From contig NZ_JAINFK010000003.1 of the NCBI RefSeq assembly GCF_019966575.1, positions 446,001-510,000 of the forward strand: DNA of 64,000 nucleotides, written 5' to 3'. The notes beneath the pieces are model-generated. The model was not told the DNA's origin. It saw nothing but the letters and a program-made list of their open reading frames with translations, and made no database searches. Positions within the stretch are counted from its first letter, which is position 1; every line of letters starts with the position of its first letter. Below are positions 1 to 64,000 of the stretch, one piece after another. The translations under genes were made by a program, and so were the position numbers. The DNA comes from Oricola cellulosilytica. Its GTDB lineage: Bacteria; Pseudomonadota; Alphaproteobacteria; Rhizobiales; Rhizobiaceae.

Positions 1-773
1 TCAATCCGGCCTACGACAAATGGACCGAAACGGTGATGCCGCTTGCCGAAAACGTCCTCGCGGCGGCGCAGGCGACCGGCGCGACGGTGATGTTTCCCGG
101 CAATATATACAATTTCGGCACCAAAGTCGGATTTGACACTTTCGAAACCATGCCGCCGTCCGGCGACACCGAAAAGGCGCGGCTGCGCATCGCGATGGAA
201 GCGCTCTTCGAGCGCGCGGCGGCGGAGTGCGGCGTGCAGACCATCGTCATTCGGGCTGGCGATTTCTTCGGCGGATCGCGCGCCGAGAGCTGGCTCGACC
301 TGATGATCCTCAGGGACCTGAAGAAGGACCGGTTCGTCTGGCCCGGCCCGTGGGAACTCCCCCACGCGTTCGCCTATTTGCCCGATCTCGCCGAAACCTT
401 TGCGCGAGTGGCCGAGAAGCTGGATCAATGTGCAGCTTTCGAGACCTTTCATTTCCGAGGCTATGCTGTCTCGGGGGCCCGAATGCATGCCGCCGCCGAA
501 CGGGCTGTCGGGCGGCCGCTGAAAAGGGCGGGCGTGCCCTGGCCGTTTCTTCGGCTAGTCGGCATCTTCAGCCCCCTTCTGAGAGAAGTGGCAAAGATGT
601 CCTATCTCTGGCGCGTGCCGCACTCGCTTGCCAATGATAAGCTGGAGGCATTTCTCGGAGCGGAGCCGCATCGGCCGTTGCCGGTGGCGCTGCGCGAGGC
701 GATCACCGATCTGGCGCTGGATGGGCGCAGGGGAAAGGAAACCGCCGGTAGCGGTGCGGTTCCAATCCCCTGA
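1..773 (+). CDS. NAD(P)-dependent epimerase/dehydratase family protein (5' end outside window)
   Basis: The reading frame is open from base 3 and ends at TGA 773, so the N-terminus with the Rossmann glycine motif lies upstream of the window. The visible 256 residues begin NPAYDKWTETVMPLAEN and contain GNIYNFG, matching the mid-part of atypical extended short-chain dehydrogenases, where a Tyr around this loop is catalytic; a clear YxxxK is not visible. The stretch IRAGDFFGG and the later AYLPDLAETFARV are typical of the substrate-side half of the fold. The substrate cannot be told. It converges on the M15 peptidase gene, 34 bp away. Confidence 0.75.
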   Translation, partial: NPAYDKWTETVMPLAENVLAAAQATGATVMFPGNIYNFGTKVGFDTFETMPPSGDTEKARLRIAMEALFERAAAECGVQTIVIRAGDFFGGSRAESWLDLMILRDLKKDRFVWPGPWELPHAFAYLPDLAETFARVAEKLDQCAAFETFHFRGYAVSGARMHAAAERAVGRPLKRAGVPWPFLRLVGIFSPLLREVAKMSYLWRVPHSLANDKLEAFLGAEPHRPLPVALREAITDLALDGRRGKETAGSGAVPIP

Positions 774-807
774 GCGGAGGCAACGGAATGTGTGAGCCTT
801 CAGGCAC

Positions 808-1341
808 TCACCAAGTTCGTTTGGGGCCCGTATCGATGTGGTAGAAGCCCGATTTGTAGCGCTTGTATCCGCCCACGGCCTTCTGGCTGCGAAGGAATGC
901 CGTCAGACCCTTGGTGCTGGCATGAACGCGAAAATCGACGGCGGCACATGTCAGATGGTAGGACCGCTTCTTGCCTCCCGCCCGTCTGTTCTTTTTCGGA
1001 CTCCGATAGGTCGAGTTTACGGTAATCGGCCCGAACTTGTTCGCAACCGCTTCCAAGACCCCCTTCAATCGCGAAGGCACGCATTTGGAGGGCGCGTTAT
1101 AGTGAATTCGGTTGCCGCGGGGAACGGCGGCAAGCTGCAGTTCGCTCATGCCGTCGAAGGGTGAGGGTTCAAGAATATGGTGCGCATGATCCTCGTCGGT
1201 GTCGAAAACCGCGACGCTGCGCCAAGGGTTGTCGGGCTTGGCCACGGACGCCCCCGTTGCGAGCGTTACGAATACAGCGCACAACAGGAGAAAAGCGAGC
1301 GTCGGCACCGCGCGCCGCACGGCGGAGTGGAAGGAGTTCAT
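808..1341 (-). CDS. Exported M15-family peptidase-like protein (D-Ala-D-Ala carboxypeptidase fold)
   Basis: A 177-residue protein with a hydrophobic N-terminal segment (about residues 11-31, LAFLLLCAVFVTLATGA) that reads as a signal peptide or anchor. The C-terminal half carries the spaced ligands of the YcbK/M15 fold: TYRSP, SYHLTCAAVDFRV (His and Asp) and GFYHIDTG (final His). Members trim or bind peptidoglycan in the periplasm. The Gly usually found between the first His and Asp is Cys here, which may be normal for this subgroup. It is transcribed away from acs. Family is well supported; the precise substrate is inferred. Confidence 0.8.
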   Translation of the reverse strand: MNSFHSAVRRAVPTLAFLLLCAVFVTLATGASVAKPDNPWRSVAVFDTDEDHAHHILEPSPFDGMSELQLAAVPRGNRIHYNAPSKCVPSRLKGVLEAVANKFGPITVNSTYRSPKKNRRAGGKKRSYHLTCAAVDFRVHASTKGLTAFLRSQKAVGGYKRYKSGFYHIDTGPKRTW

Positions 1342-1536
1342 GTTCGGTTGTCCCGTTTCATGAACCGGCGAATTCCGCCGGTGATTTCATGATCGGCCGA
1401 ACCCCTCCCATCCCGGCCATTGCTGGCCCGCCATTAAGAAATCACCTGAAGCCTTTCAAATCACGGATCGAATCCCCTTGTAACATTGGCAGCTGACGTC
1501 CGGGCTTGTTCTGGTCGGGGGAAGTCCATGGTCTAA

Positions 1537-1564
1537 TTTACGTTCCGGGGGCAATTTGTATAAA
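1537..1564 (+). promoter_or_regulatory. Candidate sigma-70 type promoter for acs
   Basis: TTTACG (1537-1542) and TATAAA (1559-1564) are 16 bp apart and about 97 bp upstream of the acs start. This is the best promoter-like pair in the 319-bp gap 1342-1660 between the divergent M15 and acs genes; I see no RNA gene or operator palindrome in the rest of that gap. It is a motif match only. Confidence 0.3.
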
Positions 1565-1660
1565 CCGCTCCCGTCGGGCCTCGCAGAAAAGACTTTTACG
1601 ACGACTTTTTTTGTGGATGCTGACCGTTCGACTGTGTTTGTTTTTCGGGGAGGAGCCAGA

Positions 1661-3613
1661 ATGTCCAGTCCAGTTCACCGCGTATTGCCGGAGGCGAAGA
1701 AGCGCGCCCTGATCGATGACGACAAGTACCTCAAATGGTACAAGCAAAGCGTCAAGTCACCGGAAAAATTCTGGGCCAAGCACGGCAAGCGTATCGACTG
1801 GTTCACGCCGTTTACGAAGGTCAAGAATACATCGTTCAAGGGCAAGGTTTCGATCAAGTGGTTCGAGGACGGAGTGACAAACGTCTCCTACAATTGCATC
1901 GACCGCCACTTGAAGAAGCGGGGCGACCAGGTCGCGATCATCTGGGAAGGCGACAATCCCTACGACGACAAGAAAATCACCTACAAGGAACTCCATGAGC
2001 ACGTTTGCCGCCTCGCCAATGTGTTGAAGTCGAACGGCGTCAAGAAGGGCGACCGAGTCACGATCTATATGCCGATGATCCCCGAAGCGGCCTATGCGAT
2101 GCTAGCCTGCACGCGGATCGGGGCGGTTCATTCGATCGTTTTCGGCGGTTTTTCGCCGGACGCTCTGGCGGGACGAATCGAGGATTGCGACTCGCGCTTT
2201 GTCATCACCGCCGACGAGGGATTGCGCGGCGGCAAGACGATTCCGCTGAAGGCCAATACCGACAAGGCGATCGAGATCGCGGCGCGCGACGGAGCCAAGG
2301 TCGACAAGGTCCTGGTCGTCCAGCGTACATCGGCGAAGGTCAACTGGGTCGAGGGCCGGGACCTCTGGTACCATCAGGAAATGGCCAAGGCGAAACCGGA
2401 GTGCCCGCCGGCCAAGATGAAGGCGGAGGATCCACTTTTCATTCTCTACACGTCGGGATCGACCGGAAAACCAAAGGGCGTATTGCATACAACGGCCGGC
2501 TATCTCGTGTATGCCTCAATGACGCATGAATATGTCTTCGACTATCATCCCGGAGACATTTACTGGTGCACAGCCGATGTCGGATGGGTGACAGGCCATT
2601 CCTATATCGTCTACGGGCCGCTGGCCAATGGCGCGACAACCCTGATGTTCGAGGGCGTGCCGAATTATCCGTCCCCGTCGCGCTTCTGGGACGTCGTCGA
2701 CAAGCACCAGGTCAACATCTTCTACACCGCGCCCACCGCGATCCGAGCATTGATGGGGGCCGGTGACGAACATGTGACGAAATCCTCGCGCAAGTCACTG
2801 CGCACGCTTGGTTCCGTCGGCGAACCGATCAATCCCGAAGCCTGGGAATGGTATTACAATGTCGTCGGGGACGGGCGATGCCCGATCGTCGATACGTGGT
2901 GGCAGACCGAAACCGGCGGCATACTGATCACGCCGCTTCCGGGCGCTACCAATCTCAAGCCGGGATCCGCCACCCGCCCGTTCTTCGGCGTGCAGCCGCA
3001 ACTCGTCGACAATGAGGGGAACGTTCTGGAGGGCGCGGCCGACGGCAATCTGTGCATCATCGACTCGTGGCCGGGCCAGATGCGCACGGTTTACGGCGAC
3101 CACGAGCGATTCATCCAGACCTACTTCTCCACCTACAAGGGCAAGTATTTTACCGGTGACGGCTGCCGGCGCGACGAGGACGGTTATTACTGGATCACGG
3201 GCCGCGTCGACGATGTGATCAACGTGTCTGGCCACCGCATGGGCACCGCAGAAGTCGAGTCGGCTCTGGTCAGTCACGATGCGGTGTCCGAGGCGGCGGT
3301 CGTCGGTTATCCGCATGACGTCAAGGGACAGGGCATCTACTGCTACGTAACGCTGATGCACGGCAAGGAGCCGAGCGACGACCTTCGCAAGGAACTCGTT
3401 GGCCATGTGCGCAGCGAGATAGGCCCGATCGCCTCGCCCGACAAGATCCAGTTCGCGCCCGGCCTGCCAAAGACCCGTTCCGGCAAGATCATGCGGCGCA
3501 TCCTGCGCAAGATCGCCGAGGACGATTTCGGCTCGCTCGGCGATACCTCGACGCTCGCCGATCCGGCCGTGGTCGACGATCTGGTCGAAAACCGGCAGAA
3601 CCGGAAGGGGTGA
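1661..3613 (+). CDS. acs: Acetyl-CoA synthetase (AMP-forming)
   Basis: Activates acetate to acetyl-CoA through acetyl-AMP in the cytoplasm. ATG 1661 is chosen because GGGGAGGAG sits 6 nt upstream and gives 650 residues, the usual Acs length; an in-frame extension to 1556 has no ribosome binding site. Visible motifs are the adenylate P-loop [11 protein letters not shown] (about residue 263), [10 protein letters not shown], the hinge region [18 protein letters not shown] and the C-terminal [14 protein letters not shown], whose Lys is the acetylation-controlled catalytic residue in known Acs enzymes. It is monocistronic, followed by a UUCG hairpin. Acetyl-CoA made here could feed the PHB genes at 24.5 kb. 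Confidence 0.97.
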
Positions 3614-3638
3614 GGACCCCTGAGTTGGAGCAGCGGGG

Positions 3639-3658
3639 ACGGGAGCTTCGGCTCCCGT
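3639..3658. terminator. UUCG-loop hairpin between acs and cfa
   Basis: ACGGGAGC (3639-3646), TTCG loop, GCTCCCGT (3651-3658) form a perfect 8-bp stem in the 52-bp convergent gap. There is no T-tract on either side, so it may act as a bidirectional transcript end or 3' stabiliser rather than a strong intrinsic terminator. Confidence 0.5.
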
Positions 3659-3665
3659 ATGCGTA

Positions 3666-4961
3666 TCAGCGATAAAGATCCCCCCGCGTCGGCGGCAGGC
3701 CGCTCGGGCCGCGCCGCTTGTGCGAGACGAGCGTCTGGTAGAGACGGACGCCATTGCGCTCGAACGCGATCGAGCACCCGCCGAGATAGAGCAGCCACAG
3801 CCTGGTCTTGACCTCGCCGACCTCGGCCACCGCTGCTTCGTAATTTGCAACGAGCCGGTCGTGCCAATGCTTGCAGGTGCGCTGGTAGTGCTCCCGCAAA
3901 TCCTCGACGTCATGAACTTCGAAGCCATGCTGTTCTAGGTTCATCACTGTGTTGCCGATATTGTCGAGTTCCCCGCCCGGAAAGATGTATTTCGTCAGCA
4001 ACGCAAACTCCTCGTTCTTGCGTCGGTTGGCTTTCGCATCCGCCTTGGCGGGCCTGGTGATCGCGTGGTGCAGGAACAGACCATCAGGTTTCAGCACACG
4101 TTTCACAGTGCGGTAATAGGTCGGGTAGTTATCGATGCCTATATGCTCCTGGATGCCAATCGCGGCGACCTTGTCGAACGTTCCCTGAACGGTGGCATAA
4201 TCCGCCAGTTCGAATTTCACGCGGTCATCTATGCCGAGACGTTTCGCCTTTGCGTTGGCATATTCGACCTGCTGGGTGGACAGTGTGACGCCGAGCGTGC
4301 TGACGCCGTAATTCTGCGCTGCGTAGCAGGACAAGGCTCCCCAACCGCAGCCGATGTCCAGCATGCGTTCGCCGGGCTTGAGACGGAGTTTCCGGCAGAT
4401 CAATTCGAGTTTGTCGGCCTGCATCCGGTCGATGTCGTTATCCCAGTCGGTGCAGTAGGCGCACGTGTAGACCATCTCCTTGTCGAGAAACAGCGCATAG
4501 AAGGCATTGGAGACATCGTAGTGGTACTGGATGTTCTTTTCGTTCTCGGCGCGGCTTCCGTCGCTCGGAGCCTCGTCGGGTTGTGTTTCCAGCGGCCACG
4601 GCTCTCCGCGATCAACGAACCAGAATTTGCGGGCGGTGTTGAACGCGAGCAGCTTGTTGGCCGACCTGCGGATATCGCGCGTGCGCACCTTCGGCTTCTG
4701 CTTAACGAGATCGAAGATGCCGCCGTTCCTCAGGTCAACGCGTCGTGCGACCCAGAGGTTGAGAAGTGTTTCCATCTTCGGTCTGCGGGTCATGGCGGCG
4801 ACCGCGCCTTCATCGGCGATCACCACGGCGAACGCATCAGATGCGAGGTCGTGCGGAACGGTTACGCCGTCCCACAATATGAAACCGAGATCGATCTGCA
4901 GGACTTCGCGCATGTGCGCGAGGAGTTTCACGAAGGACTTCAGGCGTCCGGCTCTACCCAT
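3666..4961 (-). CDS. cfa: Cyclopropane-fatty-acyl-phospholipid synthase
   Basis: SAM-dependent methyltransferase that adds a methylene bridge to unsaturated acyl chains of membrane phospholipids. The 431-residue product has an N-terminal lipid-binding-type region followed by the methyltransferase core: YHYDVSNAFYALFLD, YTCAYC (catalytic Cys), LDIGCGWGALSCYAAQ (SAM loop), GVTLSTQQ, IGIQEHIG (Glu) and HYQRTCKHW. The start is ATG 4961, with GGGAGA 7 nt upstream; an in-frame extension to 5048 lacks a ribosome binding site and is not typical of the family. Its terminator appears to be the hairpin shared with acs. Confidence 0.92.
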   Translation of the reverse strand: MGRAGRLKSFVKLLAHMREVLQIDLGFILWDGVTVPHDLASDAFAVVIADEGAVAAMTRRPKMETLLNLWVARRVDLRNGGIFDLVKQKPKVRTRDIRRSANKLLAFNTARKFWFVDRGEPWPLETQPDEAPSDGSRAENEKNIQYHYDVSNAFYALFLDKEMVYTCAYCTDWDNDIDRMQADKLELICRKLRLKPGERMLDIGCGWGALSCYAAQNYGVSTLGVTLSTQQVEYANAKAKRLGIDDRVKFELADYATVQGTFDKVAAIGIQEHIGIDNYPTYYRTVKRVLKPDGLFLHHAITRPAKADAKANRRKNEEFALLTKYIFPGGELDNIGNTVMNLEQHGFEVHDVEDLREHYQRTCKHWHDRLVANYEAAVAEVGEVKTRLWLLYLGGCSIAFERNGVRLYQTLVSHKRRGPSGLPPTRGDLYR

Positions 4962-5069
4962 CCAGGTCTCCCGTCTGTCAATGAAGCCATTGCAATATAC
5001 GGCGCGCATCCATGCAAACGCCTTCAGGCCGTCGCAAGCAACAAACAACTGTCTTTGATCGCCCGGGGC

Positions 5070-5098
5070 TTGGCGTTTGGGATGAACCTTCCCATATT
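5070..5098 (+). promoter_or_regulatory. Candidate promoter for the 21-codon gene
   Basis: TTGGCG (5070-5075) and CATATT (5093-5098) are 17 bp apart, each matching four of six consensus positions. This would place a transcript start near 5105, about 29 nt before the ATG at 5134. Motif match only. Confidence 0.3.
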
Positions 5099-5133
5099 CA
5101 CCATGTGTTCAACAAGCGAGAGGAGGTGATCCG

Positions 5134-5199
5134 ATGTCGAGTGGTTCTATGGTGCCGGGGCGGTCTTTGCGGATCTTCAACCGTCGGAGCAGCCTCTGA
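5134..5199 (+). CDS. Putative 21-residue basic small protein with a perfect Shine-Dalgarno
   Basis: The frame encodes MSSGSMVPGRSLRIFNRRSS and a final Leu, then TGA. It is preceded at 5121-5132 by AGGAGGTGATCC, which is complementary to twelve bases of the 16S rRNA 3' end, with the ATG two nt later (nine after the GGAGG core). Five arginines and no acidic residues make it strongly basic. It lies alone on the + strand in the 369-bp gap between cfa and the TadG-like gene, both on the - strand, and a strong hairpin follows about 80 bp after the stop. I do not recognise its function; the case rests on the ribosome binding site and transcript layout, not on homology. Confidence 0.55.
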   Translation: MSSGSMVPGRSLRIFNRRSSL

Positions 5200-5276
5200 C
5201 GCGTCGAGAGATCTGTGCAACCGGATAGTGCGTCAACCGCGATCCAGATTGACGACCAGCCGGACGCCGGAATTGC

Positions 5277-5304
5277 GAAGGCCGCCCAAAAGGCGGCCTT
5301 CTTC
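5277..5304. terminator. Strong bidirectional hairpin terminator
   Basis: GAAGGCCGCC (5277-5286) and GGCGGCCTTC (5292-5301) form a perfect 10-bp stem around CAAAA. It lies 27 bp after the TadG-like gene (- strand) and downstream of the 21-codon gene (+ strand). T-rich tails are weak on both sides, but the A-rich flanks of the loop and the stem strength suggest it ends both transcripts. Confidence 0.6.
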
Positions 5305-5330
5305 GCTCCTGCGGGCGAAACGCCCAGAAC

Positions 5331-6611
5331 TCAATTGACCAGCCGCAATCCCTTTATATCCTCTGCGATCGACACGAACGCCTCTTCCAGTCCGGCCTCG
5401 TCGGTGGCCGAGTAGTAATAGGTGTTGGACGCAGTGTTGGTCGAAGCGCATTCCTTCATCATCATCTCAGCTTCGACTTCCGCGCTGAAGGCAATCGAGT
5501 AGACATTGATGCCATTTGCCTTCATCTGATCGCATATGCGTTTCGCGTATCGCTCGGACTTGACGGTCTGATCGCAGAATCTCGACGTGGTGCCATGGAA
5601 GTTGAACGCGCCGTCAGTCATGATGATGGCGTATTTGCTCGTGCCGGCGCCCGAATACGGAGCGGCTTGCGATTTCGCCGGCCATGCTGCGTTCCATTTG
5701 GGCGAAAGCAGATATTGGGCCCACGCTACACCCACCTGGCCTGCAGTACATCCGCCGGTTCCCAGTGCGTCGATGTTGCTGTTAAGAACGGCTTGCGATT
5801 GTTCGAGCGGAACAATGGGCGCGCTCGGGCAATCCCAAGGAAACCGGCCGCCCACCCTGGCAAATGCTTCCGAACCGATCTTCGCTTTCGCCGTTGCGAA
5901 CGTATCGGTGTATTTTTCCGGGCCCGTACGTTCGTAAGCACACCCTTTCGACCACGTTGTAGTGACGATCTTGTCGATTACCGGGGTGGCATTGACGCCT
6001 GCCGAATAGGGAGCAAGTGCGACACGAACACGATCTTTCAACGCTGGATCCAGAAGCAGTGTGGCGATACCGCTCTTTGCAGCTTTCTTGAGGGCGTCGA
6101 TCTTCCTTGTCGATGTCCCGGAAATCGGGTTCTTCATTGATCCCGTGACATCGAGCGCCATCGCCACTTCAATCGCGTTCTGCGAATACTTTGCCTTCGA
6201 CGAAACTGCGACGCGCTGTCGGTCGTAACCGAAAATGCCCGTCATGGTCATCGGCATCTGGGTGTGCGCATCGACGGTTAGGGTCCTGGTGGCCTTGTCG
6301 ATCACGATTGCGTCGATGGTTACGGCGGAAGGATCAAAGTTGCGGCCGTCTAGGTTGGCGTCGAGATAGGCTCTGATCTTTTCGTCCGCGTCCTTCTCCT
6401 TGATATCGCCCAGCGTTAACCCCTGGGTGGTCGCCAGCACTGCCGCGTCAACGGCCTGCGAGAGTTTCAACTCCGTCGAAAACATACGAGATACGTCGAT
6501 TGCCATGCCGCCCGCCATCAGCAACGCTGTGGCGCTGACAGCAAACATCACGCCGAAATTTCCCTGCCGGTCCTGGCGAAACCCTCGTATGCGATCCGGT
6601 AATTTGCCCAT
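5331..6611 (-). CDS. TadG-like pilus-associated protein with VWA domain
   Basis: A 426-residue protein. Residues about 1-50 hold the TadE/TadG N-terminal region: a basic start, then FGVMFAVSATALLMAGGMAIDVSRM, a single membrane helix. The rest is a von Willebrand A domain with a MIDAS-like LDVTGSM (about residue 155), TDGAFNF and a C-terminal SATDEAGLEEAFVSIAEDI typical of this group. TadG proteins belong to Flp/Tad pilus machinery at the envelope, but no other tad gene is nearby. GGGAG lies 9 nt before the ATG. Binding of a metal ion is inferred from the motif, where Thr replaces the usual first Ser. Confidence 0.8.
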   Translation of the reverse strand: MGKLPDRIRGFRQDRQGNFGVMFAVSATALLMAGGMAIDVSRMFSTELKLSQAVDAAVLATTQGLTLGDIKEKDADEKIRAYLDANLDGRNFDPSAVTIDAIVIDKATRTLTVDAHTQMPMTMTGIFGYDRQRVAVSSKAKYSQNAIEVAMALDVTGSMKNPISGTSTRKIDALKKAAKSGIATLLLDPALKDRVRVALAPYSAGVNATPVIDKIVTTTWSKGCAYERTGPEKYTDTFATAKAKIGSEAFARVGGRFPWDCPSAPIVPLEQSQAVLNSNIDALGTGGCTAGQVGVAWAQYLLSPKWNAAWPAKSQAAPYSGAGTSKYAIIMTDGAFNFHGTTSRFCDQTVKSERYAKRICDQMKANGINVYSIAFSAEVEAEMMMKECASTNTASNTYYYSATDEAGLEEAFVSIAEDIKGLRLVN

Positions 6612-6790
6612 ACTCTGACTCCCAAGCGCGCGCCGCGCCCGGATTGAGTGCGCGCCACACCGATTTGCCGGGAGGCTAAGTCAAACTTCTTTTCCTGTGG
6701 TTAAAAGCCCAAAATGACTCCGGCGGTGACGAAACCAGGGTTTATGCCAAGTGATGGCCAACAGGGAAATTTTCCGAAAAATTTGGTGGC

Positions 6791-6810
6791 TTCCCGCTTA
6801 GACGCGGGAA
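6791..6810 (-). terminator. Weak hairpin downstream of sdhAF4
   Basis: TTCCCGC (6791-6797) and GCGGGAA (6804-6810) form a 7-bp stem 8 bp beyond the stop codon of the sdhAF4 gene. The T-run on the - strand (6772-6776 complement) starts about 15 nt after the stem, so termination efficiency is uncertain. Confidence 0.35.
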
Positions 6811-6817
6811 CAATAGC

Positions 6818-7051
6818 TTAGAAATCGACAGCAATCCCCTTTACCTCCCAATCGCCGTAGCGCGCAGGATCCTTGCCTCCACGACCGCCGATTTCGCGCT
6901 TGGAGTTTTCGTCCGCAAGACGCTGCTCGCGACGCTGTGCCGCTTCGTCCAGTGCCCGGCGTGCCGCGGGCGTGAGACTGGCGACCGGCGCACCTTCATC
7001 ATCCGCAGCAGTTTGCGCGGCTTTCGTCTGCGCCTTCTGATCTGAAACCAT
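6818..7051 (-). CDS. DUF1674/SdhAF4-family succinate dehydrogenase assembly factor
   Basis: A 77-residue protein ending in GGRGGKDPARYGDWEVKGI followed by AVDF, the hallmark of the DUF1674 family. The eukaryotic member Sdh8/SDHAF4 binds flavinylated SdhA and helps complex II assembly, and the bacterial protein is assumed to do the same in the cytoplasm. The N-terminal half is charged and probably disordered. The start is the ATG at 7051 with AGGTAA upstream; an AGGAGGAAA lies farther off (about 24 nt) without a suitable in-frame start. It is divergent from htpX. Confidence 0.82.
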   Translation of the reverse strand: MVSDQKAQTKAAQTAADDEGAPVASLTPAARRALDEAAQRREQRLADENSKREIGGRGGKDPARYGDWEVKGIAVDF

Positions 7052-7175
7052 ATCGTTACCTGGGCACCTCGGATTTCCTCCTGGTTGGGAAGGTTGAAAA
7101 CAGCCACTCTCCGACACACTATATTATGCAATCAAAGCAGGAATCCACTGCTGCGCGTGTTTCGGAGAAATGCAC

Positions 7176-8150
7176 ATGAACCTTGTCAAAACGGCAATGC
7201 TGATCGCCTTCATGACGGCGCTCTTCATGGGCATCGGCTATTTGATCGGTGGCACGGGCGGAATGATGGTCGCGCTGGCGATCGCCGTCGTCATGAACGC
7301 CTTCAGCTACTGGAATTCCGATAAGATGGTTCTGAGGATGCATAATGCGGTGGAGGTGGATCGCCGGTCGGCGCCCGAATATCACGGCATTGTTGAGGCA
7401 TTGGCCGAACGAGCCGGGCTGCCTATGCCGAAGGTCTATCTGATACAGAGCGATCAGCCCAATGCCTTCGCCACCGGCCGCAACCCGGAAAACGCTGCCG
7501 TTGCAGCCACGACCGGCCTCCTTGAACGCCTGAGCCGCGAGGAAGTCGCCGGTGTCATGGCGCATGAACTCGCGCATGTTCAAAACCGCGATACGCTGAC
7601 GATGACAGTCACGGCAACGCTGGCGGGTGCGATCTCGATGCTCGGCAACTTCGCCTTCTTTTTCGGGGGTTCGCGAGACAACAACAATCCCCTCGGGATA
7701 GTCGGCATTCTGCTGGCGATGATCGTCGCTCCCTTCGCGGCGATGATCGTTCAGATGGCGATCAGCCGGACACGCGAATATTCGGCAGACCGCCGCGGTG
7801 CGGAAATCTGCGGAAATCCGGAATGGCTTGCCTCGGCGCTCAAAAAAATCGCCGCGGCGGCCGGCCGGCACGTCAATGTCGCCGCCGAACGGAATCCGGC
7901 GACCGCCCACATGTTCATCATCAACCCCCTGAACGGACAGCGCGCCGACAACCTCTTTTCCACGCACCCGGACACCGGCAACCGTATCCGGGCTCTGATG
8001 GCGCTGGCCGAAGACCTCGACCACGGAGACGGGAACCGGCTCGATACGCCAGCTGCGAAACCCACCGGGCCGGGGTCGTCCGGGATTCCAAGAACCGGCC
8101 AGCATAGATGGGGCCGGGGCAAGCCAGATGATCAAGGGCCATGGGGTTGA
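7176..8150 (+). CDS. htpX: Membrane zinc metalloprotease HtpX (M48B)
   Basis: Inner-membrane protease that degrades damaged membrane proteins. The 324-residue product has two N-terminal helices, the zinc motif HELAH at residues 130-134, further helices ([28 protein letters not shown]) and the downstream ligand context [17 protein letters not shown] 7176 is preferred because GGAG is 8 nt upstream and the protein then begins [12 protein letters not shown], the family's usual start; an ATG two codons earlier is too close to the GGAG. The C-terminal tail overlaps the rsmB start by 10 bp, so the two are probably translated from one message. Confidence 0.95.
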
Positions 8151-9586
8151 GTGCGCCCCGAGGCGGCCAAAGCCGGAACTCCCCCAGTAGAGTGAAGAAA
8201 GCTGAAACCAAGACCGGAGTATCTTTCGCACGATCGGCTGCCAAGCCGGGCCTAATAGCTCGGAAAACGGCTCACAGGCTTCTGGGAGCTATCCTGGATG
8301 CCGGCACGTCGATGGACGGCCTGACCGATGAGAATCACGGTCATCCCCACTACCTCGCGCTTGATGTTCGAGACCGCGCCCTCGTCCGAGCCATTCTTCT
8401 GTCCGCGCTGCGCCATCACGGCGATTTGTCGGCCATCGTCGACGGATTCATGGGCAAGCCACTTCCCGCCGGGGCATCGCCCGTACGCCATATACTGGTG
8501 GCCGGGCTTGCGCAGATCCTCTTTCTTGACGTTCCCGATCACAGCGCCGCCGATCTGGCCGTGACCGCGGCAAACGATGATCCGCGCACAAGGCGTTTCG
8601 GAAAACTTGTAAATGCCCTCCTTCGCCGCGCTTCGCGGGAAAAGGACGAATTGATTGCAGGCATCCGCGAGCGTCCGCGCCGGTCGCCTCCTTGGTTCGC
8701 GCAACGGTTGGAAACAATCTACGGACAGGAGACCGCAGCCGCTATCGACGCCCGTCACCGTATCGAGGCACCGATCGACATTACCTTGAAGCGAAGCGAA
8801 CAGCGCCAAGCGGGACGCTGGGCGGAACGGCTCGGCGCAGTCGTCCTCTCGACCGGAACACTGCGCCTCGAAGGCCGTTCGCACGATGTCGCGTCGCTCA
8901 GCGGCTACACTGAGGGTGCATGGTGGGTACAAGATGCGGCAGCGGCGATCCCCGCCCGATTGTTCGGCGACATTTCAGGCAAGCGAGCGCTTGATCTGTG
9001 CGCCGCGCCCGGGGGCAAGACGGCGCAGCTTGCCGATGGCGGAGCGCAGGTCACAGCCCTCGATGCCTCCAACAGCCGGCTAAAGCGCCTGCGCGAAAAC
9101 ATGTCGCGGCTGAAGTTGGCTGACGCCCTGGAGACGGTCGCCTCGGACCTGTTTGCGTTCCGGCCGGACGCGCCCTTCGAGAATGTTCTGCTCGATGCGC
9201 CCTGCTCCTCGACAGGAACGGTGCGCCGCCATCCGGACGTTCCCTTCACCAAGTCGATGGCGAATGTTGAAAAGCTGGCCAGTCTCCAGGCGCGCATGCT
9301 CGACCGTGCCGCCGAATTTGTCGCACCCGGTGGCATGATTATCTTCTCCAACTGCTCTCTCGATTCTCTGGAAGGTGAGGACGTTGCGAGCGCATTTGCC
9401 GAGTCTCACCCCGAATTTGAAAGCGTCCCGGTCCTGCCCGAAGAAACACCCGGCTTGTCCGGGTCCACCACACGGCACGGTTTCCTCCGCCTCACCCCGG
9501 CGCATCTCGATCTGGGCGCTCACGAACGGAGCGGCGTCGATGGCTTTTTTGCCGCCCGTTTCCGCCGGATATCCGTGCCTTCCTGA
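8141..9586 (+). CDS. rsmB: 16S rRNA (cytosine-C5)-methyltransferase, RsmB type
   Basis: Methylates a cytosine in 16S rRNA using SAM. The N-terminal part (about residues 40-175) is a NusB-like RNA-binding domain; the C-terminal Rossmann domain has [15 protein letters not shown] (SAM loop), the motif [18 protein letters not shown] and motif VI SNCSL, so both cysteines needed for the 5-methylcytosine mechanism are present. The start is uncertain: ATG 8141 overlaps htpX, while GTG 8192 is an in-frame alternative that would drop 17 poorly conserved residues. A heparinase-like gene follows 69 bp later. Confidence 0.93.
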
Positions 9587-9655
9587 GCGGTCGCGATTGT
9601 AAAGCGCTGGCAAATCAATATCCTTTGATTCGGCAATGAATGAAGGGGAGGTCCC

Positions 9656-11350
9656 TTGGGGCGGCCGACACTTTTGGGGGATCCCGGGTACTGGCTGTCC
9701 GGCGCGGGTACCTACTGGTCTCTAGTACGGCAACGTATTCAGAAGGGGCCGGTTTTTTCGTGGCGCTTCATCGGCCCTGTCCCGGAGCGCCTCGAGATGG
9801 TTCCGCCCGATCTGCGGCCAAGCGATCCGTTGGTCGCGCGCGACATTTACGAGGGAAGATTCTCGCTTGGCGGCCGGGTCATCGAGACCCACGGCGCCTC
9901 GCCTTTTGCGGTCGAGCCGCCATCCCCCATATGGGAAGAACGAATTCACGGATTCCGGTGGCTGAGGCACCTGCAGGGCGCCGACAGCGATCTGGCGTCC
10001 GCGAACGCGCGTGCGCTCGTCAATGACTGGATGCAGGGTCCTGGACGCAGCCTCTCCGGCCCCGCCTGGAAGCTGGGGGTCACAGCCGCGAGAGTGATTG
10101 CCTGGATGCAGTACTCGCGGCTTCTTCTGACAAACAGCGACCACGATTTCTATCGGCGTTTCATGGCTTCGCTTTCCCGGCAGGTCCGTTTTCTGCGGGG
10201 CCTATCCCCTTCGATGAATGACGATGTCGAAGCCTTGGCGGTGCGTATTGCCTTGTGCTTCGCATCGCAGGTGCTCCCGACTGCGGGCCGGGTCGAGCGT
10301 ATGGCGGCACGAAATCTCGAACAGCAACTGCGATTGCAGATTCTCGCCGATGGAGGACACGTCAATCGCTGTCCGGAAACCTTGGCTGAACTCCTGGCCG
10401 ACCTACTCCCGCTGGCACAGTGCTATGTCAGCGCCTCCAAGCCGGTTCCCCAAGAGATCATTCGCGCAATCGACCGGATGTATCCAGCGCTCCGCTTTTA
10501 TCGCCACGGTGACGGCCACCTGGCAATGTTTCACGGCGCGGGACACAACAACACGGAGCTGACCGCCGCCGTGCTCCGCCACGACCAGAACGGAGCGCGG
10601 CCGATGAGCCACGCCCCCCACTCCGGCTATCAGCGTCTTGCGCTCGGCGACACCGTCATTATCGCCGACACCGGGCTGCCTCCGTCAGGCGTCCATGCCA
10701 GTTTCGGTCACGCAAGCTGCCTCGCGTTCGAGATGTCCAGCGGCCGCCAGCGCATCGTCGTCAACAGCGGGGTCGACAGGCTCAATCGGGAGAAATATCG
10801 GGCATTGGCGCGCATGACTGCCGCCCACTCGACCGTTGTCGTCGAGGACACGTCTTCTGCCCGGTTCGTCAGGTTCGGCGCTGGACGGCCGGATGAGGCG
10901 ATGCGATCGGTCGCGGGACCCTCGACCGTTCAGATCGAACGCGACAGTGAAGCCGATGCGCCTGCGTTCGTCGCACAGCATGACGGGTATGTGCGGCCGT
11001 TCGGGGTTTGGCATGAGCGATCGATGACGCTCCTCGATGGCGGCAAACGGGTTGACGGCCGCGACCGCCTGAAACCTGCAAGGGCGAGCGGCTCGGCCGT
11101 GGAGCGCCATTACGACATCCGCTTTCACCTGCATCCAGCCATTCGTCCGGAGATGGTTGGTGTGTCGACCGTGAGGCTGGTGTCCAATCACGGTGAAGTC
11201 TGGCATTTCAAGGCAAGTCCCGGTGATGTCGCTATTGAGGACTCTATCCAGTTTTCCGGCGTGGCTGGACCGGTTCGAACCCGGCAAATTGTGGTCTCCG
11301 CTACATTCCCGGCTATTCCCACCATCGGCTGGCGGTTTCAGCGCAACTGA
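9656..11350 (+). CDS. Heparinase II/III-like protein
   Basis: A 564-residue protein with the alpha/alpha-toroid N-terminal half (WEERIHGFRWLRHLQ, ALVNDWMQGPGRSLSGPAWK) and the C-terminal beta-sandwich domain PF07940 (SGYQRLALGDTVIIADTGLPP, HASCLAFEMSSGRQRIVVNSG). Such lyases cleave uronate-containing polysaccharides; in alphaproteobacteria the substrate of this conserved copy is not known to me. No signal peptide is visible, which is odd for a polysaccharide lyase. The start is TTG 9656, set by GGGGAGGT 4 nt upstream; there is no better ATG. Its place between rsmB and purH suggests a housekeeping context. Confidence 0.85.
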   Translation: MGRPTLLGDPGYWLSGAGTYWSLVRQRIQKGPVFSWRFIGPVPERLEMVPPDLRPSDPLVARDIYEGRFSLGGRVIETHGASPFAVEPPSPIWEERIHGFRWLRHLQGADSDLASANARALVNDWMQGPGRSLSGPAWKLGVTAARVIAWMQYSRLLLTNSDHDFYRRFMASLSRQVRFLRGLSPSMNDDVEALAVRIALCFASQVLPTAGRVERMAARNLEQQLRLQILADGGHVNRCPETLAELLADLLPLAQCYVSASKPVPQEIIRAIDRMYPALRFYRHGDGHLAMFHGAGHNNTELTAAVLRHDQNGARPMSHAPHSGYQRLALGDTVIIADTGLPPSGVHASFGHASCLAFEMSSGRQRIVVNSGVDRLNREKYRALARMTAAHSTVVVEDTSSARFVRFGAGRPDEAMRSVAGPSTVQIERDSEADAPAFVAQHDGYVRPFGVWHERSMTLLDGGKRVDGRDRLKPARASGSAVERHYDIRFHLHPAIRPEMVGVSTVRLVSNHGEVWHFKASPGDVAIEDSIQFSGVAGPVRTRQIVVSATFPAIPTIGWRFQRN

Positions 11351-11471
11351 CGCGCCGCCGGTATACCGTCCTGCGCCAGGTCTCCTGTGGCAAAGACCAG
11401 CACGGCGATAGGCACCCCCTCCGGTTCATGTTAGCAGCGGGCGAATATTCCATCCTGCTGTGAGAAATCGC

Positions 11472-13088
11472 ATGACCGTTGCCTCGAAGAAAATTCCCGC
11501 GCCGGACCGGGTCGAAATCCGCCGGGCGCTGTTGTCGGTATCGGACAAATCTGGGCTGGTGGATCTCGCCCGGTCGCTGCATGAGGCCGGAGTCGAGCTG
11601 GTGTCGACGGGCGGCACCCGCAAGGCGATCGCTGATGCCGGAGTGCCTGTCGTCGACGTGACCACGGTTACGGGCTTTCCGGAAATCATGGATGGCCGCG
11701 TCAAGACGCTGCATCCCTCAATCCATGGCGGCCTGCTCGCGGTGCGCGATGACCCGGAGCATCGGCAGGCGATGGCCGACAATGGAATCGACCCCTTCGA
11801 TCTCGTGGTGATCAATCTATATCCATTCGAGGAGGTGGTGGCCGCCCGTTCCGACTATCCGACGACGATTGAGAATATCGATATCGGGGGTCCGGCGATG
11901 GTTAGGGCGGCGGCGAAAAACCACGCCTACGTGACGGTTGTGACCGATCCCGCCGATTATGATGAAGTGCTTGCGATGCTTGCTGCGAACGACGGCGCAT
12001 CTACCCTCGATATGCGCAAGGCATTCGCCGCCCGCGCCTTTCAAAGAACCGCGAGTTACGACGCGATGATCTCCGCCTTCATGGTGAGAGCCCTCGACCT
12101 TCCCGCCACTGGCCGTCACCACGCAGTCGGGGGAACGTTGTCTCTTTCGATGCGCTATGGAGAAAATCCTCATCAAGCGGCAGGTCTCTACCTCACCGGC
12201 GAGGTCCGCCCCGGCGCAGCGACCGCGCAGCTGCTGCAGGGCAAGGCCCTTTCCTACAACAATGTCAACGACACGGACGCCGCCTTCGAACTGGTGAGCG
12301 AGTTCGATCCGGCGACGCCGTCGGTCGCGATCATCAAACACGCCAACCCCTGCGGCGTCGCGACAGGATCTTCGCTCGCCAAGGCCTACCGCAAGGCGCT
12401 CGAATGCGACCAGACATCGGCGTTTGGCGGCATCGTCGCACTCAATGGAACGCTCGATGCCGAGGCCGCACGGCATATCGTCCGTATCTTCACAGAAGTC
12501 ATCATCGCACCCGACGTGACTGAGGAGGCTGCGGCCATGGTCGCGGCGAAGAAGAACCTTCGTCTTCTGGTAACCGGTGGGTTGGCCGATCCGCGCGAGA
12601 AGGGCATGTTAGTGAAATCGGTGGCAGGCGGCTTCTTGGCCCAGGAACGCGATAATTCTGTTATTGACGATCTCGACCTTCGTTGCGTGACCAAGCGCAA
12701 GCCAACTGAAGCGGAACTAGATGACCTCAAATTTGCGTTCAGGGTCGCCAAGCATGTGAAGTCCAACGCCATCGTCTATGCGCGCGATGGCGCGACCGTC
12801 GGCATTGGCGCCGGTCAGATGAGTCGGATCGATTCAGCCCGCATCGCCGGCCGCAAGGCCGAGGATGCGGCCCAGGCGCTCGGCCTTGGCGAACCGCGAA
12901 CGCAGGGTTGCGTGGTTGCGTCCGACGCATTCTTTCCGTTCGCTGACGGCCTTCTGAGCGCTGTCGAGGCCGGCGCAACGGCCGTCATCCAGCCCGGTGG
13001 TTCAATGCGCGATGAGGAGGTCATCGCCGCCGCCGACGAGCATGGCCTCGCGATGATCTTTACCGGCGTCCGGCATTTCCGTCACTGA
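11472..13088 (+). CDS. purH: Bifunctional AICAR transformylase/IMP cyclohydrolase
   Basis: Carries out the last two steps of de novo IMP synthesis, formylating AICAR with 10-formyl-tetrahydrofolate and closing the ring. The N-terminal cyclohydrolase domain shows [21 protein letters not shown] and [12 protein letters not shown]; the transformylase domain shows [27 protein letters not shown] and [11 protein letters not shown], ending [21 protein letters not shown] 11472 gives 538 residues, the normal length. The stop codon abuts the stop of the convergent transporter gene with no spacer. A 10-bp palindrome CGGTATACCG lies at 11359-11368 upstream, of unknown meaning. Confidence 0.97.
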
Positions 13089-14462
13089 CTATGCTTTCGA
13101 GCGAACAGGGATCAAGAACAGCAATCCGATCACGAACAGGATCAGGATCGGCGTGATACCGATTCGCTGACTACCGGAAATCGTTGTCATCACCCCAACA
13201 CCCCACGGCGCGAGAAATGCGGTCGCCCGTCCGGAGAGAGCGTAAAGGCCGAACGCTTCGCCCATCCGGTCCGGCTCCGCCTGATCGACCAGCAAGGGCC
13301 GTGACGACGCCTGCAAGGCGCCGCCGGCCGCGCCGATCAGGGCTCCCGCACAATAGAAGACAACGTCCGGTGCGACGGAGCCGGCGGCCACCGGGAAGTA
13401 AAATATCTCGGCGCTCCCCGTCGACACGACCATGAAGCCTGCCACAATCAGACAGACAATCGAGGTGGTTACAACACGCTTGGTGCCGATCCTGTTGTCC
13501 AGCCATCCGCCGAGCAGGCACCCGAAGATGCCGGTGATGCTGGTCAGAATACCGAAGACACCGAGCTGGATGATGCTCCAGCCGAGCACACCCACAGCGT
13601 AAATTCCCCCGAATGCGTAGAGCCCGTTCAGGGCGTCGCGGTAGAACATGCTGGAGAGAAGAAACGAGAACAGGCTGCGCTCGCGCGGCAGGTGACGAAC
13701 CGTCTGCCGGAGTTCGCGCAGTCCGCGCACCACCGCGCCGGCGACCCGCGTGTTCCGCGCCGCATCCGGAGTGAACAGGAATAGCGGAATGATGAAGATT
13801 GCGTACCAGAGCGCAGTGAACGGACCGGATGCGCGATCTCCTTCCAGCAACTGCGGGTTCAACCCGAGAACGGGATCGAGCCCAGCGAGGGTCTTTCCGG
13901 TTTCCGGACTGGCGACCATTAGCGTCAGCATCAATATCAGGCAGATTAGTCCGCCGGCATAGCCAAGCGCCCACGCATTGCCGGAAAGACCGCCGAGACG
14001 TTCGCGCGACACAAGCCCCGGCATCATCGCATTGTTGAACACGGCGGCAAATTCAAATCCGATCAGCGCGATTGTGAACGACGCCAACGCAAAGAGGATC
14101 ATTGCGCCCCCCGCAGCGGGGGTTACGTACCAGAGACTGAAAACACCCAAGGCGCCCAGCAAGGAAAATCCGAATATCCATGGTTTACGCGGACCCGTCG
14201 CGTCGGAGATTGCGCCGAGAACGGGCGATAAAAAGGCGATCGCAAGTCCCCCCGCTCCAGCAGCAAATCCCCAAAGCGCCTGTCCCTCGGTTTCATTAGG
14301 GGCGACATGCGCGGCAAAGTAGGGCGCGAAAATGAACGTGATGATGAGCGTATGGAACGGTTGCGCCGCCCAGTCGAACAGCATCCAGCTCCAGATGCCG
14401 CGGCGTCGGATGCCGGTATGCACGGCCCCGCTCTGGCGATTATCGGAGTCGGCGGTGGTCAT
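13089..14462 (-). CDS. MFS transporter of the UMF1 family
   Basis: A 457-residue integral membrane protein with about twelve hydrophobic segments. It starts near GIWSWMLFDWAAQPFHTLIITFIFAPYF, the typical opening of UMF1 (DUF895) permeases, and has GALIGAAGGALQASSRPLLVD in the C-terminal half. Relatives include fungal Atg22 vacuolar effluxers of amino acids; the bacterial substrate is unknown. The start is ATG 14462, 17 bp after the glutamate dehydrogenase stop, so it is probably the second gene of that transcript. A much longer in-frame extension lies inside the dehydrogenase gene and is rejected. Confidence 0.85.
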   Translation of the reverse strand: MTTADSDNRQSGAVHTGIRRRGIWSWMLFDWAAQPFHTLIITFIFAPYFAAHVAPNETEGQALWGFAAGAGGLAIAFLSPVLGAISDATGPRKPWIFGFSLLGALGVFSLWYVTPAAGGAMILFALASFTIALIGFEFAAVFNNAMMPGLVSRERLGGLSGNAWALGYAGGLICLILMLTLMVASPETGKTLAGLDPVLGLNPQLLEGDRASGPFTALWYAIFIIPLFLFTPDAARNTRVAGAVVRGLRELRQTVRHLPRERSLFSFLLSSMFYRDALNGLYAFGGIYAVGVLGWSIIQLGVFGILTSITGIFGCLLGGWLDNRIGTKRVVTTSIVCLIVAGFMVVSTGSAEIFYFPVAAGSVAPDVVFYCAGALIGAAGGALQASSRPLLVDQAEPDRMGEAFGLYALSGRATAFLAPWGVGVMTTISGSQRIGITPILILFVIGLLFLIPVRSKA

Positions 14463-14479
14463 CGGAGTTTCGCCATGGC

Positions 14480-17400
14480 TCAGGACACGATATCCGCAAG
14501 AAGCCCCGCAGCGACAGTCAGACGCGAGACCGTGAGATCCCCCGATGTGGTCAGATCCTTGATCCGCCCCTGCACGCGTCTGATGCGAAGTTCGTTGGCC
14601 GCGTGCCAAGCGGCCACCGCTTCATCTGCCGAGACATTTGGGGTGACCGCCGACAAGGCGGCATTGGTTATCGCCAGCCGCGCCGCATGAAGGATATCTA
14701 GCGCGCGGTTCTGTGCCAGGCCGTCGAAATAGTCGTCGGTCGACAAGCTATGAGCGAGATGTTCCAGTCGTCCGATCTGGAACAGTTCGGTCACCGCGTA
14801 AAACGCTTCCGCGCCTTCGATCACCGGCCTTGCAGATGCCTTGCCGACTGACGTGATATCCGGTGTCATCGCCAGGATTGGCAGAACTGCGATTTTCCTC
14901 GCTACCGCCTCGGCAAGTCCGTCCGCTTTCAGCGTGTCCCGCCGGCCCCTGACCCAGTTGGATTGATACTCCGGAATGATGGAAAGAAGCTTCGGCTCCA
15001 ATAGGCGCGCCGCAGCCCCCAGCTCGGCCACGACATTGTCAAGCCGCGCATTGCTGTCACCATTTTTAATGAACTGTCCGATTGCGATGCGTTGCGAATT
15101 CGCGATGTCGTCGTAAATCTCCAACTGGCGATTGCCGTCGATTTTTGTGTCCAGTGCGTCGACCGCAGCGTAAAGCGGCTCGATTCCATACGAATCGCGC
15201 ACGGCAACGTGAGCCCTCACAATACCGCTGGGAAGCATTCCGGTTGCATCCTCAAACCGGCTGATCAGCGTCGGACCGCCCCGGTTGATTGCCTCGTTGG
15301 CCAGCACCGTCGAGATGATCTCCCTGCGAAGCCGGTGGCCTTCGATCCGCTCGGCGAAAATCCCGGTCATTCTTGGGGGGAAGTAGTTGATCAGGTCCGA
15401 TTTCAGATGCGGGTCGTCGGGAAGCGGGCTGCGCACGATATCGTCAAAAAGCACGATTTTCGCATAGGCCAGCAGAACGCCGATCTCCGCGCGTGTAAGC
15501 CCCAATCCAGCCTTGCGCCGTTCGGTGAGCATTTCCTCGTCCGGCAGGAACTCGACCTTCCGGTCGAGCAGGCCGCGATCCTCAAGCGATTCCATCAGAC
15601 GCTCCTGCAGCGCCAGGTTCGCGTAAGCACGCCGTTCGGCGAGCGAGATCGCAAGCGTCTGCAGGTAGTTGTTCTCGAGCACCAGATCGGCAACCTTTTC
15701 GGTCATCTCGGCCAGTAGCTTGTCACGTTCCTTGCGCGGCAGCGTGCCGTCATCCATGGCGGGCTTGAGCGCGATCTTGATATTGACCTCGAGGTCGGAG
15801 GAATTGACCCCGGCCGAGTTGTCAATCGCATCGGAATTGCAGCGCCCACCGTGCAGGCCGTACTCGATTCGCGCCCTTTGCGTCAGGCCGAGATTGGCGC
15901 CTTCACCCACCACCTTCGCGCCGACCTCCCTGGCGGTGATACGGATCGCGTCGTTCGCCTTGTCGCCCGCATCGGCATTGGTCTCCGAGGACGCACGGAC
16001 ATAGGTGCCGATCCCACCGAACCAGAGCAGTTCGACATCGGCTTTCAGAATCGACGTCAGGATCTCGTTCGGTGCGGCTCGCGTCTTCTCGAGACCGATA
16101 GCGGCTGCGGCGGCCTTGGAGAGTGTGATCGTCTTCTGCGAGCGCGGAAAAATCCCTCCCCCCTTCGACAGCTTCGAGGTGTCGTAGTCCTGCCAGCTCG
16201 AACGGCCCAACGCGAACATTCGCTTGCGCTCGGCAAAACTCGCTTCCGGATCGGGATCCGGATCAATGAAAATGTCGCGGTGATCGAACGCTGCGATCAG
16301 CTTGATCTTTTCAGACAACAGCATTCCGTTGCCGAAGACGTCGCCCGACATGTCCCCGACCCCGATCACGGTGAACGGTTCGCTCTGGATGTCCTTGTTC
16401 ATTTCCCGGAAATGACGCTTGACCGCCTCCCATGCGCCCCGGGCGGTGATGCCCATCTTCTTGTGGTCGTAACCGGCAGAGCCGCCAGACGCGAAGGCGT
16501 CGTCGAGCCAGAAACCCATCTCCTGCGAAATTGCGTTGGCGGTGTCGGAGAACGTGGCCGTCCCCTTGTCTGCCGCGACCACGAAGTAAGGGTCGTCGCC
16601 ATCCAGCCGCACGGTCGCACGCGGAGGCACCACCGCATCACCCTCGAGCGTGTCGGTGATCGACAGCAGGCTCGATATGAACGTGATGTAGGCCGCCCGG
16701 CCCGCCTCGAAAACCTCGTCGCGGGTACCTCCCTGCGGAAGACGCTTGGGGTAAAAGCCGCCCTTGGCGCCGACGGGAACGATAACCGCGTTCTTGACCT
16801 GCTGCGCCTTCACCAGACCGAGCACCTCGGTCCGGTAGTCTTGCGGCCGGTCCGACCAGCGCAATCCTCCGCGGGCAATGGGTCCGAACCGCAGGTGAAC
16901 GCCTTCGACCTCCGGTCCGAACACAAAAATCTCGCGATAAGGTTTTGGATCGGGAAGTTCGGGAATGGCGCGCGGGTCGAATTTGAAGGCCAGGGATGAG
17001 CGGGGCGCGCCGCCGACTGCCGAATTGAAGTAGTTGGTGCGAAGCGTCGCGTCGATCACCGTAAAGATGCTGCGCAAGATGCGGTCGTCGTCGATCGACG
17101 GCACGTCTGCGAGCTGGTCGGCGATTGCTGCCCGAATATGTTTCGCCGTAACCGCCGTGTCCTCCTCGGGATCGGCATGGCGCACGGGGTCGAAGACGGC
17201 CTCGAAAAGGTCGTACAACTGCCGAGCAAGCAAGGGATGGCGGATGAGGGCGTCGGCCATGTAAACTTGACCGTAGGGCATGCCGGTCTGACGCAGATAT
17301 CGGCCGAAAGCGCGCAGTACGGTCACCTGCATTGAGGTCAGTCCCGCTGCTAGAACAAGACCGTTATAGGTGTCGTTGTCGCTTCCGCCGGTCCAGACGG

Positions 17401-19291
17401 AAAGGAAGGCGTCTTCGAAGATTGCGCCACCGTCATCGAGCGGCACGAGCTTGCCGGACCCGCTCTGCAGTTTCATGTCGTGTAGCCAGACAACATTGCC
17501 AAGACGGGCGGTAACGTCGATTGCGTAGGTCAGTTCGCTAATCACGCGAAAACCCATATTCTCCAGAATGGGCACGCGCTCCGAAAGCGCGACCGGCGCG
17601 CCGTAGTGGTAGATTCGCAGGCCCGCTTCTTTTCCGGATGTGCCTTCAGGGTGGTAGAAATCGACTTCGATCGGATTTCGCGGGCTGAGCTTCGCGATAC
17701 GCTTCAGATCGGCCACAGCCTGCTCGGGCGAGACCGTGTCGCGGTAGGTCTCCGGGAATCCGGCATCGCGCATCTGACGCGTTTCGGCATCGACGATGCT
17801 GGCGGTGACAGCCTCCTGGAAATGGTCTTCCCACGTGCGCGTGATCGCCAGTATGTCCGCTTCGAGCGATGCCTGGGTCGGCGTCGGCGTCTTGCCTTCG
17901 CGGCGGCCGACGATAAAGTGCACGCGCGCAAGGGCCCCTTCCGGAAAGGCGGGATAATAGGCCGAAATATGCCCCTTGTAGGCCTTCGCCAGGTAATTTC
18001 CCACTCCCTCGCGGACAGATGAGGAATACCGCTCGCGAGGCAGAAATACGATCACGGAAACGAACCTGTCGAAAGCATCGATCCGGCTCAGCACGCGAAC
18101 CCGCGGGCGGTCGGCGAGCGCGACGATCGCCAGGGCGTTCCGGGTTAGTGTCGGGACGTCGATCTGGAAAAGCTCATCACGCGGATAGGATTCCAGAACG
18201 TTTTGCAGCGCCTTGCCGGAGTGGCTGTCCGGCTCGAATTCCGAGCGTCTGATCACCGCCTCCGTCTTCGAGCGAATATAGGGTATTCGGGTAACAGAGC
18301 GCGTATAGGCGGTTGATGTGAACAGCCCGACGACGCGCAGTTCGCCTGCCAGCTTTCCTTTGGCGTCGTATCGCTTGATGCCGATATAATCCATGTAGGA
18401 CCGGCGATGGACCTTTGACTTGATGTTCGCCTTGGTGACGATAAGCAGGTCCCGGCTGTTGAGAAACGCCCTGATCTCAGCGGTTGTCGTTACCGGCTCG
18501 TCACCGCGCCGCATTACCCGCACGTCCGGGTCGCTCAGAATTCCCAGACCCGGCTTGTCGGCGCGGACGAGCTGGCCGCGCGCCTCACCGCCGCGATATT
18601 TGTACTCGCGAATGCCAAGCAGGGTGAAGTTGTTGTCCCGGAGCCATTCAAGGAAAGCCAGAGCCTCGTTCGCGTCGGATTTCCTGACCGGAAGGATACC
18701 GGTGCGCAATTCCTCCATCACTTCGTCGAGCCTGCCCAGCATCGGCTTCCAGTCGCGCACGGCGCTTTTGACCTGGGAGATGATATCCTTGAGATTTTCC
18801 TCGAGGGTGTTCGCTTCGGCCGGCGACATGTCGCGCAGCAACACATGGATCACGCTCGTGCGGATCGTGTCCTCGCGCGCCAGACCCGGACGGGATTTGT
18901 CGACGATCTCGAAATTGCCGTTCTGGTGCTTGACGTCGAGAATGGGGTGAACGACCAGCGCAACGTTGTGGGACAGGTCGTTGATCTCGCCGAGCACGGA
19001 GTCAAAAAGGAACGGCATGTTTTCGTTGACGATTGAGACCACGCACCAGTCGTCCTCGCCCACCGGCTCGACGTGAACTTCGGACGCACCGTGACGATGA
19101 TGGGCGAGCGCGTCCGCAGTCTTTGCTATGGCAGCCCTTGCCGTCGCCGGGTCGAGGACGGCCAGGTCTTCTGGGTGCGCCTCGCCGAGCAAGGCGGATG
19201 CCAATTCCTTGATGCGTTCATCGGAGCCTTCGAACCGGTCGACCACAGCCGAAACATAACGTTTGACCGATGCGCTTGCCGATTTGGCCAT
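14480..19291 (-). CDS. gdhB: NAD-specific glutamate dehydrogenase, large (about 180 kDa) class
   Basis: Interconverts glutamate and 2-oxoglutarate with NAD, mainly in the catabolic direction. At 1,603 residues it has the size of the L-180 class (PF05088). The catalytic core is seen as GPIARGGLRWSDRPQDYR, GAKGGFYPKRLPQGG, GVGDMSGDVFGNGMLLS and GEGANLGLTQRARIEYGL; the long N-terminal segment (about 700 residues) and a C-terminal helical segment are regulatory in the family. ATG 19291 begins MAKSASASVKRYVSAV. The UMF1-type transporter follows 17 bp downstream. The gene is intact with no frameshift. Confidence 0.96.
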   Translation of the reverse strand: MAKSASASVKRYVSAVVDRFEGSDERIKELASALLGEAHPEDLAVLDPATARAAIAKTADALAHHRHGASEVHVEPVGEDDWCVVSIVNENMPFLFDSVLGEINDLSHNVALVVHPILDVKHQNGNFEIVDKSRPGLAREDTIRTSVIHVLLRDMSPAEANTLEENLKDIISQVKSAVRDWKPMLGRLDEVMEELRTGILPVRKSDANEALAFLEWLRDNNFTLLGIREYKYRGGEARGQLVRADKPGLGILSDPDVRVMRRGDEPVTTTAEIRAFLNSRDLLIVTKANIKSKVHRRSYMDYIGIKRYDAKGKLAGELRVVGLFTSTAYTRSVTRIPYIRSKTEAVIRRSEFEPDSHSGKALQNVLESYPRDELFQIDVPTLTRNALAIVALADRPRVRVLSRIDAFDRFVSVIVFLPRERYSSSVREGVGNYLAKAYKGHISAYYPAFPEGALARVHFIVGRREGKTPTPTQASLEADILAITRTWEDHFQEAVTASIVDAETRQMRDAGFPETYRDTVSPEQAVADLKRIAKLSPRNPIEVDFYHPEGTSGKEAGLRIYHYGAPVALSERVPILENMGFRVISELTYAIDVTARLGNVVWLHDMKLQSGSGKLVPLDDGGAIFEDAFLSVWTGGSDNDTYNGLVLAAGLTSMQVTVLRAFGRYLRQTGMPYGQVYMADALIRHPLLARQLYDLFEAVFDPVRHADPEEDTAVTAKHIRAAIADQLADVPSIDDDRILRSIFTVIDATLRTNYFNSAVGGAPRSSLAFKFDPRAIPELPDPKPYREIFVFGPEVEGVHLRFGPIARGGLRWSDRPQDYRTEVLGLVKAQQVKNAVIVPVGAKGGFYPKRLPQGGTRDEVFEAGRAAYITFISSLLSITDTLEGDAVVPPRATVRLDGDDPYFVVAADKGTATFSDTANAISQEMGFWLDDAFASGGSAGYDHKKMGITARGAWEAVKRHFREMNKDIQSEPFTVIGVGDMSGDVFGNGMLLSEKIKLIAAFDHRDIFIDPDPDPEASFAERKRMFALGRSSWQDYDTSKLSKGGGIFPRSQKTITLSKAAAAAIGLEKTRAAPNEILTSILKADVELLWFGGIGTYVRASSETNADAGDKANDAIRITAREVGAKVVGEGANLGLTQRARIEYGLHGGRCNSDAIDNSAGVNSSDLEVNIKIALKPAMDDGTLPRKERDKLLAEMTEKVADLVLENNYLQTLAISLAERRAYANLALQERLMESLEDRGLLDRKVEFLPDEEMLTERRKAGLGLTRAEIGVLLAYAKIVLFDDIVRSPLPDDPHLKSDLINYFPPRMTGIFAERIEGHRLRREIISTVLANEAINRGGPTLISRFEDATGMLPSGIVRAHVAVRDSYGIEPLYAAVDALDTKIDGNRQLEIYDDIANSQRIAIGQFIKNGDSNARLDNVVAELGAAARLLEPKLLSIIPEYQSNWVRGRRDTLKADGLAEAVARKIAVLPILAMTPDITSVGKASARPVIEGAEAFYAVTELFQIGRLEHLAHSLSTDDYFDGLAQNRALDILHAARLAITNAALSAVTPNVSADEAVAAWHAANELRIRRVQGRIKDLTTSGDLTVSRLTVAAGLLADIVS

Positions 19292-19470
19292 GACCCCTCC
19301 CCGTGCCGATCAATTGCTTCGTTGTGTTGAAGCTGAGCCGCACCATAACAAAGCGACCGGGCTATGCAGCAGAAATATTACGCCGGGGGGAGTCCCATCG
19401 ATCTGCAGTTGCTGCCTCATGCCGGCGGCGGTAGGCTGCGGAAATTCAATGTGAAATTGCGGTAACCGGG

Positions 19471-19728
19471 ATGGCAGGGAAATTAGAAGACGATCGCTCG
19501 CGCGAGAACGAGGCGCGGCGCACCCTCGAGCGGGCAGAACGCGATTCCGAAGTCTTCGGGCAATCGACCTTCGCGCGCACCGTCGATCGTGCCCGGTCTC
19601 ACATGGCCGCCGATGACGCCGACCCCAATGACCCGGTAGAAGTCTGGGGACGTCGTACCGGGCGCGCCCTTGGGGTCGTCGCATTCGCGGTTCTGGCGAT
19701 CTGGTTGTTCGGCTATCTGACGCGATGA
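19471..19728 (+). CDS. Small tail-anchored hypothetical membrane protein
   Basis: An 85-residue protein: about 58 charged residues rich in Glu, Arg and Asp (MAGKLEDDRSRENEARRTLE onward), probably helical, then a single C-terminal membrane segment (LGVVAFAVLAIWLFGYL). No signal peptide is present, so it would sit with its N-terminus in the cytoplasm. The last four bases ATGA are the start of the pyridoxal kinase gene, implying translational coupling. I do not recognise the family. GGTAACC precedes the start; the coupled arrangement is the main support that it is real. Confidence 0.7.
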   Translation: MAGKLEDDRSRENEARRTLERAERDSEVFGQSTFARTVDRARSHMAADDADPNDPVEVWGRRTGRALGVVAFAVLAIWLFGYLTR

Positions 19729-20612
19729 CGCAACAGGGAGGGTCTGGCCGGCCGGCCGTTGCCGTGATCTCGAGCCATGTCGCGCGCGGGTCTGTCGGCA
19801 ACCGCGCCGCCGTCTTTGCCCTCGAATCGCTGGGATTTCCCGTCTGGGCGGTGACGACCGTTTCACTGCCTTGGCATCCAGGACACGGCCCGGCACCACG
19901 AATCGTACCGGACGACCGGGAATTCGCAGCTTACATGCAAGCGCTTGCCTCCTCGCCGCATCTGTTGGAAGTAGGCGCTGTGCTGACCGGCTATCTCGGT
20001 TCCCCTGAACAGGCAGAAGCGATTGCCGGCTTCATCGCGGCTGCCCGGCGGGTCAATCCGAATCTGCTGCATGTTTGCGACCCTGTCATCGGCGACAGGA
20101 GCGGGCTTTACGTGTCCGAGGCTGTGGCAGAGGAAATCCGTGACAGGCTGTTTACGCGTGCCGATCTCGTCACACCGAACCGCTTCGAGCTTGAATGGCT
20201 GACCGGCCGAAATCTCGATACGAACGACGCGATTGCCGCGGCCGCCTCTTCCCTCGACGCGCCAACCGCGCTCGTTACCAGCGCTCACCCGTTGCTCGCT
20301 GGAGGGACGGGAAACCTGCTGATAGATCACGGAAAGGCCGTTTTCGCCGAACACCGCTTTATCGAGGACGCCCCGAACGGACCCGGCGACCTGACGGCCG
20401 CGCTGTTTCTTGGGCGAATTCTGATGGGAGCATCACCGGAGAAAGCCCTGCAACTGGCGACGGCCTCGGTATTCGAAATGGTGTCGCGCACGTGCAAGCG
20501 CGGCGCCGACGAACTTATGCTCGAAACCGATTCAACAAGCATGCTCAAACCGATGGCGATGGTTCAAATGCGGCACATGGCGCTATCGCCATCACCGCCG
20601 CAGCGGGCGTGA
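19725..20612 (+). CDS. pdxY: Pyridoxal kinase (PdxY/PdxK family)
   Basis: Phosphorylates pyridoxal and related B6 vitamers in the salvage pathway. The 295-residue ribokinase-like protein has the pyridoxal-kinase opening VISSHVARGSVGNRAA, LTGYLGSPEQ, CDPVIGDRSGLYV, the LVTPNRFELEWLTG strand and the phosphate-binding NGPGDLTAALF with the catalytic Asp. It starts inside the stop codon of the small membrane protein gene (4-base ATGA overlap). The last 25 residues are low complexity and poorly conserved. Confidence 0.92.
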   Translation: MTQQGGSGRPAVAVISSHVARGSVGNRAAVFALESLGFPVWAVTTVSLPWHPGHGPAPRIVPDDREFAAYMQALASSPHLLEVGAVLTGYLGSPEQAEAIAGFIAAARRVNPNLLHVCDPVIGDRSGLYVSEAVAEEIRDRLFTRADLVTPNRFELEWLTGRNLDTNDAIAAAASSLDAPTALVTSAHPLLAGGTGNLLIDHGKAVFAEHRFIEDAPNGPGDLTAALFLGRILMGASPEKALQLATASVFEMVSRTCKRGADELMLETDSTSMLKPMAMVQMRHMALSPSPPQRA

Positions 20613-20664
20613 TTCGCTCGTCAACAGGCTTGAACGTCATCCCTTTCGAGGTTACGGCTGCCCT

Positions 20665-21357
20665 ATGAGCACTTTTCCAAAAAACCTTCTTGAGGGCTAT
20701 CAGAACTTTCTCGACGGCACTTATTCGCAACGGTCCGACCGCTACAAGGAGCTCGCCCTAAAGGGTCAGAATCCGGAGACGTTGGTGATTGCCTGCTGCG
20801 ACTCGCGCGCCGCGCCTGAAATTGTATTCGATTCCGGTCCGGGAGAGATCTTCGTGCTGCGCAACGTCGCCAATCTCGTCCCGCCCTACAATGCAGAGGG
20901 ACGGTACCGTTCCTCCGTGGCAGCCATCGAGTTCGCCGTCGTTAGCTTGGGCGTCCGCCATATTGTCGTCATGGGACACGGGCGCTGCGGCGGTGTGGCA
21001 GCCGCTCTCGACGAGCGCCGCAAGGCGCTCGATGAGGGTGACGCCATCGGACATTGGATCAGTCTGCTCGACCCGGCAATCGAGGCTGCCGCAAAGGGCG
21101 GCGAATCCAGTTCATGCGACCATGCGCACGATCCTGGGGCCGGCAAGGAAGCTTCGGAGGCCGACCTCCGGCGAACCGCGGTCGAACGCATGTCGGTGAG
21201 CAAGTCGATTGGAAATCTTCGAACATTTCCCTATGTCCGCGACCGCGAAGAGAGCGGCGCTCTGACACTGCACGGAGCCTGGTTCGACATCTCGGAAGGC
21301 GTGCTCTGGGTGTATGACCCCGACAATGAAACGTTTGCGCCTGCGCTGGAGCGCTAG
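20665..21357 (+). CDS. can: Beta-class carbonic anhydrase
   Basis: Hydrates CO2 to bicarbonate in the cytoplasm. The 230-residue protein has the complete zinc set of the beta class: Cys44 with the Asp46-Arg48 dyad in ACCDSRAAPE, and His105 and Cys108 in VMGHGRCGG. The C-terminal part LHGAWFDISEGVLWVYD is also typical. It lies 52 bp after pdxY on the same strand and may share its transcript. No signal peptide is seen. Bicarbonate supply for carboxylases is the usual role; the exact physiological need here is not shown. Confidence 0.94.
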   Translation: MSTFPKNLLEGYQNFLDGTYSQRSDRYKELALKGQNPETLVIACCDSRAAPEIVFDSGPGEIFVLRNVANLVPPYNAEGRYRSSVAAIEFAVVSLGVRHIVVMGHGRCGGVAAALDERRKALDEGDAIGHWISLLDPAIEAAAKGGESSSCDHAHDPGAGKEASEADLRRTAVERMSVSKSIGNLRTFPYVRDREESGALTLHGAWFDISEGVLWVYDPDNETFAPALER

Positions 21358-21406
21358 GAGGAACCCGGGAGCGGAATTGCCGTCGTGCCATGGGCGCTGC
21401 CCGTCG

Positions 21407-21838
21407 TCAGCCGCCGTCGGCGGTCATTCCGGCGGCCTCGATGCCGTGGATCCCGCAAATTTCGTCATTGTCGGAGGTGTCGCCGGAAATGCCCACGGCG
21501 CCGACAATCGCTCCGATTTTGTCTTTGACGAGGACGCCGCCCGGGACAGCGACGATCTTGCCCCCCGACACGCTTGACAGACCTTCAAGAAAATGGGGAC
21601 GCGTTTCCGCCTGGGCGTTCAGCCAGCGCGAGCCCGCGCCAACCGCCAGCGCCCCGTAAGCCTTTCCCGATGCGATCTCATGGCGCAGGAACGAGGAGTT
21701 GTCAGAGCGCTGGAAGGCAATCAGATGCCCGCCGGAATCCAACACGGCGACCGAAAGCGGTTTGAGACCCATTTCGGCTCCCTTGGCGAACGCCGCCTCG
21801 ATGATGGTGTTGGCCTGTGCAAGCGTGATGTTTGACAT
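21407..21838 (-). CDS. GlcG/HbpS-family heme-degrading-like protein
   Basis: A 143-residue single-domain protein beginning MSNITLAQANTIIEAAFAKG, with VAVLDSGGHLIAFQRSD, KAYGALAVG, PGGVLVKDKIGAIVGAVGIS and the closing SGDTSDNDEICGIHGIEAAG, all landmarks of PF03928. Members bind heme or corrinoids, or sit in glycolate operons (GlcG); neither context is present here, so the role is open. AGGAGAAA 6 nt upstream fixes the ATG at 21838. It converges on the carbonic anhydrase gene, 49 bp away. Confidence 0.87.
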   Translation of the reverse strand: MSNITLAQANTIIEAAFAKGAEMGLKPLSVAVLDSGGHLIAFQRSDNSSFLRHEIASGKAYGALAVGAGSRWLNAQAETRPHFLEGLSSVSGGKIVAVPGGVLVKDKIGAIVGAVGISGDTSDNDEICGIHGIEAAGMTADGG

Positions 21839-21943
21839 CGTCTCTTTTCTCCTGTGATTTCGAGCGGCGGCGGGCGGCGTCGTAGCATGCATTGACAGGA
21901 GCGCCAGCAGAAAATGGCGCGCTGCGAAAAAGGGGGGACAGCC

Positions 21944-23533
21944 GTGCCGCGTGATTTTCAACGTCCTGGCCGCTCGCCGGTCATCGCCGAAAACGGAATG
22001 GCGGCGACCTCGCATCCGCTAGCCACAATGACGGCAGTCCAGGTGTTGCGGGATGGCGGAAATGCCATCGACGCCGCCATCGCCGCGGCCGCCACACTCG
22101 CAGTCGTCGAGCCGCACATGACCGGAATTGGCGGCGATTGCTTCGCCCTTGTCGCAAAGCCAGACGGGTCGACGTTCGGACTTGACGGTGCCGGCAGGGC
22201 CGCGAGCGCTGCCCGCACAGAATGGTATGTGGAGCGCGGCTTTACCGAAATCCCATCCCATTCGCCGCATGCGGTCACTGTGCCCGGCGCGGTGAAGGCG
22301 TGGCATACGCTTCTCGCGGTCGGCGGAACGATGGAGCTTCCGCGCCTCTTCGCCGACGCCCTAAGGTACGCTGAGGAAGGCTACGCCGTGGCGCCGCGTG
22401 TGGCTCACGACTGGGCGAAGCAAACCGCGACCCTGCGTGCCGACGAGGGGGCAAGTCTGCATTTTCTCTATCAGGGCGAAGCCCCGCTGGCCGGCCAGCG
22501 TCACCGGCAGCCGGCGCTTGCCCGGACGCTGAGGGCGATCAGTCAGGACGGGGCCGACGCATTTTACACCGGACCGGTCGCCGAGGAGATCGCGCGGACG
22601 GTGCAGGCGAAGGGTGGATTTCTGTCGCAGGACGACCTCGCGGCCGTAACCACCGGCTTTGTCGACCCCCTGTCGATCGACTATGCGGGCCACGCGCTGA
22701 TGGAATTGCCTCCGAGCGGTCAAGGCATTGTCGCGATGATCATGCTCAACATTCTCGAACAGATCGGCGTGCGCGAGCACGCTCCCGATAGCCCGGCCCG
22801 ATACCACTGCGAAATGGAAGCCGCGCGTCTTGCCTACAGCGTGCGGGATATCCTGCTCGCCGAGCCCGAACATATGCCGGTTCCTGCCTCGACCCTGATT
22901 TCCAGCAAATACGCCGAAGGTCTCGCCGCGCAGTTCAGTGCCGGGCGGCGGAATGACCGGATCGCGATTCCTGCCATCCCGGACTCCGATACCGTCTATC
23001 TGACGGTCGTCGACCGCGACCGCATGGCGGTGTCGTTCATCAATTCGCTCTATGGGGCATTCGGTTCACAGATCGTCACGCCAGAAAGTGGCATCGCGCT
23101 GCAGAACCGCGGTGCGTGTTTCGTTACCGATCCCGCACACCCGAACGTCATCGCACCCTCAAAGCGTCCGCTTCACACCATCATCCCGGCAATGGTGGCA
23201 AGGAACGGGGAGGCCGCCATTTCCTTCGGAGTGATGGGTGGATCCTACCAGCCGGTCGGTCATGCCCATCTGCTCTCCAACATGCTGGATTACGGCATGG
23301 ACCCGCAGGAGGCGATCGACCATCCGCGCATGTTCTGGGACGACGAAGGCGTCATACGAGGGGAGGCGGGTATTGAGCCGGCCGTGCTGGAAGGCATGTC
23401 CGCACTCGGCCATGAGACGGCGCCGGCGGAAGCGCCCTTCGGGGGCGGGCAGGCAATCGCGATCGACCGGGAGTCGGGATTTCTCGTTGGCGGGTCCGAT
23501 CCCCGCAAGGACGGATGCGCGATGGGTTGGTGA
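21944..23533 (+). CDS. Gamma-glutamyltransferase-like protein, apparently cytoplasmic
   Basis: An Ntn-hydrolase that would self-cleave before the Thr of SDTVYLTVVDRDRMAVS (about residue 348) and use it as nucleophile. Large-subunit marks are NGMAATSHPLAT, GGNAIDAAIAAAATLAVVEP, MTGIGGDCFALV and ELPPSGQGI; small-subunit marks are PLHTIIPAMV, FGVMGGSYQPVGH and FGGGQAIA. There is no signal peptide, unlike periplasmic GGTs, so it belongs with cytoplasmic YwrD-like enzymes. GTG 21944 is chosen for the GGGGGGACAG upstream and the family-like start PRDFQRPGRSPV; ATG 21914 is an alternative. Confidence 0.9.
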   Translation: MPRDFQRPGRSPVIAENGMAATSHPLATMTAVQVLRDGGNAIDAAIAAAATLAVVEPHMTGIGGDCFALVAKPDGSTFGLDGAGRAASAARTEWYVERGFTEIPSHSPHAVTVPGAVKAWHTLLAVGGTMELPRLFADALRYAEEGYAVAPRVAHDWAKQTATLRADEGASLHFLYQGEAPLAGQRHRQPALARTLRAISQDGADAFYTGPVAEEIARTVQAKGGFLSQDDLAAVTTGFVDPLSIDYAGHALMELPPSGQGIVAMIMLNILEQIGVREHAPDSPARYHCEMEAARLAYSVRDILLAEPEHMPVPASTLISSKYAEGLAAQFSAGRRNDRIAIPAIPDSDTVYLTVVDRDRMAVSFINSLYGAFGSQIVTPESGIALQNRGACFVTDPAHPNVIAPSKRPLHTIIPAMVARNGEAAISFGVMGGSYQPVGHAHLLSNMLDYGMDPQEAIDHPRMFWDDEGVIRGEAGIEPAVLEGMSALGHETAPAEAPFGGGQAIAIDRESGFLVGGSDPRKDGCAMGW

Positions 23534-23570
23534 GGGTTCGGCTACGCGGACATGGGCGTGTGAGCCGAGA

Positions 23571-24167
23571 TCATTCCTCCATCGAATCGAGCTTGCGCTG
23601 CATCTCCGCGATCTGGTCGCGCATCGACTTCAGGTCTTCAGGCGAGGTGGCGCCCTTCTTGGGTTCGGCGGGGGCGTCGCCGGTCCCGTTTCCCCCGGCG
23701 AAGGGCGAGAACATCTGCATGGCGTTGCGGAACATCTCCATGTTGCGGCGCGTCTGTTCCTCGATCATTTGCTGGCTCGACGAAATCAGGTCGATCGGCG
23801 ATTTGCCCACCATTGAGGTCATCTGTTCGCGCAGTCGCTCCTGTTCCTTCGAAAACAGCGCCATGGAGTGTTCGAGGTAACTCGGCAGCACCATCTGCAT
23901 CTGGTCGCCGTAGAACGAGATAAGCTGCCTGAGAACGGAGATCGGGAGCATCGACTGGCCGGACTTGCCTTCCTGCTCAAAGATGATCTGGGTCAGCACC
24001 GCGTGGGTCAGATCCTGGCCGGACTTGGCGTCCTGGACAACGAAATCTTCTCCATCCTTCACCATCTTGGCGAGGTCCTCAAGGGTCACGTAAGTGCTTG
24101 TGCCCGTGTTGTAGAGCCGCCGGTTGGCATATTTCTTGATGACCGTGGGCTCATCGTTCTTCGCCAT
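23571..24167 (-). CDS. phaR: Polyhydroxyalkanoate synthesis repressor PhaR
   Basis: Sensor-repressor that binds both DNA and PHB granules and controls phasin and PHB genes. The 198-residue protein opens MAKNDEPTVIKKYANRRLYN, the PhaR DNA-binding domain PF07879, followed by the accumulation-regulator region (DAKSGQDLTHAVLTQIIFEQ; LPISVLRQLISFYGDQMQ) and a Met/Gln-rich helical tail with a final coiled coil. GGGAGG lies 6 nt before ATG 24167. It is divergent from phaAB, the usual alphaproteobacterial arrangement, so the shared 324-bp gap probably contains its operator. Confidence 0.95.
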   Translation of the reverse strand: MAKNDEPTVIKKYANRRLYNTGTSTYVTLEDLAKMVKDGEDFVVQDAKSGQDLTHAVLTQIIFEQEGKSGQSMLPISVLRQLISFYGDQMQMVLPSYLEHSMALFSKEQERLREQMTSMVGKSPIDLISSSQQMIEEQTRRNMEMFRNAMQMFSPFAGGNGTGDAPAEPKKGATSPEDLKSMRDQIAEMQRKLDSMEE

Positions 24168-24413
24168 TTCGTGCTCCCTCCCGATGGGGGCTTTGAGGTG
24201 CGGCGTCTCAGCCGGTTGCGAAAATACTAGTAACAAAGCCGCTGCATATCAAAGCGTTTGTTGCAGTGCGGCGTCAACCACTGGCTGAATCGATGCCCAT
24301 CCAGGTAACCGGGCAGTTTCCAAGCGGCGTAGGTATACGTCCCTGGGCGAACTGCACATGACGTACCGGTCGGATTTAAGGAGGGCGATCCCACCACCGG
24401 CCATTGTGTGTTG

Positions 24414-24437
24414 GCCTTCAACCTATAAGATGAAGGC
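24414..24437. promoter_or_regulatory. Inverted repeat in the phaR-phaA intergenic region
   Basis: GCCTTCA (24414-24420) and TGAAGGC (24431-24437) are perfect 7-bp arms around ACCTATAAGA, which contains a TATAAG resembling a -10 box, 55 bp upstream of the phaA start. A repressor bound here would block that promoter. It does not resemble the CTGC/GCAG PhaR sites I know of, so assignment to PhaR is speculative. The rest of the gap 24168-24491 shows no gene; an AAGGAGG at about 24379 has no start codon after it. Confidence 0.35.
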
Positions 24438-24491
24438 AACCACCGGCATCCGCCGGGTTGCCAGATCGGATAAGCCAAGGAGGCCCCTCTC

Positions 24492-25664
24492 ATGACTTCA
24501 GTCGTTATCGCCAGCGCCGCGCGTACCCCCGTCGGCTCTTTCAACGGGGCGTTTGCAAACGTGCCTGCCCACGAACTGGGCGCCGTGGCGATCAAGGGTG
24601 CGCTCGAACGCGCCGGCGTCGATGCGGCCGATGTCGACGAGGTGATCATGGGCCAGATCCTGACCGCCGGTCAGGGTCAGAACCCGGCACGGCAAGCGGC
24701 CATGGCGGCGGGATGCCCGCAGGAAACGACGGCTTGGAACCTCAACCAGCTTTGCGGCTCGGGACTCCGCGCGGTCGCCATCGGCATGCAGCAGATCGCA
24801 ACGGGCGACGCCAGCATCATCGTCGCCGGCGGACAGGAGTCCATGTCGATGGCGCCCCACTGTGCGCATCTGCGCGGCGGCGTGAAGATGGGCGACCTGA
24901 AGATGATCGACACCATGCTCAAGGACGGCCTGATGGACGCTTTCAACGGCTATCATATGGGCAACACCGCTGAGAACGTCGCCCGGCAGTGGCAGTTGAC
25001 CCGCGATCATCAGGACGATTTCGCCGTTGCATCGCAGAACAAGGCCGAGGCTGCGCAGAAGGCCGGCAAGTTCAAGGACGAGATCGTTCCCTTCACAGTC
25101 AAGGGCCGCAAGGGCGATACGGTCGTCGAGGAAGACGAATACATCAAGCACGGCGTGACCAAGGACAGCATCGCGAAACTTCGTCCCGCCTTCGACAAGG
25201 AAGGCTCGGTCACTGCGGCCAATGCCTCGGGCATCAATGATGGCGGCGCGGCGACCGTGTTGATGAGCGAGGAGGAGGCAAAAAAGCGCGGCATCAAGCC
25301 GATGGCCCGGATCGTTTCCTGGGCGACGGCTGGCGTTGATCCGGCAATCATGGGCACGGGTCCGATCCCAGCCTCGCGCAAGGCGCTCGAAAGGGCCGGC
25401 TGGAGCGTTGACGATCTCGATCTCGTGGAGGCCAACGAGGCCTTCGCGGCGCAGGCCTGCGCGGTCAACAAGGATCTCGGCTGGAACACGGACATCGTCA
25501 ATGTGAATGGCGGCGCGATCGCCATCGGCCATCCGGTCGGCGCGTCGGGTGCACGCATTCTCAACACCCTGCTGTTCGAGATGCAGCGCAGGGACGCAAA
25601 GAAGGGACTCGCGACACTGTGCATCGGCGGCGGCATGGGGGTTGCCCTGTGCGTCGAGCGCTGA
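24492..25664 (+). CDS. phaA: Acetyl-CoA acetyltransferase (beta-ketothiolase)
   Basis: Condenses two acetyl-CoA into acetoacetyl-CoA, the first step of PHB synthesis. The 390-residue product has the acylation Cys88 in [23 protein letters not shown]-type loop [11 protein letters not shown], the His of [16 protein letters not shown] and the second Cys in [17 protein letters not shown] lies 7 nt before the ATG. phaB follows 85 bp later, with a hairpin in between. No phaC synthase is in the window; in this order it is usually at another locus. Confidence 0.97.
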
Positions 25665-25685
25665 CGGAAAATTCGCAATAAGAGG

Positions 25686-25708
25686 CGGGCCGGTTTTCCG
25701 GCCCGTTT
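25686..25708 (+). terminator. Hairpin with T-tail between phaA and phaB
   Basis: CGGGCCGG (25686-25693), TTTT loop, CCGGCCCG (25698-25705), then TTT. The stem is a perfect 8-bp GC-rich helix, 22 bp after the phaA stop and 42 bp before the phaB start. It could terminate part of the transcripts or mark a processing site that sets different PhaA and PhaB levels. Confidence 0.55.
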
Positions 25709-25749
25709 CTCGAAGACTGCCCAGGGAAGAGAAACGAGGAGGAGCAATC

Positions 25750-26475
25750 ATGGGACGAGTAGCACTCGTGACCGGGGGATCGCGCGGCATCGGCGCGGCG
25801 ATCTCCAAGGCGCTGAAGGACGAAGGGTATTCGGTCGCCGCCACCTATGCCGGTAATGACGAGGCCGCCAAGGCATTCACCGAAGAGACGGGCATCAAGA
25901 CCTACAAGTGGGACGTCTCTTCCTACGACGCCTGTAAAGAGGGGATCGGGAAGATCGAGGGTGATCTCGGCCCGATCGAGGTCCTCGTCAACAATGCCGG
26001 CATTACACGCGATGCGATGTTTCACAAGATGACGCCGCAGCAGTGGAATGAGGTCATCAACACCAATCTTACCGGCCTCTTCAATATGACGCATCCGGTC
26101 TGGAGCGGCATGCGCGACCGCAAATTCGGCCGCATTATCAACATTTCCTCGATCAACGGCCAGAAGGGACAGGCCGGCCAGTCGAACTATTCGGCGGCGA
26201 AGGCCGGCGACCTGGGCTTTACCCGGGCGCTGGCGCAGGAAGGCGCGCGCGCCGGCATCACCGTCAATGCGGTGTGCCCCGGTTACATCGGCACCGAAAT
26301 GGTGCGGGCGATCGATGAGAAAGTGCTCAACGAGCGCATCATACCGCAGATTCCGGTCGGACGGCTGGGCGAACCCGAGGAAATCGCACGCTGTGTCGTG
26401 TTCCTTGCGTCCGACGATGCGGGGTTCGTCACCGGGTCGACGATCTCGGCCAATGGCGGCCAGTATTTCACCTGA
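25750..26475 (+). CDS. phaB: Acetoacetyl-CoA reductase
   Basis: NADPH-dependent reduction of acetoacetyl-CoA to (R)-3-hydroxybutyryl-CoA. The 241-residue short-chain dehydrogenase has VTGGSRGIGAAI (cofactor loop), NNAGITRDAMFHKM, NISSINGQKGQAGQ and the catalytic SNYSAAKAG, with C-terminal DAGFVTGSTISANGGQY. These are diagnostic of PhaB rather than FabG. GAGGAGGAG 7 nt upstream sets ATG 25750. A 7-bp hairpin (26487-26504) follows the stop. Confidence 0.96.
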   Translation: MGRVALVTGGSRGIGAAISKALKDEGYSVAATYAGNDEAAKAFTEETGIKTYKWDVSSYDACKEGIGKIEGDLGPIEVLVNNAGITRDAMFHKMTPQQWNEVINTNLTGLFNMTHPVWSGMRDRKFGRIINISSINGQKGQAGQSNYSAAKAGDLGFTRALAQEGARAGITVNAVCPGYIGTEMVRAIDEKVLNERIIPQIPVGRLGEPEEIARCVVFLASDDAGFVTGSTISANGGQYFT

Positions 26476-26486
26476 CCCGAGGATGG

Positions 26487-26504
26487 CCGGAGCAACGGCT
26501 CCGG
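26487..26504. terminator. Hairpin after phaB
   Basis: CCGGAGC (26487-26493) and GCTCCGG (26498-26504) pair around AACG, 11 bp past the phaB stop. No T-tract follows, so it may only be a 3' stabilising stem. Confidence 0.35.
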
Positions 26505-26534
26505 TCGTCGGCAAGGGCTGAGTCAGGAGGCCAC

Positions 26535-26912
26535 ATGAGTTCCGAACAGCCAACCTCGCAGGAGCTTGCCGAAGACCGCACGGAATGGGCGGAAGATAGG
26601 ACGATTTTGGCAAACGAGCGCACGTTTGCCGGATGGATGCGGACCGGCCTCGCGGCGGTTGGCGTCGGGCTGGGGTTCCAGGCCGTCTTCCGGGCCACAG
26701 AGCCGACATGGGTTGCCAAGCTCGGGGCGACCGTCTTCATCCTGATCGGCATCGCGATCTTTCTGACGGCCCGACGGCGGGCCTGCGCCGTGCTGGACCG
26801 GCTGAATTCCCATGCGGCCGAGCCCGCAAAGGACCGCACGTTCGGACTGATGGCCCTGGCTTTCTCGACTGGCTCGGTGCTTCTCGGTGCAGTGGTGTGG
26901 CTGTTCTTGTAG
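26535..26912 (+). CDS. DUF202 (YidH-like) membrane protein
   Basis: A 125-residue protein with a charged N-terminus, then ANERTFAGWMRTGLA, the DUF202 signature, and three hydrophobic segments (TGLAAVGVGLGFQAVF; LGATVFILIGIAIFL; LMALAFSTGSVLLGAVVWLFL). Function is not established for the family; relatives share the VTC transporter domain in fungi. CAGGAGG 6 nt upstream supports the ATG. It follows phaB by 59 bp on the same strand, and its stop abuts the stop of uup. Confidence 0.8.
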   Translation: MSSEQPTSQELAEDRTEWAEDRTILANERTFAGWMRTGLAAVGVGLGFQAVFRATEPTWVAKLGATVFILIGIAIFLTARRRACAVLDRLNSHAAEPAKDRTFGLMALAFSTGSVLLGAVVWLFL

Positions 26913-28742
26913 TCAGCCTTCCAGTTCCTCTCGCAGCATCTCTAGCTCCAGCCATTGCTCTTCCATGGCTGCGTGGGCGGCGCGCTTTTCCTCGAGCTTT
27001 GCGGCGGCCGCACTGAAGCCCTTGGGGTCTTCGGAAAAGAACCGCGAATCGGCGAGCTTCGTCTCGAGCGCGGCAATTTCGGCGGTGGCGACTTCGATTT
27101 CAGCAGGCAGCGTTTCCAACGCGTATTTCTGCTTGTAGGAGAGCTTGCCCTTCGCCACCCCGGAGGGTTTGCGCGCTAAGGTGTTCGCGTCCGGCTTCAA
27201 GGCCTTCACGCTCTTCGTCTTTGCCGGTGGAGCCGTCTCCGGGCGCTGCGCGGCCATGTCGGAATAACCGCCCGCATAGGCGATCCAGCGCCCTTCGCCG
27301 GGACGCCCGGCGTCCGGGGCGATCACTGCGTTGACGGTCCGGTCGAGAAAGTCGCGGTCGTGGCTGACAAGCAGCACGGTGCCGGGAAAGCCCGCGACCA
27401 GTTCCTGCAGCAGGTCGAGCGTCTCCATGTCGAGATCGTTTGTCGGCTCGTCCAGGATCAGCAGGTTGGCGGGGCGGGCGAGCGTCTTGGCCAGAAGCAG
27501 CCGCGCCTTCTCGCCGCCCGATAGTTCGCGCACGGGCGTACGGGCCTGCTCTGGCTTGAACAGAAAGTCCTTCATGTAGGAAGCGACATGCTTCTGCGCG
27601 CCGTTCACGACGAGCGAGCCACCACGGCCGTCGGTCAGGAAATGTTCCAGTGTCTCGTTCGGATCGAGCGCTTCCCGTTTCTGGTCGAGATGGGCGATGT
27701 CGAGATTGACACCAAGCCTGACCGATCCTTCGTCCGGGGCAATTTGTCCGGTCAGCAGGCCGATCAGTGTCGTCTTGCCGGCGCCGTTCGGACCGACGAA
27801 CCCTACCCGGTCGCCGCGATGCACCCGCAGCGAGAAGCCACGCACCAGCGGTCTCTCGCCGAAGCTCTTGGCAATGCCGGTCGCCTCAATGACGAGCTTG
27901 CCGCTCTCGCGCGTGTCGGCGGCCATCAGCCTGGCCGCGCCGTTGGGTCTCTGGTGCTCGCGGAACTGAGTGCGCAGTTGTTGTAGTTCGCCGAGCCGGC
28001 GCATGTTGCGCTTTCGCCGTCCGCTGACCCCGTGGGTGATCCAGTGCTCCTCGCGCACGATCTTGCGGCCGAGCTTGTGGTGGTCGCGCTCTTCCTCCTC
28101 CAGGACGCGGTCGCGCCAATCCTCGAAGGCGGCAAAGCCGGAACCGCTCTCGCGCAGCGCCCCGCGGTCGAGCCACAAGGTGCGGCGCGAGAGGTTCTCC
28201 AGAAACCGCCTGTCGTGCGAGATCAGCACCAATGCGCTGCGGATGCGGGCAAGTTCATCTTCCAGCCACTCTATCGCCGGCAGGTCGAGGTGGTTGGTAG
28301 GCTCGTCGAGCAGCAGGATATCGGGCCGCGGAGCCAGAACTCGCGCAAGCGCCGCGCGGCGCATTTCTCCGCCGGAGAGTTTGTCGGGCGCGGCTTGCGG
28401 GTCGAGACCGAGTTCCCCGAGCAGAGCGTCGGCGCGAAAAGGCTCGTCCAGCGGGCCGAGATCGGCGCGCGCATAGTCGCCGACTGTTTCGAAGCCGGTC
28501 AGTTCGGGCGCTTGCGCCAGATAGCGAATGGTCGCGCCTTTCTCGGTGATGATCTCGCCGCCCGAAGGCTCGGTGATACCTGCGGCGATCTTTAGCAGGG
28601 TGGATTTGCCGGAGCCGTTGCGGCCGACAAGCGCGATCCGGTCTCCCGCATGAACGGAAAAAGAGACGTCGCGCAACAACGGATCGCCGCCGAAGGTCAG
28701 CGAGATGTTTTCGGCGCGCAGGAGTGGTGGGGCGATTGCCAT
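26913..28742 (-). CDS. uup: ABC-F family ATPase, Uup type
   Basis: Soluble twin-ATPase without membrane domains, acting on ribosomes or DNA. In 609 residues it has Walker A GRNGSGKST and GPNGAGKTT, signatures LSGGEMRRAALARVLA and LSGGEKARLLLAKTLA, and Walker B LLLDEPTNHLDL and LILDEPTNDLDM. The C-terminal 80 residues form a coiled coil (LPAEIEVATAEIAALETKLA), the DNA/ribosome-binding extension that marks Uup; TnpB-like uncoupling phenotypes are known for E. coli uup. ATG 28742 begins MAIAPPLLRAENISLTFGG. It is convergent with the DUF202 gene with zero spacing. Confidence 0.93.
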   Translation of the reverse strand: MAIAPPLLRAENISLTFGGDPLLRDVSFSVHAGDRIALVGRNGSGKSTLLKIAAGITEPSGGEIITEKGATIRYLAQAPELTGFETVGDYARADLGPLDEPFRADALLGELGLDPQAAPDKLSGGEMRRAALARVLAPRPDILLLDEPTNHLDLPAIEWLEDELARIRSALVLISHDRRFLENLSRRTLWLDRGALRESGSGFAAFEDWRDRVLEEEERDHHKLGRKIVREEHWITHGVSGRRKRNMRRLGELQQLRTQFREHQRPNGAARLMAADTRESGKLVIEATGIAKSFGERPLVRGFSLRVHRGDRVGFVGPNGAGKTTLIGLLTGQIAPDEGSVRLGVNLDIAHLDQKREALDPNETLEHFLTDGRGGSLVVNGAQKHVASYMKDFLFKPEQARTPVRELSGGEKARLLLAKTLARPANLLILDEPTNDLDMETLDLLQELVAGFPGTVLLVSHDRDFLDRTVNAVIAPDAGRPGEGRWIAYAGGYSDMAAQRPETAPPAKTKSVKALKPDANTLARKPSGVAKGKLSYKQKYALETLPAEIEVATAEIAALETKLADSRFFSEDPKGFSAAAAKLEEKRAAHAAMEEQWLELEMLREELEG

Positions 28743-28803
28743 GATGCCGTCGTTCGCGTGGTTATGCCGCGATGTGCGTCCCCAACCGCGAAAAAGCAAG
28801 ACC

Positions 28804-28846
28804 GCAAAAAGCAGGACCGCGGGCTGCCGATGGCAACCCGCGGTCC
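28804..28846 (-). terminator. Intrinsic terminator of the glycine-rich lipoprotein gene
   Basis: On the - strand GGACCGCGGG and CCCGCGGTCC form a perfect 10-bp stem (28837-28846 with 28814-28823), followed by TGC and five T. A second TTTTT follows at about 28795-28799. It lies 22 bp beyond the lipoprotein stop. Confidence 0.8.
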
Positions 28847-28867
28847 TTCATGCAATGTTCCCGTATC

Positions 28868-29125
28868 TTACGGGCAAGCAGCCGTGTAGGTGCGGCCATC
28901 CGGGTAGCGGTACCGGCACTGGCCATCGGAGAGGCGTCCGACTAGATATCCGGCAGCGCCGCCAACCAGCGCTCCAGCCGCAATCTCGCCAGTGTTTCCG
29001 CCTGCAATTGCGGTTGCGCCGCCGCCAATCAAGGCACCAGCCGTGGTTGTTTTCTCCGTCGTCGTGCAACCGGCAGCGATCGTACCTGCCATTGCGAGGG
29101 CAGCAAATGTATGTGCTATTTTCAT
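28868..29125 (-). CDS. Small glycine-zipper lipoprotein
   Basis: An 85-residue protein with a lipoprotein signal (MKIAHTFAALAMAGTIAAGC, lipidated Cys20), then TTTEKTTTAGALIGGGATAI and further Gly/Ala repeats (NTGEIAAGALVGGAAGYLVG) resembling the glycine-zipper region of SlyB/OmpA-type 17-kDa antigens, and a C-terminal CRYRYPDGRTYTAAC with two Cys. It is probably anchored in the outer membrane. A strong terminator follows, and a CRP-like palindrome lies 53-68 bp upstream of its ATG, so it looks like a separately regulated single gene. Confidence 0.82.
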   Translation of the reverse strand: MKIAHTFAALAMAGTIAAGCTTTEKTTTAGALIGGGATAIAGGNTGEIAAGALVGGAAGYLVGRLSDGQCRYRYPDGRTYTAACP

Positions 29126-29177
29126 TGGGGTTCTCTCCTTTTCCCAACCTCACATTAAGCAGCGTCGAAACCGATAA

Positions 29178-29193
29178 TGTGACAAGTATCACA
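29178..29193. promoter_or_regulatory. CRP-like perfect palindrome
   Basis: TGTGACAAGTATCACA has the half-sites TGTGA and TCACA separated by six bases, the exact arrangement of a CRP/FNR-superfamily operator. It sits in the 81-bp gap between the thiN stop and the lipoprotein start, 53-68 bp upstream of the latter. The regulator is not identified; the match to the E. coli CRP consensus is by eye. Confidence 0.5.
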
Positions 29194-29206
29194 TCCCTTC
29201 GGGATG

Positions 29207-29854
29207 CTATTCAACCTGAGCGATGGCGATCCCACAACCACTTGCTAGCAAAATTTCCAGATCACTGCCAGCGATGTTGGACAGCGTGAGAGTGGAGCCG
29301 AAAGGAACATCGACCCGATCCAATGGCCATTTTGCGTTTTCGATGGTGAGACCTCCAACTTGTGTGAAACACAGAACCGAGAAAATGGTTCCCTCCTGCC
29401 AGTCGGGGCTTGTTTTTTTGCCGGGTAGCAGCGGAACCGCTTCCTCCGCGCCGCTGGTCATCACCACCCGGACCGCCTCGTTGCGGGCGATCGTCGCAGC
29501 AACGCTTAGATTGAAGAAAGCGTGATCGCTCCTGTCTCCACCGAGCGCGCCGACCAGCAGCAGATCCGTCGCGCCCTGATCGAGCGCGTGGCGGATGGCG
29601 ATTTCGCCATCGGATCGCGGCTTGTCGGCCGGATAGGGTGCACGCGGCGCGTCAGGATACTTTTGCGCGAGGAGACCGTCGGTGGAGTCGAAATCTCCAA
29701 GCCACAACTCAGGGGATATTCCGAGAGCGGCGGCATGGCGGATGCCGCCGTCGGCGGCGAGCACCCTGCGGCCGCGAAGTTGGGCCATGACGCGCTCGGT
29801 GACGCGAAGCGCGCCATCGAGCAGGATGGCAAAATGTTTTTGGTCGACGGACAT
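29207..29854 (-). CDS. thiN: Thiamine pyrophosphokinase
   Basis: Transfers pyrophosphate from ATP to thiamine, giving TPP in one step. The 215-residue protein has the TPK catalytic-domain marks LAADGGIRHAAALG, LWLGDFDST, RSDGEIAIRHALDQG and LLVGALGGDRSDHAFFNL. The binding-domain portion GGLTIENAKWPLDRV and FGSTLTLSNIA follows. It is divergent from the TPP-riboswitch-controlled thiBPQ operon 99 bp upstream, and thus not itself under that switch. A CATCCC/GGGATG hairpin lies just beyond its stop. Confidence 0.93.
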   Translation of the reverse strand: MSVDQKHFAILLDGALRVTERVMAQLRGRRVLAADGGIRHAAALGISPELWLGDFDSTDGLLAQKYPDAPRAPYPADKPRSDGEIAIRHALDQGATDLLLVGALGGDRSDHAFFNLSVAATIARNEAVRVVMTSGAEEAVPLLPGKKTSPDWQEGTIFSVLCFTQVGGLTIENAKWPLDRVDVPFGSTLTLSNIAGSDLEILLASGCGIAIAQVE

Positions 29855-29952
29855 CGCGTACCGTTAGCCCGGCTTCCTCTTCCGGCCAAGCACCATCCAC
29901 AGCCATCCTCCCCTCTTGAAGCGCTGTCGCGGTCGTTCTACAACGGCGCTGC

Positions 29953-30037
29953 TCTAACGGGGTGCTGCAGCCGCAGCTGAGAGGCCGAAAGCCAACCCGT
30001 CGAACCTGATCCGGTTTGCACCGGCGTAGGGATTAGA
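29953..30037 (+). ncRNA. TPP riboswitch (THI element)
   Basis: All conserved blocks are present in order: ACGGGGTGC (29957-29965), GCTGAGAGGCC (29976-29986), ACCCGTCGAACCTGATC (29995-30011) and CCGGCGTAGGGA (30021-30032). P1 can close with TCTAA (29953-29957) and TTAGA (30033-30037). It leads directly into thiB, so it should lower thiamine import when TPP is plentiful. The expression platform appears to be the downstream hairpin masking the thiB ribosome binding site. Confidence 0.95.
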
Positions 30038-30059
30038 CGCTTCCGCCGCGTTGCCGGCT

Positions 30060-30101
30060 TCATGCGCCTCGATCCCAACTCGAAAACAAGGAGGTGCATG
30101 A
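30060..30101 (+). promoter_or_regulatory. Shine-Dalgarno-masking hairpin of the thiB leader
   Basis: TCATGCGCCTC (30060-30070) can pair over 11 bp, with one G-U, with GAGGTGCATGA (30091-30101), around a 20-nt loop. The right arm contains most of the ribosome binding site AGGAGGT and the first ATG. This is the expected layout for a translational expression platform of the TPP riboswitch immediately upstream; the competing structure was not worked out. Confidence 0.5.
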
Positions 30102-31105
30102 TGCACAAGAAACTGTTCGCCCTGTCCGCATCGGTCCTGCTGTCGCTTTCTTTCCTGCCGGCGCAGGCGCAGGAAACACTCACGGTCTATACGTACGAGA
30201 GTTTCACTTCGGAATGGGGCCCCGGCCCGCAGGTGGAGGAGACCTTCGAGAAGGACTGCGGCTGCGACTTGGTCTTCGTGCCGGTCGCGGACGGCGTCGT
30301 GCTGTTGAACCGGCTGCGGCTGGAAGGCGGAAACACCGATGCGGACATCGTTCTCGGTCTCGACACCAATCTGACGGCCGAGGCGAAAGAGACCGGCTTC
30401 TTCGCCCCGCACGGCATCACAACCGAGGCGGTCGCCGTGCCGGGAGGATGGACCGACGAGACCTTCCTTCCCTACGACTACGGGTACTTCGCGTTCATCT
30501 ACGATACCGAGGTGGTCGACACGCCGCCGTCGAGCATGGAGGCGCTTCTTGCCGGCGACGTCGGCTTGAAGATCGCGATCCAGGATCCCCGGACATCGAC
30601 TCCGGGTCTCGGCCTTTTGCTGTGGATCAGGAAGATCTACGGCGACGACGCTCCCGAGGCCTACGCGAAACTCGCCGACCGGGTGCTCACCGTGACGCCC
30701 GGCTGGTCTGAAGCCTATGGCCTTTTCACCAGCGGCGAGGCGCCGATGGTTCTTTCCTATACGACGTCTCCGGCCTATCACATGATCGCGGAACAGACCG
30801 ATCGCTATCAGGCGGCGGCATTCGAGGAGGGGCACTACATGCAGATCGAGGTGGCGGCCAAGACCACCAGGGGTGCGCAGAACCCGCTTGCCGACCGGTT
30901 CCTGCAATTCATGCTCAGCCCGTCCTTCCAGGACATCATCCCCCAGACCAACTGGATGTTCCCTGCGGCACCTACATCCGCACCGCTCGATCCGGTGTTC
31001 GACAGTCTCGTCGAGCCGGCGAGGGCTCTACTGTTCTCGCCGGATGAGGTCGCCGACAACCGCAAGACGTGGATCGACGAGTGGCTCTCCGCGATGACCC
31101 GCTGA
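30101..31105 (+). CDS. thiB: Thiamine ABC transporter, periplasmic binding protein
   Basis: Captures thiamine (and TPP) in the periplasm for ThiPQ. The 334-residue protein has a signal peptide [20 protein letters not shown] with cleavage after AQA, then [20 protein letters not shown] and [11 protein letters not shown], typical of ThiB/TbpA. ATG 30101 is preferred over 30098 because AGGAGGT then has a 5-nt spacer; a further in-frame ATG at 30062 lies in the leader hairpin. It overlaps the thiP start and is the first gene after the riboswitch. Confidence 0.93.
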
Positions 31106-32778
31106 ATGCCCTGACGACCCGAGACGGGAGAGCGTCGGTTCTTCCGGGCGGCATCGCCGCCTGGATACCGGCGCTGTTTCTGGGCACCCTGGCCGCGGGC
31201 GCGTTTCTACCGCTCGCACTTTTTGCCGGCGGATCGGGCCCGGGCGAGCTGCTGCCCGATCCGGTGGTCTGGAGAAGCTTGCGGTTCACGCTGTATCAGG
31301 CTGTCCTTTCGACAGCGCTGTCTCTCGTTGCGGCGGTGCCGGTCGCAACCGCGCTCTATGAGTTTCAACGGTTTCCAGGACGATCCTTGGTTCTGCGTCT
31401 GTTTGCCCTGCCGCTCGCCCTGCCGCAGATCGTTGCCGTTCTCGCCATCACCGGCCTCTATGGCGAGAGGGGTGTGATCAGCCTCGCCGTGGAAAACGCC
31501 GGACTCGACTTCCCGCCGGTCTACGGCCTCACCGGCATTCTTATCGCACATGTCTTCTTCAACATGCCGCTCGCCGTACGGATCGTTCTTGGCGGTATGT
31601 CGTCGATGCCCGACGAGTATGACCGGCTGTCCCATCAGCTTGCGATGGGGCCGGCCTCGCGGTTCAGGCTGGTGTTGTGGCCCTTCATCCGGCCGGCGCT
31701 CTTCTCGGCGGGCTCGCTCATCTTCATGCTTTGCGTGACCTCCTTCACGGTGGTTCTGACGCTTGGCGGGGGCCCGCGCGCGACCACGCTGGAGGTTGCG
31801 ATCTATCAGGCGCTCGCCTTCGATTTCGATCCCGGTCGCGCCGTACTGCTTGCCCTCCTGCAGGTTCTCGTTACAGCCGCTGCCTTCGCCGCGCTCACAC
31901 GAGCCGGCGGCGAGATTTCATCCGGCATGACTCTCGGCACGCTGCGCAGTTATCCGGTCCGCAGCTCCGCCGCGCTGCGCACCGGCGCGGTCTTGCTGAT
32001 CGCGACCGGTACGCTCTTCGTACTGCTGCCCTTCGTGATCATAATCTGGCGGGGACTGGCGGCGGAGATTGCCGATCTGCTCGGTCAGCAAAGCGTCCGC
32101 GACGCCATCGCCACCAGCCTGCTACTCGGCGCCGGCGCGGCGATGCTCGCGGTCGTGCTGGCCTATCTGCTCGCATCGAGCCTCGCCAGCGCAGCTGCGC
32201 GAAGACGTTTCTCCGGGACGCAGTCGGCGTCCGAGCGCCTTCTCGGTCAGACCGGAAGCCTCATTCTGGTGGTGCCTCCCGTTGTCATTGCGGCAGGGTG
32301 GTTCATCCTGATCCGTCAGGTCGCGAGCCCGTACGCCGCGGCGCACGCAATGGTCGTGACGGTCAACGCGGCGATGGCCGTCCCCTTCGCGCTTCGGTTG
32401 CTGCTGCCGGCGGCGATGACCGAGACGGAGCGCTATGGCCGGCTTTCGCGCCAACTCGGCCTTCGAGGCCTGGCGCGGCTCCGGATCGTGACATGGCCGC
32501 TCGCCCGGCGCGCGCTCCTGCTCGCATTCGCATTTTCAATGGCGCTTTCGCTGGGGGATCTCGGCGTCATCGCGATATTCGGGTCGCAGGATGTCCAGAC
32601 GCTGCCCTACCTCATTCTGCAGCGGATGGGCAGCTACCGGACACAGGACGCGGCCGGGCTGGCGCTGATATTGTCGATAATCATTGCGGCGTTGATGATC
32701 GTCGCCGATCGCGGAAGCGCAAGCCAGACGGCGCGAAAAACATCGAGACGGACGGTGGGGGACAGGAAACCGACATGA
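31081..32778 (+). CDS. thiP: Thiamine ABC transporter permease
   Basis: Inner-membrane subunit of the thiamine importer, a fused double permease of about 565 residues with roughly twelve helices and two EAA-type loops ([42 protein letters not shown]). The start is not sharply defined: GTG 31081 and GTG 31069 are in frame, both inside the 3' end of thiB, so translation is probably coupled to thiB. The stop overlaps the thiQ start by four bases. Confidence 0.92.
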
Positions 32779-33512
32779 CCGGTTCTTCGCCACAAATTGT
32801 CTGCGACGGGCTGCGTTTCGGTTACGATCCGCGCAATCCGGACATGCATTTCGATTGCGTGTTTCCCGCGGGCAGGATCACGACGCTCATTGGCCCGAGC
32901 GGTTCCGGCAAGTCGACACTTCTCAATCTCGTCGCCGGCTTCGAGTCGCCCCTAGAGGGCCGGGTTCTGTTCGGGGAGACTGACATGACCGCAACCCCCG
33001 TATCCGACCGGCCCGTGTCGATGATCTTTCAGGAAAACAACCTGTTTGCTCATCTGAGCGTCTTCGACAATGTCGCGCTGGGGATTTCGTCGGGTCTGCG
33101 CCTGGCACCGTCGCAGAGAGCGACGGTCGAAGAGGCGCTGCAATCCGTGGAACTTGCGGGTTTTGGAGTGCGTCGCCCCGCCGAGCTCTCCGGGGGCGAA
33201 CGCCAGCGGGTGGCGCTTGCGCGCGTGATCGTGCGCAGCAGGCCTGTTCTTCTCCTCGACGAGGCTTTTGCCTCGCTCGGCCCGGCGCTTCGCCGCGACA
33301 TGCTCGAACTTCTCATCCGCATTCAGCGGCAACGCGCCATGACGACGGTCATGGTCACGCATTTCCCGTCGGACGCGCGTTTCGCCGCATCGCAGGCCGT
33401 GTTCGTGTCCGGTGGGCAGGTTCTGGCGACGGGTTCAGCCGAAACCCTGCTCGATCCGGAACGCACCGTTCCAGAAATCCGGGCATATCTCGGCGGGTCT
33501 GGCGGCGCGTGA
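32775..33512 (+). CDS. thiQ: Thiamine ABC transporter ATP-binding protein
   Basis: ATPase of the thiamine importer, 245 residues. Walker A is IGPSGSGKST, the Q-loop MIFQENNLFAHLSV, the signature LSGGERQRVALARV and Walker B VLLLDEAFASL. The D-loop reads ASLGPALR, with Gly where most ABC ATPases have Asp (SALDP). ATGA overlap with thiP indicates coupling. It closes the riboswitch-controlled operon; no clear terminator follows in the 138-bp gap before the M48 gene. Confidence 0.94.
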   Translation: MTGSSPQIVCDGLRFGYDPRNPDMHFDCVFPAGRITTLIGPSGSGKSTLLNLVAGFESPLEGRVLFGETDMTATPVSDRPVSMIFQENNLFAHLSVFDNVALGISSGLRLAPSQRATVEEALQSVELAGFGVRRPAELSGGERQRVALARVIVRSRPVLLLDEAFASLGPALRRDMLELLIRIQRQRAMTTVMVTHFPSDARFAASQAVFVSGGQVLATGSAETLLDPERTVPEIRAYLGGSGGA

Positions 33513-33650
33513 GCCAAAGCCTGACGCGCTTTCGCCAAATTTGACTGTCAAGCGCGGCGGATACAAATTGCTGGAATCGATACTGGGTATTGCCCTCTCG
33601 GAATTTTTTTGTCCTGTAGCCCGTGCGATAATTATCTCAAGGGCTCGACG

Positions 33651-35228
33651 ATGACTGGAAACCGGCGCATCCGATCGCCATTGCAAGCGGACTTGCACGA
33701 CACTTGCATGACAGATGACATGACGCATTCTCTCCCGGTGGCGCGCACGGCCCGCCGGACCGGCGCGCGCCCGGTCTCGCGCATGTTGGCGATTGTCATT
33801 CTCCCGCTGCTTGCCGCGGCGTGCCAAAATTTCGGCGATCTCGAGGTCGACCCAACAGTCAGACCTTCCGACAGCCCCATCATCGCGCAGAATGTTCGAT
33901 CTGGCAGGCTGGCGCGCGTCGGCGAGGCGCAACATCCGAAGATTCTCGCAACCTATGGCGGCGAATATTCGAACCCGAAGCTGGAACGCATGGTGGCCGG
34001 TATCGTCGGCAAGCTGGTCACCGTGTCGGACAATCCCAGCCAGGTTTACCAGATCACGATCCTCAATTCGCCGAACGTCAATGCGTTCGCGCTTCCCGGA
34101 GGATATCTCTACATCACACGCGGACTGCTGGCGCTCGCCAACGATTCCGCCGAGCTGGCCGCGGTGATCGCACACGAAATGGCGCATGTCACCGCCAATC
34201 ACGGCGTTCTGCGCCAGCAGAAGGAAGCGGAAGTCGAACTTGCGAGCCGCGTTGTCTCCGACGTCCTGGCGGACAAGGACGCCGGACGGCGCGCGCTGGT
34301 GCGCGGGAAATTGCGGCTTGCGCAGTTTTCCCGCAATCAGGAGCTGCAGGCCGACGCGATTGGGATCGCGGCGATCGGCGAGGCGGGGTTCGATCCCTAT
34401 GCCGCCGCCGGCTTTCAGAAGGCGATGGCGAACTACACCGCCTATCGGAACGCCTCGGGCGAAGGTAACGCGAGCCTCGACTTCCTTGCGACTCACCCCT
34501 CAACGCCGCAGCGCATCGAGTTGGCCGTGGGTCATGCGCGCAAGTTCGGCTCGCAGGGGCAGGGCGAACGCGGCCGCGAGACCTATCTGGATGGCGTCGA
34601 GGGAATGCTTTTCGGTGACTCGGCGCAGGAAGGTTACGTGCGCGGACAGGTCTATTCGCACGCCGGGCTCGGCATCACTTTTACCTTTCCCGATGGCTTC
34701 GACATCGACAACCGGACCGAGGCGGTTCTTGGAGCTCGTGGTGACGACAACGCCGCCATCCGCTTCGATGGTGTCGACGTTCCGCGCAATCAGCCGCTGA
34801 CAGACTACATCGCCAGCGGCTGGGTGGAGGGGCTGCATCCGGAGACCATTCGGCCCGTTCAGGTGAACGGGCTGACGGGCGCCACCGCGCGGGCAACCGC
34901 CGATACCTGGGATTTCGACATCACCGTGTTGCGCGCCGGAGAGGCCGTCTACCGAATTCTCACAGCTATGCCGAACGGCTCCCGGGAACTCGATGCGGTG
35001 GCGCAAGGCGTGCGCTCCAGCTTCAGGATCCTGACGGCGGCCGAACGGGCTGCTTTGAAACCGCTGACCCTGCGCACCGTCAAGGCGGGCGAGGCTGACA
35101 CCGCCGACAGTCTCGGGGCGAGGATGAGGGGAGTCACGCAACCGCTTCAGTCGTTTCGGGTGTTGAACGGCCTGGAGCCGGGAGAGCCGGTGATCGCGGG
35201 CCGCCGCTACAAGATCGTCGACGACTAG
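33651..35228 (+). CDS. M48-family metalloprotease lipoprotein with C-terminal LysM-like region
   Basis: A 525-residue protein resembling BepA/YfgC-type envelope proteases. A hydrophobic stretch MLAIVILPLLAAAC gives a lipobox Cys, so the protein is likely lipid-anchored in the periplasm. The zinc motif is HEMAH in VIAHEMAHVTANHG, with the third-ligand region QELQADAIGI and the FLATHPSTPQRIE motif. The C-terminus (QSFRVLNGLEPGEPVIAGRRYKIV) is LysM-like. The start is uncertain: 33651 has AAGGG upstream, while ATG 33720 would give a more usual signal length. Its stop codon shares the tetramer CTAG with the GNAT gene on the other strand. Confidence 0.88.
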   Translation: MTGNRRIRSPLQADLHDTCMTDDMTHSLPVARTARRTGARPVSRMLAIVILPLLAAACQNFGDLEVDPTVRPSDSPIIAQNVRSGRLARVGEAQHPKILATYGGEYSNPKLERMVAGIVGKLVTVSDNPSQVYQITILNSPNVNAFALPGGYLYITRGLLALANDSAELAAVIAHEMAHVTANHGVLRQQKEAEVELASRVVSDVLADKDAGRRALVRGKLRLAQFSRNQELQADAIGIAAIGEAGFDPYAAAGFQKAMANYTAYRNASGEGNASLDFLATHPSTPQRIELAVGHARKFGSQGQGERGRETYLDGVEGMLFGDSAQEGYVRGQVYSHAGLGITFTFPDGFDIDNRTEAVLGARGDDNAAIRFDGVDVPRNQPLTDYIASGWVEGLHPETIRPVQVNGLTGATARATADTWDFDITVLRAGEAVYRILTAMPNGSRELDAVAQGVRSSFRILTAAERAALKPLTLRTVKAGEADTADSLGARMRGVTQPLQSFRVLNGLEPGEPVIAGRRYKIVDD

Positions 35229-35809
35229 GACTGTTCTGCTTTCACCGCAGCCTTGTAGAGCGTTCCGGGATAGGCGTCCGGGTCGGGCGGCGTCGTTTCG
35301 CCCTCGCCCAGCGGTCTCTGCATGTAGACGCTGTCGAGCCAGCGTTCGAATTTGTAGCCTGACCCCTTGAGAACGCCGACCATCTCGAATCCGAGGCTCT
35401 CGTGGAGACGGATCGATGCCTTGTGGCCGGATCCGCCGATGACGGCGATCATCTGACGGAAGCCCAGAGCTTCACTCCGCGCGATCAGCGCCTCCAGCAG
35501 CACCCTTCCCACGCCCTGTCCCTGGAACCGATCGTCTATATAGACGGAATTCTCGACGGCCCACCGGTATGCCGGCCGCGGCCGGTATGCATTGGCGTAG
35601 GCATATCCCGCAACAGCCCCATCTTCCGTCTCGGCTACGAGGTAGGGGTATTCACGCGTCCTCATTGCGTCGAAACGCGAGCGCATCTCATCCTGATCCG
35701 GAGGCGCGAGTTCGAAGCTCGCGGTGCCGTGAAGGACGGCGTGCCGGTAAATCGCCGTAATTGCCGGCAGATCGGTATGCCGGGCGTCCCGCACCATTAC
35801 CTTCGTCAT
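35225..35809 (-). CDS. GNAT N-acetyltransferase, phosphinothricin/methionine-sulfoximine type
   Basis: A 194-residue acetyl-CoA-dependent acetyltransferase. ITAIYRHAVLHGTASFE and YAYANAYRPRPAYRWAVENSVYID are typical of the Pat/MddA subgroup, and RFQGQGVGRVLLEAL is the acetyl-CoA loop; FRQMIAVIGGSGHKASIRLHESLGF follows. Known relatives detoxify glutamine-synthetase inhibitors such as methionine sulfoximine; the real substrate is inferred. ATG 35809 begins MTKVMVRDARHTD. It converges on the M48 gene with overlapping stop codons. Confidence 0.88.
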   Translation of the reverse strand: MTKVMVRDARHTDLPAITAIYRHAVLHGTASFELAPPDQDEMRSRFDAMRTREYPYLVAETEDGAVAGYAYANAYRPRPAYRWAVENSVYIDDRFQGQGVGRVLLEALIARSEALGFRQMIAVIGGSGHKASIRLHESLGFEMVGVLKGSGYKFERWLDSVYMQRPLGEGETTPPDPDAYPGTLYKAAVKAEQS

Positions 35810-35861
35810 CGACCGCTTCCCCTGAAAGTCCACTTTCGCAAGCCGTCATACAGCGCGCGTG

Positions 35862-35894
35862 CAAAAAGAAAAGGCGGCTCGAAGGCCGCCTTTT
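35862..35894 (-). terminator. Intrinsic terminator of the Bax1-I gene
   Basis: On the - strand AAAAGGCGGC (35885-35894 complement) pairs with GCCGCCTTTT (35869-35878 complement), followed by C and TTTTT. The 10-bp stem and T-tail lie 21 bp beyond the Bax1-I stop. The flanking A/T runs also make it usable from the other side. Confidence 0.8.
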
Positions 35895-35915
35895 CGGATC
35901 GTCTCGCCGTGCCTG

Positions 35916-36692
35916 TTACTCGCGGTTGCCGAGGAAGTACAACAGGAACTGGAACATATTGATGAAGTCCAGATAAAGGGCCAGGGCGCCCATGATCGCC
36001 TTGCGGCTGGCAACGGCTCCGTCGTCGTTGACGTAGTACATTTCCTTGATCTTCTGCGTATCGTAGGCGGTCAGGCCGGCGAAGATCAGAACACCGATCG
36101 CCGAGACTGCGAACTGCAACGCGGACGACTGCAGGAACAGGTTGACCACCATCGCAAGAATCAGGCCGATCAGTCCCATGAACAGGAAGGATCCGATCGC
36201 CGTCAGGTCGCGCTTGGTCGTATAGCCGTAGAGCGAAAGGGCGCCGAACGCGGTGGCGGTGATGAAGAACGTCTGGACGATACTTGCCGACGTGTAGACC
36301 AGGAAAATCGACGACATCGACACGCCGATCAGCGCGGCAAAAGCGTAGAAGATTGCCTGTGCGGTCTGCGGCTTGATCCGCTCGATGCGGAAGCCCATAA
36401 AGAACACTAGTGCGAGCGGTGCCAGCATCACAACCCAGCGCAGCGGCGAGCCGTAAAGCGTCGCTCCGATATTGGTCAGCATCTTGCCATTTCCGAGCTG
36501 CGCGACGGCAGCGGACGGATCGCTGGTTGTGGCAAGCGCTACGGTTCCCAAGGCGGCCAGTGCGGTGATCACAAGACCGGCAGCCATCAGGTTGTAAACC
36601 TTGATCATGTAGGCGCGCAGGCCCTGATCGATGCTCGCATCGTAGGTGCGGGCACCGGCCGTGCGCACATGGGGGTTTCGAAGTTCGGTCAT
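35916..36692 (-). CDS. Bax inhibitor-1/YccA family membrane protein (YbhL-like)
   Basis: A 258-residue protein with seven hydrophobic segments, starting with the cytoplasmic RTYDASIDQGLRAYMIKVYN and ending LYLDFINMFQFLLYFLGNRE, both landmarks of bacterial Bax1-I proteins. The segment GLTAYDTQKIKEMYY carries the conserved Asp region linked to pH-sensing calcium leak in BsYetJ. In this order the gene is regularly preceded by the ybhL leader RNA, and such an element is seen at 36723-36775. It is monocistronic with a strong terminator. Confidence 0.94.
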   Translation of the reverse strand: MTELRNPHVRTAGARTYDASIDQGLRAYMIKVYNLMAAGLVITALAALGTVALATTSDPSAAVAQLGNGKMLTNIGATLYGSPLRWVVMLAPLALVFFMGFRIERIKPQTAQAIFYAFAALIGVSMSSIFLVYTSASIVQTFFITATAFGALSLYGYTTKRDLTAIGSFLFMGLIGLILAMVVNLFLQSSALQFAVSAIGVLIFAGLTAYDTQKIKEMYYVNDDGAVASRKAIMGALALYLDFINMFQFLLYFLGNRE

Positions 36693-36722
36693 CGTTACCT
36701 CTATTTGCTCTCAAATCCCGTC

Positions 36723-36775
36723 GGGGTCCGGCGTCAGCTTTTTGCGTGACACCGCGGCGCCGCTGGCGGGACCCC
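36723..36775 (-). ncRNA. ybhL-type leader RNA
   Basis: In the leader of the Bax1-I gene, GGGGTCC and GGACCCC (36769-36775 and 36723-36729, - strand sense) form a perfect 7-bp outer stem, enclosing an inner 7-bp stem GGTGTCA/TGACGCC with one G-U and a loop CGCAAAAAGC. A structured element called the ybhL leader is described from alphaproteobacteria directly upstream of ybhL (Bax1-I) genes. Position, orientation and a two-tier hairpin fit; I could not compare it base by base with the published consensus. Confidence 0.65.
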
Positions 36776-36958
36776 AGCATGCCTGTGATCAATATGATGC
36801 GGCTCGGGCGCACAAACAAGAGCGGATTGCCCTGAATCGATGGACAAATCGGCGCGGAAGCGGCGATCGGCGGGCGCTGTCTTGGACTGGTTAACAAAGT
36901 CCTGCCGCTCGCAATGCAAAGTCCGGGTCCGCCCGCCCGTCCATTTCAGGGGGCGTCG

Positions 36959-39520
36959 CTACAGGTTCCGCAGCACCGGCGCAGCCTTCTGGCCGAGGAT
37001 GCGCCAGGTGCCGGCCAGACCGAACCCGACCGTCAGAACCAGCGCCGTGACGAGCGTCCCGGCCGCGACGCCCGGCAGAACCTGCCATGGCAAGTTCATG
37101 ACCTGTGTCACCACGAACCATGCCGCCGCGCCTCCGGCGAGCAGCGCAAACAGGGCCGTCGCCGCGCCGAGCATCAGATATTCGAGCGAAAACGCGCCCA
37201 TTAGCATGTTGCGGGTGGCACCAAGCATCTTCAGCACGACGGCGTCATGGACGCGGGCACGATTGCCGGCCGCCAGTGCGCCGCCAAGCACCAGCACCGA
37301 TGCGACAAGGGCGACTGCTGCCGCAGCGCGGATTGCTGTCGCCAATTGTCCGATCAGCCGGTTCACGAGCTCGATCGCATCCTTCACCCGAACGGTCGTG
37401 ACGGCGGGAAACGCTTGCGTGACCTCGCGAAGAATTCCTGCTTCCTCGGTTGCGTCCGCTCCCGGCAGCGTCAGGGTCGCGAGCCAGGCATGCGGCGCGC
37501 CGGCGAAAGTGTTCGGCGAGAAAACCATGACGAAATTGATCGCCAGCGATTCCCACTGCACCTGCCGCAGACTGGCAATGCGCGCCGTGATGTTGCGCCC
37601 CAGCACGTTGATCGTGATCGTGTCGCCGATTGCCAGCCCCAGTTCCCGCGCTTCCTCGGCGGAAAACGATACCAGCGGATCACCGGCATAATCTTCCGGC
37701 CACCACGCACCCTCCACAAGGGTGGAATTCTCCGGAACCTCGGTTGCGTATGTAATACCCCGGTCGCCGCGCAGAACCCATGCCGCCTCTGGCGGCAGCT
37801 CGATCTGCGAGACATCTTGCCCGTTGACCTCCACAATACGTCCGCGGAGCATCGGAACGCGGTTCAGCGCGCCGTTCTCTCCCGCATTGCTGGTGATCAG
37901 TCTGGTAAATCCGTCGATTACTCCGTTCTGAATATCAACGAAAAAGAAGTTGGGCGCGCGCTCGGGCAGATTGCCCTCGATCTGACGCCGCAGGTTGCCG
38001 TCGATCAGCGCGATGCTGACGAGCAGGGTCAGCCCGAGGCCGAGCGACAGCACCACCGACGGAGTCAGCGCGCCCGGCCGGTGAATGTTGCCGATGGCCA
38101 GCCGCAGCGAGGTTGAGCGTACCCGAGGTGCCCTGCGCGCGATCATCTGTACACCGAATGAAACGGCCCGCAGAACGGCGAAAGAAAAAGCGACTCCTGC
38201 GAGAAATATGATGGCGATCTTCCGGTCGAAGGACGTCGCGACGGCAAGCCAGGCGAGCAGCCCGATCAGCACGATCGAAACCAGAAGATAGGTGATTCTC
38301 GGCCGGGTGTCGGTCTGCAGGCCGTCTTCCCGAAAAAGGGCCGTGGCCGGGATGTCGCGTGCGCGTCCGAGCGGCAGCATGGCAAAGGCCAGCGTCGTCA
38401 CCAGCGCGAAGATGGTGGCGAGCCCGAGCGCTGCCGGGTAGAACCCTCGGTCGGCGGGCAGCGGAATGATGTCCGACAACGCCCAGACCGCGATCCACGG
38501 CGTGATGGAGGCCAGAACCAGCCCGATGGCGATGCCGACCAGCGCAATCGCCAGAATCTGCATGAGATAGACGGCCGTCACGAACCAGCCGGGCGCGCCG
38601 AGACACTTGAAGGTAGCGATGACGTTGCGTTTTGAATCGAGGAATGCGCGCACGGCGTTCGCCACGCCCACGCCGCCCGTCACGAGCGCTGTCAGACCGA
38701 CCAGCGTCAGGAACTGGGCGAACCGTTCGATATTGGCGGAAAGAGCCGGCGCCGCGTTGCCGCGGTTGCGGATCGACCATCCCGCCGTCGGGAACTCCGC
38801 ATTTGCCCGCTCCGCCATGGCACGCAGACCCTCCGGCGTCGTGTTGGCGGGGGCCCGGACCTTGTAGACATATTCGACCAGCGATCCCGGCTGAACCAGT
38901 CCCGATGCCCTCAGCCCCTCCATCGACAAGAGCGTCTTCGGCGCGAACGCGAATCCGTCCGATACAGCGTCGGGTTCGCGTTCGATGGTCGCGCGGATCT
39001 CGTAGGTTGCGTTGCCGAGGCGAACCCGGTCGCCCACCTTTAGATTCAGACGGTCGAGCAGGATCTGCTGCGTGGCAAGCCCGTACACACCCTCCCGCTC
39101 CCCGAACAATGCCGAACGATCAAGCGCGGGCTTCGTCACAAGCTCGCCATAGAGCGGATACGATCCGTCGACGGCCTTCAGTTCCACCAGCGACTGGTCC
39201 GACTGGTCTTCGAGCCGCGCCATCGAGCGCATGTCGGCGCTCACCGCCACATCGCCCAGACTGTCGAGAAACGCGCGTTCGCCGGCCGAGGCCGTCCGGT
39301 GCACCAGTTCGAACCGCAGATCGCCTCCCAGAATGACCTGACCTTCCTGGTTTATGCCTTCCGTGATCGACTGCGACACCGCGTTGACGGCACCGATCGC
39401 TGCCGTGCCGAGCGCGATGCAGGCAAGAAAGACGTAGAAACCGGTCAGCCCGCCCCGCAATTCCCGCGCCGCGAAACGGGTGGCGAGGAGGAACCCCTCC
39501 GCCCGGCCCATCGCCGTCAT
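36959..39520 (-). CDS. FtsX-like ABC transporter permease (YbbP type)
   Basis: An 853-residue membrane protein with an N-terminal helix (TGFYVFLACIALGTAAIGAV), a large periplasmic domain, and two FtsX/MacB core regions (LVGLTALVTGGVGVANAVRAF; VALVASVLVLGGALAAGNRAR) giving about ten helices. It pairs with the YbbA ATPase upstream (4-base overlap), and the divergent tesA completes the classical tesA-ybbA-ybbP neighbourhood. Members are thought to move or extract lipophilic or envelope molecules; the substrate is not known. Confidence 0.92.
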   Translation of the reverse strand: MTAMGRAEGFLLATRFAARELRGGLTGFYVFLACIALGTAAIGAVNAVSQSITEGINQEGQVILGGDLRFELVHRTASAGERAFLDSLGDVAVSADMRSMARLEDQSDQSLVELKAVDGSYPLYGELVTKPALDRSALFGEREGVYGLATQQILLDRLNLKVGDRVRLGNATYEIRATIEREPDAVSDGFAFAPKTLLSMEGLRASGLVQPGSLVEYVYKVRAPANTTPEGLRAMAERANAEFPTAGWSIRNRGNAAPALSANIERFAQFLTLVGLTALVTGGVGVANAVRAFLDSKRNVIATFKCLGAPGWFVTAVYLMQILAIALVGIAIGLVLASITPWIAVWALSDIIPLPADRGFYPAALGLATIFALVTTLAFAMLPLGRARDIPATALFREDGLQTDTRPRITYLLVSIVLIGLLAWLAVATSFDRKIAIIFLAGVAFSFAVLRAVSFGVQMIARRAPRVRSTSLRLAIGNIHRPGALTPSVVLSLGLGLTLLVSIALIDGNLRRQIEGNLPERAPNFFFVDIQNGVIDGFTRLITSNAGENGALNRVPMLRGRIVEVNGQDVSQIELPPEAAWVLRGDRGITYATEVPENSTLVEGAWWPEDYAGDPLVSFSAEEARELGLAIGDTITINVLGRNITARIASLRQVQWESLAINFVMVFSPNTFAGAPHAWLATLTLPGADATEEAGILREVTQAFPAVTTVRVKDAIELVNRLIGQLATAIRAAAAVALVASVLVLGGALAAGNRARVHDAVVLKMLGATRNMLMGAFSLEYLMLGAATALFALLAGGAAAWFVVTQVMNLPWQVLPGVAAGTLVTALVLTVGFGLAGTWRILGQKAAPVLRNL

Positions 39521-40218
39521 TCCGCCGCCTCGTCAGCTTGCAGCGCCTGTTCGGCAACCCGGCCGGAATCGACCGCAATGCGCCGGTCGCAACGCGCCGC
39601 AAGTGTGACATCATGGGTCACGAGGACGAAGGTCATGCCGCGCTCGCGCTGCTTGCCGAAGAGAAGCTCGGATATCTGAGCCCCGGTCTTGCCGTCCAGA
39701 TTGCCCGTCGGTTCGTCGGCGATGAGTATTTTGGGATCGGGCGCCAGCGCCCGGGCGATCGCGACGCGCTGCTGTTCGCCACCGGAGAGCTGGCCCGGAT
39801 AGTGTGTCAGGCGGTCCTCGAGCCCGACCGCCGCAAGTTCAGCCTCCGCCTTTTCGAAGGCGTTATCGGCACCCGCGAGTTCGAGCGGAACCGCGACGTT
39901 TTCCAGCGCCGTCATGTTCGGGATGAGATGAAAGGACTGGAACACGATACCTATATTGCGGCCGCGAAACGCCGCGACGTCGTCCTCGCGCATGGCATTC
40001 AATGTCGAACCGGCGACCAGGACCCTTCCGGAATCGGGTCTTTCCAGTCCGGAAAGCACCATCAGGAGCGTCGTCTTGCCCGATCCCGAAGGCCCGACCA
40101 CGCCTACCGACTCCCCCGCCGCGATTCTCAGATCGACATTTTTGAGCACGTGAACCGCATTCGCGGCGCTGCCGAGCCTCAGATCGACAGCCGAGAGTGA
40201 TATGAGCGCTTCTGTCAC
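39517..40218 (-). CDS. ABC transporter ATP-binding protein (YbbA type)
   Basis: A 233-residue LolD/MacB-type ATPase: Walker [14 protein letters not shown]-loop [18 protein letters not shown], signature [15 protein letters not shown], Walker [17 protein letters not shown] and the H-loop VLVTHD. The start is GTG 40218 with AGGA upstream. It overlaps the permease gene by ATGA and lies 53 bp from tesA, so the two divergent promoters must overlap closely. Confidence 0.93.
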
Positions 40219-40271
40219 GGAAAATTGGTCCTATATGGAATTGTCGCACTCAAATGGTACCGGATGGATCG

Positions 40272-40913
40272 ATGTTCAAAACTTTTCTACGTGTTTTTGC
40301 AATTGCCGGTTCGATCTGGATCGCGACGGGTGCCGTGGCAGCCGGTGAGACCGTGCGTGGCGTCGGGTTCGGCGACAGCCTCATGGCCGGTTACCAGCTT
40401 GCGCCCGGGGACGCCTTCCCTGCCAGGCTCGAGGCCGCCCTGCGCGCCGACGGCTATGCGGTATCCATTGCGAACGCCGGGGTGTCGGGCGACACGACCT
40501 CAGGGGGTTTGGCGCGGCTCGACTGGTCGATCCCCGAGGATACCGACTTCGTCATCCTCGAACTCGGTGCAAACGACGCCCTGCGCGGCATATCACCCGA
40601 AATCACCCGCCAGAACATCGAGAAGATGATCGTGCAGCTGAGGGCGCGCGGCATCGATGTGATCCTCGCCGGCATGCAGGCGCCCCCCAACATGGGGTCC
40701 GACTACGCCGCGGCGTTCAACCCGATCTATCCGGAAATGGCCGAAAAGTATGAACTGCCCTTTTATCCGTTCTTTCTCGACGGCGTCATCGGCGATGGCA
40801 GCAAGTTGCTCGATGACGGAATGCACCCCAACACCGACGGCGTTTCCGAGATGGCCGAGCGCATGGCGCCTGTGGTGAAAACCTATCTCGATCGGGAGCA
40901 GAGCGAGGGTTAA
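40272..40913 (+). CDS. tesA: SGNH hydrolase: arylesterase/acyl-CoA thioesterase I
   Basis: Periplasmic esterase/thioesterase/lysophospholipase. The 213-residue protein has a signal peptide (MFKTFLRVFAIAGSIWIATG, cleavage near VAAG), GFGDSLMAGY with the nucleophile Ser, the block Gly in NAGVSGDTTSGG, Asn in LELGANDALRG, and DDGMHPN with the catalytic Asp and His. ATG 40272 is preferred over the in-frame ATG 40254 because the protein then begins directly with the signal. It is divergent from ybbAP. Confidence 0.93.
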   Translation: MFKTFLRVFAIAGSIWIATGAVAAGETVRGVGFGDSLMAGYQLAPGDAFPARLEAALRADGYAVSIANAGVSGDTTSGGLARLDWSIPEDTDFVILELGANDALRGISPEITRQNIEKMIVQLRARGIDVILAGMQAPPNMGSDYAAAFNPIYPEMAEKYELPFYPFFLDGVIGDGSKLLDDGMHPNTDGVSEMAERMAPVVKTYLDREQSEG

Positions 40914-41043
40914 CGCTGGCGAGCCATGGCCGCAAACCATGGGACAGGCTGGAATATTTGTCTTGCGCCGATGCGCCGACCATGATTCGATTCACTTGGA
41001 GGCAGAGTGATTTGCCTCTCACACAACCAGAGGGGAGAACGCC

Positions 41044-41637
41044 ATGCCGCGTCTGTTTGCCGCCCTGGAATTACCGCACAATGCAGCGATGTCATTGTCC
41101 CTGTTGCGCGGAGGTCTGCCCGGCGCTCGCTGGATCGACACGGAGAACTATCATCTGACGCTGCGTTTCATCGGCGACGTCGAGCATCATGTTGCCGATG
41201 AGGTCGCCGACACCCTCTCGCGAATTCGCCGTCACGAGTTTCGCATGGGTCTTTCGGGTCTTGGCGCATTCGGCGGCAAGAAACCCCGCTCCCTTTTCGC
41301 GGTGCCGACCGCCTCGCCGGACCTGACGGAATTGCAGGCAGAGATCGAGCGCATCTGCCAGCGCCTGCGTCTGCCGCCCGATCCTCGCAAATTCACGCCG
41401 CACGTGACGATTGCAAGGCTGCGCAACACCCCTCCGCACGTGCTTGCGCCCTATTTGTCGAGCCGCGGCAATTTCCACGTGCCACTCTTCACGGTGAGCC
41501 GCTTCGTGCTGATGTCATCGCGCGAATCCGTCGGCGGGGGCCCCTACATCGCCGAGGAGACCTATTCTTTGTCGCAACCCGCCTCGGCGCGGCCTTCCGG
41601 CAGGCAGGTCGGTGGAACCGCCCAGTTCCCGCTGTAG
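41044..41637 (+). CDS. thpR: RNA 2',3'-cyclic phosphodiesterase
   Basis: A 2H-phosphoesterase (LigT type) that opens 2',3'-cyclic phosphates on RNA ends. The 197-residue protein has both tetrapeptide motifs, HLTL in NYHLTLRFIGDV and HVTI in FTPHVTIARL, and begins MPRLFAALELP like its relatives. The last 25 residues are not conserved. GAGGGGAG lies 6 nt before the start. A 6-bp inverted repeat GAGGCA/TGCCTC lies about 30 bp upstream. Confidence 0.92.
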   Translation: MPRLFAALELPHNAAMSLSLLRGGLPGARWIDTENYHLTLRFIGDVEHHVADEVADTLSRIRRHEFRMGLSGLGAFGGKKPRSLFAVPTASPDLTELQAEIERICQRLRLPPDPRKFTPHVTIARLRNTPPHVLAPYLSSRGNFHVPLFTVSRFVLMSSRESVGGGPYIAEETYSLSQPASARPSGRQVGGTAQFPL

Positions 41638-41699
41638 TTCACGGGCATCCATCGCATCCGTTTTCGTGCTAGAAACCAAATCGGATGATGGAGACCGGC

Positions 41700-41993
41700 A
41701 TGGCAAGACCGAAACTCGATGCGGACGCGATCAAGGCCGGGCTCCAAGACCTGGACGGCTGGTCCGCCTCCGAGCATGGCGATGCGATCTCGAAGAATTT
41801 CAAATTCGCCAATTTTCGCAAAGCCTTCGCCTTCATGACCGAGATGGCGATCGTCGCGGAAAAGATGAATCACCATCCCGAATGGTTCAACGTCTACAAT
41901 CGTGTCGAGGTCAGGCTGACCACCCATGACAGCGGCGGTGTGACCGAACTGGACATGAAGCTCGCCGCGGCGATGAATGACGCCGCCGCTTGA
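41700..41993 (+). CDS. phhB: 4a-hydroxytetrahydrobiopterin dehydratase (PCD/DCoH)
   Basis: Dehydrates the 4a-carbinolamine formed by aromatic amino acid hydroxylases. The 97-residue protein has [38 protein letters not shown] (the active His pair) and [21 protein letters not shown], all diagnostic. ATG 41700 is used; an earlier in-frame ATG (41685) has no better ribosome binding site. No phenylalanine hydroxylase is near, so the pterin partner is not shown here; molybdopterin-related roles have been suggested for such orphans. Confidence 0.93.
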
Positions 41994-42042
41994 AGCCCGC
42001 GGCCGGATTTCCCACATCCAGGCCATTGATGCGGAGAGACCC

Positions 42043-42426
42043 ATGGATGACGTGAAGATCGGCGAGATTCTGGAGCCGGGCACCACCGACGAGCAGGCCG
42101 GCCGCGAACGGCGCGTGCGCGCGCGTTTCTGGTCGACGGTGAAGAAGGCGGCGCGCGCCATCCCCTTCATGGACGAAGTGGTCGCCGCCTATTTCTGCGC
42201 GCTCGATCCCCGGACCCCCTCAAGCGTGCGCGGCACGCTTCTGGCGGCCCTTGCCTATTTCGTTCTGCCGCTCGATTTCGTTCCCGATTTTCTGCTGGGC
42301 ATCGGTTTCGGCGACGATCTCGCTGTCCTGATGGCTGCCATTGCGGCGGTGCGGGGAAACATCACCGACGCGCACCGGGCCGCCGCCCGCGACGCACTCG
42401 CGGATCGCGATTCCGAAGCCGCCTGA
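42043..42426 (+). CDS. YkvA-family (DUF1232) membrane protein
   Basis: A 127-residue protein. The central FCALDPRTPSSVRGTLLAAL and YFVLPLDFVPDFLLGIGFGDD make the DUF1232 signature, a hydrophobic hairpin; AVLMAAIAAV gives a second hydrophobic stretch. Function is unknown. GGAGAG 6 nt before ATG 42043 sets the start; a longer in-frame version would overlap phhB. It ends 13 bp from the convergent sigma factor gene. Confidence 0.82.
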   Translation: MDDVKIGEILEPGTTDEQAGRERRVRARFWSTVKKAARAIPFMDEVVAAYFCALDPRTPSSVRGTLLAALAYFVLPLDFVPDFLLGIGFGDDLAVLMAAIAAVRGNITDAHRAAARDALADRDSEAA

Positions 42427-42439
42427 GTCCCAGCGCCGG

Positions 42440-43015
42440 TCAGAAATCCGTATCGACCATGTCGTCCTGGTCGAGCGCCTTGCGCAGCCGCGCGAAAGCC
42501 AGCCGGATCCGGGACTTCACCGTGCCCAGCGGCAGTCCGGTCTCCTCGGCGATCTGGCTGTGCGAAAGCCCTAGGTAGAACGCCTTTCGCACCAGTTCCA
42601 ATTGCTCGGCGGGCAGATCCCGCAAGGCCTCGCGCACCCGCCCGTCGCGCTGCTCGGCATCCATCATTTGGTCGGCCGGATCCGCCTCTTCCGGCCGGAA
42701 AATCGGGTCTTCGGGGTCGAGAAGACCGGACTTGTCGCGCCGAACGAGATCGATTCGCCGGTTGCGCGCCACGCGGAACAGCCATGTTCCGAGCGACGAT
42801 TTCGCGGGATCGAACAGCGCCGCCTTGTGCCATAGCACGACCATCACTTCCTGGGTTACCTCCTCGGCCTGTCCCCCCTCCAGCGAAAGCCCCTGAAGAT
42901 AGGATTTGATGCGCGGGGCGAAATGATCGAACAACTCCGTGAACGCCTGCCGGTCCGCCCTTTCGGCGACAGCGCGCGCCAGCGCTGCGAAATGACGATG
43001 TTGTTCGGATTTCAT
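42440..43015 (-). CDS. ECF-type RNA polymerase sigma factor (RpoE/ECF11-like)
   Basis: A 191-residue sigma-70 family protein with region 2 (FTELFDHFAPRIKSYLQGL; EEVTQEVMVVLWHKA; GTWLFRVARNRRIDLVRR) and region 4 (LPAEQLELVRKAFYLGLSHS; GLPLGTVKSRIRLAFARLRK). The sequence resembles the group paired with ChrR zinc anti-sigma factors, which answers singlet oxygen in Rhodobacter. Here no anti-sigma gene follows: downstream is the convergent YkvA gene. How it is kept inactive is therefore not evident. The gene starts ATG 43015 with a long non-coding upstream region. Confidence 0.9.
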   Translation of the reverse strand: MKSEQHRHFAALARAVAERADRQAFTELFDHFAPRIKSYLQGLSLEGGQAEEVTQEVMVVLWHKAALFDPAKSSLGTWLFRVARNRRIDLVRRDKSGLLDPEDPIFRPEEADPADQMMDAEQRDGRVREALRDLPAEQLELVRKAFYLGLSHSQIAEETGLPLGTVKSRIRLAFARLRKALDQDDMVDTDF

Positions 43016-43347
43016 TCAGATTGTCTGTCGCAACGCTTCTTTGCGGATCGGCACAGGCATGTATTCCGCCTCCATGATAGTCAGGCCACGGCGTCCCTGT
43101 CATCCGCTTTCGCCGACCGCTGGCGAACATCTTCACGAACTAAGTCAAACTGTTGCCCTTTTCCAAGGGCATGCGCGATGCGTTGGGATGGAAGCTTTGC
43201 GTGCGGTCATCGACCGGGACGGTGAAACGCCTTGGAATCTGCAGGATCCATTGCGTTTTGTTCACGTTTTGGTAACCCTGATCCCTACACATTGGGTTAA
43301 CCAATTCGCATCCACCGCGCGTGATCGAGAGAGACCGGTAAGGAAAA
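43016..43347. other. 332-bp gene-free gap between sigma factor and ialB genes
   Basis: I see no credible gene or RNA here. It must hold the divergent promoters of the sigma gene and ialB. A TGATCC at 43279-43284 matches the -35 element of RpoE/ChrR-type promoters, but no CGTA-like -10 lies at the right distance, so it is only a hint. GGTTAACC at 43295-43302 is an 8-bp palindrome. AAGGA lies 5 nt before the ialB ATG. Confidence 0.5.
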
Positions 43348-43863
43348 ATGCTCAAGCGAACGAAACTATATAGGACCGCGATCGCCAGCTGCGCCCTCAT
43401 GGCCGGCGCTGCCTCCGCAGCAGCTCAGACGCCAAGTCGTATCGGTGAATACAAGGACTGGGGCGCCTTCAGCTACGCTTCTGGCGGCGGGAAGGTCTGT
43501 TATGCCCTGTCGGTTCCGACCACCAAGGAACCGGGGAACGTCGACCACGGCGACAACTTCTTTTTGGTGACCCAGCGCTCCAGGCAGAACATCGCCTACG
43601 AACCGCAATTCATGGCCGGCTACACCCTGAAGGAGAACTCCAAGGTGACCGTCGACATCGACGGCAAGCCGTTTACGCTGTTTACCAAAGACAATTCGGC
43701 TTGGGTCGAGAATGCGGCGCAGGAGCCGGCGCTCGTCGCGGCGATGAAGGCGGGAACGAAGATGACGGTGAAAGCCACCTCGCGGCGCGGCACCGCAACC
43801 ACCTACCAGTATTCTCTTTCGGGCGTGACCGCGGCATTGCAGGCGATCAAGGACTGCAAGTGA
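43348..43863 (+). CDS. Invasion-associated locus B (IalB) family protein
   Basis: A 171-residue exported protein: signal peptide LYRTAIASCALMAGAASAAA with cleavage after AQT or nearby, then RIGEYKDWGAFSY, VCYALSVPTTKEP, DNFFLVTQRSRQNIAYEPQF and a C-terminal Cys in IKDCK that may pair with the Cys of VCYAL. The family is widespread in alphaproteobacteria; the name comes from Bartonella IalB, but most members are not virulence factors and have no settled role. A strong terminator follows. Confidence 0.87.
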   Translation: MLKRTKLYRTAIASCALMAGAASAAAQTPSRIGEYKDWGAFSYASGGGKVCYALSVPTTKEPGNVDHGDNFFLVTQRSRQNIAYEPQFMAGYTLKENSKVTVDIDGKPFTLFTKDNSAWVENAAQEPALVAAMKAGTKMTVKATSRRGTATTYQYSLSGVTAALQAIKDCK

Positions 43864-43886
43864 ACGGGGTGAAATAGCCGGGATTG

Positions 43887-43917
43887 AAGGCCGGGGCGAG
43901 CCCCGGCCTTGTTTTTT
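43887..43917 (+). terminator. Intrinsic terminator of ialB
   Basis: AAGGCCGGGG (43887-43896) and CCCCGGCCTT (43901-43910) form a perfect 10-bp stem with a CGAG loop, followed by G and six T. It lies 23 bp past the ialB stop and is a textbook Rho-independent terminator. Confidence 0.92.
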
Positions 43918-44009
43918 GCCTCACCCTTCACGATCTGCGGGATTCGACGACGCAACGTGACGGACGCCTGTGCCTGTGATAGGGCGTCGTCGCTCATGAT
44001 GGACTGAAC

Positions 44010-45245
44010 ATGACGGTTTCGCTCGATTTGACCGACAACGCGGCGCGCGACTCGCTTTCGGCGCAGGCGCGGATGCCGTTCACCGACCGCCCGACGCTGA
44101 TCGGCCTGACCCGCGAACAGCTCGGCGGGGCATTGCGCGAGGCCGGCGTGCCGGACCGTCAAATCCGCATGCGTGTCCAGCAGCTCTGGCACTGGCTCTA
44201 TGTGCGCGGCGTATCCGATTTTGACGACATGACCAATGTGTCTAAGGATCTGCGCACCCGATTAAAGGCGGGTTTTTCCATCGCCCGTCCGGAAATTGTC
44301 GAGGAGCAGATTTCCGGGGACGGGACACGCAAATGGCTGCTGCGCTTTCCGCCGCGCGGCGCAGGCCGTCCGGTGGAGGTCGAGACCGTCTACATTCCCG
44401 AGGAAGGTCGGGGCACGCTGTGCGTCTCCAGCCAGGTCGGCTGCACGCTCACCTGCACCTTCTGCCACACCGGCACGCAGAAGCTGGTACGCAACCTGAC
44501 CTCGGAGGAGATCGTCTCGCAATTGCTGCTTGCGCGCGAACGTCTCGGCGATTTTCCGGATCGCGATACCCCGCAGGGCGCCATTGTCCCGGCCGAGGGG
44601 CGAAAGGTCTCCAATGTGGTGATGATGGGCATGGGCGAGCCGCTTTATAACGCCGCCAATGTGCGCGACGCGCTTCTCGTCTTCGCCGATGGCGACGGCT
44701 TGTCGCTGTCCAAGCGGCGGATCACGCTGTCGACTTCCGGCGTTGTACCGGAGATCATCAAGATGGGCGAGGAGACCGGCGTCATGCTGGCGATCTCGCT
44801 GCATGCCGTGAATGACGAACTGCGCGACGTGCTGGTGCCGATCAACAGGAAATATCCGCTGGAAACGCTGCTCGACGCCTGCCGCAACTATCCGGGCCTG
44901 TCCAACGCGCGGAGGATCACCTTCGAATATGTGATGCTGAAGGACGTCAACGACAGCCTCGCCGATGCGAAGGAACTGGTGCGGCTCCTGAAGGGCATTC
45001 CGGCCAAGATCAACCTGATCCCGTTCAACAAATGGCCGGGGTCGGATTATGAATGCTCCGATTGGGAGCAGATTGAGAAATTCGCGGACTTCATCAACGC
45101 CAACGGTTACGCCTCGCCGATCCGCACCCCGCGCGGACAGGACATTCTCGCCGCCTGCGGGCAGTTGAAGTCGGCTTCCGAGCGAATGAAGAAGACCGAG
45201 CGCCTTGCCTATGAGGCGATGATGATCGCCGGCCATGGCGATTGA
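44010..45245 (+). CDS. rlmN: 23S rRNA/tRNA adenine C2-methyltransferase, radical SAM
   Basis: Methylates A2503 of 23S rRNA and A37 of some tRNAs by a radical mechanism. The 411-residue protein has an N-terminal helical domain ([20 protein letters not shown]), the CX3CX2C cluster Cys145-Cys149-Cys152 in [29 protein letters not shown], and the C-terminal catalytic Cys (about residue 383) in [11 protein letters not shown], which forms the methyl adduct. Nothing is missing. It converges with the GT39 gene 2 bp beyond its stop. Confidence 0.95.
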
Positions 45246-45247
45246 GC

Positions 45248-46750
45248 CTAGGCGGATGAACCGGTTTCCGGCGGCTCCACCTTCCAGATATTCAGCACTC
45301 CGTAGCGCAGCTTCAGGCTGGGCGACTCAATGATGCCGATCAGGGACTTGCGGCCGGACAGGAACTCCGGTTCGCCGCTCCCCGCGCCGCGAACGAGGAT
45401 TACGGGCAGCGCCATATCCGGCGTCCATGGTCTCGTCTTCTCGAAATCGTTGGAGGGGGCGGCGCCCGGCATCACCAGGGCGCGCACATCGTAGTACGTC
45501 CCGCGCAGTGCATGGATGACTTCCGCGGTCATCGCCCGTCCCTCGGCGACGACCGTCTCGACCCCTGCCGGTTCGAGTGCGGCGATCAGCCCGTTTCTCA
45601 GATCCTCGCCGCCGAAGATCTGGTGGACGGGCCTGAGGGATTTGGCCGGGACATTGGCGGGCGTTATCATCATGATGCCGCCGATCGCGAATAGGGCGAT
45701 TGCGCCGTTGATCGCCAGCGACGCCAGGAAGCTGACGCTATAGCGCGGAATCAGCAGATGCGCGGTCGTCAGGATCACGGCAGCCGGAAAGGCGGTCGCC
45801 GACCAGTTCGCCTCCGCCTGCGACATCAGTGCCTGCAGGGTGATCAGCAGGAAGACCGGCAGCGACAGGAACAGCAGAAACCGGTCGGATTCCGGCTTGT
45901 CCGTCCGCCTGCCGGTGAACAGCAGCACCAGATAGGCGCCGAAGATTACCGGACCGAGCACGCCAAACTGGGTTACGAGGAATTCCAGCGCGTCCTTCGG
46001 ATGAAGATCCAGTCCCCCCCACTCCATGTTGTCGTTGACCGTATGCTCGAAGGTGGCGAAGCCGTTCGACAGGTTCCAGAGCATGTTGGGGGCGATGAGA
46101 AGCGCCGCGATCGCCAGCGCCAGCCATGTCGACGGCGCCGCGACCACTTTGCGGGACGGTCGCGTCGCCGCAACGTAGAGCACCGCGCAGAGGACGAAGA
46201 AGATCATCGCGTATTTGGCGTTCAGGCCCAATCCGACCGCCAGGCCGAGTGCCATCCCGGTCGCGAGGCGCGGCGCGTGCAGATGGGCGTGAAAGGCGAT
46301 CAGCGCGACGAACCAGAAGAAGATCAGCGGGACATCCGTCGTCATCAGGTAAGAGGAGACGGCGACACCCGGAATGGTCGCATAGACGATCGCCGACCAA
46401 AATCCGACCCGCCAGTCATAGAGCTGCCTGCCGGCGGCATAGGCGAGGACGGAGGAGGCAATGTGCAGCAGATTGGCCGGCATCCGCACGCACAACGCGC
46501 CATCCCCGCATAGCGTCGTGGTTCCGCCGATCAGCCACGCGATCAGCGGCGGCTTGGTGAAATAGCCGAGCGTCAGGTTTTGGGACCAGGCCCAGTATTG
46601 GGCCTCGTCGAAGCCGAGAGAGGTCGAGGAAAGGGCAAGCGACATCGCGCGCAGGGCGAACAGCGCGATCAGGACGATTGCGAGGATCAGGAGATGAGTT
46701 TCGCGCGCCGGGGTCAGCGTCGACGGTGCCTTCGGTATGGCGATGGCCAT
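45248..46750 (-). CDS. Glycosyltransferase family 39 (ArnT/PMT-like) membrane protein
   Basis: A 500-residue protein with about ten to twelve helices. FDEAQYWAWSQNLTLGYFTKPPLIAWLI is the GT39 first-loop motif with the acidic DE pair for polyprenyl-phosphate sugar donors, and TDVPLIFFWFVAL is the second acidic motif. It probably transfers a sugar to lipid A or another envelope acceptor on the periplasmic side. The C-terminal 130 residues are soluble. GGAG 7 nt upstream supports ATG 46750; a longer in-frame extension is not family-like. Confidence 0.88.
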   Translation of the reverse strand: MAIAIPKAPSTLTPARETHLLILAIVLIALFALRAMSLALSSTSLGFDEAQYWAWSQNLTLGYFTKPPLIAWLIGGTTTLCGDGALCVRMPANLLHIASSVLAYAAGRQLYDWRVGFWSAIVYATIPGVAVSSYLMTTDVPLIFFWFVALIAFHAHLHAPRLATGMALGLAVGLGLNAKYAMIFFVLCAVLYVAATRPSRKVVAAPSTWLALAIAALLIAPNMLWNLSNGFATFEHTVNDNMEWGGLDLHPKDALEFLVTQFGVLGPVIFGAYLVLLFTGRRTDKPESDRFLLFLSLPVFLLITLQALMSQAEANWSATAFPAAVILTTAHLLIPRYSVSFLASLAINGAIALFAIGGIMMITPANVPAKSLRPVHQIFGGEDLRNGLIAALEPAGVETVVAEGRAMTAEVIHALRGTYYDVRALVMPGAAPSNDFEKTRPWTPDMALPVILVRGAGSGEPEFLSGRKSLIGIIESPSLKLRYGVLNIWKVEPPETGSSA

Positions 46751-46830
46751 GGGATGCTCCGCTGGAATCGGTCGCAGCCCGATAGCACGGAGTTTCTCGG
46801 CATGCGACAGCCCGATTGGGGCAGACGGTG

Positions 46831-47475
46831 TCAGCGGGTCTGGGTTGTGAGTATCTTGACGGCGAAAGCGCCGAACACGCTCGCCATCAGCCAGTCGAGC
46901 ACGCGGGTAACGACAGGTTTCTCGCGCAGGGTCTTCGACATCCACCCCGCCGCGACGATCATCGGCGCGACGATCGGGATCGCAATCGCCACGAAAAGAG
47001 CGCCGAGAAAGAAGAATTTCCCGGTGGCGTCCGGATCGCCTGCCGAGACGAATTGCGGCAGAAACGTCATGAAGAACAGGATGATCTTCGGATTGAGCAG
47101 GTTGATTCCGAGACCCGTGAGATAGCTCGCCTTCAGCGAACTTCGTGCCTTCCGGTCCGACTTCAGTGTCAGCGAGGAGCCGTTGCGGATCGCGTCGATG
47201 GCCAGCCAGACCAGATAGGCCGCGCCGACGATCTTGAGCGTGGTGAAAGCAACCGGCGCGGCGACCACCAACGCCGAAAGTCCGAGCGCCACCATCGCCG
47301 TGTGGACGGCAATGCCTGAGAACGCGCCCGCCATGCAGGCAAAGCCCGCGGCACGACCCTGCGAAAGCGTGCGCGACAGGAACAGCGTCATGTCAGGGCC
47401 CGGCGTCAACGAAAGAATGACCGAGGCAAGCGTGAACGCGGCGAGTGTCGGCCAGTCGGGGATGTATGCGGGCAT
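46831..47475 (-). CDS. LysE-family amino acid exporter (RhtB-like)
   Basis: A 214-residue protein with six hydrophobic segments. The opening [30 protein letters not shown] contains the TPGPDM motif, and [20 protein letters not shown] the NPK motif, both diagnostic of LysE/RhtB translocators. The exported amino acid cannot be inferred. There is no good ribosome binding site; a tract of ten C on this strand lies 15-24 nt upstream of the ATG, where length changes could alter expression. Confidence 0.9.
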
Positions 47476-47489
47476 GTTGGGGGCTCGCC

Positions 47490-47499
47490 GGGGGGGGGG
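47490..47499. repeat. Homopolymeric tract of ten G
   Basis: Ten consecutive G (47490-47499) in the 95-bp gap between the divergent lysE and PAP2 genes. Such tracts are prone to slippage; see the finding. A sequencing length error is also possible. Confidence 0.7.
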
Positions 47500-47570
47500 T
47501 TACGGGTCCACCCTTGCGGGTGTGCGGCCACCATGCCACACGGGGCCGGATTCCAGAAGGGGGCTTCAGG

Positions 47571-48317
47571 GTGAGGACAACCGGAAAAAATCCATTCGGG
47601 CCATTCGCCCACCCGGTAAGCGCCGTTGCGGCGACGTCGGCGTGGATCGCTTTGCTGCTGGCCTTCCGCAGCCAGCCGCAATGGGATCTGGCCGCAGCCG
47701 CCGCGTTTTTCGATTCCGCGGCCTGCGCGGCGTCCCCGGTGGCGTCGGGCCAATATTGCGCCGGCTTCACCTTCTCGGGCCTTCCCTTCTTAGCCACCGT
47801 CCGGCAACTTCTGCATCCCCTGCCTGCCCTTCTCGGCATCGGGCTGATGATCGTTCTCGCGGTGGAGCTGCGCGCAGGATTGCGTTGGCACAATCCTGGC
47901 ATCCGCCTCAAGGTGGTGTTGATCGGTGCCCTGATCCTCGGACCGGGCCTGATCGTCAACGGCATATTGAAAGCCTATTGGGGCCGGCCGCGCCCCTGGA
48001 TGACCGAGGATTTTGGCGGCTGGCTGCCCTTCGTGGAAGCCGGGACCGAGACGGATCTGTGCGCTTCAAACTGTTCGTTCGTGTCGGGCGAGGCAGCCGC
48101 CGCCGGCTGGCTGATGTGCCTTGCCCTGCTGCTCGCCATTCGGCGTCGCTTCCTCGCGGCAGCGATCCTCGGCGGCGGCGCGATAGCGATGGCGCTTTTG
48201 CGCGTCGCCTTCGGCGCCCATTACCTGTCGGACGCCCTTCTCGGATTTTTCATGACCGTCGTCTTGTTCATGATGCTTGCCGCGCTGAGCGAATGGCTGG
48301 CCGCGCGCCGTTCCTGA
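47571..48317 (+). CDS. PAP2-superfamily phosphatase (lipid A phosphatase-like)
   Basis: A 248-residue membrane phosphatase with about six helices. The first active-site motif is KAYWGRPRP (K-x6-RP) and the third [11 protein letters not shown] (R-x5-H-x3-D). The middle motif, usually PSGH, reads FVSGEAA, with Glu for His; related alphaproteobacterial enzymes of the LpxE/LpxF kind show this too as far as I recall. Likely substrates are lipid A or undecaprenyl phosphates on the periplasmic face. GTG 47571 with AAGGGGG upstream is chosen; longer in-frame starts cross the G-tract. Confidence 0.83.
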
Positions 48318-48400
48318 TCTGCAAAGCGCTTGCGCTGCACCGCAAACGCAATATGGTGCGCGCGATTTTCCCGAAAGCCCTCCAACCGGACCGAACTCCC

Positions 48401-49627
48401 ATGAATGCCGCAAAAAAAGACGTCAAGAAGGTCGTTCTCGCCTATTCCGGCGGCCTCGACACCTCGATCATCCTGAAATGGCTGCAGACCGAGCTGAACG
48501 CTGAAGTCGTCACCTTCACCGCCGATCTCGGCCAGGGCGACGAGCTCGAGCCGGCTCGCAAGAAGGCCGAGATGCTGGGCATCAGGGAAATCTATATCGA
48601 GGATGTCCGCGAGGAGTTCATCCGCGACTTCGTCTTTCCGATGTTCCGCGCCAATGCGGTCTATGAGGGCATCTACCTGCTCGGTACCTCGATCGCACGT
48701 CCGTTGATCTCCAAGCGGTTGGTCGAAATCGCCGAGGAAACCGGCGCCGACGCCATCGCCCATGGCGCGACCGGAAAGGGCAACGACCAGGTCCGTTTCG
48801 AACTGTCGGCCTATGCGCTCAATCCGGACATCAAGGTCATCGCTCCTTGGCGCGACTGGTCCTTCAGGTCGCGCACCGATCTCATCGACTTCGCCCGCGA
48901 TCACCAGATCCCGGTACCGAAGGACAAGCAGGGCGAAGCGCCGTTTTCGGTCGACGCCAACATGCTGCATTCCTCATCGGAGGGTAAAGTGCTGGAAGAT
49001 CCGTGGTTGGAAGCGCCGGAATATGTCCACATGCGCACCGTTTCGCCGATGGACGCGCCCGACACGGCGACCGACATCAAGATCGAGTTCAGCAATGGTG
49101 ATGCGGTTGCACTGAATGGCGAGGCGATGAGCCCTGCGACCTTGTTTGCGAAGCTCAACGACCTTGGCCGCGACAACGGCATCGGCCGCATCGACCTGGT
49201 GGAGAACCGGTTCGTCGGCATGAAATCGCGCGGCGTGTACGAGACGCCGGGCGGCACGATCCTCCTCGCTGCCCACCGCGCGATGGAATCGATCACGCTG
49301 GACCGCGGCGCGGCGCATCTGAAGGACGAACTGATGCCGCGCTACGCCGAGCTCATCTACAATGGCTTCTGGTTCTCGCCGGAGCGCGAAATGCTGCAGG
49401 CCGCGATCGACCACAGCCAGAAGGATGTAGAGGGCACCGTCCGGCTCAAGCTCTACAAGGGCAATGTCATCACCACCGGCCGCAAGTCGCCGAAATCGCT
49501 CTACTCCGAAGAACTCGTCACTTTCGAGGACGATCGGGGCGCATACGATCAGAAGGACGCCGCGGGCTTCATCCGGCTCAACGCGCTGCGCCTGCGCACG
49601 CTCGCTGCGCGCAAGCGGAGGAACTAA
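48401..49627 (+). CDS. argG: Argininosuccinate synthase
   Basis: Joins citrulline and aspartate with ATP hydrolysis in arginine synthesis. The 408-residue protein has [12 protein letters not shown] (PP-loop), [35 protein letters not shown] and [20 protein letters not shown] 48401 starts [10 protein letters not shown]; the run of seven A in codons 4-6 is a mild slippage site. The ribosome binding site is weak. It follows the PAP2 gene by 83 bp and converges on the SRPBCC gene. Confidence 0.96.
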
Positions 49628-49633
49628 ACACGG

Positions 49634-50086
49634 TCAGCCGTCGGCCCCGCCGGATTCCAGGATACGCTTGAGCTTTGCCAAATCCTTGCGGTTGGCCCGG
49701 TTCATGGCTGCTGCCATAAGCGGAGCCGTGACCGCGGCAAAACCCGAAGGCTCGCCGCGATTGCGCAGCTCCATGAGTGTGCCGCCATCATCAAGACCGC
49801 GCCAAGAATAGGTCGTTTCCATCGGGAACGGACCTTCTGCCGTCCGCATGACGAACCTTTCGCCGGGCACAAGATCCACCACCTCATAGGTGTAGGCCAA
49901 ACGGCGGCCAAGAAACTGCGCCACGAAGGCGATGTGCGACCCGATACGCAGCGGCTTCGTCGTCCGCCATTCAACCGACCTTATATTCACGTACCATTGT
50001 GGCGCGTTGTCAGGATCGGCAGCAAAGCTGGCGACCGTATTCAGGGGTCTTTTAATGGAGATTGAGTTGGAGACGTCGACTTTCAC
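49634..50086 (-). CDS. SRPBCC-family (polyketide cyclase/START-like) protein
   Basis: A 150-residue protein beginning MKVDVSNSISIKRPLNTVAS, with FAADPDNAPQWYVNIRSVEW, the usual opening strand and helix of the SRPBCC fold, then GRRLAYTYEVVDLVPGERFV and ETTYSWRGLDDGGTLMELRN. It probably binds a hydrophobic ligand; no function can be assigned. The stop lies 6 bp from the argG stop on the opposite strand. Confidence 0.8.
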   Translation of the reverse strand: MKVDVSNSISIKRPLNTVASFAADPDNAPQWYVNIRSVEWRTTKPLRIGSHIAFVAQFLGRRLAYTYEVVDLVPGERFVMRTAEGPFPMETTYSWRGLDDGGTLMELRNRGEPSGFAAVTAPLMAAAMNRANRKDLAKLKRILESGGADG

Positions 50087-50099
50087 GTGAGCGGTTCCG

Positions 50100-50230
50100 T
50101 TGGACGCTGTCTCTTACGCCATCGATCATCAGATTGTCAACTTTTTGGTTGAATAATTCTCGCCGCCGGCGTTATCGGCGGCCTCGTCCCGTTCGCCGGC
50201 TTGGCGCTGACCAACTGGGACCACAGGTAA
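50100..50230 (+). pseudogene. Possible frameshifted small membrane protein
   Basis: From TTG 50100 one frame gives MDAVSYAIDHQIVNFLVE and then TAA. A -1 shift at the last Glu codon continues without a stop as IILAAGVIGGLVPFAGLALT then NWDHR and TAA at 50228-50230. The joined 43 residues read like a short membrane helix with polar ends. Neither half has a convincing start or ribosome binding site, so this may be a decayed gene, a sequencing error or chance. The rest of the 257-bp gap 50087-50343 shows nothing else. Confidence 0.25.
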
Positions 50231-50343
50231 ATTTAATCTTTAACGCTGGCGCCGTGAGTGGGGGCGCGTGATGTTATTCTTGGCAAACCGGATACGGGTG
50301 CTTAGCTGACAAGCGACCGATCTTCACCGCCGCAAGGAGTCCC

Positions 50344-52386
50344 ATGCCCGCGTCATCCAACTCATCGCCCCTGACCGACTGGACCGGTGCTTATGGCCTG
50401 CCGGATTTCTCCGCAATTCGCGACGAGGAATTCGAACCGGCGATTCGCGCGGCCTTCGATGCGCATCTGGCCGAGATCCGGGGGATTGCCGACAATCCGG
50501 AGCCGCCCGACTTCGCCAACACCATCGCGGCGCTGGAGATCGCCGGCGAGGATCTTTCCCGGGTGAGTGCGATCTTCTTCAACCGCGCCGGTTCGCACAC
50601 CAACGACCTGATCCGCCAGGTAGAGCGCACGGTTTCGCCGCTCTACGCGCGTCACCGCTCCGCCGTGGCGATGAACAGGGCCCTGTTCGCGCGGATCGAT
50701 GCCTTGTGGGCAGAGCGCGACAGCCTCGGCCTCACGACTGAACAGTACCGGGTGCTGGAGCGCCGCTGGAAGGGCTTTGTCCGCTCCGGTGCTGCGCTTG
50801 AAGGCGCCGCACGCGAGCGTTACGCCGAAATCACCGAGCGGCTTGCTACCCTCGGCACGCAGTTCGGTCAGAACGTGCTGAAGGACGAGTCGGACTGGAT
50901 ACTCCTTGTCGAGGACGACGGCGGCCTCGACGGCCTGCCCGATTGGCTGATCGACGCGATGGCGTCCGTCGCGGAAGAACGCGGGCATGCCGGCCGGCAT
51001 GCCGTCAGCCTGTCACGCTCGATCGCCGACCCGTTCCTGACGTTCTCGACCCGCCGCGATCTGCGCGAACGGGTTTATAACGCATGGCTTGCGCGCGGAG
51101 AAAACGGCGGCGAGACTGACAATACCGGCGTGATCGCCGAGACGCTGGCGCTTCGCCGCGAACAGGCGGCGCTGCTCGGCTACGCCAGCTACGCGGCCTA
51201 CAAGCTCGACGACACAATGGCCAAGACCCCGGAAAACGTCTCCAGGCTGCTGGAGACGGTCTGGGAAAAGGGTGTTGCCCGCGCCAACGAGGAAGCCGCG
51301 GATATCGAGTCGATGATTGCGGCGGACGGGCACAACCACAAGGCGGCGAAATGGGACTGGCGCTTTTACGCCGAGAAGATCCGCCGCGATCGCTTCGATT
51401 TCTCCGACGCCGACGTGAAACCCTACCTGCAGCTCGAAAGGATGATCGAGGCCGCCTTCGCGGTAGCGACACGCCTGTTCGGCATCACGTTCGAGGAAAT
51501 CAATGACGTCCCGCTCTACCACCCGGACGCCCGGCTGTGGCGGGTGTCGGACCGAGACGGCTCGCATCGCGCCCTCTTCATCGGCGACTATTTCGCCCGC
51601 CCCTCCAAGCGCTCCGGGGCCTGGATGAGCGCCCTGCAGACACAGGCCAAATTGACCGGGGAAACGCCGATCGTGCTGAACACGATGAACTTCGCCAAGC
51701 CGCCGGCCGGCAAGCCGGCGCTTCTGTCGTTCGACGACGCACGCACGCTGTTTCACGAGTTCGGCCATGCGCTGCATGGCATGCTGTCCGACGTCACCTA
51801 TCCGTCGGTGTCGGGAACAAGCGTCTCGCGCGATTTCGTCGAACTGCCGTCGCAGCTTTATGAACACTGGCTGACTGTTCCCGAAGTGCTCGACGAATTC
51901 GCCGTGCACGCCGAGACCGGAAAGTCCATGCCGAAGGAGCTGCTCGACAAGGTGCTTGCGGCACAGACCTTCAATATCGGCTTTCAGACGGTCGAGTACA
52001 CGTCGAGCGCGCTGGTCGACATGGCCTACCATGCCGGAACCGACGTGCCCGCCGAACCGGCGGAATTCGAGGCCGGGATCCTTCAGCGAATCGGCATTCC
52101 CGACGCCATCGCGATGCGCCACCGCTCGCCGCATTTCCAGCATATCTTTGCCGGGGACGGTTACGCGGCGGGCTACTATTCCTATATGTGGTCCGAGGTG
52201 ATGGACGCCGACGCGTTTCGCGCCTTCGAGGAAACCGGCGACCCGTTCAACCCGGACATCGCCCGGAAGCTCCGCAGGCACATCTATGCGTCGGGCGGCA
52301 CGATCGATCCCGAGGACGCCTACAAGGCGTTTCGCGGCCGTTTGCCGACCCCGGACGCCATGCTTGAGGAGCGCGGGCTGGCATAA
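50344..52386 (+). CDS. M3-family oligopeptidase (Dcp/OpdA-like)
   Basis: Cytoplasmic zinc peptidase that degrades short peptides. At 680 residues it has the normal length; HEFGH at about residue 471 in LFHEFGHALHGMLS gives the two His ligands and catalytic Glu. Nearby VELPSQLYEHWL supplies the third Glu ligand region, and GYYSYMWSEVMDADAF is the typical C-terminal motif. AAGGAG lies 6 nt upstream of ATG 50344. The M50 gene follows 33 bp later and is probably cotranscribed. Confidence 0.94.
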   Translation: MPASSNSSPLTDWTGAYGLPDFSAIRDEEFEPAIRAAFDAHLAEIRGIADNPEPPDFANTIAALEIAGEDLSRVSAIFFNRAGSHTNDLIRQVERTVSPLYARHRSAVAMNRALFARIDALWAERDSLGLTTEQYRVLERRWKGFVRSGAALEGAARERYAEITERLATLGTQFGQNVLKDESDWILLVEDDGGLDGLPDWLIDAMASVAEERGHAGRHAVSLSRSIADPFLTFSTRRDLRERVYNAWLARGENGGETDNTGVIAETLALRREQAALLGYASYAAYKLDDTMAKTPENVSRLLETVWEKGVARANEEAADIESMIAADGHNHKAAKWDWRFYAEKIRRDRFDFSDADVKPYLQLERMIEAAFAVATRLFGITFEEINDVPLYHPDARLWRVSDRDGSHRALFIGDYFARPSKRSGAWMSALQTQAKLTGETPIVLNTMNFAKPPAGKPALLSFDDARTLFHEFGHALHGMLSDVTYPSVSGTSVSRDFVELPSQLYEHWLTVPEVLDEFAVHAETGKSMPKELLDKVLAAQTFNIGFQTVEYTSSALVDMAYHAGTDVPAEPAEFEAGILQRIGIPDAIAMRHRSPHFQHIFAGDGYAAGYYSYMWSEVMDADAFRAFEETGDPFNPDIARKLRRHIYASGGTIDPEDAYKAFRGRLPTPDAMLEERGLA

Positions 52387-52419
52387 GGGTCCTGACCCCT
52401 AATGATGGAGTGACGGGAC

Positions 52420-53529
52420 ATGCAATGGTCTTTTCCGGTCGCAAAGGTCGCCGGCAGCGAGATTCGCATCCATTTGACGTTCTTCCTGCTGCTGCTGTGG
52501 ATCGGCATCGCCCATTTTCAGTCCGGCGGCGGCGCGGCCGCTACCGAGGGTATCCTGTTCATCCTGGCCGTCTTCGCATGCGTCGTCCTGCATGAACTCG
52601 GCCACGCGCTTGCCGCGCGGCGCTACGGCATCCGCACGCCGCGCATCACGCTGCTGCCGATCGGTGGCGTCGCCGAACTGGAACGCATGCCGGAAAAGCC
52701 ATCCGAGGAGATTGTCGTCGCCATCGCGGGCCCGCTGGTCAACGTCGCCATCGCCGCGGCGCTCATCGTGTTTCTCGGCGCATGGCCCGACATGGCGGCG
52801 ATTTCCGAGATCGAGAATCCGTCCTTCGGTTTCTTCGCGCGTCTCGCCGTCGTCAACGTCGTGCTCGTCCTGTTCAATCTCATTCCGGCCTTTCCGATGG
52901 ATGGCGGCCGGGTTTTGCGGGCGCTTCTGGCAACGCGGTTCCCGCGGGTTCGGGCAACCGCGATCGCCGCGCGCGTCGGCCAGATCACGGCGTTCCTGTT
53001 CGGCTTCCTCGGCCTTTTGAGCGGCAACGTGCTGCTGATCTTCGTGGCGATCTTCGTCTATGTCGCGGCCACGTCCGAAGCCCAGGCGACGAACCTGCAG
53101 GACGTCGCGCGGCACGTGCCCGTCCGCGACGCGATGATCACCCGCTATGATGCGCTCGGCCCGCGCTCGACGCTCGACGACGCCGCGGCCGCTCTTCTGA
53201 GAACCACCCAGCACGAATTTCCCGTGGTCGACGGCGGCGGCAACCTTCGCGGCGTCTTGACGCGAGCCGACATGGTCGCCGCCCTGCAGTCCCGCCCGCG
53301 CGAGACGCCGGTTCTGGAAGTCATGACGCGGGACATCCCCGTCGTCTCCGAGGGACAAATGCTGGATGCCGCCTTCACGCTCCTTCAGGGGGCGGGCGTT
53401 CCGGCGGTCGGCGTCGTCGACCGTGAAGGCCGGCTCGTCGGCTATGTCACCATCGAGAATATCGGCGAACTGATGATGGTGCGCGAGCCGGCGCCAGTGT
53501 CCCGTGAAGGCTGGCGGCGCGACGGATAG
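52420..53529 (+). CDS. Site-2-protease family (M50) intramembrane metalloprotease with CBS pair
   Basis: A 369-residue protein. The membrane half (about residues 1-215, six helices) has HELGH at 58-62 in VVLHELGHALAARRYG and the second motif NLIPAFPMDGGRVLRAL with the Asp ligand. The C-terminal 130 residues hold two CBS repeats (VRDAMITRYDALGPRSTLDD; EVMTRDIPVVSEGQMLDAAF), which in this subgroup bind adenine nucleotides and may gate proteolysis. The substrate is unknown. It lies 33 bp after the M3 peptidase gene. Confidence 0.93.
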   Translation: MQWSFPVAKVAGSEIRIHLTFFLLLLWIGIAHFQSGGGAAATEGILFILAVFACVVLHELGHALAARRYGIRTPRITLLPIGGVAELERMPEKPSEEIVVAIAGPLVNVAIAAALIVFLGAWPDMAAISEIENPSFGFFARLAVVNVVLVLFNLIPAFPMDGGRVLRALLATRFPRVRATAIAARVGQITAFLFGFLGLLSGNVLLIFVAIFVYVAATSEAQATNLQDVARHVPVRDAMITRYDALGPRSTLDDAAAALLRTTQHEFPVVDGGGNLRGVLTRADMVAALQSRPRETPVLEVMTRDIPVVSEGQMLDAAFTLLQGAGVPAVGVVDREGRLVGYVTIENIGELMMVREPAPVSREGWRRDG

Positions 53530-53564
53530 ACGCACCACGATCTCGGCGAGCCTGGGTCAGGCCC

Positions 53565-54101
53565 CTAGGCCGCTTGCGACTTGACGTACTGGATGTAGCC
53601 GCGCACGTCGGCAGCCGGCTCCTTGTAGGAATCGCGGAACACCGCCAGCGGCTCCGCCAACGCGTCCGCTGCCGATTTCTGCGCCGCGCCCTTGGCTGTA
53701 TCGTCCGCGTCGCTCGCGCCTACCTCCCCCGCATACTGCGCGAAACCGAGCGAGGGATAGGTTGCGCGCGCGAGTAGCGGATAGAGCGTGCCGATGAGAT
53801 AGAACATCGCACTGTCGATCATCGCCCGCTTTTCCGGCTCGTTCGGGTAGAGGTGAGTCAGTCCATGCTTGTTCGACAGGTACTGCATGATTGCGCAGCT
53901 TTCCCAGAGCGCGCCCTTGGGAAGGCCCTCCTCCTCGATCATCGGGGTTAGGTGCGCAGGATTCTTCGCTAGGAAGGGAGCCTCCCGAGTGTGTCCGTAG
54001 ACGTCGTTTTCCTCGAAATCCAGCCCGGCGGCGCGCACGAAGACGCGCACGCTCATGTTGTTCACGCTTGGTTTGAGGACATTCAACTGCAGATCGGCCA
54101 T
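53565..54101 (-). CDS. Glutathione S-transferase family protein (short)
   Basis: A 178-residue protein with the thioredoxin-like N-terminal domain (LQLNVLKPSVNNMSVRVFVR, NPAHLTPMIEEEG, LWESCAIMQYLSNKH, the ES pair that binds the glutathione gamma-glutamyl group) and a C-terminal helical part. It is 30-50 residues shorter than most GSTs, ending YIQYVKSQAA; no continuation in another frame is seen. It follows the VOC gene by 23 bp on the same strand. Confidence 0.82.
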   Translation of the reverse strand: MADLQLNVLKPSVNNMSVRVFVRAAGLDFEENDVYGHTREAPFLAKNPAHLTPMIEEEGLPKGALWESCAIMQYLSNKHGLTHLYPNEPEKRAMIDSAMFYLIGTLYPLLARATYPSLGFAQYAGEVGASDADDTAKGAAQKSAADALAEPLAVFRDSYKEPAADVRGYIQYVKSQAA

Positions 54102-54124
54102 CGAAACCTCCCCGGTTGGACCGC

Positions 54125-54706
54125 TTAGTATGCTTTCTTCGCAGCACGATCCGCGGAAAGTGATTCCCGCGAACGTTCCGTCAGCGCCTCGATCGCGTCA
54201 GCCAGGTGGATCTCGGCGATGTTGTAGTCGTTCCTGGCGACGCGCTGCTTGTGCGCTTCAAACAGTACCTCGCCATGGGTGAAGCCGGGCGGCGGTTCGA
54301 ACCGGTATGCCGCAAGCTCGATCAGCAGTCCAAGCGGATCGGTGAAGTAGATCGAGTCCATGAAGCCGCGGTCCTTCACGCCGCTGTGCTTGATACCGCG
54401 GTCGTTGAGCCGTTCCACGGCCTGCGAGAACGTCGCCTTCGACACGTTGATCGCGATATGGTGGACAGCGCCCGGATCGGTCGACGTCCGCGCCGGATCG
54501 GGTTTGCGCTCCTCGTTGGTGAAGACGGTGATCAGCCGCCCGTCGCCCGGATCGAAATAGAGATGGCTTTCCGAAGGCGTGTCCAGGTTCGGCTGTTCGA
54601 AGATGAACGGCATGCCCAGCACTCCCTCCCAGAAATCGATCGAGGTCTGACGGTCCGCCCCGACCAGCGTGATGTGATGGATGCCCTGGGCTTGCAGTTT
54701 GCGCAC
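54125..54706 (-). CDS. VOC-family (glyoxalase/dioxygenase fold) protein
   Basis: A 193-residue protein with two beta-alpha-beta modules. Metal ligands are visible as His in GIHHITLVGADRQTSIDFWE, His in AVHHIAINVSK and Glu in DPLGLLIELAAYRF, so a metal-dependent dioxygenase, isomerase or lyase is expected. The family includes ring-cleavage dioxygenases; with a GST next door a detoxification role is possible but not shown. The upstream sequence GGGAGGAAAG provides the ribosome binding site. Confidence 0.85.
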   Translation of the reverse strand: MRKLQAQGIHHITLVGADRQTSIDFWEGVLGMPFIFEQPNLDTPSESHLYFDPGDGRLITVFTNEERKPDPARTSTDPGAVHHIAINVSKATFSQAVERLNDRGIKHSGVKDRGFMDSIYFTDPLGLLIELAAYRFEPPPGFTHGEVLFEAHKQRVARNDYNIAEIHLADAIEALTERSRESLSADRAAKKAY

Positions 54707-54879
54707 ACTTTCCTCCCGGTTGCTTGCGGTCGGCCTATATACTGCAATGGGCGAGACCGGCCGAACAACAGCATTTTGCGCCTCCAGCCACTTTCACGCC
54801 AGCGGGAAAGCATGTATTAGCGCCCCAAACGAACGCGCTCGGCACACTGGCCTGAGCTGACACTTCCGGATTCAAGACT

Positions 54880-56700
54880 ATGACACTCCGCAACATCGCG
54901 ATCATCGCGCATGTCGACCATGGCAAGACGACCCTCGTCGACGAACTCCTCAAACAGTCCGGCGTTTACCGGGAAAACGAGCGCGTGCAGGAACGTGCCA
55001 TGGATTCCGGCGACATCGAGAAGGAGCGCGGCATCACCATCCTTGCCAAGGCCACCTCGGTGGAGTGGAAGGGCGTGCGCATCAACATCGTCGATACCCC
55101 CGGCCACGCCGACTTTGGCGGCGAGGTAGAACGCATCCTGTCGATGGTTGACGGCGCGATCGTACTGGTCGATGCCGCCGAAGGCCCGATGCCGCAGACC
55201 AAGTTCGTCGTCGGCAAGGCCCTGAAGGTCGGCCTACGCCCGATCGTCGCGGTCAACAAGATCGACCGGGCCGACGCCCGCGCCGACGAGGTGATCAACG
55301 AGGTGTTCGACCTGTTCGCCGCCCTCGACGCCACCGACGAGCAGCTCGATTTCCCGATCCTCTACGGATCTGGCCGTGACGGCTGGATGGCGCCGGAGAC
55401 CGAAAAGCCGGCCGACGCATCGCTTGCGCCGCTGTTCGACCTGGTGCTCGATCACGTCCCCGAGCCGACTGTCGGCGAAGGCCCGTTCCGGATGATCGGC
55501 ACGATACTCGAGGCCAACCCGTTCCTCGGCCGCATCGTCACCGGCCGGATTCATTCCGGCTCGGTCAGATCGAACCAGGCGGTCAAGGTGCTGAACGGCG
55601 AGGGAAAGCTGGTCGAGAACGGGCGCGTTTCGAAGATTCTTGCTTTCCGCGGTCTGGAGCGCCAGCCGATCGACGAGGCCCATGCGGGCGATATCGTAGC
55701 CATCGCTGGTCTCTCGAAGGGAACCGTCGCCGATACGTTCTGCGATCCTTCTGTCACCGAACCCCTGCATGCGCAGCCGATCGACCCGCCGACGGTGACG
55801 ATGAGCTTCATCGTCAACGATTCGCCGCTCGCCGGCACCGAAGGCGACAAGGTGACCAGCCGTGTCATCCGAGACCGTCTGCTCAAGGAGGCAGAAGGCA
55901 ACGTGGCGCTGAAGGTGGAGGAGGCGGCGGAAAAGGATTCCTTCTACGTCTCCGGCCGCGGCGAATTGCAGCTGGCGGTGCTGATCGAGACGATGCGCCG
56001 CGAGGGCTTCGAAATCGCAGTGTCCCGTCCGCGCGTCGTCATGCAGAAGGATGACACCGGCCAGTTGCTGGAACCGGTCGAGGAAGTCGTCATCGACGTC
56101 GATGAGGAGCATTCCGGTGTCGTCGTCCAGAAGATGTCGGAGCGTAAGGCCGAGATGCTCGAGCTGCGCCCGTCTGGCGGCGACCGCGTGCGCCTCGTGT
56201 TTCATGCGCCGACGCGCGGCCTTATCGGCTATCAGTCCGAACTGATGACCGACACCAAGGGAACGGCGATCATGAACCGCCTTTTCCACGCCTACGAACC
56301 CTACAGGGGCGAGATCGGCGGACGCGTCAACGGCGTGCTGATCTCCAACGACATGGGCGAGGCTGTCGGCTATGCGCTGTTCAACCTGGAGGATCGTGGC
56401 CCGATGGTGATTGATCCGGGCACGAAGGTCTATCAGGGTATGATTATCGGCATTCATTCGCGCGACAACGATCTCGAGGTCAACGTGCTGAAGGGCAAGA
56501 AGCTGACCAACATCCGCGCCGCCGGCAAGGACGAGGCGGTCAAACTCACCCCGCCGGTGCGCATGACGCTGGAACGCGCGCTCTCGTGGATTCAGGACGA
56601 CGAACTGGTCGAGGTCACGCCGAAATCGATCCGTCTTCGCAAGCTCTATCTCGATCCCAACGACCGCAAGCGCTCCGAAAAGATGAAGGCGACGGCCTGA
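54880..56700 (+). CDS. typA: Ribosome-associated translational GTPase TypA/BipA
   Basis: Elongation-factor-like GTPase that helps ribosome assembly and stress or cold growth. The 606-residue protein begins MTLRNIAIIAHVDHGKTTLV, with P-loop AHVDHGKT, switch region EKERGITILAKAT, DTPGHADF and NKID. Domain II, the EF-G-like III and V regions (YFYVSGRGELQLAVLIETMR-like FYVSGRGELQLAVL) and the BipA-specific C-terminal domain (LVEVTPKSIRLRKLYLDPN) are complete. It is monocistronic and converges on the hybrid kinase gene. Confidence 0.96.
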   Translation: MTLRNIAIIAHVDHGKTTLVDELLKQSGVYRENERVQERAMDSGDIEKERGITILAKATSVEWKGVRINIVDTPGHADFGGEVERILSMVDGAIVLVDAAEGPMPQTKFVVGKALKVGLRPIVAVNKIDRADARADEVINEVFDLFAALDATDEQLDFPILYGSGRDGWMAPETEKPADASLAPLFDLVLDHVPEPTVGEGPFRMIGTILEANPFLGRIVTGRIHSGSVRSNQAVKVLNGEGKLVENGRVSKILAFRGLERQPIDEAHAGDIVAIAGLSKGTVADTFCDPSVTEPLHAQPIDPPTVTMSFIVNDSPLAGTEGDKVTSRVIRDRLLKEAEGNVALKVEEAAEKDSFYVSGRGELQLAVLIETMRREGFEIAVSRPRVVMQKDDTGQLLEPVEEVVIDVDEEHSGVVVQKMSERKAEMLELRPSGGDRVRLVFHAPTRGLIGYQSELMTDTKGTAIMNRLFHAYEPYRGEIGGRVNGVLISNDMGEAVGYALFNLEDRGPMVIDPGTKVYQGMIIGIHSRDNDLEVNVLKGKKLTNIRAAGKDEAVKLTPPVRMTLERALSWIQDDELVEVTPKSIRLRKLYLDPNDRKRSEKMKATA

Positions 56701-56737
56701 AGCCGCTCGAGAAGATCCCGGCCGGTAGCCGGTGAGA

Positions 56738-59110
56738 CTAGATCACCTCGGACAGGACCGCCGTCAGCGCCGCGTCCGAGAACGGCTTGTCCAGCTTCGC
56801 CGTGATGAAATCTGCCCCGCCCTCGGGCATGTCGGCATATCCTGTGGCGAGGATGATCGGCAGATCGGGGCGGGAAATCCGCGCCTGCCTGGCCAGTTCG
56901 ATCCCTGTCATTTTCGGCATCGCCTGATCGGTGATCAGCACATCGATGTCCGGCCGTTCGGCCAGCCTGTCGAGAGCCTCGGCGCCTGAATGGGCCTCGA
57001 TCACCTCGTGTCCGAGATCCTCCAGCATCCCCACCGTGCCCATGGACACCAGGAAGTCGTCGTCGACGGCAAGGATGGTCTTCCGGCCTTTGGCCGTGCG
57101 CGCCGGCTCCCGGGGCTTGGCGGCGATCGGAGCCGGCGTTTCGGCTGACGGTTCGGCGACCGGCAGAACCAGCGTCGCGGTCGTTCCCGCGCCGGGCGTG
57201 CTGTCGATCAGGAACGTGCCGCCGGACTGCATCGCCAGGCCGTGCACCATCGACAGCCCCAGCCCCGTGCCCTTTCCGACCCCCTTGGTGGTGAAGAACG
57301 GCTCCATCGCCTGCGACAGCGTGCCGGCGTCCATACCGGCACCCGTGTCGGTGACGGCGATCCGGACATAGTCGCCGGGCTTCAGCTCGCCCCCGGAGCG
57401 GACCGACAAAGGCTCCACCGACAGGGTGATCCGGCCGCTTCCCTCCATTGCATCGCGCCCGTTCACCGCCAGGTTCAGGATCGCCATCTCGAGCTGGTTG
57501 CGATCGACGAGCGCGTGCGGCGCGTTGGCGGGCACGTCGATGACGATCTCGATCTCCGGACCGAGCGAACGCTGCAGCAAATCGCGCAGATCCGGCAGGA
57601 GAGCGGTCACGTCGACGGCATCGGCCCTCAGATCCTGCTTGCGGGCGAATGCCAGCATGCGCTGCGTCAGGCGGGCGCCCCGGTCGGTCGCCTGAAGCGC
57701 ATTGTCGAAATACCGGACCACGTCGCCGTCGAGATCGGGCATGCGCCGCTTGATCAGGTCGAGGCTGGACTGGATCGCCATCAGCAGATTGTTGAAGTCG
57801 TGGGCCACGCCGCCGGTCAACTGCCCGATCATGTCGAGCTTCTGGCTCTGGCGCAGGGCGGCCTCGGCCTCGGCAAGGGCCGCTTCCTTGGCGCGCCGCT
57901 CGTTCACGTCCCGCCCGAATGCGTAGACCTTCCCGCGCTGCGCCGATGCCGTCCAGGCGAACCAGCGGTAGCTGCCGTCGGCGTGACGCAGCCGGAATTC
58001 GTACGGTTCGACCAGGGGCGTTTCGAAAATGGAACCGAAGGTGCGGAGCATCTCCTCCAGATCGTCGGGATGTGCGTAGGGAATGAGCGTCCCGCCAACT
58101 AGCGTCTTCACCGGCCAGCCGAGCAGGCGGGTCCAGGATTCGTTGACGTCGGTCAGTGTCCCGTCTTCGGTCGCTACGGCGAGCAGATCGACCGTTAGGT
58201 TCCAAGCGGCGTCCCGCTGTTCGGTGAGGTCGTCGACCCGCGCCGTCCGCGCCATCACTTCATCGTGAATGTCGGTGCAGGTGCCGTACCAGCGGATGAT
58301 CTCGCCGGCCTCGTTGCACACGGGTTGGGCCCGCCCCAGCACCCAGCGATACTCTCCCGACTGATGCCTCAACCGGTATTCGATCTCGTAGAGCTCGCCG
58401 GTCTGGAGCGAGTGGCGCCAGCGCGCGAAAGCACGTTCCTGGTCTTCGGGGTGGAACATGCCGTTCCAGGCTTCCCCGTCCGTCGAGCCGGGCGGAACGC
58501 CGGTGTAATCGTACCAGCGCTGGTTGTAGAAATCGTGATACCCGTCCGGAAGGGTCGACCAGATCATCTGGTCGACGGAATCGACGATCGCGTGGAACCT
58601 TGCCTCGCTCTGCCGCAACTGGGCCTCGCGCAATTCCAGCTCTTCCATCCGCTGGCGCGCCTCGTTCTGGCGGGTCCGGGCGGCAAGAGCCGACCGGACG
58701 GCGCGCATCAGTTCTTCCGTGTGAAGAGGGCGCGAGAGAAGGACGGCGTTGCGAAGCGCGTCCATCCGCGCCTTCGCCCGGGCTGACCGCTGGCTGACCG
58801 ATCCGTTGGCAAGCACGATAAACGGCACGTCCGACCAGGCGGGCTGCCCGGCCAGCGCGTCCCGGATGGCATCGATTCCCTCGTCGGTAAGCGATTCTTC
58901 GGTCAGCAGCACACAGCCGACATGTCGTCGCAGCACCTCGACCAAGTCGGCGCCTGACGCCAGGACGATCGCGCCGATACCCTCCTTCGCCAGCAGGTTC
59001 CGGGCAAGGGCCCCATCGCGCCCGCGCAGCGCGAGGATCGCGGCCGATCTGCGAATATCGGATTCTTCCACTGCGTGCGTTTCCGCAACCTTGCCGGGCG
59101 CGGCTGTCAC
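56738..59110 (-). CDS. Hybrid sensor histidine kinase/response regulator with N-terminal pseudo-receiver
   Basis: A 790-residue protein without membrane helices. Residues about 22-130 resemble a receiver but lack the acidic pocket and phospho-Asp; 137-170 is a coiled coil; PAS domains lie at about 170-290 and 303-405; HisKA has phospho-His437 in LTGGVAHDFNNLL; HATPase has Asn550, DTGAGM (588-593) and GKGTGLGLSM; the C-terminal receiver (678-790) has Asp683/684, Asp728 in ITDQAMP and Lys775. GTG 59110 overlaps the kaiC stop (GTGA), so kinase and KaiC are translationally coupled. Signal and output are unknown. Confidence 0.93.
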   Translation of the reverse strand: MTAAPGKVAETHAVEESDIRRSAAILALRGRDGALARNLLAKEGIGAIVLASGADLVEVLRRHVGCVLLTEESLTDEGIDAIRDALAGQPAWSDVPFIVLANGSVSQRSARAKARMDALRNAVLLSRPLHTEELMRAVRSALAARTRQNEARQRMEELELREAQLRQSEARFHAIVDSVDQMIWSTLPDGYHDFYNQRWYDYTGVPPGSTDGEAWNGMFHPEDQERAFARWRHSLQTGELYEIEYRLRHQSGEYRWVLGRAQPVCNEAGEIIRWYGTCTDIHDEVMARTARVDDLTEQRDAAWNLTVDLLAVATEDGTLTDVNESWTRLLGWPVKTLVGGTLIPYAHPDDLEEMLRTFGSIFETPLVEPYEFRLRHADGSYRWFAWTASAQRGKVYAFGRDVNERRAKEAALAEAEAALRQSQKLDMIGQLTGGVAHDFNNLLMAIQSSLDLIKRRMPDLDGDVVRYFDNALQATDRGARLTQRMLAFARKQDLRADAVDVTALLPDLRDLLQRSLGPEIEIVIDVPANAPHALVDRNQLEMAILNLAVNGRDAMEGSGRITLSVEPLSVRSGGELKPGDYVRIAVTDTGAGMDAGTLSQAMEPFFTTKGVGKGTGLGLSMVHGLAMQSGGTFLIDSTPGAGTTATLVLPVAEPSAETPAPIAAKPREPARTAKGRKTILAVDDDFLVSMGTVGMLEDLGHEVIEAHSGAEALDRLAERPDIDVLITDQAMPKMTGIELARQARISRPDLPIILATGYADMPEGGADFITAKLDKPFSDAALTAVLSEVI

Positions 59111-60624
59111 GCTCCCTCGCCTCCGTCCATCCTGTCCTGACCAAGAAGATTTTCACCTCTGCGATCGAAACTCGGACTGCTCGACAATACGGACGAGAAA
59201 CCCCTGATCGGTTCTCCGATCTCTATGCCGTCGGAGCTGATCCGGAATTCCCGGATGGTCCTTTCGTGATCCGAGGTCCGGGTCTTGATGACCGCGACGG
59301 ATTTGCGCACCGTGCCTCCCTCCTCGAAGAAACGCAGCAGCATGACGGTGTCAGCCAGATAGCTGACATCGATGTCGCTGCGCAGTTCGCCCGTGACGCC
59401 ATGCTGTCCCAGGACCATGAGCGACACCACGCCCTGCTGGCTGAGATAGCTCAGCAATTCGTGCATCTGCAGGACCAGAAAATTGTCGCTCGGCATGGCG
59501 TGCAGATAGGCGTTGAGACTGTCGATCACGACGACGCTGGCGTCTTGATTTTCGACCGACTCCTGCACCTCCGTGGCGAATTGCCCCGGCGAGAGTTCGG
59601 CGGGGTCGATCTGCCGGATCGTCAGCTGGCCGTTATCGATGAAGGGCTGCAGATCCATGTCGAGCGCCTTCGATCGGATCATCAATGTCGCGAGCCGCTC
59701 GTCGAACAGAAAGTAGGCCGCGTTCTCTCCGCGCTCCAGCGCGGCGATCATGCAGCGTACCGCCGTCGTCGTCTTGCCGACGCCCGCCGGGCCGGTCAGC
59801 AATGCATTGGTTCCCGGCGCCAGCCCCTCGCCCAGAAGCGCGTCGAGCCCGGCGAGGCCGGTCGTGACCGGTGCCTTGGCGAACTTGCGGTAATGCTCGG
59901 CCGCGATGAGACGCGGATAGACGCTGACTCCGCCTTTCTCGATGGAGAAGTCGTGAAACCCGCCGCTATATTGCATTCCGCGCATCTTCACGATCCGCAG
60001 CCGCCTACGCTCAGCCCCGAAATCGCTTGCGGACTGCTCCAGCGAGATGACCCCGTGGGCGATCGAGTGCAGCTGCAGATCGTTCGGCTCGGCCGTGCGG
60101 TCGTCCAGAACCAGAACGGTACATTTGCGCTTGGCGAAGAAATGCTTGAGCGCCAGGATCTGCCGCCGGTACCGTAGGGGGTTCTGCGCCAGCAGGCGCA
60201 GTTCGGAGAGGCTGTCGACAACCACACGCGCCGGATTGGATGCTTCAACGCGCTCGATCACGCCGCGCACGGTCTCCCCCAGTTCCACTTCGCTGGGATG
60301 AAGAAGCGACTGCTCGTTCGCCGATGTGAGATCATCCTCGGTGGCGAGCTCAAAAATCTCCAGCCCGTCAAGGCTCCATCCATGCGATCGTGCCCCGGCG
60401 ACAAGTTCCTGCTCGGTTTCCGACAGGGTTATGTAGAGCCCGCTCTCGCCGGCTGCGCGGCCTTCCAGAAGGAACTTCAGCCCGATGGTCGTCTTGCCGG
60501 ACCCCGGTGTTCCTTCCACCAGATAGAGATGGTTTGGCGACAAGCCGCCTCGCAGAATATGATCGAGGCCAACCGTACCGGTCGCGACGCGCTCCTCGCT
60601 GGCCGCGTTTTCGTTCTCACGCAA
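59107..60624 (-). CDS. KaiC-like double RecA-fold ATPase
   Basis: A 505-residue protein with two KaiC domains. CI: Walker A EGTPGSGKTT (37-46), SETEQE (68-73), Walker B VVVDSLSEL (134-142). CII: Walker A TGPAGVGKTT (277-286), FDER (307-310), Walker B VVVIDSL (364-370), and SYLADTVMLL (421-430), where Ser421 matches the autophosphorylated Ser431 of cyanobacterial KaiC while Tyr422 replaces Thr432. KaiC homologues outside cyanobacteria act in stress or timing output. No kaiA or kaiB is present. The start is TTG 60624, supported by GAGGAAA 7 nt upstream. It heads the operon with the hybrid kinase. Confidence 0.93.
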   Translation of the reverse strand: MRENENAASEERVATGTVGLDHILRGGLSPNHLYLVEGTPGSGKTTIGLKFLLEGRAAGESGLYITLSETEQELVAGARSHGWSLDGLEIFELATEDDLTSANEQSLLHPSEVELGETVRGVIERVEASNPARVVVDSLSELRLLAQNPLRYRRQILALKHFFAKRKCTVLVLDDRTAEPNDLQLHSIAHGVISLEQSASDFGAERRRLRIVKMRGMQYSGGFHDFSIEKGGVSVYPRLIAAEHYRKFAKAPVTTGLAGLDALLGEGLAPGTNALLTGPAGVGKTTTAVRCMIAALERGENAAYFLFDERLATLMIRSKALDMDLQPFIDNGQLTIRQIDPAELSPGQFATEVQESVENQDASVVVIDSLNAYLHAMPSDNFLVLQMHELLSYLSQQGVVSLMVLGQHGVTGELRSDIDVSYLADTVMLLRFFEEGGTVRKSVAVIKTRTSDHERTIREFRISSDGIEIGEPIRGFSSVLSSSPSFDRRGENLLGQDRMDGGEGA

Positions 60625-60652
60625 ATCGGATTTCCTCGGTTTTTCGCATTGA

Positions 60653-60681
60653 AGGAGAGAATAGTGTCTCGAGGAGAGAAT
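60653..60681. repeat. Direct repeat upstream of the kaiC-like gene
   Basis: AGGAGAGAAT occurs at 60653-60662 and again at 60672-60681, 19 bp apart start to start, on the + strand. It lies 29-57 nt before the kaiC-like start codon, where a regulator or ribosome could act. The copies are identical over ten bases. Confidence 0.45.
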
Positions 60682-60788
60682 TTGGAGTCTAGGGGACCCA
60701 TAATCCCGGCGGCGCCCGATGGCTATGGGCTACTTGCTGCCGGTGGCCGTGATGACGTTTAACTCGGATTGCGCGCTGCGCCACGGCA

Positions 60789-61619
60789 TCAGGTCGGTGC
60801 TGGCGGGAGGAGACTTTCGATGGCGCGCACGATCTCCCCGGATTTCCGTGGATCGAGCGCGTCCGGATGCGGCGATGCGAACCGGCCGCTATCGTTGTTG
60901 AAATACTTGCCGTTGGCGTCGGCGAATTCGTCCGAGAGCGCCGCCCGCGTCAGGATGTCCGCGCCGATGCCCAGATCCTTGCCCGCAATGCCGAAGCCTT
61001 CCTTGACCATCTTGCTGGCGAGCAGGGAGCCGGGATTGACCGCAACGAAGATCGGTCCTCCATTCTCCCGGCCGGCCATTGCGCGCGACCACGCGGTCAG
61101 CGCGAGCTTGCTTTGCGCGTAGGCGTCCATGTCCGCCAGCCGGGTCCGTCCCGCGAGCGCGTCGGGGTCGACCGGGGCTTGCGCCGCCGAGGAAACGTTG
61201 ACCACCCGCGACGTCGCATCCATCAGCGGCAGCAGGAGCCGCGTCAGCAGGCTGGGAGCAAGCGTGTTGACGGCAAACCGCACGTCCAGCCCGTCTTCGG
61301 TGACCGGATCCGGCGTCTTGAGGACACCCGCATTGTTGATCAGCACGTCGAGCCTGGAATGCCGTTCCGCCACGTCCCTTGCGAGCGTCATTACGTGCTC
61401 CATGCGCGAGAGGTCGGCAGCAAACGTGTCAACGCGCCCGTCGCCCGCCGAGGCGGCCACGATCTTTGCCACCGCCTCCAGCTTTGCCGGACTGCGCCCG
61501 TGCAGCAGGACGGTGTGGCCCTCGCCGGCCAGTATTTTCGCCGTTTCGAGGCCGATGCCATCGGTCGAACCGGTGATCAGGATCGTTTTTCTCAACGTCT
61601 CGCTCCCTTGCTCGGCCAT
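60789..61619 (-). CDS. Short-chain dehydrogenase/reductase
   Basis: A 276-residue NAD(P)-dependent oxidoreductase. It has KTILITGSTDGIGLETAKIL (cofactor loop), VLINNAGVL, VVNVSSAAQAP and the catalytic Tyr-Lys of YAQSKLALTAWS, and ends like retinol-dehydrogenase-type SDRs (FNNDSGRFASPHPDALDP). The substrate is unknown. ATG 61619 gives the family-like N-terminus; a longer in-frame reading would run to 61781 across the divergent MFS start. It lies upstream of kaiC on the same strand with a 164-bp gap. Confidence 0.87.
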   Translation of the reverse strand: MAEQGSETLRKTILITGSTDGIGLETAKILAGEGHTVLLHGRSPAKLEAVAKIVAASAGDGRVDTFAADLSRMEHVMTLARDVAERHSRLDVLINNAGVLKTPDPVTEDGLDVRFAVNTLAPSLLTRLLLPLMDATSRVVNVSSAAQAPVDPDALAGRTRLADMDAYAQSKLALTAWSRAMAGRENGGPIFVAVNPGSLLASKMVKEGFGIAGKDLGIGADILTRAALSDEFADANGKYFNNDSGRFASPHPDALDPRKSGEIVRAIESLLPPAPT

Positions 61620-61738
61620 CAGCCTGCAGGTCGGCGGCATCGCGCGCAAACCCTTTTCGGCTCGCCCGCACATTTCCCTGTTCCGCTCGGCCCCACAACC
61701 AGTCCGGACGACATTGTTCTCCGCCTGCGGCCGGTCTA

Positions 61739-62989
61739 ATGATCGTTTCGGCTCAAGGGGAACATGAGGCCCTGCTCGCACCGATCAAGATCATCCTTCG
61801 CGATCCGCTGCTGCGGCTCATTGTGGCGGCGCTGTTTCTGACCAGCGTCGCCGTATCCTCGGTCATGCCCTACGCGTCGTTGGTCGCGGTTGAGCTGCTC
61901 GGCCTGACCGATGCCGCCTATTCGGCGGTTCTCGCCGCGTCGTCGGCGATCATGGTCGTCGCGTCCGTCGTCGTCGGAATCGTCACCGATCAGCAGGCGA
62001 ACCGGCGGCAGATGCTGGCGGTCAGCTTCGCCTTCGCCGCGGCCGGCTATTCCCTCGTCTTTCTGACGGGATCGCCGGTCACGTTCGTGATCGCGCATAC
62101 CGCGCTGCTGCCGCTCGGGTTCAGCGTCTTCAGCCAGTTGTTCGCGCTGGCGCGTCTGGCCGGACGCAAGCGCGGCGGTGCGCATGCCGACCAGATATTC
62201 GCCGTCGCGCGCGCCGCGTTTTCCCTCGGCTTCGTAATCACCCCGCCGCTCTGGTCGGTCGCGCTGGCCTCCGGCACTGCGCTTCTTGGCGTGTACGTCT
62301 CGGCGGCCGCCTCCGCCCTGGTCTGTTTCCTTCTGTTCGCGATCGCCTGGCCGCAGGGCGAAGCGGGGCAGCTTGCCGACCCGAAATCCGGTCTGAGGTT
62401 CGCCGCCGCTTTCCGCGAACTCGCCCGGCCGGGACTTCTGGTGCGCATGCTTGCCGTCGGGCTGATCACCGGGTCGAACCAGCTTTACATGGCGTTGTTC
62501 GGCCTCCTGATCGTGACGGATATCGGCGGGGGAACGCCGGATGTGGGCCGCTTCCACGGAGCGATCGCGCTGCTGGAGATCCCGTTCATGCTGGCCTGTG
62601 GCCTGGCCCTGAAACGCATGTCCAAGCCCGCCCTGATTGCCGCGGGAGGCGTGGTCTATGCGGGCTTCCTGTTCCTGTTCGCCTCGGTCTCGTCGATGGC
62701 GGTCGCCTATCTGCTTGTCGTTCCGGCCGCGATCGGCGCCGCCATCATCCTGTCGGTGACGATCTCCTATCTTCAGGATCTGCTGGCCGATCGGCCCGGC
62801 GCCGGCGGCTCGCTGATGGCGGTGTCGAATTTCTTCGGCCACATGGTGGCGGCGCTGACATTTGCCGCCGGCACCGCGGTCACGTCCTACGCCGGGACGG
62901 CCGTGGCGGGCGGGATGCTGGCGCTTGTCGGGGTTGCGGTGCTGCTGGCCATGGATGGCTTGCGGCGGACGGAGCCCGCCGACGCGTAA
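61739..62989 (+). CDS. MFS transporter, sugar-efflux (SET)-like
   Basis: A 416-residue protein with about twelve helices. LVAVELLGLTDAAYSAVLAASS, the loop GIVTDQQANRRQMLA, and FAVARAAFSLGFVITPPLWS resemble SetA/SetB sugar efflux transporters; RPGAGGSLMAVSNFFGHMVA closes the pattern. Substrate assignment is tentative. ATG 61739 follows directly after the divergent SDR promoter region, with no strong ribosome binding site. It ends 3 bp before the yciB stop on the other strand. Confidence 0.85.
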   Translation: MIVSAQGEHEALLAPIKIILRDPLLRLIVAALFLTSVAVSSVMPYASLVAVELLGLTDAAYSAVLAASSAIMVVASVVVGIVTDQQANRRQMLAVSFAFAAAGYSLVFLTGSPVTFVIAHTALLPLGFSVFSQLFALARLAGRKRGGAHADQIFAVARAAFSLGFVITPPLWSVALASGTALLGVYVSAAASALVCFLLFAIAWPQGEAGQLADPKSGLRFAAAFRELARPGLLVRMLAVGLITGSNQLYMALFGLLIVTDIGGGTPDVGRFHGAIALLEIPFMLACGLALKRMSKPALIAAGGVVYAGFLFLFASVSSMAVAYLLVVPAAIGAAIILSVTISYLQDLLADRPGAGGSLMAVSNFFGHMVAALTFAAGTAVTSYAGTAVAGGMLALVGVAVLLAMDGLRRTEPADA

Positions 62990-62992
62990 GCC

Positions 62993-63643
62993 TTACTCGG
63001 CAGGTTCCTCGTCGAGCGAGTGCCGCGAGATCAGAGGCATCTGCGCCATGGTGAAGGCGATCGCCAGCGGCGTGAACCCCCATACCTTGAAGGCGACCCA
63101 GAAATCGGTCGAGAAATTGCGCCAGATGATCTCGTTGACCACGGCCATGACGAGGAAATAGGCGCCCCACCGGACGGTCAGCTTGTTCCAGCCTTCCTCG
63201 TCGATATTGAAGGCGCTGTCGAAGACGTAACGCAGCAGCGAGACGCGAAAGATCAGCAGCCCGCCGAGCAGCAGCAGCCCGAAGATCGAGTTGATGATCG
63301 TCGGCTTCAGCTTGATGAACAACTCGTCCTGCAGCCAGAGCGTGAGCGCCCCGAAGACCAGCACGACGATACCCGAGACCAGCGGCATGATCGGCAGCGA
63401 GCGCGTCAGCGCCCAGGAGACGGCAAGCGCGATCACGGTGGCGACCATGAACAGCGCGGTGGCGATGAAGATCGGGCCGCCGATACCGGCCAGAGCGGGC
63501 AGGCGTTCGGCGATCCACTCGCCGCGCGCATTGCCGAAGAAGAACACCAGCAGCGGGCCGAGTTCGAGAAGCAGTTTCAGCGCGGGATTGATCTTTTGGC
63601 GTTCCGGATCCGAGGGATCGCGCTCGAAAATCGGTTTTGACAT
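62993..63643 (-). CDS. yciB: YciB/IspZ inner-membrane protein
   Basis: A 216-residue protein with five to six helices, earlier called intracellular septation protein A; it affects envelope synthesis. [59 protein letters not shown] and [14 protein letters not shown] are diagnostic. ATG 63643 gives [18 protein letters not shown]; the in-frame extension upstream is not conserved. It lies downstream of ftsY on the same strand, the normal order in Hyphomicrobiales. Confidence 0.93.
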
Positions 63644-63760
63644 GCGTCTGTGCGGCCTTTCTCGATGCCAGGTCCATGCGAACGGGGCTGGCACGCGCGA
63701 TAGCTCCGCGCCCCGTGGCGCACCTTTAGATCATCGATATGGAAAGTTGAAGGCCTCGGC

Positions 63761-64000
63761 TCAAGCCGGGATGCCCGCGATCGCGTTGGCGAAATCCGGC
63801 GCGGCGAACGGCTCCAGATCGTCGACGCTCTCGCCGACGCCGACGAAATAGACCGGCAGTTTGTATTTCGCCGAGATCGCGACGAGGATGCCGCCGCGCG
63901 CCGTGCCGTCGAGCTTGGTCATCACCAGCCCGTTGACGCCGGCAACGTTGCGGAAGATCTCGACCTGGTTGAGCGCGTTCTGGCCCGTTGTCGCGTCCAG
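63761..64000 (-). CDS. ftsY: Signal recognition particle receptor FtsY (C-terminal 79 residues; rest outside window)
   Basis: The frame enters from the right edge as LDATTGQNALNQVEIFRNV and ends IAGIPA with TGA at 63761-63763. DATTGQNA, VNGLVMTKLDGTARGG and YFVGVGESVDDLEPF are the G4/G5-side motifs of the FtsY NG GTPase domain, where TKLD gives guanine specificity and the DL.PF ending distinguishes FtsY from Ffh. FtsY docks SRP-ribosome complexes at the inner membrane. Confidence 0.95.
   Translation of the reverse strand: MDATTGQNALNQVEIFRNVAGVNGLVMTKLDGTARGGILVAISAKYKLPVYFVGVGESVDDLEPFAAPDFANAIAGIPA

Follow-up and report, generated by a model that had tools for sequence, protein, structure and literature searches.

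Dual-function small RNAs (sRNAs) such as SgrS and RNAIII are structured RNAs that carry a short translated frame, and rnTrpL/peTrpL of Sinorhizobium meliloti is likewise a small structured RNA with such a frame. The RNA described here resembles them in this respect but differs in that it has neither a well-conserved peptide nor a downstream gene under attenuation and in that its Shine-Dalgarno (SD) sequence can pair with most of the 16S tail. Three separate records bear on it. (i) The Rfam family RF01867 (Caulobacter sRNA CC2171) is described as an sRNA gene without a reading frame, and the literature that we found on it gives no function. (ii) A 215-nt transcript of Mesorhizobium huakuii, MH_s33, was filed as RF01867 and treated as a non-coding sRNA (PMC5596092). 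(iii) The report on SEP1 of S. meliloti describes a novel small protein and no structured RNA; the protein has 23 amino acids and a pI of 4.18, is conserved in Rhizobiaceae, showed the highest translation efficiency among 54 novel small open reading frames (sORFs) by Ribo-seq, and gave a Western blot signal as a tagged protein (PMC10117765). For Caulobacter crescentus, Schrader et al. state that most intergenic non-coding RNAs are untranslated, which speaks against the reading favored below, and they also report two earlier ones that are translated (PMC4117421). The text consulted of an S. meliloti sRNA survey contains nothing that can be matched to the present locus (PMC2245857).

Organization of the locus in Oricola cellulosilytica

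The sequence analyzed is a stretch of 64,000 nucleotides from Oricola cellulosilytica, referred to here as the window. The 12-mer AGGAGGTGATCC at 5121 to 5132 on the plus strand is the only copy within the window, where shuffled sequences lead one to expect 0. It is followed by an ATG at 5134 that opens a 21-codon frame (5134 to 5199) with the translation MSSGSMVPGRSLRIFNRRSSL and the stop codon TGA at 5197 to 5199. The original prediction, namely, an SD sequence matching twelve bases of the 16S tail, followed by ATG and a 21-codon frame and located between two genes of the opposite strand, thus agrees with what is found at 5121 to 5199. The C terminus that it had quoted lies in the same region but is short by one residue; the actual sequence is RSLRIFNRRSSL. 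Both neighbors are on the minus strand and encode a CMAS-type cyclopropane synthase (3666 to 5048) and a TadE/G-like VWA protein (5331 to 6611). Near the latter gene lies a gene for a DUF1674 protein (6818 to 7117, minus strand), and elsewhere the window contains a TPP riboswitch at 29948 to 30049 on the plus strand (67.1 bits, over the gathering score).

An extended SD sequence, CGAGAGGAGGTGATCC, lies at 5117 to 5132 on the plus strand, and its AGGAGGTG and TC are invariant in an alignment of 54 sequences. In relatives the consensus is GAAAGGAGGTGATCC, which would be complementary to 15 nt of the textbook 16S tail assumed here; the window has GAGAGGAGGTGATCC. A search for the 16S 3'-end pattern in the genomes of this analysis gave no match. 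Upstream on the same strand, a putative promoter (5069 to 5098) consists of the -35 element CTTGGC (5069 to 5074), an 18-nt spacer, and the -10 element CATATT (5093 to 5098), and its position would place the transcription start near 5105. Downstream, a 10-bp hairpin with the arms GAAGGCCGCC and GGCGGCCTTC (5277 to 5301), followed by TT, forms a predicted terminator at 5277 to 5303 (plus strand), the T run of which is weak (TTCTTCG). A strict consensus scan of the locus detected neither promoter nor terminator. Both elements, which had been proposed originally, are supported instead by their conservation in relatives: in 55 of 84 representatives, compared to 2.6% of random 12-nt windows, CTTG stands at a set distance 5' of the SD, a CAYAYT block occupies the -10 position, and a hairpin with a T run is found at the equivalent place. 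The entire RNA probably extends from 5105 to 5303 on the plus strand, as judged by matches to the covariance models described below. An additional 8-codon frame, ATGTGTTCAACAAGCGAGAGGAGGTGA (5104 to 5130, plus strand), terminates within the SD; it is probably due to chance, since its start is not retained by relatives and lies no farther downstream than the transcription start expected here.

Two other interpretations of the locus were rejected. Since the window contains no rRNA, the 12-mer is not the antisense of the end of a 16S gene, and the unit is conserved independently. A cis-acting leader or attenuator was discarded because the downstream gene of the window is read from the other strand, as it is in 94 of the 129 homologues for which a downstream open reading frame was called (by crude calling).

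Distribution of homologues and relation to RF01867

Searching with 291 bases of DNA returned matches in 29 of 61 genomes. The order of parts is alike in nearly all of them: CTTG at -35, CAYAYT at -10, TTCAAC, GAAAGGAGGTGATCC, ATG, and the short frame, continued in relatives by a GGAGCAGCC hairpin, a short block ending in CAC or GC, and the terminator. When named genomes were scanned with a 24-base motif, at least 119 contigs were retrieved, including those of Mesorhizobium, Aureimonas, Hyphomicrobium, Hyphomonas, Stappia, and Rhodospirillaceae. We then built a covariance model (CM R1) from 54 homologues. Within the family, it detected the RNA in 188 of 247 genomes and in 87 of 109 genera, with rarely more than one copy per genome. 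Across the class, 69 of 289 genomes had a match, a number that includes some weak matches spanning only ~40 to 55 nt that may be false. Because the homologues are related by descent, these genome counts are not independent events. The window RNA is the single match in its genome (128.6 bits, E value of 7e-32), a score that is not independent since this copy (L008) was among the sequences used to build the model. Two matches were observed in G003, whereas nearly all other genomes have one. A plasmid search with either the window copy or a Mesorhizobium copy as query gave no match, and a plasmid-borne element was thus rejected. The distribution is far from chance: a single-copy RNA of ~200 nt is kept across much of Alphaproteobacteria, and this class-wide conservation supports the proposal of a free-standing gene of ~200 nt with a strong ribosome-binding site.

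The RF01867 model aligns with the window RNA over its full length (positions 1 to 159), with 28.1 bits and an E value of 1.7e-4. The gathering score of 75 bits is reached neither by the window RNA nor by a Mesorhizobium homologue (L039, 33.8 bits), and an Rfam scan of Hyphomicrobiales relatives gave no RF01867 match at the gathering level. Loci of the class scan that were found by CM R1 have RF01867 scores of 36, 45, 46, 70, 72, 73, 79, and 80 bits, and the two highest of these, L180 (79.7 bits) and L183 (79.1 bits), exceed the cut-off. Because these intermediate scores close the gap to the members above the cut-off, the window RNA is, as judged by model alignment, a divergent relative of RF01867 that lies outside its formal threshold. 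Both share the 5' GAAAGGAGGUGAUCC (in the window GAGAGGAGGUGAUCC), the start codon, a closing helix immediately 5' of the terminator, and the terminator itself, whereas the P1 helix sequence, the body, and the length differ. Although RF01867 is described in Rfam as lacking a frame, the window RNA carries one, as do L180 and L183, with 23 to 24 codons and peptides that begin with MSHCH. MH_s33, which indicates that a member of the family is transcribed, shares with our set the RF01867 assignment and a length of ~215 nt, which is the size class of the Mesorhizobium homologues; the likeness is by size and family assignment, not by sequence (PMC5596092). At two loci, L181 (1311 to 1407, minus strand) and L186 (967 to 1063, minus strand), an SRP RNA gene lies shortly downstream of the CC2171-type RNA on the same strand.

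Conserved frame length, secondary structure, and a copy of the 16S tail

Conservation of the frame in relatives was a point on which the original prediction was to stand or fall, and the frame is conserved. It is open through 20 codons in 134 of 135 distinct homologues and stops at codons 20 to 27 in 130 of them, as compared to 7 and 8 for the other two frames and 14% for mono-nucleotide shuffles. Since the motif by which these 135 homologues were selected includes the ATG, the frame was rechecked on loci retrieved with the covariance model, whose scores take no account of a frame. All 29 class-wide loci (26 parsed automatically and 3, namely, L161, L164, and L173, by eye) have frames of 18 to 30 codons that start with ATG, GTG, or TTG.

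Two helices are predicted to overlap this frame on the plus strand. P1 joins codons 3 to 5 (5141 to 5148), starting 7 nt past the A of the start codon, to the block immediately 5' of the terminator (5269 to 5276), and P2, a CGTCGGAG-CAGC-CTCTGACG hairpin at 5182 to 5201, encloses the frame end including the stop codon. P1, P2, and the terminator are all present in the minimum-energy fold of the window RNA, in which the start codon is for the most part free of pairing. In the alignment of 54 sequences, 87.4% of the P1 and P2 cells are paired compared to 74.5% after shuffling, and the covariation score is 0.461 compared to 0.249, with none of 500 shuffles reaching as high a value. Sliding the partner by 1 to 3 columns reduced this score to 0.06 to 0.18; as the structure was taken from predicted folds of some of the aligned sequences, it has an advantage over the slid versions in the pairs formed and less so in changes on both sides. 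Such two-sided changes occur among homologues at all seven P2 pairs counted; at position ATG+11, 32 of 80 sequences have a U-A pair and 28 have a G-C pair; and in Caulobacter-like members P1 is made by another sequence pair, CAUUGUCA/UGACAAUG. The comparisons thus show a conserved, terminator-bounded RNA, predicted to be structured, with a conserved short frame and a strong SD. An RNA with this kind of conserved secondary structure and of the RF01867 type goes beyond what was predicted originally, and the frame statistics together with the covariation are those of a translated or dual-function sRNA.

Many homologues also contain an internal copy of the 16S tail (anti-SD). We analyzed 88 sequences (84 representatives and 4 from Sinorhizobium) for pairing of the SD with the segment from mid-frame to past the stop. 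The best pairing had a mean of -14.6 kcal/mol compared to -11.2 kcal/mol in dinucleotide shuffles and was significant (P ≤ 0.05) in 39 of the 88 sequences, with about 4 expected. The anti-SD is GGATYGCCTTY within the frame in the Phyllobacteriaceae type and CACCTCCT or CACCTTCCT right after the stop in Rhizobium and Sinorhizobium; elsewhere it is an arm of P2. The Sinorhizobium SD has an extra A (AAAGGAAGGTG), and its partner after the stop has an extra T (CACCTTCCTTT or CGCCTTCCTT). The pairing is significant in a copy (L014) from G003, the sister of the window genome, and is not significant in the window copy (P = 0.365). Since, in addition, the window fold leaves the start codon open, a switch in Oricola is inferred from its relatives.

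Proposed function and alternative explanations

The original prediction had left open a highly translated small protein, a dual-function RNA, and a ribosome-binding decoy. The latter two are both possible, but the covarying structure along with the conserved frame favors a translated regulatory RNA. We consider, with a probability of about 50%, that the locus encodes a free-standing, translated, and structured regulatory RNA akin to CC2171, whose fold is switched when ribosomes load and in which translating, rather than the peptide, is selected. According to this model, binding of a 30S subunit and translation of the short frame would require the ribosome to melt P1 and P2; without such loading, the body would fold, and the SD would, in many clades, be captured by the internal 16S-tail copy. 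Ribosome occupancy would in this way flip the RNA between two states that may differ in activity or lifetime, and the selected property would be the act of translation and not the peptide. The RNA would then be translated in Oricola, translation and folding would be mutually exclusive, and this exclusion would be its purpose. A more far-reaching version, which we regard as doubtful, is a class-wide switch that senses the availability of 30S subunits. Ribosome loading would compete with P1, P2, and the built-in copy of the 16S tail, the frame would exist only to be translated, and the RNA, either folded or unfolded, would affect translation or other RNAs in trans.

The evidence for translation comes from the literature on the presumed S. 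meliloti homologue. The RNA is present in 32 of 33 Sinorhizobium genomes, and in the three that are closest to S. meliloti 2011 (pSymB segment, 96%) its frame encodes MSNEISDLVMDMGEVKESRQPSA, a peptide of 23 amino acids with a pI of 4.18, a value shared by about 0.3% of random 23-mers. From length, pI, and phylogenetic range, not from sequence, we infer that SEP1 is the product of this frame, and the very high translation efficiency of SEP1 is consistent with the SD of the RNA (PMC10117765). Its detection as a tagged protein (PMC10117765) also agrees with an unlikely alternative, in which the locus is a small mRNA, its peptide of 20 to 27 residues is the functional molecule, and the RNA structure just tunes translation. 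Further points in line with a functional peptide are that the frame is kept class-wide, that Ser2 is present in nearly all members and encoded by all four TCN codons, and that EQP near the end is common to many clades. However, the pI ranges from 12 in the basic window peptide to 4.18 in the acidic Sinorhizobium peptide, and the C-terminal motif changes frame between clades while the nucleotides remain unchanged: the GGAGCAGCC stretch is read in the EQP frame in most clades and in the RSSL frame in the Oricola group, with a stop soon after each. Substitution counts give at most a weak indication of purifying selection. With 26% synonymous changes expected, 26 close pairs had 20 synonymous and 47 nonsynonymous substitutions, near the neutral expectation and suggesting no selection, and the larger set of 35 pairs had 27 and 43 (omega of ~0.56; P = 0.02), suggesting weak selection; the overlap with P1 and P2 restrains synonymous and nonsynonymous changes alike. 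Frame length is thus kept and amino acids mostly are not, so that translation seems to matter more than the peptide. The notion that a small protein is the purpose of the gene loses weight because the peptide, unlike the frame, is hardly conserved.

Somewhat less likely still is a ribosome decoy or 30S buffer, in which the near-perfect SD and the helix behind the start codon hold 30S subunits and lower the translation of weaker mRNAs. In line with a decoy, no part of the RNA is more invariant than the stretch that complements most of the 16S tail, P1 begins close behind the start codon as noted above, and the presumed S. meliloti copy has high ribosome occupancy (PMC10117765). A pure decoy would, however, need neither a conserved frame length nor a conserved stop position, the internal anti-SD elements would counteract it, and a single gene copy would face very many 30S subunits. 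We consider improbable a conventional base-pairing sRNA with an incidental frame, which would use its SD-like stretch as an antisense seed to pair with either the 16S precursor or anti-SD loops in other sRNAs, for example, ar14. Rfam lists RF01867 among sRNAs, the conserved structure is rich, and an ar14 sRNA adjoins the RNA in one relative, where it is convergent and directly downstream (L019, 1743 to 1864, minus strand), but conserved start codons (ATG, GTG, or TTG) at a good spacing and the frame statistics are at odds with an incidental frame. That a chance frame lies beside a chance SD without forming a functional unit can be dismissed almost with certainty: a 21-codon frame alone is ordinary, and the window has many, but conservation and covariation refute this explanation.

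The analysis ties together RF01867/CC2171, M. huakuii MH_s33, and presumably also S. meliloti SEP1. It cautions that a strongly translated small open reading frame need not imply a functional small protein, and it opens a direct test of whether the translation of a short frame may serve as a signal that is read by a trans-acting RNA. The CC2171 sRNA family appears to be widespread in Alphaproteobacteria, present in single copy, and translated, with a frame that is kept in length and hardly in sequence.
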